In this document: positions 1 through 23,215 of the stretch, in pieces
Position numbering within the stretch: position 1 is the stretch's first letter
Layout: each line of letters begins with the position of its first letter
Virus record (IMG/VR): IMGVR_UViG_3300022072_002622
Span: 1 to 23,215 of that record
Length of the DNA stretch: 23,215 nt
Source: a virus
Direction: 5' to 3' (one strand)
Program-made: the position numbers and the translations under genes
The notes under the pieces: generated by a model
The model's database searches: none
Seen by the model: the letters and a program-made list of their open reading frames with translations, nothing else
What the model was told of the DNA's origin: nothing

Positions 1-373
1 CAGTATTTGACATTTTGCCAGCATCGAAAGCAAGATTATACGCGGTTAAAATCGGGTCATATTTTCCGACGGCACGTTCAAGCCAGCGATTAATCGCCGC
101 GACCGAGGCGACCATCCGCGAGCCATCTGCGACCATTTTAGAATATTTGGCATAACGACGATCCGCCGAAGCCTTAGACCATAGAGCATCGCGAGGCGCT
201 GATTTATCAAAAAAGAGCGGATGATTTTCGGAATCGGTAAAAATACCGTCAACCAAAACAGCGCACTGTGCATGAATGCGGCCTTTCCGGTCGGTGATAA
301 CGCAAGCAAAATCCGCAACTTTTTCGTTTTGAGTTGTCTCGCTGTCGATTGTAGCAAAATATTGTTTAGTCAT
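1..373 (-). CDS. DEDD (DnaQ-like) 3'-5' exonuclease, N-terminal part, runs off left edge
   Basis: The frame is open from ATG at 373 to the window edge, giving 124 codons. Near the N-terminus it reads ATIDSETT, with Asp10 and Glu12 as exonuclease motif I, followed by a beta-hairpin-like stretch (DFACVITDRKG). At residues 112-117 it reads YNLAFD, matching motif II (N-x3-D, Asp117). This is the layout of the DnaQ/RNase-T exonuclease superfamily, which degrades single-stranded DNA or RNA 3'-5' with two metal ions. The third catalytic motif would lie outside the window. The ribosome site AAGGCGG sits about 8 nt before the ATG. It is the last visible gene of the leftward cluster, starting 4 nt after the HAD gene ends, so it is probably co-transcribed with it. 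Fold assignment is fairly secure; the role (proofreading, host DNA or RNA turnover) is inference. Confidence 0.75.
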   Translation of the reverse strand, partial: MTKQYFATIDSETTQNEKVADFACVITDRKGRIHAQCAVLVDGIFTDSENHPLFFDKSAPRDALWSKASADRRYAKYSKMVADGSRMVASVAAINRWLERAVGKYDPILTAYNLAFDAGKMSNT

Positions 374-377
374 TTTT

Positions 378-839
378 TTATACCGCCTTATTTCGTGAGT
401 TGTAGTTTACCGGATTAATAACGCGGAGGCTATTGTTTTTTAGCGTATCAATAACGTCTTGATTATCATCGAACATCATAGCCGTTCGACAAAAGCGCGC
501 CCATGATATACCTTGACGTTTTGCAAGGCCTTGCAACAATCTCAATTTTAGAGATCCTGGGTTTTCATTGCCATCTAATAGACTGCGTGAAAGCATGTTA
601 TCGAATCGTAATCCCAAGGCTCGAAAGCTATCAAAATCGTGGTCAGATAATACCCTGCTAGTGCAAACCGTCACGGTGTGACCAGCATCATAAACTTTTT
701 GCATCTGGTCGGCCAGAGGCAAAAGCGTATCCTTAGCCACATTTTCGGGAGTGTTTAAGGCTATCCATTCCGCAAGCGTTTCACCTTGGCGGTGGCTTGA
801 GTCGATAACCGTTTCATCTAAATCAAAAATAAAGTGCAT
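378..839 (-). CDS. HAD-superfamily phosphatase-like protein
   Basis: A 153-residue protein with the HAD signature motifs in order. Motif I is FIFDLDET (nucleophile Asp6, acid/base Asp8). Motif II is TVCTSR with Thr60/Ser61. A lysine follows in SLKLR (Lys98), and motif IV is MMFDDNQD (Asp124, Asp125). The length and small cap suggest a soluble phosphatase acting on nucleotides or on DNA/RNA 3' phosphates, similar to phage polynucleotide-kinase phosphatase domains or small 5'-nucleotidases; the substrate cannot be read from sequence. I chose ATG at 839 because it begins directly before the first beta strand; a longer reading would use TTG at 851. The ATG lies inside the last codons of the upstream membrane-protein gene (17 nt overlap), so translation is probably coupled. 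The visible ribosome site is weak (GGA about 8 nt upstream). Confidence 0.8.
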   Translation of the reverse strand: MHFIFDLDETVIDSSHRQGETLAEWIALNTPENVAKDTLLPLADQMQKVYDAGHTVTVCTSRVLSDHDFDSFRALGLRFDNMLSRSLLDGNENPGSLKLRLLQGLAKRQGISWARFCRTAMMFDDNQDVIDTLKNNSLRVINPVNYNSRNKAV

Positions 840-1029
840 AAGAAAATCCAAGTATTGAAATGAGATTTAAGCATACCAGATTTATTGTCCGGTTGCAAAT
901 AGCCTGCACCGTTAAGAGTCCAAGCCCTACAATTGCCAGAGCCTTACCTGCTGGCGTGTCGATAATGAAAGGGGCGACTGACATACAAGCCGCCCCAATC
1001 CAACCGCAACCTATTGCGATCTTATCCAA
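823..1029 (-). CDS. Small three-helix membrane protein, unknown function
   Basis: A 68-residue, almost wholly hydrophobic protein with three predicted membrane helices at about residues 5-22, 29-46 and 49-67, separated by short polar turns (DTPAGK, CNRT). It has no signal peptide and no catalytic motif. The start is TTG at 1029, eight nucleotides inside the upstream gene, whose TAA stop is at 1022-1024. No clear ribosome site is visible, so reinitiation or translational coupling is likely. The helical-hairpin arrangement recalls small phage inner-membrane proteins and SWEET/PnuC-type half-repeats, but this is a resemblance only. It may alter the host membrane or host physiology during early infection; function is not established. 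Confidence 0.6.
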   Translation of the reverse strand: MDKIAIGCGWIGAACMSVAPFIIDTPAGKALAIVGLGLLTVQAICNRTINLVCLNLISILGFSYALYF

Positions 1030-1318
1030 GATTAGCTAAAACCATGTTAAGAGCGTCAACCGTTAAGTTTTCTCGATCTGACTGAGGCAGTCCAAGAGAC
1101 TTTTCGATAGCACCAACTAGCTCGCGCTTGGTTGGGCCTTTGGGCCGCTTTGAAGCAGGAGCTTTAGCGATATAGTCAACGCCCTCGCTTTTAGCCTTTG
1201 CGATGATAGAGCGATAAGATACAGAACCGAATTCGTCGGCAAGTTTTTTAGCCTTATCAAGATCAAGCGGGGCCATATCGCGCATTCGCTTGACCATTTT
1301 ATCAGTGTAAGTAGACAT
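1022..1318 (-). CDS. Small phage protein with HTH-like N-terminal and SAP/HeH-like C-terminal segments
   Basis: A 98-residue basic protein. Residues 16-48 form two helices with a conserved core (VSYRSIIAKAKSEGVDY), which looks like a short helix-turn-helix ('RS-I-IAKA'). A Lys/Pro-rich linker (about 50-63) is followed by KRELVGAIEKSLG and DALNMVLANL, resembling a SAP or helix-extended-loop-helix fold. Proteins of this architecture are, to my recollection, common in marine phages and usually annotated as hypothetical or DNA-binding. ATG at 1318 is preceded by an AAAGGA ribosome site at good spacing. A leftward promoter with a palindrome in its spacer lies just upstream (1365-1393), so this gene could start a separately regulated transcript covering the membrane protein, HAD and exonuclease genes. 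Binding DNA is inference; autoregulation is possible but unsupported. Confidence 0.7.
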   Translation of the reverse strand: MSTYTDKMVKRMRDMAPLDLDKAKKLADEFGSVSYRSIIAKAKSEGVDYIAKAPASKRPKGPTKRELVGAIEKSLGLPQSDRENLTVDALNMVLANLG

Positions 1319-1364
1319 AATTTATTTCCTTTCTAGTAGTGTTATGCTTGATTGCATGGGTAGG

Positions 1365-1393
1365 ATTTTACAGGGGTATCCTGTAATTGTCCA
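1365..1393 (-). promoter_or_regulatory. Leftward sigma-70 promoter with palindromic operator in the spacer
   Basis: Read leftward: -35 TGGACA (1393-1388), 17-nt spacer, -10 TAAAAT (1370-1365), with predicted transcription start near 1358, about 40 nt before the ATG at 1318. The inverted repeat TTACAGG / CCTGTAA (1386-1380 and 1374-1368, loop of 5) fills the spacer and touches the -10, where a bound repressor would block polymerase. The promoter match and the palindrome are seen directly; use as an operator is inference. Confidence 0.6.
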
Positions 1394-1430
1394 GTCTTTT
1401 TATATACCGAAATAGCATAACGATATGCGA

Positions 1431-1541
1431 TTAAGGTATAAGGTTGAGCAGGAGTAACCCTGCAAGTGGCAAGATAATTGCAAAGGCAATTATCATGCCA
1501 AGAATACCGAAGCCTGCTTGAACAGCGGCTTCAGCTATCAT
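1431..1541 (-). CDS. 36-residue single-pass membrane peptide
   Basis: A short ORF of 36 codons that starts at ATG 1541 and overlaps the stop of the upstream 64-residue gene in the classic ATGA arrangement, which strongly suggests translational coupling. The peptide starts MIAEAAVQAGFG and continues into one hydrophobic helix (about residues 11-33, containing IIAFAIILPLAGLLLL) with almost no charge. It ends at TAA 1433-1431, just before the internal promoter at 1365-1393. Small phage membrane peptides of this kind may act as host-modulating factors or holin/antiholin-like pores; no family was recognised. Support is the ATGA junction and the clean membrane helix; without homologues it remains a prediction. 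Confidence 0.55.
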   Translation of the reverse strand: MIAEAAVQAGFGILGMIIAFAIILPLAGLLLLNLIP

Positions 1542-1732
1542 AGCGTAATCTCGAAGCCGTTAGCCAGCGATATTTTATCGCCTGCCTTGACATTGTAGCC
1601 AGCGACCGCGGCCGCATCTATAGCATCGAATGAACAGGCAACAACATATTGCCCGATTTTGCGATAGCTCTTGCCGTCTTCTGGCAAGAAATCAGCGCGT
1701 TGTACCTCACTCCAGAGTGTATATTTTGTCAT
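1538..1732 (-). CDS. Hypothetical 64-residue protein
   Basis: A 64-residue acidic/neutral protein, not recognised. The N-terminal half is polar and aromatic (YTLWSEVQRADFLPEDGKSYRKIG); the C-terminal half looks like a small beta/alpha domain (QYVVACSFDAIDAAAVAG ... GDKISLANGFEITL). No membrane segment or cysteine cluster is present. ATG at 1732 has a good ribosome site (AAAGGAT, about 10 nt upstream). It is the first gene of the leftward cluster, and the nearer -24/-12 promoter-like element (1771-1788) would give a transcript starting about 30 nt upstream of this ATG. Its stop overlaps the start of the 36-residue membrane peptide (ATGA). It is probably an early or host-takeover protein, by position only. 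Confidence 0.65.
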   Translation of the reverse strand: MTKYTLWSEVQRADFLPEDGKSYRKIGQYVVACSFDAIDAAAVAGYNVKAGDKISLANGFEITL

Positions 1733-1770
1733 GATTTTATATCCTTTAATTTTTCTTTCTATCTATATAT

Positions 1771-1788
1771 ATGCAGGAGTCGTGCCAA
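1771..1788 (-). promoter_or_regulatory. Leftward sigma-54-like (-24/-12) promoter element, copy 1
   Basis: Leftward it reads TTGGCACG, then ACTCC, then TGCAT. The GG and GC dinucleotides are exactly 12 nt apart, as required for an RpoN promoter (consensus TGGCACG-N4-TTGCW). The predicted transcript start lies near 1761, about 29 nt before the ATG at 1732. The upstream flank AGCAAAAG is also shared with copy 2. Alternatives are a phage-specific polymerase promoter or a weak sigma-70 promoter using TTGGCA and the following TATATA-rich run. Confidence 0.45.
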
Positions 1789-1862
1789 CTTTTGCTTTCC
1801 CTTATAAATCAATAGGTTACGCGCGCCTGCCCAGGATAGAGCCTTATTTTAGGGGTGTGGCT

Positions 1863-1975
1863 GCACCATAATGGAGCACGATTTCAATCAATATGATAGT
1901 AATTTAGAAAAACTCTAACAATATCAACAGGTTAGGGCCGCCCTATTATGGTGCGTCGTTGCACCATTGTGGTGC
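1863..1975. repeat. Inverted-repeat cluster (TGGTGC/GCACCA), operator-like
   Basis: Four copies of the core in alternating orientation: GCACCATAAT (1863-1872), its exact inverse ATTATGGTGC (1945-1954), GCACCAT (1961-1967) and TGGTGC (1970-1975). The middle pair forms a 7-bp hairpin with a 6-nt loop (1948-1967). The cluster lies between the two leftward promoter-like elements, so it is well placed to bind a regulator. Protein binding is inference. Confidence 0.45.
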
Positions 1976-1984
1976 GCCCCCTCT

Positions 1985-2002
1985 ATGCATAGACCGTGCC
2001 AA
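1985..2002 (-). promoter_or_regulatory. Leftward sigma-54-like (-24/-12) promoter element, copy 2
   Basis: Leftward: TTGGCACG, GTCTA, TGCAT, with the same 12-nt GG-to-GC spacing as copy 1. Together the copies define AGCAAAA(A)GTTGGCACG followed by five variable bases and TGCAT. Its transcript would start near 1976 and run through the inverted-repeat cluster and copy 1 into the leftward genes. The repetition 214 nt apart argues for a real regulatory element; its sigma-factor type is inferred. Confidence 0.45.
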
Positions 2003-2108
2003 CTTTTTGCTACATCATTGTGAATGATAGTAGGCGGGGGCGGTTATAAGACCCAGTGATAATGGTCGCGCTCGCGCCCATCCTCACGTAAACCACAAAG
2101 AGAAATCC

Positions 2109-2269
2109 AAAAAATCGAAATCGAAAAAGCTGATACGGGTGCGTTTTTTCGTATTTTTTGAAAGTCCCCTGGAAAAAATTAACCAATTTCGAAAAAACGA
2201 GAAAAAACTATCTGGAAGAGGGAAAGAGACTTCGGAAGATTGGAAAAATTGTTCTTGACTTTCGAAAAA
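2109..2269. other. Phased A-tract, probably curved DNA
   Basis: Runs of five or six A or T are centred near 2126, 2146, 2156, 2175, 2194, 2204, 2246 and 2267, so spacings are close to whole multiples of the helical repeat (10, 19-21 or about 41 nt). Such phasing usually produces intrinsic bending and can act as UP-type promoter DNA or a site for nucleoid proteins. It lies directly upstream of, and partly inside, the rightward promoter at 2255-2283. Confidence 0.4.
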
Positions 2270-2283
2270 TTTTATTATATACT
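2255..2283 (+). promoter_or_regulatory. Sigma-70 promoter of the porin unit
   Basis: TTGACT (2255-2260), 17-nt spacer, TATACT (2278-2283); transcription would start about 2290. Each box differs from consensus by one base and spacing is ideal. The A-rich upstream DNA should strengthen it. It would be recognised by host RNA polymerase without phage factors. Confidence 0.75.
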
Positions 2284-2308
2284 ATTTTTTAATAATAATG
2301 GAGAAACT

Positions 2309-2329
2309 ATGAATTTCTCGAGAAAGTAA
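2309..2329 (+). CDS. Possible six-residue leader peptide upstream of the porin
   Basis: ATG at 2309 encodes MNFSRK followed by TAA, and has its own ribosome site (GGAG, 5 nt gap). It lies in the 5' leader between the promoter and the porin gene, ending 14 nt before the porin ATG. It could tune ribosome loading or be accidental. No attenuator hairpin was seen, so its significance is uncertain. Confidence 0.3.
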   Translation: MNFSRK

Positions 2330-2343
2330 AAAAGGAGAAGTTA

Positions 2344-2922
2344 ATGAAGTATTTAATTATGGGACTGTTGATTTTCGGAGGCGAAGCACTTGCTGAAGTT
2401 TCTGGAAGCATTGGTTTAAGTTCACAATATGTTTTTCGAGGAGTAACGCAAACGGAGGAAGACCCCGCGCTCCAAGTCTCTCTTACAGCGAAAAGTGATG
2501 CCGGATTGTATGGAACTTTCTGGGCGTCAACCTTGAAAGGTGTTGAAGCTTCTACGGAGGCAAACTACCTCGTTGGTTTCGCCCCCAAACTTACGGATTC
2601 CCTGTCGGTTGACTTTGGATACCTACAGTATGACTACTACGGTGACGCGGTAGAGTTGAGCGACGAAGCACAGGAGCTCTACTTTGGCGCAAGTTATGGT
2701 ATGTTTTCTGCATACGTCTATCATGACCTGGAAACACAGGCTGAATACTACGTGGGAAGCGTTTCTAGAAAAATTGCGGACTTCGATGTTACTGCCTTCG
2801 CAGGTACTGACCATTCCGGTGTAGGAATTGCACGTTCATTTGAGCACTTCTCCCTCGGATACAAGTTTGATACTGGTGTAGCGGAAGAAACACACGTTGT
2901 AGAACTCTCTTACAACTTCTAA
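2344..2922 (+). CDS. TorF/Gcw_chp-family putative outer-membrane porin
   Basis: A 192-residue protein with a signal peptide (residues 1-17, hydrophobic core LIMGLLIF, cleavage after ALA). The mature part has the family hallmarks: SGSIGLSSQYVFRGVTQTEE-DPALQ at the start, GLYGTFWAST, FGYLQYDYYGD, ELYFGASYG, alternating aromatic beta strands throughout, and a terminal Phe (ELSYNF) typical of outer-membrane beta barrels recognised by the BAM machinery. The Gcw_chp/TorF group is annotated as bacterial outer-membrane porin-like proteins of uncertain substrate. The ribosome site AAAGGAG is 6 nt before ATG 2344. The gene has its own promoter (2255-2283) and hairpin terminator (2925-2951), so it can be expressed independently of the virion genes. 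It could alter nutrient uptake or surface receptors of the infected host (receptor masking or superinfection effects); that role is inference. Family call is strong, substrate unknown. Confidence 0.85.
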   Translation: MKYLIMGLLIFGGEALAEVSGSIGLSSQYVFRGVTQTEEDPALQVSLTAKSDAGLYGTFWASTLKGVEASTEANYLVGFAPKLTDSLSVDFGYLQYDYYGDAVELSDEAQELYFGASYGMFSAYVYHDLETQAEYYVGSVSRKIADFDVTAFAGTDHSGVGIARSFEHFSLGYKFDTGVAEETHVVELSYNF

Positions 2923-2924
2923 TT

Positions 2925-2951
2925 GGTCTGGGGGCCTTCGGGCCTCCACCA
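2925..2951 (+). terminator. Hairpin terminator after the porin gene
   Basis: GGGGGCC - TTCG - GGCCTCC (2930-2947) forms a strong 7-bp stem (one G-U pair) closed by a stable UUCG-type tetraloop. It can be extended by TGGT/ACCA (2924-2927 with 2948-2951) past a two-base bulge. The following DNA is A/T-rich but the T-run is poor (TCTT), so termination may be partial. It starts just after the porin stop and ends 15 nt before the next -35 box. Confidence 0.65.
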
Positions 2952-2966
2952 TCTTAAAAATATTTC

Positions 2967-2995
2967 TTGACAACGGATATCTCCTACTGTATAAT
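2967..2995 (+). promoter_or_regulatory. Perfect-consensus sigma-70 promoter for the virion gene cluster
   Basis: TTGACA (2967-2972), 17-nt spacer, TATAAT (2990-2995): both hexamers and the spacing match the consensus exactly. The expected transcription start is about 3002-3003, which is the A of the terminase-like start codon ATG at 3003. It probably drives the whole rightward cluster, in which no other clear promoter was found. Confidence 0.85.
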
Positions 2996-3002
2996 TTATG
3001 TC

Positions 3003-3473
3003 ATGTCAAAAGAAGTTTCCACAATATCTCCTGAAGGAGTTGAAGTAGCTAATTGTTACCTACAATACGGTAACATTAAAGACGTATGTGCGTATATGTC
3101 GGTACCAGAGTCACGAATTGTAGAAATTTTAAATACTCGAGAAGTAAAAAAATACGTTGATACTGTATATCTAGACATGGGGTATCGAAACAGAGGGAAT
3201 ATAGCCTCAGTACTTGATGAAATTATTAGTGCAAAGCTTGAAGAAGCTCAAGAAAGTGGAATGTACACATCAAAAGACCTTGCGGATCTTATGATGATGG
3301 CACATAAAATGAGAATGGACGAGATTAAAGCACTCGCGGAGCTTGAGAAAGCTCAATCAACGGCTATTCGTAGTCAAACCAATGTTCAGATAAATGAAGG
3401 AATCCCTTTTGGGCAAGGCAACTACGGCAAGTTGATGGAAAAACTATTAAATGGAGCTGGAACTACAGAATAA
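3003..3473 (+). CDS. Terminase small-subunit-like protein
   Basis: A 156-residue mainly helical protein. Residues 11-43 fit a helix-turn-helix of the small-terminase type (EGVEVANCYLQYGNIKDVCA ... SRIVEIL). The middle has YVDTVYLDMGYRNRGNI and a helical stretch with SKDLADLMMMAHKMRMDEIKA, and the tail has TNVQINEG and GNYGKLMEKLL. This layout matches a small-terminase family seen in marine tailed phages: the subunit recognises viral DNA and hands it to the large terminase ATPase/nuclease for packaging. ATG 3003 is chosen because an in-frame TTG at 2967 is part of the -35 box and lies upstream of the transcription start. No ribosome site precedes ATG 3003, so the mRNA may be leaderless. The large terminase is not in the window. 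Family assignment is by pattern recognition, moderately confident. Confidence 0.65.
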   Translation: MSKEVSTISPEGVEVANCYLQYGNIKDVCAYMSVPESRIVEILNTREVKKYVDTVYLDMGYRNRGNIASVLDEIISAKLEEAQESGMYTSKDLADLMMMAHKMRMDEIKALAELEKAQSTAIRSQTNVQINEGIPFGQGNYGKLMEKLLNGAGTTE

Positions 3474-3738
3474 CCGTATAGACCGCATAGAGAATAAAAT
3501 TGATAAGCTCACAGAGCTTGTAGTTGCTTTAGCAAGGATAGAAGAGCAAATTTCAGACCTCGGAAGTTCAAGAGACAAAATTGAATCACGACTTACCGAC
3601 TTAGAAATTATGCAATCGGTCACTTCACGAGACCTTGATTCTCATGACCGCATTCTGCAGAGCATTACTAAATTATTATGGATCGCTGTGACAGGATTGA
3701 TTACCGCTGGAATAGCAGCATTAGTAATTACTGGATAG
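3451..3738 (+). CDS. Coiled-coil tail-anchored membrane protein (holin/XhlA-like)
   Basis: A 95-residue protein. Residues 5-70 show heptad-like spacing of hydrophobic residues among charges (IDRIENKIDKLTELVVALARIEEQI, SRLTDLEIM, HDRILQSI), indicating a coiled coil. Residues 74-94 form one membrane helix (LLWIAVTGLITAGIAALVIT) at the very C-terminus. The architecture resembles XhlA-type haemolysin/holin-associated proteins and accessory lysis proteins of phages, which are often located near terminase genes. The gene overlaps the terminase-like gene by 23 nt, its ATG having only a weak GGA upstream, so coupled translation is likely. No endolysin is visible in the window. Lysis function is inferred from architecture and position; a virion or membrane-tether role is also possible. 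Confidence 0.6.
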   Translation: MELELQNNRIDRIENKIDKLTELVVALARIEEQISDLGSSRDKIESRLTDLEIMQSVTSRDLDSHDRILQSITKLLWIAVTGLITAGIAALVITG

Positions 3739-3741
3739 AAA

Positions 3742-6700
3742 ATGGCTTTAACCCTCCGCCTTGTAAAAGGTACTGAACTTACTTTTGATGAGCTCGATGA
3801 AAACTTTACTTATTTAAATGCAAATAAGTATGAAGCTAACGATGACGCTCAGTTTGGTACACTCACTTTTGGAACTCTTACAGATGGAGTTCTAGATGTA
3901 ATCGCCTTTACAAATGATGTTACTCTATCCTCTCAAACTCCTGAGCAGGTAGTTCCTACTGAATTTGCGATCACTTCATACATTGCCGCATATCATGCAG
4001 CAAATCCTTATTCTACCAGCGACCTCACAGACGTTTCTGCGTCTGGAACATATACAGGCGTATTAGTTTACGATGGCTTAGGTGAGTATATCCCTACAGT
4101 TCCTACCATGTCTTTTCTTCAAGATGTGGACGTATCTTCCGTTTCTGACGGTCAGATTCTTGCTTACGATGCTGATAGCGAGATGTGGACGACTGTCACT
4201 ACAGGCGCACTTAGTAATATTTACCTTGCAGGCCTTACAGATGTAGACCTTACAACTACTCCTCCCATTACAAACGATCTTCTTTCGTTTAATGGCTCTG
4301 AATGGGTACCAGCAACTCCAATTTTAAACCTTGATGGTTTACAAGATGTAGATCTTACAACTAATCCTCCTGTTGATGGTGAAAGCTTAATTTATGATGC
4401 TGGCACTTGGGTAGCAGGAACTCCATCTACTGTAGGAAAAATGGAAGTCTATGCTGCGGCTGGAGAAACTATTAGTGCAGGTCGTGCTGTTACCATCGGA
4501 CTTCAGGATACTAGTAAAACTGTAGCTTTTCCAATTCAATATGCTGATCCTGAATTTGGGCAGAGTATAAGTCTCGGAGCCGCAGTAGGCTCTCAATCTC
4601 ACTCAATATGGTGCACAGCCCAAGAAAAGTATATTATTGCGTACATCAATGATACTACAGGAGACGGAGAGTTTCGAGTAGGGGAATTAGATGACCAAGG
4701 CATAGAAATAACTCTCGACCCTACTATACACTACTTTGGTGAAAACATTGGTGGAGAATTTTCAGTCTCTTACGATATTGCAACTACACGAACAGTATTT
4801 GCATGGAGAGACTCAATTACGAATATAGGGTATGCAAGAGTAATTACTCTCGCAGGCTTCTCAGTAACTATGTCTGAGTTTCCAATTGACTTTTCCTTAT
4901 CTTCCCCTATTGGTACTCATTCAGTATCTTGTGATACAGCGAGTGGAAATGTTGTCTTTCATTATGCGGACCAAGAGAGTCTTGGTACTGGTGTGGGAAG
5001 ATTGGCAGAACTCGATGGCTTAGACCTGCTTTTTCAGCCGCCTATTCCATTTACGACAAAAGAAGTATATCAGATTCATACTGTTTACAATAGTATCGGA
5101 AATCGTCATGTAAGTGTATTTATTGACGAGCTTGGTACTGGGTGGTCTTTTGTCACTATCGTCAGTGGCTTGTTCCTCACTTTTAGAACTCCGCGCGGTA
5201 TTTGGGATAATATGACTACCCCATTTGTCACTCTCATGAAGGGTGGTTCAGAATGTTGGGTAGCCTATAGAAGAACAAATACTGTACCTGCTCAAGGATG
5301 GATAACTCGATTTACTAACTCAAATAATGGTACTACTAACACAAACTATACAGGCGCGCAATACACTCACTATCCCTTTGAAAATGGCCAGGATTCTGTA
5401 GAAACTCCTTATAAGATGAGTAATATAGATCCAGCAATTATAGGGTCTCAAGACACCCGAGGTGCTACTATTGTATGGGGAAGAGAAGACCAACTCGGGA
5501 ATGTATCTTTACATTCTACGCTTCTTACTTTCTCCGAATTCGGTGGCTACCCTATTGTAGATACGGACGACGCAATTAAAGCTTCTGATGACTCTAACGT
5601 TGAATTTTTGATTACAGACCAACTATGGCCTGTATTGCTAACTAATAAAGAGGAAAGCCGTATGCTTATTCCTCTAACTCAGCCAGGCGGTATTAAAGCT
5701 ATTACTTTTGGTACTAATCCTATAACTAATATTAGAGATTGGTTCGGCATAGCAGACGAAAGTTTTAGCTCTCCTATTAACCCGCAGAGTGGCTTTCCTG
5801 AGTGGAATACTGGACAAATTACTATTCTTGGTGGAACCTCCGAGGCAACCTCTTTTGCAGGAGGTATTGGGGGAGTACTAGTACCAGGAACCAAAATTTA
5901 TATTGATAACTCTCGTATATATAGAGGGGCTCTACGTACTAGTGATGTGGGCAGTGGTGCTATAGGAATAGCTGTTGCAGGTAATAAAGTATTAGTTACT
6001 GGAGATATTGAGCCAAACCCAGATGTTAGTGGTGTACCCAAAAGCTTAAATGAGCTTGAAGACGTAGACACAAAATCTGTAGCTCCTCAGTCTCAACAAT
6101 TTTTGCAGTGGAATACTAATAAACAAAATTGGGTTCCAGCCTACGCAGAGGTACAGGGAGAAATTAATAATCTTTCTGATGTAGATACTTTTACTAATTA
6201 CAATACGGGTATTCCAAACTCTCATTTATTTGCATGGGACGACTTTAATACAGAATGGGTTCCAAAACTTATTAATGATATTATTGCCGAAATCGGCGTA
6301 AGCATTAATGAGCTGAATGACGTTAATATCCTAATTCCGCAAGATAGACATGTGCTTACTTATTCAAGCGAAGCCGGACAATGGTTGTCTCAGTCCCTCG
6401 AATTAACCTCTAAACTAGAAGACCTTTTAGATGTTGATATGGATGATCAATCGTACCCTAGATCCACAGGCCATTTTTTGCAGTGGCAGGGTCAAAAATG
6501 GGTACCAAATGCGCCCTCAATACCTCCAATCTCCGCGCTCCCAGATACAGTTATAGGGGCCAGCCCTATAACAGGTCAGGCACTGGTATGGAACGGAACC
6601 ACTCAAAAGTGGGTAAATAGTTTTATTTCAATTGCAGGAAACTTAAACAGTCTTTCCGACGTAGATACAACAGCTACTGCTCCAATAAATGGTCAGGCAC

Positions 6701-9700
6701 TAGTATGGAATAGCGAGGCGGCGAAATGGGTACCTGGTACTGTTTCCGGAGGCGGTAGTGGTGGTGGCAATAATGAGGGCTCCCCCGTAGGGCCTCTTCC
6801 TGGTGGAGGAAGTAGTGAGGGAACTGTTGAAACAGAAGATGGCGATACTATTGTAATTCCTCCTCTTGAAGAGGGAGATAGTATAGACGACGCAATCTTG
6901 ACAGGGCAAGGTATTGTTGATCAAACTTATAGTAATAGTACAATAATTGGGTTTACCGACGTAATTTCAGGAAATGTTCATCCAGGTGACATTGTAGATA
7001 ACGTTGCCTTACTACCGAAACCTTTTCCAATTATACTATCAATTGCTGAAGATCGCCTATCTGTTACGGTTTCCCGCTCAGTGTCAATCCCTCAAGGAGC
7101 TGTTTGTGCTTTTGGTACCCCTCCTGTTATTCAAAACGTAGCGGGTACAGAGGGAATAGTAGTATCTCCTACTATGTCTCCAGGAGAATATGATACTATT
7201 CTTACACAACCTGCTCTTCCCGAAGGCGTGGTACCGGGCGTTGCAGTATACGTATCAAGCATTACAGAATATCCTGTTATTACGGGTATTTCAGCAGATC
7301 GCTTAAGTTTAACAGTATCCTACCCAATTCAAGTAATCCCCGGAGAAGTAATAACTTTTAATATAGTTATACCTGTAAAGACCACAGGAGGGGAGGGCAC
7401 TTTAGTTCTTGATGACCAAGACGCGGGTCCCATAGGCCCTATGACTATTGCTTCTTTTAGTGCTGGCGGAGTAACAATAAATTTCACAGAGGATCGTCTT
7501 CCCTTAGTCGACTCGGGTATGAATATTATAGCATACGATGAGCTTGGTGAGGTTGAGTATGTCTATATATACGGGGTTGACGGCGGCAGTACTGACTCTG
7601 TTAATATTACCAATCCCACTCGCGCCGCAGAGCTTTTATCTGTAGGACAGGAAGTATACTTTGAAAATCAAGCCTCGAAGGGGCAAACAAATGGGACCCT
7701 TATAAGAGTTCAGTCCGAAATTGATGACGAAGTAAAAATTGGTGATTATGTAATCTCACCAAGACTTATTGATGCGCCTAAAGTTACAAGCATAGATATT
7801 AATCTTTTGTATGTTACTGTAAACAAGAATATTGATGTTTTAGAGCACGGGGATTTTGTCACTTTCGGAGAAAGCGTAGATAAAGCGATAGAAGTAAATA
7901 TTCGCTTAGATGAATTAAAAGATACAGCTATTGAACCAGGATTGCTTCGAGATGGAGAGCTTTTAGTATGGGATGCAGAACTTGAAAAATGGACAACTAA
8001 AGATCTTCAACTTGCAACTTCCCTTGATTCACTAACTGATGTTCGTATAGACAATCGTGATACAGGTCAAATTCTTCGATATGTAGATAATGTAGAGTTT
8101 GGTATTCGAATGGAGAACATAACCCCCTCCTGGACTGCTGACGATTTACAAGATTTTGATTATAGTACTGTCGCAGAAAATTCGGTACTAGCAGGCAATA
8201 ACGGACAGTGGATACAAAAAGATATAGTTGAGACTATCAAGAGTGTAAACACTTTAGAACTTACAGATCTTTCTAATGTTAGTGTACTCAGCGCTACTTC
8301 AGGCCAGGGTCTTGTTTATAATGGTTCGGCGTGGACTGCTCAGAATTTTCCCGATGAGATTGGCGATTTATTAAATGTTAATGCCGCTAGCCCATCTACA
8401 TTAGATGCTCTGATTTGGAGCGGTAGTAGCTGGAACAGTGCTGAAATACCAAGAGCCTTAGAAGATCTTAATGCCTTAAATGTATTTGAGTTAGATCAAT
8501 TTCCTGTTGGAGGTTTTACGGATGTTCCTATTGGAACAGCAAATACTTCAAGATTTGTAAAATGGACCGGTAGTGGTTTTATAACAACTCGATTTAATAA
8601 TGATGACGGTTATGGAATTGGGCTTAAACTAGAAAATCTAGACGATGTTAACCTCGAAAATCCGTATACTGCGGACTTTATATCCTGGGATCCAGAAACA
8701 CAGATGTGGATTACTAGAAGCGTAGAAGGGGCAGTAATTGATATCGGTCTAACTGTCTTAAGCGATGTAGACCTTCAAACCGTTCTTCCACAGAGCAGAA
8801 ATACTTTAGAGTACGATGAGCCTACAGGACAGTGGAGACCTACAGAGCGCCAAGGCTTGGCACACTATGTACCTCACGAAGACTTAGTTCTAGGAGATTT
8901 AGTTGCTCTTCGGTCAGATGGAAAGGTAGAGAAAGTAGGAGAAGTTTCTAGTTCTGAATCAGTCTTATTTACCACAACAGCTACTCCTTCTTCAGCTTCT
9001 GACTACTATGGAAAATCGGTATACGTTTCAGATAACTACTATATTGTTGGAGCTCCCGGGTTTGAAAACTCAACTACTGGGGGTAAAATTGAAATATACG
9101 ATACTTCTACTAATTCACTGTTACAGGTCATTACTAATCCAACTCCAGGGCTTGCAACAAAATTTGGTGAATCAGTATCTATCTCAGACAATTTCTTTGT
9201 AGTAGGTGCTCCTGGCTATAATAGCAATGCTGGACGAATTTACATATATGATTTACCTGGATTTACATTATCAGAAACTATTGAAAATCCTAATCTATCT
9301 ACGTCCACTCTAGATGACCAATTTGGTAATAGAGTACAAATTACCAACGATTATATTGTTGTCTCAGCTATAACTGAAGAGCCTATAAATTTATCTGATA
9401 ATAATACGGGGGTTGTTTATATATTCAATCCTGCAACAGGCAACCTACTACACTCTATTCAAAGCCCTACTCCTTCTATTACAGGATGGGGCCAGTCTGT
9501 AGCTGTAGGTGCTTCTGGCTACATAGCTATAGGCCATCCCTTAAATAATGAAGTCAGAGTATACCAAGCAGCTACAGCCGGATTACTCTATACCTTAACC
9601 AGCCCGAATAACTTTGAAGGGAACTTTGGTAATTCGATGGGTATATCAACTAGCGGTAGGCTAGTTGTAGGAGCCCCTAATTCAGAAGGGGGTAAAATAT

Positions 9701-12700
9701 TTGTATATAACCTTGTTACCGGAGACTTTAACTACACTATAACAAATCCAGATAGGAATATATCAGGAGGAGCAGATAAGTTCGGTAATACAGTAGCTAT
9801 ATCTAACGACTATATAATAGCATCAGCTACTGATGAAAGAACCATAGGCACTAGCTGGGGTACTGTTTACATATTTGATGTAAACACTGGGAGATTCTTA
9901 AATGAGTTTAAAAATCCTACAGACACTAATATTAATTGGGGCTACAGTCTTGCAGTAACTAATGACTATACTATTATTGGAGCTCCTCGCTTAACTATTG
10001 CAGGGGTAGGAGAAATTCATACTTTTTCAAGTTCTTCATTCTTAACTAGTAATGCAGACAATTGGGTAGGTATAGTAGAAGAAGATAGACTAGTAGCAGA
10101 TAATAAAGATGTACTTGTTACAACAGTAGGTTCTGTTAATAAATTTGTATCAGGGCTGGAAACTAATAAAAACTATTATTTAGATGGTAGAGGCTTTTTA
10201 ACTCTTACCGAAACAGATTACGGAGTTTTGGGTAAAGCTACCGCAGAAACTGAGCTTTTAATTACAGGTAACGTAGTAAGCGCTGAGACCGGTGTAAGCT
10301 ACTTAAACGATATTCGAGATGTGGATACTGTTTCTAAGCCTCCGGCTAATAACCAAGGATTGGTGTGGGATAGTGCAAATAATAGATGGTCTCCAAAAAC
10401 AATTGGATATAGTAATATTACTACGTTTGGTGGGCTATCGGATACTTCTGTAGCCTCCCCTACTCCTGGTCAAAGTATACAATGGACTGGAACTCATTGG
10501 GCTCTTGCGAATTATATTCCTCAAGGATCTTTTGTTCTTAATGAGTTAAGTGATGTTAATACTGCGGGGTTAGAGCACGGAGACTCTTTAGTCTATAGTT
10601 TTATTTTAGATAAATGGATACCTCAACAGACTGGAACTTCAAATGTATTTATACTTGATGATTTAACAGATGTAGACTTACAAGAGATTACGCCAGTAAG
10701 TAACGATGTTTTAGTTTATAATCTTGAGGAGGATAAATGGATTCCAGGGGCGGTATCTAGGGTTGCTTCACTTGATGATTTAACAGATGTAGATTTACAA
10801 ACCCAGGCTCCAACTGAGGCTGATGTAATAGCTTATAACTCTATTACAAGTAAGTGGGAACCTCAACTCATTGCCAACATTACAGTAACAAGTTTAAGCG
10901 GTTTAGATGAGGTAGACATTACGAGTCTTGGTAATAATCCCTTAGAGGGTGAAACACTAGTATGGAATGCTATTGATTCCGTCTTTAGACCGGGGTCTCC
11001 CAGTCTTGATACAATCAGTTTAGGCTCTTTAGGAGATGTAGATACAACTACGGGAGGAAATGTACCTGAGGCTGGCGAAAGCTTATTTTGGGATGGCAGT
11101 AACTGGGTTCCTGGACCTACAGGGGATGCTGTCGCAGCTTTCATTGGCGATTTAGTAGATGTCAATGTTATTTCTTACCCTCCTAAAGAGTTACAAGTAC
11201 TTACCTGGGATTCCTCCATTAATAGATGGTATCCTAGAAACGGGCACTCAGGAGGCATTGAAGACTTTATAGCCGAAGGAGACATTCTACAGGGAGAGGT
11301 AGTTTCTATCAATTTGAATGGCTCTGTTAGTAGAACAGGCCAGTCTCCTTTTCAGCCTGCCTGGTACAAAGAAAATCCAACTCCTTTTGGTACTGCTTCA
11401 AATGACTTTTTTGCCTATAGTCTTGCAGCAAGTACTGATAAGCTGCTCGTATCGGCGGATAGAGAAGATGAGACAGGCGAGATCGACTCGGGTAAAGTAT
11501 ATGTATATGATGCGCTTGGATTTCTAGAAGCAACTATTAATAATAATAATATAAACGCCTCCCCAGCAAATGATAGATTTGGATTTAGCTTAGCAATACA
11601 TGGTAATTTATTTGCGATTAGTGCGCCTTTCGAAGATTCAGGACTAAACTACCAAACTGGAGCAGTATATCTTTATAATCGTACTACTAATGCTATAACT
11701 AGCCAAATAGTACACCCCGGCCTAGCAACATTTGGGTCCGTACAGTCTTATAGCCCCAATAACAGTCAATTTGGACATTCAATATCTCTTGGAGGTGAAA
11801 GATTAGCAGTCGGAGCTCCCTTTGATTCTGGTAACATAGCTATCAATAGCGGAGTAGTATACATAGTTAATCCGTCTCCTGCTGTTGGCGAGGCCCAATT
11901 TCCTCATATTATAACAAATCCTAATGAGACCGGCGGCTCATATAATGACCAGTTTGGTACGAAAGTAGCTTTAAATAGTACTGGACAATACCTTGCAGTT
12001 GCTAGCAAGAACGAAGGGCCAAGTTCTACCAAGGGTGGCGTATATATATTTGATATTTCTAACGAGGAAATCGATCCTGTACAAGTAGCCTATATAGCAA
12101 ATCCTGGATTAGGTGGCGGCTTTAGTTATAATTTCGCAAGTGCTTTAAAGTGGGATCAAGTTTATCCAAATCTTTTAGCTATAGGATCTTATGATTCGGA
12201 TACAGATTACCCTGAGGGGTACGACCAGGGCAGAGTATTTATATGGGATCTGAATACACTAGATTTCCGAACTGTAATTACTAATCCTAATAGTTATAAT
12301 AACCCTACAACCGGAGATCGATTTGGTTGGTCCGTAGATATGAAAGAGGGCAAGCTCTTAGCTGGAGCAACTTATGAAGAGCAGGGCTATGTTGGCGGGA
12401 AGTATACTAATGCTGGTAAAGCTTATTTACTGGATGCTACTTCAGGTCAATTAGAAGCTATCTTCTCTAATCCTAATATATATGGGGACTCTACTAATGA
12501 GCAGTTCGGTTACTCAGTAGCTATTGGAGGTCAGGGCTTTAATGACTTATATCATGTAGGTACTCCCTATGTTAGAAATACAATTAGTAGTGATTTTAAT
12601 TCTGGCGCTGTTGTAACTTTTGATTCTCAAATTACCACCAATGCTGACGCATGGATAGGTAGAGCGTTTGAAGATATTGCTGATGGAGAGGTTGGGAACG

Positions 12701-15700
12701 TTACGCTATTCGGAGGAGTAGCAAAAAATTTATTTGGGCTGGAAGCAGGCAGTAATTATTATTTGCAAGTAGACGGAGGATATACCCTCACACTTTCTCC
12801 TTATGGAATTATAGGAAAGGCGCTTAGTCCAAATACACTACTTATAACAGGTGACGTAGAGTCTAATACTGCTGATCAAGTAAATGTACTTAATGATTTA
12901 AACGACGTAACAAGTGTTACCCCACAAGTTGGAGATGGATTAGTTTGGAATGGTTCAGGCTGGGTAACAGGCGCAGTTTCTGGCGGGGTCTCAAATATTG
13001 GAGAGCTGGATGATGTATTTTTACCAGTACCTAATTTACTTCAGTCAGGGCAAGTTCTAACTTGGAATGGAGTAGCCCAGTCATGGGTTAATGCAGCTAC
13101 GGGGTCTAGTAATGTAGCTATAATAAATGATTTAACAGACGTAGACTTAGATACTATCCCACCTTTAGAAGATCAAGTACTACAATTCGATGGGGCAACA
13201 TGGAGACCAACAGATTTACCCGAAGGACAGAGAATTACAGGAGTAGCTTCCGAAAATATAACTGAAGGAAGCATAGTACTATATGGAAATACAGGACAAT
13301 TTAAAAATGTAGAAATATCTATTGGCGCATTCCTTGCAAGTATACCTGCATCTGTACCAAGTAACTATGCGTTATTTGGCTCAGTTATTACACATCAGGG
13401 TGATTATTACGCAGTCTCTGCTCCAGGAGCCTCAGCACAGGGTGTTGGAAGTTACTTCGGAGTTGTAACTGTATATGATGCAGTTACTGACGCTCCTGTT
13501 AGAACTTTCTATCCCCCGCGTGAGGGCTACCAAGTTATTGCAAATGTTTCCAATCAATACTTTGGAGAGTCTATAAGTATTTACGGAGATTACCTAGCAG
13601 TAGGTGCGCCTAAGGGAACAATAAATGGAGCCGTGCAGACAGGCATAGTATATGTTTTTAGAATATCTACTGGTAGTTTAGTATACATAATACCCTGCCC
13701 TTTTAATCAAAATGCAAATGACAACTTCGGAGCGTCTGTATCTATAGATGACACTGCCATTTTAATCGGATCACCAGGCTACGATAGCCCTACTAGCTTT
13801 AATACGGGAAGAGCCTATTTATATGATTTTAATGACCTTGATGGTTACTCATATGACGTAGAAGAGGAGGAATGGCCAATTATTCCTCCTAGTAAAATAT
13901 TTGAAAATTCTAACGATGAGGGTACCCCCGCTGGAGATGCTTTCGGTTCTGTAGTTAGTATCACGCCTTCGTCCGTAATTATTTCTGCTCCCTCCGAGGA
14001 CACCGGAGGTACTCTAAGTACTGGTAGAATCTATATAAGAAATCGTGTAACTACTGCTAGTATCGCAACTTTAGTAAATCCTAATATTGATTCAGAAGGC
14101 TTCGGAACAGTACTAGCTTACTGGCCAGAAAAAATAATAGTCGGAGCACCTGGATACAATGCAAATCAAGGCATAGTTTATATCTTTTCAGCTACTACAG
14201 GGGCCCTACTACATACTATTCAAAGCCCAGAAGCAATAGGTGATAGGTTTGGCGTTTCCGTAGCTATTGGGGAGTACCAGATAGTAATAGGCTCAGAAAC
14301 TGGCAAAGAGGGTTATCCTGATTCCGGAAAAATTCATGTATACTCTAATGCTGCTCCCCCTGTTTATTATGGAGGTTTTGATAACCCTGGATACAATGTA
14401 TCTCCTTCCGGAGAAAGAATGGGAACGGCTGTTGCTATAACCCCCGCAGGAAAAGCTATAGCAGGCGCTCCTTATAGTGATCTCAGCGCTGGTAGTCAGC
14501 AAAATCCTGCAATTGATCGTGGAGCTGTACATCTATTCGATGTAAGTGAATCTGCTATTAGTTCTGATGCAGGTGAGTGGATAGGTATCGCAGCGGGTAC
14601 TATGACTCAAGGAGAGACTGGGGAAGTTGTTATTCTTGGGGGGCTTACTCCATTCGTATACTCAGGATTAGTTCCTGCTACCTATTACTACGCGAACTTT
14701 GACGGTACACTAACGACAAATACAACTGATTATGGCTTAGTAGGTATTGCAACAAATAGTCAACAACTATTAATACTCGGCAGTATTTCTGGCGTAGCTA
14801 CTATGCCAGACCTTAGCGACGTAGATTTTTCTAGTGGTCTTACCCCCTCCCATGCTTTAACATGGAATGGTCAATTCTGGGAAGGTAAGTTCGTATCTAC
14901 TATAACTAGTATAACTGAATTAGATGATGTATCTTTGATTGATACACCTCCAGAAGATACCCAAGCTTTGGTATTTGAGTCTTTGAGTGGAAAATGGAAA
15001 GCTACCGATATTGGGTACTCTAATGTTTTTGCTTTTAATGACTTAAATGATGTTAGTATTTCTAATGTAGCTGTTGGGCAAAGTCTTTCTTGGAACGGCT
15101 CACAGTGGGTGCCTGAAACTTTTTCCCAAGTATCAACTCTCGATGAATTAACTGATGTAAATACAAATGTATTTAAAACTGATAGAGATATTCTTGAATG
15201 GGACGGTGAAGCGCTTGAGTGGACAGTAGCTAGAAATGTTTTCGGAAACTTTATAAATATAGAGGCTGAAGGCTCTATTGCTGCGGGCGAGCCCGTCTAT
15301 ATAACTAATAACTCTAAAGTAGCTCAAATACGGGGTACGGAGGAAATAACAGGGACTGCAGTATTCGAAAATGACTTCTTTCAGGATATTTCTCTCTCAG
15401 GCTACGGTAGATCAATTGATATATATGAAGATTTAATAGTAGCAGGTAATCCTGAATTTGACCTACCAGGAATTACAAATACAGGAAAAGCATTTGTATA
15501 TAGTGCTAGTTCCGGAGAATTGTTACAGGTACTATATCCTCCTACTAGCTATACCTACCAGCAGTTTGGTAATACTGTTGCCACAAACGGGGACTTAGTA
15601 GCTATTATAGCAGCTGAAAATCCTTATGCTAATGGCAAGGGTAAGGTTCATATTTATAAAGGTACTACTGGAGAGTACTTAAGATCAATTGAGCACCCCG

Positions 15701-17949
15701 ATCCCTCTAGAACTACTTCAAATGGCTTTGGCTACCATCAAAAGTCTATAGATTTTCAAGGAAACTTCCTTTTAGTGGGGGACAAAAACTATAGAGATCC
15801 TATTAGTAATGCATCTCTAGGTAGGGCGTTCTTATTTAATGCGTATACAGGAAACCTAGTACATACTTTTGAACATCCTAATTCCTCTGCCGTAAATTCT
15901 AGAAGTTTTGGCACACAAGTAGCTATGCTTGATGACGGTAGTAAAATTCTCATATATGATGTCTTACAGGACGGGCTTAATTCTGCAACTGCTTATATAT
16001 ATGATTATGCCTATGATTTAGTAAGTACTATAGAAGTACCTCATTACAATGCAGATACTATCGCGATAAATAGTAATTACTTAATTGTAGCTAGTACTTA
16101 TTCAGGCTACCTGTACATTCATAGCCTGCTGGATGGCACACTTTTATATACTTCTGGGTCTGCTTACTTAGATTATGGGCAGAAGTCTCTTTCTGCGAAT
16201 GAAAAAACTTTAGTTGTAACATACGGGTCTAATAAGGGTTTCAGAGTTTTTGATATCGCATCGAGAATTCTACTAGCAAGTGAGACTACTTCAAGTGTAG
16301 GCAGCTGTGCATCCCTCTTTAAAACTAGATTAGTATACTCTACAGGATATCAGGCAATAACTTATAATTTGAATGATATATCTATTTCTAGCAAGGCCGC
16401 AGATTGGGTAGGTATTTCAGAGGGTGCTTACTTAGCTGGAGATACTACTACTATTATTACAGGTTCTGGTTTTGTTTCTGCACTATCAGGGCTTATACCC
16501 GGGGCTAATTACTACGTAGCTGTAGATGGAACCTTATTCCCTGGAGCTACAGGCTTCGGAAAGATAGGACGAGCTGTATCTGAAACCGAGCTTTTAGTAA
16601 GTTCTAATACTAGTAATATTGACCTTGACTCTGATAGCACTGCGTCACTTATTGCAGGTATCGGAGATTTAACAGATGTAGACACTTTTACATTATTTCC
16701 TACAGATGGACAATACCTACAGTATAATAGTGTTACTAGTACTTGGTCTCCTGGAGATGTGTCTCTTCCCAGTCTAACAGATATTAGTTTAGCTGACATT
16801 GAAAACAACGATCTTTTATTATACTCTGAAGGAATATGGTCAAATGGGACTTTAGCAACTACTAATCTATCAGATATAGATACTACTGTAGCTCCTACAG
16901 CATCTCAAACTTTAATTTGGAATGAGAATACCTCTAAGTGGGAGGCGGGTATACCTGAACGAGCTCTTGATTCTTTAAGTAATATGGGTAGCAGTGTATC
17001 TACTCCAACTACAGGTCAGATACTAGTATACAATACTATTGGAGATCAATGGAGCGCAGTAGATAATGAGTTTAGTTTAGATGGCTTAACCGATGTAAAT
17101 CTAGAGGGAGTTACTGATAATCAATTCCTGCAGTATAATTCCACAAGTAGTGAGTGGGAGCCCGGAACCGTAGCAACAGCCGTATCAGAATTAACAGACG
17201 TAGATTTGACTGGAGTTACAGAAGGACAGTACTTAGTATACAATGATCAAGATAAGTGGGTTCCTACAACTATAGAGTTCGCGGCTGCACTAACAGACTT
17301 AACAGATGTGAATGCTGTAGGAGCTACTCAAGGTCAAGGATTAATATACGATACTGGAACAAATAAATTTGAATTAGCAATAGTAGGTACATCTAATGTG
17401 GATACATTAGAAGACCTATCTAATGTTTCAATACCAACAACCCCCAATAATGGGGATGTATTAAAATATAACGGGAACACAGATACTTGGGAAGCTACGC
17501 CTACTCCTAGTCCTGCCGTTGTATATGCAACTAGAAACTCTTTTCCTGCAATAGGGAACTTAGGGGATTTATCTTTTGCACAAGACACAGGCGTTTTATA
17601 TGTGTGGGAAGGAACTATATGGTATAACTTAAAGAGAACCAATGCGTTCTACTTGGTTAGAGCCGGACAGTTTACAGGACCACTAACTGGAACACAGTTA
17701 TTTCAACCTCAACAAACGATAACATTACATGAGATACGAGCACAAGTTGATCAACCTTCTGGTGCCTCTCTAATATTTTCTGTGATGCGAAGTGGTGCTG
17801 AGGTTCAGCAATTTGTTATACCCCCCGCGGCTCCCTTCATTGAAGCTGCTTTTACTGCGGGAGTTGTAGTGGGGCCTGCGGATGAAATAACTGTTGACAT
17901 AATATCTGGGCCAGGTACTAACCTGTCCATTAAGTTCATTTACTCATAA
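3742..17949 (+). CDS. Giant tail-fibre-like protein with tandem beta-propellers (4,735 residues)
   Basis: One uninterrupted reading frame. Residues 1-35 (LRLVKGTELTFDELDENFTYL) match the common N-terminus of phage tail fibres, which attaches to the tail. About 40 repeats of roughly 30-50 residues follow in seven groups, pattern L-x-D-L-T-D-V-D ... G-Q-x-L-x-Y/W-N ... W-x-P, a repeat known from phage fibres. Between the groups lie five large blocks at about residues 262-663, 1744-2103, 2542-2966, 3194-3607 and 3874-4217. The last four consist of FG-GAP repeats (FG-x-SV ... VGAP), seven per block, as in seven-bladed propellers. Each of the five is followed by an adapter domain (WxGI ... SGLxxGxxYY ... 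GxLTxT ... GKA ... LLITG). A Gly/Ser-rich linker and a beta-repeat region occupy about 1001-1386. The C-terminus (4592-4735) begins with a TGVLYVWEGTIWYNL segment and ends in a beta-sandwich-like domain, a candidate receptor-binding tip. The gene starts 3 nt after the previous stop. Adhesion to the host surface is inferred; fibre identity is well supported. Confidence 0.85.
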   Translation: MALTLRLVKGTELTFDELDENFTYLNANKYEANDDAQFGTLTFGTLTDGVLDVIAFTNDVTLSSQTPEQVVPTEFAITSYIAAYHAANPYSTSDLTDVSASGTYTGVLVYDGLGEYIPTVPTMSFLQDVDVSSVSDGQILAYDADSEMWTTVTTGALSNIYLAGLTDVDLTTTPPITNDLLSFNGSEWVPATPILNLDGLQDVDLTTNPPVDGESLIYDAGTWVAGTPSTVGKMEVYAAAGETISAGRAVTIGLQDTSKTVAFPIQYADPEFGQSISLGAAVGSQSHSIWCTAQEKYIIAYINDTTGDGEFRVGELDDQGIEITLDPTIHYFGENIGGEFSVSYDIATTRTVFAWRDSITNIGYARVITLAGFSVTMSEFPIDFSLSSPIGTHSVSCDTASGNVVFHYADQESLGTGVGRLAELDGLDLLFQPPIPFTTKEVYQIHTVYNSIGNRHVSVFIDELGTGWSFVTIVSGLFLTFRTPRGIWDNMTTPFVTLMKGGSECWVAYRRTNTVPAQGWITRFTNSNNGTTNTNYTGAQYTHYPFENGQDSVETPYKMSNIDPAIIGSQDTRGATIVWGREDQLGNVSLHSTLLTFSEFGGYPIVDTDDAIKASDDSNVEFLITDQLWPVLLTNKEESRMLIPLTQPGGIKAITFGTNPITNIRDWFGIADESFSSPINPQSGFPEWNTGQITILGGTSEATSFAGGIGGVLVPGTKIYIDNSRIYRGALRTSDVGSGAIGIAVAGNKVLVTGDIEPNPDVSGVPKSLNELEDVDTKSVAPQSQQFLQWNTNKQNWVPAYAEVQGEINNLSDVDTFTNYNTGIPNSHLFAWDDFNTEWVPKLINDIIAEIGVSINELNDVNILIPQDRHVLTYSSEAGQWLSQSLELTSKLEDLLDVDMDDQSYPRSTGHFLQWQGQKWVPNAPSIPPISALPDTVIGASPITGQALVWNGTTQKWVNSFISIAGNLNSLSDVDTTATAPINGQALVWNSEAAKWVPGTVSGGGSGGGNNEGSPVGPLPGGGSSEGTVETEDGDTIVIPPLEEGDSIDDAILTGQGIVDQTYSNSTIIGFTDVISGNVHPGDIVDNVALLPKPFPIILSIAEDRLSVTVSRSVSIPQGAVCAFGTPPVIQNVAGTEGIVVSPTMSPGEYDTILTQPALPEGVVPGVAVYVSSITEYPVITGISADRLSLTVSYPIQVIPGEVITFNIVIPVKTTGGEGTLVLDDQDAGPIGPMTIASFSAGGVTINFTEDRLPLVDSGMNIIAYDELGEVEYVYIYGVDGGSTDSVNITNPTRAAELLSVGQEVYFENQASKGQTNGTLIRVQSEIDDEVKIGDYVISPRLIDAPKVTSIDINLLYVTVNKNIDVLEHGDFVTFGESVDKAIEVNIRLDELKDTAIEPGLLRDGELLVWDAELEKWTTKDLQLATSLDSLTDVRIDNRDTGQILRYVDNVEFGIRMENITPSWTADDLQDFDYSTVAENSVLAGNNGQWIQKDIVETIKSVNTLELTDLSNVSVLSATSGQGLVYNGSAWTAQNFPDEIGDLLNVNAASPSTLDALIWSGSSWNSAEIPRALEDLNALNVFELDQFPVGGFTDVPIGTANTSRFVKWTGSGFITTRFNNDDGYGIGLKLENLDDVNLENPYTADFISWDPETQMWITRSVEGAVIDIGLTVLSDVDLQTVLPQSRNTLEYDEPTGQWRPTERQGLAHYVPHEDLVLGDLVALRSDGKVEKVGEVSSSESVLFTTTATPSSASDYYGKSVYVSDNYYIVGAPGFENSTTGGKIEIYDTSTNSLLQVITNPTPGLATKFGESVSISDNFFVVGAPGYNSNAGRIYIYDLPGFTLSETIENPNLSTSTLDDQFGNRVQITNDYIVVSAITEEPINLSDNNTGVVYIFNPATGNLLHSIQSPTPSITGWGQSVAVGASGYIAIGHPLNNEVRVYQAATAGLLYTLTSPNNFEGNFGNSMGISTSGRLVVGAPNSEGGKIFVYNLVTGDFNYTITNPDRNISGGADKFGNTVAISNDYIIASATDERTIGTSWGTVYIFDVNTGRFLNEFKNPTDTNINWGYSLAVTNDYTIIGAPRLTIAGVGEIHTFSSSSFLTSNADNWVGIVEEDRLVADNKDVLVTTVGSVNKFVSGLETNKNYYLDGRGFLTLTETDYGVLGKATAETELLITGNVVSAETGVSYLNDIRDVDTVSKPPANNQGLVWDSANNRWSPKTIGYSNITTFGGLSDTSVASPTPGQSIQWTGTHWALANYIPQGSFVLNELSDVNTAGLEHGDSLVYSFILDKWIPQQTGTSNVFILDDLTDVDLQEITPVSNDVLVYNLEEDKWIPGAVSRVASLDDLTDVDLQTQAPTEADVIAYNSITSKWEPQLIANITVTSLSGLDEVDITSLGNNPLEGETLVWNAIDSVFRPGSPSLDTISLGSLGDVDTTTGGNVPEAGESLFWDGSNWVPGPTGDAVAAFIGDLVDVNVISYPPKELQVLTWDSSINRWYPRNGHSGGIEDFIAEGDILQGEVVSINLNGSVSRTGQSPFQPAWYKENPTPFGTASNDFFAYSLAASTDKLLVSADREDETGEIDSGKVYVYDALGFLEATINNNNINASPANDRFGFSLAIHGNLFAISAPFEDSGLNYQTGAVYLYNRTTNAITSQIVHPGLATFGSVQSYSPNNSQFGHSISLGGERLAVGAPFDSGNIAINSGVVYIVNPSPAVGEAQFPHIITNPNETGGSYNDQFGTKVALNSTGQYLAVASKNEGPSSTKGGVYIFDISNEEIDPVQVAYIANPGLGGGFSYNFASALKWDQVYPNLLAIGSYDSDTDYPEGYDQGRVFIWDLNTLDFRTVITNPNSYNNPTTGDRFGWSVDMKEGKLLAGATYEEQGYVGGKYTNAGKAYLLDATSGQLEAIFSNPNIYGDSTNEQFGYSVAIGGQGFNDLYHVGTPYVRNTISSDFNSGAVVTFDSQITTNADAWIGRAFEDIADGEVGNVTLFGGVAKNLFGLEAGSNYYLQVDGGYTLTLSPYGIIGKALSPNTLLITGDVESNTADQVNVLNDLNDVTSVTPQVGDGLVWNGSGWVTGAVSGGVSNIGELDDVFLPVPNLLQSGQVLTWNGVAQSWVNAATGSSNVAIINDLTDVDLDTIPPLEDQVLQFDGATWRPTDLPEGQRITGVASENITEGSIVLYGNTGQFKNVEISIGAFLASIPASVPSNYALFGSVITHQGDYYAVSAPGASAQGVGSYFGVVTVYDAVTDAPVRTFYPPREGYQVIANVSNQYFGESISIYGDYLAVGAPKGTINGAVQTGIVYVFRISTGSLVYIIPCPFNQNANDNFGASVSIDDTAILIGSPGYDSPTSFNTGRAYLYDFNDLDGYSYDVEEEEWPIIPPSKIFENSNDEGTPAGDAFGSVVSITPSSVIISAPSEDTGGTLSTGRIYIRNRVTTASIATLVNPNIDSEGFGTVLAYWPEKIIVGAPGYNANQGIVYIFSATTGALLHTIQSPEAIGDRFGVSVAIGEYQIVIGSETGKEGYPDSGKIHVYSNAAPPVYYGGFDNPGYNVSPSGERMGTAVAITPAGKAIAGAPYSDLSAGSQQNPAIDRGAVHLFDVSESAISSDAGEWIGIAAGTMTQGETGEVVILGGLTPFVYSGLVPATYYYANFDGTLTTNTTDYGLVGIATNSQQLLILGSISGVATMPDLSDVDFSSGLTPSHALTWNGQFWEGKFVSTITSITELDDVSLIDTPPEDTQALVFESLSGKWKATDIGYSNVFAFNDLNDVSISNVAVGQSLSWNGSQWVPETFSQVSTLDELTDVNTNVFKTDRDILEWDGEALEWTVARNVFGNFINIEAEGSIAAGEPVYITNNSKVAQIRGTEEITGTAVFENDFFQDISLSGYGRSIDIYEDLIVAGNPEFDLPGITNTGKAFVYSASSGELLQVLYPPTSYTYQQFGNTVATNGDLVAIIAAENPYANGKGKVHIYKGTTGEYLRSIEHPDPSRTTSNGFGYHQKSIDFQGNFLLVGDKNYRDPISNASLGRAFLFNAYTGNLVHTFEHPNSSAVNSRSFGTQVAMLDDGSKILIYDVLQDGLNSATAYIYDYAYDLVSTIEVPHYNADTIAINSNYLIVASTYSGYLYIHSLLDGTLLYTSGSAYLDYGQKSLSANEKTLVVTYGSNKGFRVFDIASRILLASETTSSVGSCASLFKTRLVYSTGYQAITYNLNDISISSKAADWVGISEGAYLAGDTTTIITGSGFVSALSGLIPGANYYVAVDGTLFPGATGFGKIGRAVSETELLVSSNTSNIDLDSDSTASLIAGIGDLTDVDTFTLFPTDGQYLQYNSVTSTWSPGDVSLPSLTDISLADIENNDLLLYSEGIWSNGTLATTNLSDIDTTVAPTASQTLIWNENTSKWEAGIPERALDSLSNMGSSVSTPTTGQILVYNTIGDQWSAVDNEFSLDGLTDVNLEGVTDNQFLQYNSTSSEWEPGTVATAVSELTDVDLTGVTEGQYLVYNDQDKWVPTTIEFAAALTDLTDVNAVGATQGQGLIYDTGTNKFELAIVGTSNVDTLEDLSNVSIPTTPNNGDVLKYNGNTDTWEATPTPSPAVVYATRNSFPAIGNLGDLSFAQDTGVLYVWEGTIWYNLKRTNAFYLVRAGQFTGPLTGTQLFQPQQTITLHEIRAQVDQPSGASLIFSVMRSGAEVQQFVIPPAAPFIEAAFTAGVVVGPADEITVDIISGPGTNLSIKFIYS
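4529..6012 (+). other. Propeller-like block 1 plus adapter in the giant fibre
   Basis: Residues about 262-663 repeat a unit with VSYDIATTRTVFAWRDS and GYARVITLAG-like strands, a different type from the FG-GAP blocks; it resembles propeller-like repeats seen in other phage fibres. The following adapter (about 664-757) keeps WFGI, GTKIYID, GAIGIAVAG and VLVTGDIE of the module shared by all five blocks. The fold is inferred. Confidence 0.5.
6745..7900 (+). other. Gly-rich linker and EDRLSVTV beta-repeat insert in the giant fibre
   Basis: Residues about 1001-1030 are a Gly/Ser/Asn linker. Residues about 1030-1386 contain related strands (IAEDRLSVTVS, ISADRLSLTVS, INFTEDRLPL, INLLYVTVN) alternating with PGEVITF / HGDFVTFG-like turns, unlike the rest of the protein. 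It looks like an inserted tandem beta-sandwich segment that may act as a flexible joint. Confidence 0.5.
8971..10290 (+). other. FG-GAP seven-bladed propeller (block 2) plus adapter
   Basis: Seven blades begin YYGKSV, KFGESV, QFGNRV, GWGQSV, NFGNSM, KFGNTV and NWGYSL; several carry VGAP. The adapter follows from 10051 (NADNWVGIVEED ... NYYLDGRGFLTLTETDYGVLGKA ... LLITGNV). FG-GAP repeats are the units of integrin-alpha and bacterial adhesin propellers. Confidence 0.7.
11365..12867 (+). other. FG-GAP seven-bladed propeller (block 3) plus adapter
   Basis: Blades begin at FFAYSL, RFGFSL, QFGHSI, QFGTKV, NFASAL, RFGWSV and QFGYSV, with SAPFEDS and VGAPFDS loops. The adapter from 12640 reads NADAWIGRAFEDI ... 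NYYLQVDGGYTLTLSPYGIIGKA ... LLITGDV. Confidence 0.7.
13321..14796 (+). other. FG-GAP seven-bladed propeller (block 4) plus adapter
   Basis: Blades begin at LFGSVI, YFGESI, NFGASV, AFGSVV, GFGTVL, RFGVSV and RMGTAV, with VSAPG, VGAPK, IGSPG, ISAPS, VGAPG and AGAPY loops. The adapter from about 14563 reads GEWIGIAAG ... YYANFDGTLTTNTTDYGLVGIA ... LLILGSI. Confidence 0.7.
15361..16620 (+). other. FG-GAP-derived propeller (block 5) plus adapter
   Basis: Four blades are clear (GYGRSI, QFGNTV, GFGYHQ, SFGTQV) and three are degenerate (ADTIAI, DYGQKS, VGSCAS), making seven. This is the most diverged of the four. The adapter from about 16393 reads AADWVGISEG ... NYYVAVDGTLFPGATGFGKIGRA ... LLVSSN. 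Confidence 0.6.
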
Positions 17950-17960
17950 GGAGATCAATT

Positions 17961-18299
17961 TTGAGCAATTATACTATAAGTTACCCTGTACCAGTCCTAG
18001 GAGAAGATGGACAAGTACAGATATTAGAGGACGGCAGTGCTGCTATAGAGCGTTGTACTCACGACCATTTAGCAACTGTAAGTTTAACCGATGGTTTATG
18101 GGAGATACATTTTAGTCCTTTAACAGAGGCCGATGATGAAGAGCACGAAGAGCATACCTGTCCTTTTGGTTCGATGCAAGGATTTATGTACGATCCACGT
18201 AGAGGAGCAACCTATAAGAATCCTATCACATCAAAAGAGCAAGGAGTAGAGATTTTTTTAGATCTTTTTCCAGATGCTGAATTAGAGGAGGTACAATAA
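17961..18299 (+). CDS. Hypothetical 112-residue His/Cys-containing protein downstream of the fibre
   Basis: An acidic 112-residue protein, not recognised. It opens with a beta-rich segment (NYTISYPVPVLGEDGQVQILEDGSAAIERC) and has a possible metal-binding set: Cys32-x-His34-x-His36, His50, then His62-x2-His65-x-Cys67. A more helical C-terminus follows (SKEQGVEIFLDLFPDAELEE). The start is TTG at 17961; it is chosen because a full AAGGAGAT ribosome site (17948-17955) stands 5 nt upstream and no in-frame ATG exists nearby. It begins 11 nt after the fibre stop. Its place directly after the fibre gene is where many phages keep fibre-assembly chaperones or tip proteins, but no sequence similarity to those was seen. 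Metal binding and chaperone role are both inference. Confidence 0.65.
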   Translation: MSNYTISYPVPVLGEDGQVQILEDGSAAIERCTHDHLATVSLTDGLWEIHFSPLTEADDEEHEEHTCPFGSMQGFMYDPRRGATYKNPITSKEQGVEIFLDLFPDAELEEVQ

Positions 18300-18300
18300 A

Positions 18301-20232
18301 ATGGCTAAAATTTATGATTATAAAGGATCAAGCGCCGCGTTCGTAATCCTAGAAGACCCACGAGTTTCAAATGATGGTTTATATTTATTTGATTATAAGC
18401 ATGACTTTTCTACTCTAAGCCCTATCTACAATAAAAAGTTTGCAACCACCACCTCTAATTCAAATGGTATAGCAAGTAGTAACAGGCAGTCTTATAATAG
18501 GCCGGGCTACCAGATGGCTCTATCAAAAGACTACGTGGGTTTTGATAATTATACCAACACGACCCCCACGACCTATCTAAATTTGCATCAGCATAAGTTT
18601 TGGATGTCTATGGATAGAAATTATAAAGCTAAAGCTGACGTATTTGTTATGAATAATGGGTCCTCTGATGCAGTTTTCGCCTGGACCGGCACTGAGGCCG
18701 AGAGCGCCACGGTAACCTTGACGAGTCTCGGAGTATCTGAGTCTCAAGACTTAACTGATATTGCTTTTTCCGGAGGCGTGAGTTATCAACCCTCTCTGAC
18801 CAGCATCGTTCGACCGGGAAATTCTTCTTATTGGTTATATTATCACAGTCCGGGTAATGAGATAGGGGGTCTATATAGGTTCTATAATACCACTAATCAA
18901 TGGTACACCGATAGGATAATGAGAGGGTACAATATTAACTGGCCAGGCGTTCAAAACCTCACCTCAGGCTATGCTTTTACTAACTATACCTCTACTTCTT
19001 TCCTAGGAATAAGCAGTGTTGATGCTCAGCCTATATTTGTGAACGTTTATAACTCTTATAGCCCCGGCAGCAACGTGAGCAGCGCCTATCGGACGACCAT
19101 ATATAAGTGTACGGGCACGAACCAGCAGACCGTGACTACCATGATAACTGGTTCTGCGATGTCGGCGACGGCCAGATCAGCCGGAGGACTAGATGTAAAT
19201 GATTTAACGAGTGATGGTACTACATCCGGAGGAAACTTTGCTAACTCCAGCCCATATCATGTGCCTACTAAACCTAGTAGAACTATGACTGACCCTAGAG
19301 ATGGTACAGGAAACACAAAACTTTGGTACGCCGTTTATATTGACGATAATAGTGACTATCACCCCGATCTATGGACGTGGGATACTACGGATGATTCCTT
19401 CACTGTACAAACTGATGTTATAATGCAGGCAGGAGCAGGACAATCTGTAGGATTTACTGGTAAATCCAGCGGTGTTGATGCTTGGAATGCTGTCATTAAC
19501 AATAGTCTATATCCGGGGATGTTTAGGGAGAACAATTCTTATAACAACACTTCTATCGTTACTCATCATTTATTTGAATTTAATGGGGAAAGATATATTA
19601 CGCTTATCTGGGTTGATGCTCCTAGGTATTATGCCACTAATGATACAATAAAAACCCTATTAACTTGGAAAATTGATGCTGCAGATCCTCGGCTCTTTAC
19701 ATTTCATAGTAAGAAGGTATTACCATTTCCTTGGCAGTCGCATATATTTTTAAACGATGAAGAAACGCTTATAGGTCTTAATGACGATTATAGTTTTTTA
19801 ATTATTTCTTTTAACTCAGCTACTGGATGGGAAACAGCAAATACTTTATCCTATAAAATAACCAGTATTGGTAGAGACAGTACTGATAGAATTTGGTACA
19901 CTAAAGATAGTACTTCTTTAGGTAGCACAAATTATCCAGAACTGCACTTGCTAACTCCTAGTTTGCCTCTTACTGTAACAGTAACTCCGGCTGCTACTAG
20001 CTACACGTACGCAGGAGCACAGATTGCGAGTACGGTAGCAGTTAGTGCGTACAATGCACAAGGGGCTAGAATTTCTACAGATGTTAAATTGCTAATTGAA
20101 GGAACTGGTATGACTTTCACTGGAGGTACTACTATTACTACTGTTACCACGAGTGCATCTGACCCTATCGATGTTGATATATTTATTAATAGTGCAGGAT
20201 TCTCTAACATTACTGCAAGTGTGGATATTTAA
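18301..20232 (+). CDS. Beta-rich virion protein with C-terminal Ig-like domain
   Basis: A 643-residue protein rich in Tyr, Asn, Ser, Thr and Trp. There is no signal peptide or membrane helix. Residues about 1-550 consist of recurring beta segments with aromatic ends (YWLYYHSPGN, KLWYAVYIDDNSDYHPDLWTWDTTDDSFTVQTD, HLFEFNGERYITLIWVD, RIWYTKDST), suggesting a propeller or multi-sheet body. Residues about 556-643 (LPLTVTVTPAATSYTY ... GARISTDVKLLIEGTGMTF ... ITASVDI) look like a bacterial Ig-like (Big-type) domain, often found on virion surfaces for carbohydrate contact. The ribosome site AGGAGGT lies at the end of the previous gene, 8 nt before ATG 18301; the gap between genes is 1 nt. Parts around 18545-18575, 18665-18810 and 19055-19185 use much more GC-rich codons than the rest. 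It is probably a tail or fibre-associated protein; the exact role is unknown. Confidence 0.65.
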   Translation: MAKIYDYKGSSAAFVILEDPRVSNDGLYLFDYKHDFSTLSPIYNKKFATTTSNSNGIASSNRQSYNRPGYQMALSKDYVGFDNYTNTTPTTYLNLHQHKFWMSMDRNYKAKADVFVMNNGSSDAVFAWTGTEAESATVTLTSLGVSESQDLTDIAFSGGVSYQPSLTSIVRPGNSSYWLYYHSPGNEIGGLYRFYNTTNQWYTDRIMRGYNINWPGVQNLTSGYAFTNYTSTSFLGISSVDAQPIFVNVYNSYSPGSNVSSAYRTTIYKCTGTNQQTVTTMITGSAMSATARSAGGLDVNDLTSDGTTSGGNFANSSPYHVPTKPSRTMTDPRDGTGNTKLWYAVYIDDNSDYHPDLWTWDTTDDSFTVQTDVIMQAGAGQSVGFTGKSSGVDAWNAVINNSLYPGMFRENNSYNNTSIVTHHLFEFNGERYITLIWVDAPRYYATNDTIKTLLTWKIDAADPRLFTFHSKKVLPFPWQSHIFLNDEETLIGLNDDYSFLIISFNSATGWETANTLSYKITSIGRDSTDRIWYTKDSTSLGSTNYPELHLLTPSLPLTVTVTPAATSYTYAGAQIASTVAVSAYNAQGARISTDVKLLIEGTGMTFTGGTTITTVTTSASDPIDVDIFINSAGFSNITASVDI

Positions 20233-20235
20233 TAA

Positions 20236-22866
20236 ATGACTATTTCAGTAGCTACTTCTAAAGTAATAACTCAAATCGATATTCTGACGGAGCAATACGC
20301 TCCGTCAGCTCTTGATCGCCCAAATACTTGGAGTAATACGGAAACTACGATATTAGTAGTTCCAAGTCCCGATGCGAGAGAGTCAGTTCAGACAGAGTTT
20401 AGTAGTACAGAAGTAGTTACTGGAGCAAGTTCTATTAGATTTATTAATTCTTATTCCACCACTGAAGCTCAGATTAATGTGCTTAGTTCCGCAAGTACTC
20501 AGACCCCAATTGAGGTAGAGTTCGACACTATCTCACTTGGCTATGGCTATGCTCGTCACGGAGTATTTTCTCCTTATGCTTTTAAGTCAGGAGAGTCTTT
20601 AGTAAATGTAAGAGATGTTTTTGCAGATGTATCTTATACTGCTTGGAATAATCAGTACTCTGATATTATTACACAGAAGGATCCTACTAGATTTGTAAGT
20701 TTCTCGGTCTTAGAGTTTGGGTCCCCAGAAGCTATTCAAGGTTTAACAACTATTCAGGTTATGGATGGAGAATTGATACCCCCTGATATTACGCAATCAT
20801 TTCCCTCAAGTGTAAATATATCTGTTTCTTATGACGCAACGTGGGCTCAAACAGCAAATCCACAGCCTTCAGGGTACGTACCAAGTGCAGCAGTAGGAAC
20901 TACTACAGAGTATTATAGAATAGTAGAATTGACTAATAATGCAGACATTTTTGGTACGACTTATCCTAATGGAGATTATTCGTGGCAGGATGGTCCTGTA
21001 TCCCTTCTATATGATAATATTCAATTTGCAGTAGAGCCCTTACTTAGGCCTAGTAGTATTGTAGGAGGACTAGAATACACTATGTCTCGTCAGAATCCAG
21101 GGGCGAGGCCTTCGAGACAATATCTTGGTACTGGGTACGGCTTTAATACAGAGGAATCTGGACAATATGGAGTACTTTTTATTGGTAATACTTCAACTTA
21201 CCCTCAAGATCATGGTATGGGGGTAAAAATTCCGGGAGCTGCTATGAGGAGTAGGTACCTTAGAGTAGCTTTCGATCATTTGAAAACTACTAATACCTCA
21301 TCCCACGAGGGAGATTATCCTTTTACATTTGATGCTATCATAGGTATGTCTACTACGTTTTCTGGAATTCCTATCCCTCGATTAGGGGATGTGCCTCAAT
21401 CTTTCCCAGATTTAAATCATGATGGGAGGGCTCAACTAAGGCGAAGAGTTAGAGATACTGGTCAGGTTGAGAGAGAAAGCTCTGCATGCCTCCTAAGTAC
21501 AGGAGTACAGACTTCTGATATAAGGGCTATAGAGGATAGTAATAATCCTTTTAATAATATGGCTGTCTTTGATGAGGCGACTGTATCAGATATAGATGAT
21601 TTTTTCCCTCCTGTTACAAACTCTAAAATAGCTAAGACTATCTATATTCTAGACCTTCAAACAGGACTACATTATTTTTTCTCTAAGAATCTTGAGTTAA
21701 AGACTACTATGGAACAGATCTGTTCAGCAAATTCTGGAATAACTAACTATGATCATAATAAAGATACTTATTTATCCTGGAATATAAGCCCTTTTGTTGA
21801 AGATCGTGAAGCAATGTGTCAGAATCTCTATATGAGTTTCTTTAAAATAACTATAGCGGATACTTGGGATACTTCTGATATATTGCTCGACCCAGAAGCA
21901 GAGCCTACAGGACAGTATCAGCAAATACTTAGAAGCTGGGAAAATAATGAAGATCAAAACACTAATATTTTAAGTGATAATCAGCAAGCAGGAATAGAGA
22001 TATTCGGGCAGTTAGATCTTCCTACTACTCCCGCCATCGATTATGACCTCTCTAAAGCTCCGGAACCAGATCTTGGAAAAGTTATAATGCTACAACCTGT
22101 TAAATTTGAGATAAAGGGACCTTGGCTAGGAGATCAATTAGGCTCAAACAAACTTAAATACGATTACTTACCAATAGCTAGTATTCCTGTGCCTATTGAT
22201 ATATCTCATCGAGCTACTCATATTGGAGAGCCTACCAGTATAGATTTTACAGTACTTCGTCCAATTATACCTATGGGAGAAAGCCCAGAGCTACAAAACT
22301 TAAGGGTAGCCGTGTCTTCAAGAGAATTTTTTAGCCCCTCTCCTCTACAGAGTAGAGTACTAATAGAGACTAAAGTTCGGCCTACATATGAAAGAAATTT
22401 TACAAATAATATACTACCTGCCCAAATTGAAATTCAAATTGAAAATTCTAGTACTTACTTAGGTGGGGGGTCTGGGCAGGATATAATTAATAATAATGCA
22501 ATATTAGATACTAGTAAAACTTCCATAACTACAGGATTCGATAGATATTTTTTCACAATACTAACTCAATTTAGCTCTGTAGATATAACAATACCTATCG
22601 AAAATAATAATTTTGAGACTCTAACTCTAGGAACGGTAGATTTTGGTACTATAGATATAATTATAGGACTAGATAGAATATCGTATTTTAGAACAATTAC
22701 TCAACCAAGGGTGGCAGAAACACTTATATTTACACAAGAGCTTTCAAATCTTGTATTCTTTCAAGACTCAAGTGGAAAGACTCAATTTGGTATTGAAAGC
22801 GATTTTGTTATATTCCCCATATTTGGGGGCGGAATCGGCAGTTATGAATTGCTGATAAGTGAATAA
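20236..22866 (+). CDS. Large virion-associated protein of unknown function (876 residues)
   Basis: An 876-residue protein, not recognised. The N-terminal part (residues 1-200) is repetitive and beta-rich, with Ser/Thr-rich strands such as TTILVVPSPDARESVQTEF and SSIRFINSYSTTEAQINV. The middle (about 280-480) has GVKIPGAAMRSRYLRVAFDH, LNHDGRAQLRRRVRDTGQ and IYILDLQTGLHYFFSKNLE. The rest (about 480-876) mixes helices and strands, ending in hydrophobic beta strands with GGGIGSYELLISE. No signal peptide, membrane helix or enzyme motif is evident. It starts 3 nt after the previous stop, with no strong ribosome site, suggesting coupled translation. Size, composition and position between other presumed virion genes point to a tail, baseplate or fibre-linked structural protein; this is inference from context. 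Confidence 0.65.
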   Translation: MTISVATSKVITQIDILTEQYAPSALDRPNTWSNTETTILVVPSPDARESVQTEFSSTEVVTGASSIRFINSYSTTEAQINVLSSASTQTPIEVEFDTISLGYGYARHGVFSPYAFKSGESLVNVRDVFADVSYTAWNNQYSDIITQKDPTRFVSFSVLEFGSPEAIQGLTTIQVMDGELIPPDITQSFPSSVNISVSYDATWAQTANPQPSGYVPSAAVGTTTEYYRIVELTNNADIFGTTYPNGDYSWQDGPVSLLYDNIQFAVEPLLRPSSIVGGLEYTMSRQNPGARPSRQYLGTGYGFNTEESGQYGVLFIGNTSTYPQDHGMGVKIPGAAMRSRYLRVAFDHLKTTNTSSHEGDYPFTFDAIIGMSTTFSGIPIPRLGDVPQSFPDLNHDGRAQLRRRVRDTGQVERESSACLLSTGVQTSDIRAIEDSNNPFNNMAVFDEATVSDIDDFFPPVTNSKIAKTIYILDLQTGLHYFFSKNLELKTTMEQICSANSGITNYDHNKDTYLSWNISPFVEDREAMCQNLYMSFFKITIADTWDTSDILLDPEAEPTGQYQQILRSWENNEDQNTNILSDNQQAGIEIFGQLDLPTTPAIDYDLSKAPEPDLGKVIMLQPVKFEIKGPWLGDQLGSNKLKYDYLPIASIPVPIDISHRATHIGEPTSIDFTVLRPIIPMGESPELQNLRVAVSSREFFSPSPLQSRVLIETKVRPTYERNFTNNILPAQIEIQIENSSTYLGGGSGQDIINNNAILDTSKTSITTGFDRYFFTILTQFSSVDITIPIENNNFETLTLGTVDFGTIDIIIGLDRISYFRTITQPRVAETLIFTQELSNLVFFQDSSGKTQFGIESDFVIFPIFGGGIGSYELLISE

Positions 22867-22876
22867 GGACTTTGAT

Positions 22877-23125
22877 ATGAAAAATATTCAAAAAATTAGA
22901 AATAGATGGCATGTATCAGATGGTAAGGGCTCCACTGTATTTTTTAAGTCTGAAGAGGCTGCGAAAGAATATGCGGGGCATCCCACTGAGGAAGCCTTAT
23001 GTGAAACGTGTGCTTGCGCACCTTGTGAATGTTTTATAGAAAAAGAAAAGCCCAAAGCTGTTACTAGTGATGTTAATATTAATATCGGTAATAATATTGA
23101 CTTTGGTAAAGGAAACATTTTTTAA
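22877..23125 (+). CDS. Hypothetical 82-residue protein with a five-cysteine cluster
   Basis: An 82-residue protein. Residues 6-34 (KIRNRWHVSDGKGSTVFFKS ... EEAAKEYAG) form a small basic beta-hairpin/helix unit. Residues 41-53 hold LCETCACAPCECF with Cys42, 45, 47, 50 and 52, spacing C-x2-C-x-C-x2-C-x-C, resembling a metallothionein-like or zinc-knuckle metal site. The tail (NINIGNNIDFGKGNIF) is Asn/Gly rich. ATG 22877 is chosen because AAGGA lies 7 nt upstream; a GTG at 22859 would add six residues and overlap the previous stop without a better ribosome site. Its stop TAA shares its last base with the next ATG. Function is unknown; metal binding is inferred from cysteine spacing. Confidence 0.65.
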   Translation: MKNIQKIRNRWHVSDGKGSTVFFKSEEAAKEYAGHPTEEALCETCACAPCECFIEKEKPKAVTSDVNINIGNNIDFGKGNIF

Positions 23126-23205
23126 TGACCTTACTTAATAAATATCATAATGGAAAACCTTGTGGTAAAAAGAAAAAACGTAAAACTAAAAAAAGGAGAA
23201 AATAG
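23125..23205 (+). CDS. 26-residue, very basic peptide (TAATG-coupled)
   Basis: ATG 23125 shares its A with the stop of the upstream gene (TAATG), and AAAGGAAA (23108-23115) lies about 10 nt upstream. The peptide is MTLLNKYHNGKPCG followed by a run of Lys/Arg (KKKKRKTKKRRK) ending at TAG 23203-23205. Such a charge could bind nucleic acid or be packaged. The same DNA also supplies the AAAGGAG ribosome site for the next gene, so the Lys/Arg tail may partly reflect A/G-rich spacer. The junctions at both ends (shared A, and stop directly followed by ATG) argue that it is translated. Confidence 0.45.
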   Translation: MTLLNKYHNGKPCGKKKKRKTKKRRK

Positions 23206-23215
23206 ATGGCTTCTC
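23206..23215 (+). CDS. Start of next rightward gene, cut by right edge
   Basis: ATG at 23206 directly follows the TAG of the small basic ORF, with an AAAGGAG ribosome site (about 23192-23198) at good spacing. Only the first three codons (Met-Ala-Ser) lie in the window, so the product cannot be named. Confidence 0.6.

Follow-up and report, generated by a model that had tools for sequence, protein, structure and literature searches.

The window analysed here is a stretch of viral DNA of 23,215 nucleotides (IMG/VR virus record IMGVR_UViG_3300022072_002622) that carries a terminase small subunit gene (terS) and, beside it, a giant gene whose intact reading frame encodes a predicted protein of 4,735 amino acids (Table 1), in agreement with an earlier note that had described a single chain of this length. 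The gene order in relatives is terS, fibre, terL, portal, tape measure and J, which places the fibre gene among the structural genes of a tailed phage, adjoining the terminase genes and away from the tail genes; terS here and terL of a relative are T5-like. The position between terS and terL, together with a J-type tail tip gene in the same genome, supports the view that the product is fibre-like and belongs to a tailed phage. Further IMG/VR contigs carry the gene, complete at 99.96% identity (L002) or at 53% identity (L005–L008) and partial at 97% identity (L003, L004 and L009), and an assembly artefact is therefore an unlikely origin. The whole block order, compared by blades, bead halves and LTDVD repeats, is retained in the 53%-identical relative.

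Table 1. Features of the giant fibre gene and its neighbour in the window (residues refer to the fibre protein).
Feature	Position	Strand	Residues	Basis or remark
Terminase small subunit (terS)	2967..3473	+		phrog_3802, E 1.3e-37; sets gene in packaging/structural region
Giant fibre gene	3742..17949	+	4,735 aa	orthologues in relatives
N-terminal segment with motif LVKGTELTFDELDENFTYLN, probable virion-anchoring end	3742..3921	+		retained in relatives
Shaft 1, 4 LTDVD-type repeats	4018..4422	+		repeat profile
Bead N, first half ('entry')	4432..4533	+	231–264	weakest entry match
Insert N, non-FG-GAP repeat block, putative propeller-like	4534..5724	+	265–661	internal repeats
Bead N, second half ('adapter')	5725..6018	+	662–759	adapter comparison
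Shaft 2, 6 LTDVD-type repeats	6046..6741	+		repeat profile
Shaft 3, 7 LTDVD-type repeats	7906..8844	+		repeat profile
Bead A, first half	8854..8946	+	1705–1735	L005 orthologue tested rejoined
Insert A, predicted seven-bladed FG-GAP propeller	8947..10044	+	1736–2101	profiles, model, fold comparison
Bead A, second half	10045..10284	+	2102–2181	L005 orthologue tested rejoined
Shaft 4, 8 LTDVD-type repeats	10303..11238	+		repeat profile
Bead B, first half	11251..11346	+	2504–2535	entry comparison
Insert B, predicted seven-bladed FG-GAP propeller	11347..12633	+	2536–2964	sequence
Bead B, second half	12634..12867	+	2965–3042	adapter comparison
Shaft 5, 3 LTDVD-type repeats	12889..13215	+		repeat profile
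Bead C, first half	13225..13317	+	3162–3192	entry comparison
Insert C, predicted seven-bladed FG-GAP propeller	13318..14559	+	3193–3606	sequence
Bead C, second half	14560..14796	+	3607–3685	adapter comparison
Shaft 6, 4 LTDVD-type repeats	14809..15225	+		repeat profile
Bead D, first half	15244..15339	+	3835–3866	entry comparison
Insert D, predicted FG-GAP propeller, 5 blades detected and 2 by eye	15340..16386	+	3867–4215	sequence
Bead D, second half	16387..16620	+	4216–4293	adapter comparison
Shaft 7, 8 LTDVD-type repeats	16660..17499	+		repeat profile
C-terminal domain	17539..17946	+		last three bins (4501–4735) best conserved between lineages, 74–83%

The LTDVD-type repeats previously noticed between the blocks were recovered by a repeat profile (40 at E < 0.05; 39 at E ≤ 0.01 compared with none in 50 shuffles). 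Their PHROG match, phrog_677 (E 9e-24), is a family of baseplate/tail-fibre connectors, and the repeats would form the shaft of the fibre. In the PDB the shaft returned two chance-level rows (E 0.82) and the C-terminal domain no row. The motif of the N-terminal segment is one which we take to have a role in virion anchoring, so that the anchoring end would lie there.

Profile PF14312 (FG-GAP_2) matched the whole protein over 13 stretches (E 2.6e-76; 252.1 bits against a cut-off of 23), and the older FG-GAP profile PF01839 gave one match of 17.5 bits, under its cut-off of 22.1. With a blade profile built from the giant fibre protein itself there were 26 matches at E ≤ 0.01, by comparison with one in 50 shuffled copies, and seven blades were found in each of blocks A (residues 1754–2099), B (2555–2962) and C (3212–3607). 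The earlier note had counted seven FG-GAP blades in a fourth block as well, but block D has five by profile (3888–4137) with two more by eye (about 4143–4215), and its counterpart in L005 has three by profile. Structure prediction, a check which that note had proposed, gave a propeller for block A, with a pLDDT of at least 80 in 22 of the 34 ten-residue blocks across it; the closest fold was integrin alpha-V (Z 36.3, rmsd 3.0, 336 aligned residues and 20% identity, for a list that covers the propeller part of the model). Blocks A–D are thus predicted to be integrin-type FG-GAP propellers, A by its modelled structure and B–D by sequence. A DxDxDG calcium loop, which is no part of the PF14312 match, was not found anywhere in the protein, and a relaxed pattern gave five sites, not one of which has D at each of positions 1, 3 and 5; for this reason we do not claim membership of the calcium-binding integrin subgroup.

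Nearer the N-terminus lies a different block, N, which had been proposed as a fifth propeller on the same chain. Its insert is internally repetitive, with a self-similarity reached by none of 100 shuffles, and contains four units of about 53 amino acids according to a profile trained on those same units. The blade profile found no FG-GAP blade in residues 265–661, and we rejected an FG-GAP assignment for block N accordingly; the phage collection held no relatives at E 0.01, and the PDB gave one chance-level row (E 0.18). As the AlphaFold model was unusable (pLDDT 32.5), we describe this block as a putatively propeller-like, non-FG-GAP repeat block. The proposal of five serial propellers therefore stands for the four FG-GAP blocks, with the fifth block retained as different, repeat-bearing and bracketed by the same entry and adapter stretches, but not as a demonstrated propeller.

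These 'entry' and 'adapter' stretches, which flank all five blocks, had been regarded as separate pieces. Our comparisons correct this: they are predicted to be the two halves of a single bead domain of about 110 residues, with the block inserted between them. When the halves around block A of L005 were rejoined, they matched phrog_4368 in one run (5–90 against 129–215) with 25.8 bits, compared with 17.7 bits for the second half alone and 16.9 bits in reversed order; the first half alone gave no phrog_4368 match, and with the insert left in no PHROG family was matched. The joined halves of L005 block B scored 19.1 bits against this family, which the second half alone did not reach, and rejoined halves also matched phrog_30025 in one run without the insert. 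In the window, where B was the block whose joined halves were scanned singly, no PHROG family was matched by these or by the second half alone. Two of the eight records scanned (G004 and the marine virus AG-345-O18) contained phrog_4368. Against the phage collection, the joined L005 block B bead found one record, AG-345-O18, and the joined block A bead nothing at E 5.

Among 246 reading frames of at least 60 amino acids in the genome of the Anabaena myophage A-1(L), a bead profile built from rejoined halves ranked gp82 first (25.2 bits) and gp81 second (23.4 bits), the next scoring 2.5 bits. gp81 was matched in one run across the junction of the rejoined halves (profile 5–91 of 110, residues 56–143, 22.5 bits) and gp82 over the second half. 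The gp81 score was reached by none of 1,979 scored shuffles (2,000 made), and reversing the order of the halves lowered it from 23.4 to 15.4 bits; the best piece, 22.5 bits before, then scored 9.3 bits. In the PDB the same profile found neck fibre chain 8keg_a (E 1.1e-4), gp82 being first among solved structures; a titin row (E 0.008) was set aside, its domains having i-E values of 12 or worse. PF09956 (Phage_cement_2) gave 16.8 bits in one of three joined sequences and, as this is under the curated cut-off of 24, the bead is not filed as a cement protein.

Between blocks, the adapter halves resemble one another in all ten pairs (z 5.1–16.7), bearing out an adapter common to the propeller blocks and present in all five, and the second halves of the five beads are homologous to one another. 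Entry halves gave z values of -0.2 to 7.9 with clear likeness only for A–B and B–D, that of block N being the weakest (-0.2 to 3.0). In the block A model the ten-residue blocks of the bead halves have pLDDT values of 43–75, a low to modest confidence. Growth by module duplication, as the earlier note had it, is upheld for these frames (all adapter pairs; entries A–B and B–D) but not for whole propellers: a blade had its same-numbered counterpart as best partner in 11 of 84 cases, with 12 expected by chance. Because the blades are out of register between propellers, the sequences leave copying of whole propellers unsupported. The positive control for register, window against L005, scored 7 of 7 in block A, 5 of 7 in B and 7 of 7 in C (19 of 21 over these three blocks). 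Mean blade similarity within A was 6.9, compared with 3.9–5.6 between A and other blocks; the means within B (5.2), C (5.1) and D (1.7) were not clearly above between-block values.

The integrin alpha-subunit propeller has the same fold as the block A model, although the DxDxDG loops of several integrin blades are absent here and integrins carry one propeller per chain. A phage fibre with the present arrangement was not found in the searched listings of open-licence papers, in line with the earlier remark that no described example was known; serial FG-GAP blades do occur in two phage proteins recorded as hypothetical. Sinorhizobium phage Phosso gp108 (XYS97267.1, 3,692 amino acids) has 34 blade matches at E ≤ 0.01, 19 FG-GAP_2 stretches and a laminin-G-like domain towards its C-terminus, and phage C48C1 protein WJE88002.1 (1,480 amino acids) has two FG-GAP blade groups with 12 matches; no bead or LTDVD repeat was found in either. 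Such serial blades have precedents, unannotated and apart from any bead or LTDVD shaft. Cyanophage S-TIM5 AEZ65754.1, annotated as virion structural protein and packaging, is a stand-alone seven-blade FG-GAP propeller of 407 amino acids. In AG-345-O18, a reading frame of 1,096 amino acids has the same split bead around an insert of about 393 amino acids; one bead was found, and the insert is not FG-GAP and escapes detection by the block N repeat profile.

The bead is homologous to that of the A-1(L) neck fibre (gp82-gp81-gp80; 8KEG), with gp81 corresponding to both halves and gp82 to the second, and both fibres are made of serial beads. A-1(L) uses about 14 copies of a small insert-free bead protein, gp81 and gp82 (168 and 241 amino acids) having no insert of such size, whereas here there are five beads per chain, each split by an insert of about 350–430 amino acids and separated by LTDVD shaft. 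In A-1(L), gp81/gp82C are reported as trimeric beads of a fibre of about 100 nm whose distal carbohydrate-binding module failed to bind the host (PMC10966104), so that receptor binding does not follow from a beaded build. A phage propeller set inside a second domain also has a precedent: in the SU10 and T7 nozzle proteins a seven-bladed propeller is described between two parts of a platform domain (PMC9509320, PMC10607447). The nozzle proteins carry a single propeller on each chain, use a different carrier domain and line a channel in the tail; the likeness is drawn from these descriptions.

We think it probable that the product is a single-chain bead-and-shaft virion fibre, in which the FG-GAP propellers and block N are inserted in neck-fibre-type beads. 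Five such beads would be strung along the shaft, each interrupted at a single position by a large inserted module, with the N-terminus towards the virion. If the beads trimerise as gp81/gp82C do in A-1(L), the fibre would be a trimer holding as many as 12 FG-GAP propellers, along with three modules of the other kind, all projecting sideways; trimerisation, assembly into virions, orientation and binding are what we infer. The lateral modules, predicted to number up to 15 per fibre, probably serve adhesion, their putative ligands most likely being host-surface glycans or proteins, and the outcome would be multivalent, possibly reversible attachment ahead of engagement by the tail tip (J). More tentatively, and with the balance tipped slightly against it, the phage bead domain may be a general socket that accepts large, exchangeable putative binding modules at one point, several loaded beads being strung per chain, with sockets kept while propellers are swapped or re-grown independently.

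A rather unlikely alternative is a whisker-type fibre of the neck or head, akin to the bead-chain neck fibre of A-1(L), which would steady or protect the particle or keep it within biofilm or mucus, with no receptor recognition. The neck fibre proteins found by the bead profile, the reported failure of the A-1(L) distal module to bind its host (PMC10966104) and the position beside the terminase genes would all suit it, but the connector family matched by the shaft repeats and the lack of comparable inserts in gp81 and gp82 do not. Nor does the terS search, in which seven of the best 20 of 617 records name a receptor-binding protein at the matched place or next to it. Some of those T5-like records, like the T5-like terminases and the well conserved C-terminus, would fit a side tail fibre in the T5-like receptor-binding position, with the C-terminal domain as putative tip and the propellers as spacers or weak glycan hooks. 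We find this doubtful too, as such conservation would be unusual for a receptor-binding tip and four propellers would be costly as spacers only, and in Vibrio phage Ceto the gene beside terS encodes a hypothetical protein of unannotated role on the opposite strand.

A reading in which entry and adapter are each a small linker in its own right, with propellers in line between shaft segments, is improbable: the entry halves are short and weakly alike and the joined window block B matches no PHROG family, but rejoined halves align in one run with phrog_4368, phrog_30025 and gp81, a match lost on reversal or as single halves, and AG-345-O18 has both halves around an insert of another kind. FG-GAP propellers occur in many non-viral proteins, and the product might be one that the infected cell releases or displays, instead of being a virion part. 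This we consider very improbable given the fibre-type shaft repeats, the bead domain of a known virion fibre, the position beside terminase and structural genes, and the virion structural annotation of the single-propeller relative in S-TIM5.

If the bead-and-shaft reading is true, a plain structural bead has been turned into a display platform from which a disc-shaped putative binding module hangs at one point, the bead holding the fibre together while modules repeat several times per chain. It appears to be a novel means of mounting many putative binding discs on one fibre; giant fibre proteins would then be linked through one domain to neck fibres and to cement-like domains, and multivalent adhesion in an uncultured phage group would be open to test with small recombinant constructs. 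Integrin-type propellers would also be seen as serially used on phage proteins which the records examined annotate as hypothetical or plainly structural.

The dN/dS of the giant fibre gene is 0.23, a value in favour of the bead-and-shaft reading. In the close pair it is 0.198 for propellers versus 0.250 for shaft, with insert N counted over 100 codons only as L003 lacks the first 561 residues; the propellers thus showed no faster evolution than the shaft in this pair, which counts against that reading. In the 53% pair, propeller bins have 35–67% identity. A profile made from eight blocks contained no stretch of sufficient conservation for scanning. Scanning with L005 block C returned four contigs, all already known, and the C-terminal pair returned 22 loci, 11 of which (L038–L048) have in common only a short LTDVD-type stretch, with no blade, bead or N-type profile match at E < 1e-3. 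With regard to the host, a search of the genome collection for relatives of the outer-membrane protein gene yielded one, distant at 33%, in an Acidobacteria MAG.

In the window, a virus record of 23,215 bases, the coordinates that the earlier note had assigned to the giant fibre gene were correct (table below), and the serial propellers on its 4,735-residue product are real. Pfam family FG-GAP_2 (PF14312) matched this protein in 13 stretches (E 2.6e-76), and a profile built from its own blades gave, at E<=0.01, 26 matches in the real sequence against 1 in 50 shuffled copies. The seven blades claimed for every FG-GAP propeller block were recovered by the profile in blocks A, B and C (7 each) but not in block D, where the profile found 5 and 2 further blades were assignable by eye.

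Features of the fibre gene and its surroundings in the window
Feature	Position	Strand	Remarks
Outer-membrane-type protein gene	2344-2922	+	Pfam Gcw_chp, E 1.3e-15; directly upstream of terS
Giant fibre ORF, 4,735 residues	3742-17949	+	uninterrupted reading frame
Part of fibre between shafts 2 and 3, residues about 1120-1385	7099-7896	+	without LTDVD repeats
Large gene, 643 aa	18301-20232	+	downstream of fibre; homologue in relative, 50%
Large gene, 876 aa	20236-22866	+	downstream of fibre; homologue in relative, 39%

Evidence for the fold comes from a model of block A (residues 1640-2225; alignment of eight sequences; mean pLDDT 68.2, pTM 0.61), with blocks B, C and D assigned as probable propellers from sequence. 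Within the block A propeller 22 of 34 ten-residue blocks had a pLDDT >=80, compared with 43-75 for the flanking domain halves and lower values still for the shaft. The propeller fold proposed earlier was borne out for this block: the top VIA matches were integrin alpha-V propellers (Z 36.3, rmsd 3.0, 336 residues, 20% identity), and the top Foldseek matches were YncE and integrin alpha-4/beta-7. The canonical DxDxDG calcium loop was absent from the 4,735-residue protein, as were RGD and KGD by motif search. As regards the fifth, different block nearer the N-terminus (block N, residues 265-661), its internal repeats are real, with four clear and a self-similarity reached by 0 of 100 shuffles; its propeller nature, which the earlier note had suggested, is not claimed here, the model of the block with its flanks (two sequences only) having a pLDDT of 32.5.

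In the window the same pair of segments, an entry of 31-34 residues and an adapter of 78-98, flanks each of the five blocks (block N as well), with an insert of 349-429 residues between them. Entry and adapter had been described as separate flanking pieces; sequence comparisons with the insert left out indicate instead that they are halves of one domain, here termed the bead. Rejoined block A of the 53% relative (L005) aligned continuously with phrog_4368 (25.8 bits, E 5.2e-6; residues 5-90 on profile positions 129-215), compared with 17.7 bits for the adapter alone, 16.9 for the reversed order and nothing for the entry alone; with the insert left in place it matched no PHROG family. Block B of the same relative scored 19.1 bits against phrog_4368 when joined, and its adapter alone had no match to this family. 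The rejoined pair from a split-bead protein of marine virus AG-345-O18 showed the same behaviour (25.4 against 21.8 with phrog_4368, and 22.2 against 16.8 with phrog_30025). Window block B, the one window block scanned singly, matched no PHROG family either joined or as adapter alone. Pfam Phage_cement_2 was matched by one of three joined sequences (16.8 bits), under its cut-off of 24.

A profile of nine rejoined beads (A-D of the window, A-D of L005, and AG-345-O18) was searched against solved structures and matched neck fibre chain 8keg_a (E 1.1e-4); a weak match to 8qsy, a capsid stabilization protein (E 0.056, domain i-E 0.46), ran across the junction. The 8KEG structure comes from the neck fibre of the Anabaena myophage A-1(L), in which gp81 and gp82C are reported to form trimeric globular beads on a chain of ~100 nm, fitted to a 6.07 A map (PMC10966104). 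Among 246 reading frames of at least 60 aa in A-1(L), gp82 ranked first (E 1.6e-7) and gp81 second (5.9e-7), the next frame having an E of 1.8; neither score was reached by shuffles (0 of 1,737 scored for gp82 and 0 of 1,979 for gp81, of 2,000 each). The alignment to gp81, the repeated bead, ran continuously over profile positions 5-91 and so across the point at which propellers are inserted in the window's protein. With the profile halves in reversed order gp81 scored 15.4 bits instead of 23.4, and its best piece 9.3 instead of 22.5; single halves scored 7.6 and 12.8. gp82 is uninformative on the junction because its alignment is confined to the second half, and reversing the order hardly changes its score (23.3 versus 25.3).

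The architecture is conserved among related contigs. Orthologues had 99.96% identity in L002, 97% in L003, L004 and L009 (partial) and 53% over 4,537 aligned residues in L005-L008, and L005 retains five beads, 37 LTDVD-type repeats and 7/7/7/3 detectable blades. By comparison with L003, dN/dS was 0.23 over 4,174 codons and the protein is therefore under purifying selection; by part the ratio was 0.198 for propellers A-D, with no fast change in the propellers of this pair, 0.250 for the shaft and other parts, 0.319 for the bead halves and 0.076 for insert N (100 codons covered by L003). Growth by module duplication, as proposed in the earlier note, is supported for the frames but not for whole propellers. 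Adapters resembled one another in each of the ten block pairs (z 5.1-16.7), and entries did so clearly for A-B and B-D only (z 7.9 and 4.8; the other eight pairs weak or none), whereas 11 of 84 best blade partners between propellers were in register, against 12 by chance; the same test recovered 19 of 21 between window and L005 orthologues of A, B and C. The bead frames were thus most likely duplicated, while the propellers may have diverged beyond recognition, been separately acquired, or regrown from single blades, the last being described for propellers in general (PMC9218822).

The earlier note knew of no such arrangement in a phage fibre, which fits the literature listings, but serial FG-GAP blades on phage proteins are already present unannotated in databases. 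Blade matches numbered 34 in Sinorhizobium phage Phosso gp108, 12 in C48C1, 7 each in S-TIM5 and S-SCSM2R, and 6 in the scanned part of the S-MbCM6 giant structural protein; none of these, nor part of a neighbouring S-SCSM2R protein, had the bead or LTDVD repeat at E<=0.01. Giant-virus FG-GAP proteins, S-TIM5 and uncultured Caudovirales proteins were among the best 50 BFVD matches to the block A model. In open-licence literature no paper combined FG-GAP, phage and tail fiber, and no listed match was by title a phage fibre with FG-GAP. Published work describes tandem integrin-type propellers in bacteria (PMC3192720), propeller-bearing fibres in contractile injection systems (PMC12923769) and a nested propeller in the nozzle proteins of phages SU10 and T7 (PMC9509320, PMC10607447), so nesting as such has precedent. 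What is new is the mounting: each module is inserted in a bead domain that also occurs in a known neck fibre, and a single chain carries five such loaded beads, separated by shaft segments of LTDVD repeats.

Phosso gp108 (PV764938.1, 57900-68978), annotated as hypothetical, has a laminin-G-like region near its C-terminus. The unannotated 1,096-residue AG-345-O18 protein (L026, 2703-5990) carries the same split bead around a non-FG-GAP insert of ~393 residues, followed by a cysteine-rich C-terminal part.

The 40 LTDVD-type repeats of the shaft fall into seven groups (4, 6, 7, 8, 3, 4 and 8), and the protein's matches to several PHROG families, among them phrog_9627 and the baseplate wedge tail fibre connector family phrog_677, have their best stretches in the shaft regions. 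The N-terminus carries LVKGTELTFDELDENFTYLN, kept in the 53% relative apart from two changes; motifs of this type probably mark virion-anchoring ends. Residues about 1120-1385 contain 'ISxDRLxxTVS'-like repeats by eye; L005 lacks part of this stretch, with 20 residues aligned in bin 1201-1300.

The outer-membrane-type gene was present in L002 and not found in the searched stretches of the 53% relative (L005, L012-L015), and so looks like an accessory gene; its position presumably resembles that of the receptor-blocking lipoprotein gene of T5. The two large downstream genes had no Pfam match at E 0.1, and a search of the phage collection with the second found nothing at E 0.001. Homologues of both lie among several ORFs between fibre and terL in G004, the 95.8 kb contig of L005, which runs terS, a small protein weakly matching holins, fibre, these ORFs, terL, an ORF that by eye looks HNH-like, portal, protease/major head protein, major tail protein, tape measure, minor tail proteins and lastly a protein of 1,874 residues with a match to central tail fibre J. 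Among the top matches listed, the window terS (45.5% identity) and the relative's terL (48.6%) were nearest to T5-like Vibrio phages; Vibrio phage Ceto is classified in Demerecviridae. The G004 genome is mixed, with T5-like terminase genes and a J-matching tail tip protein.
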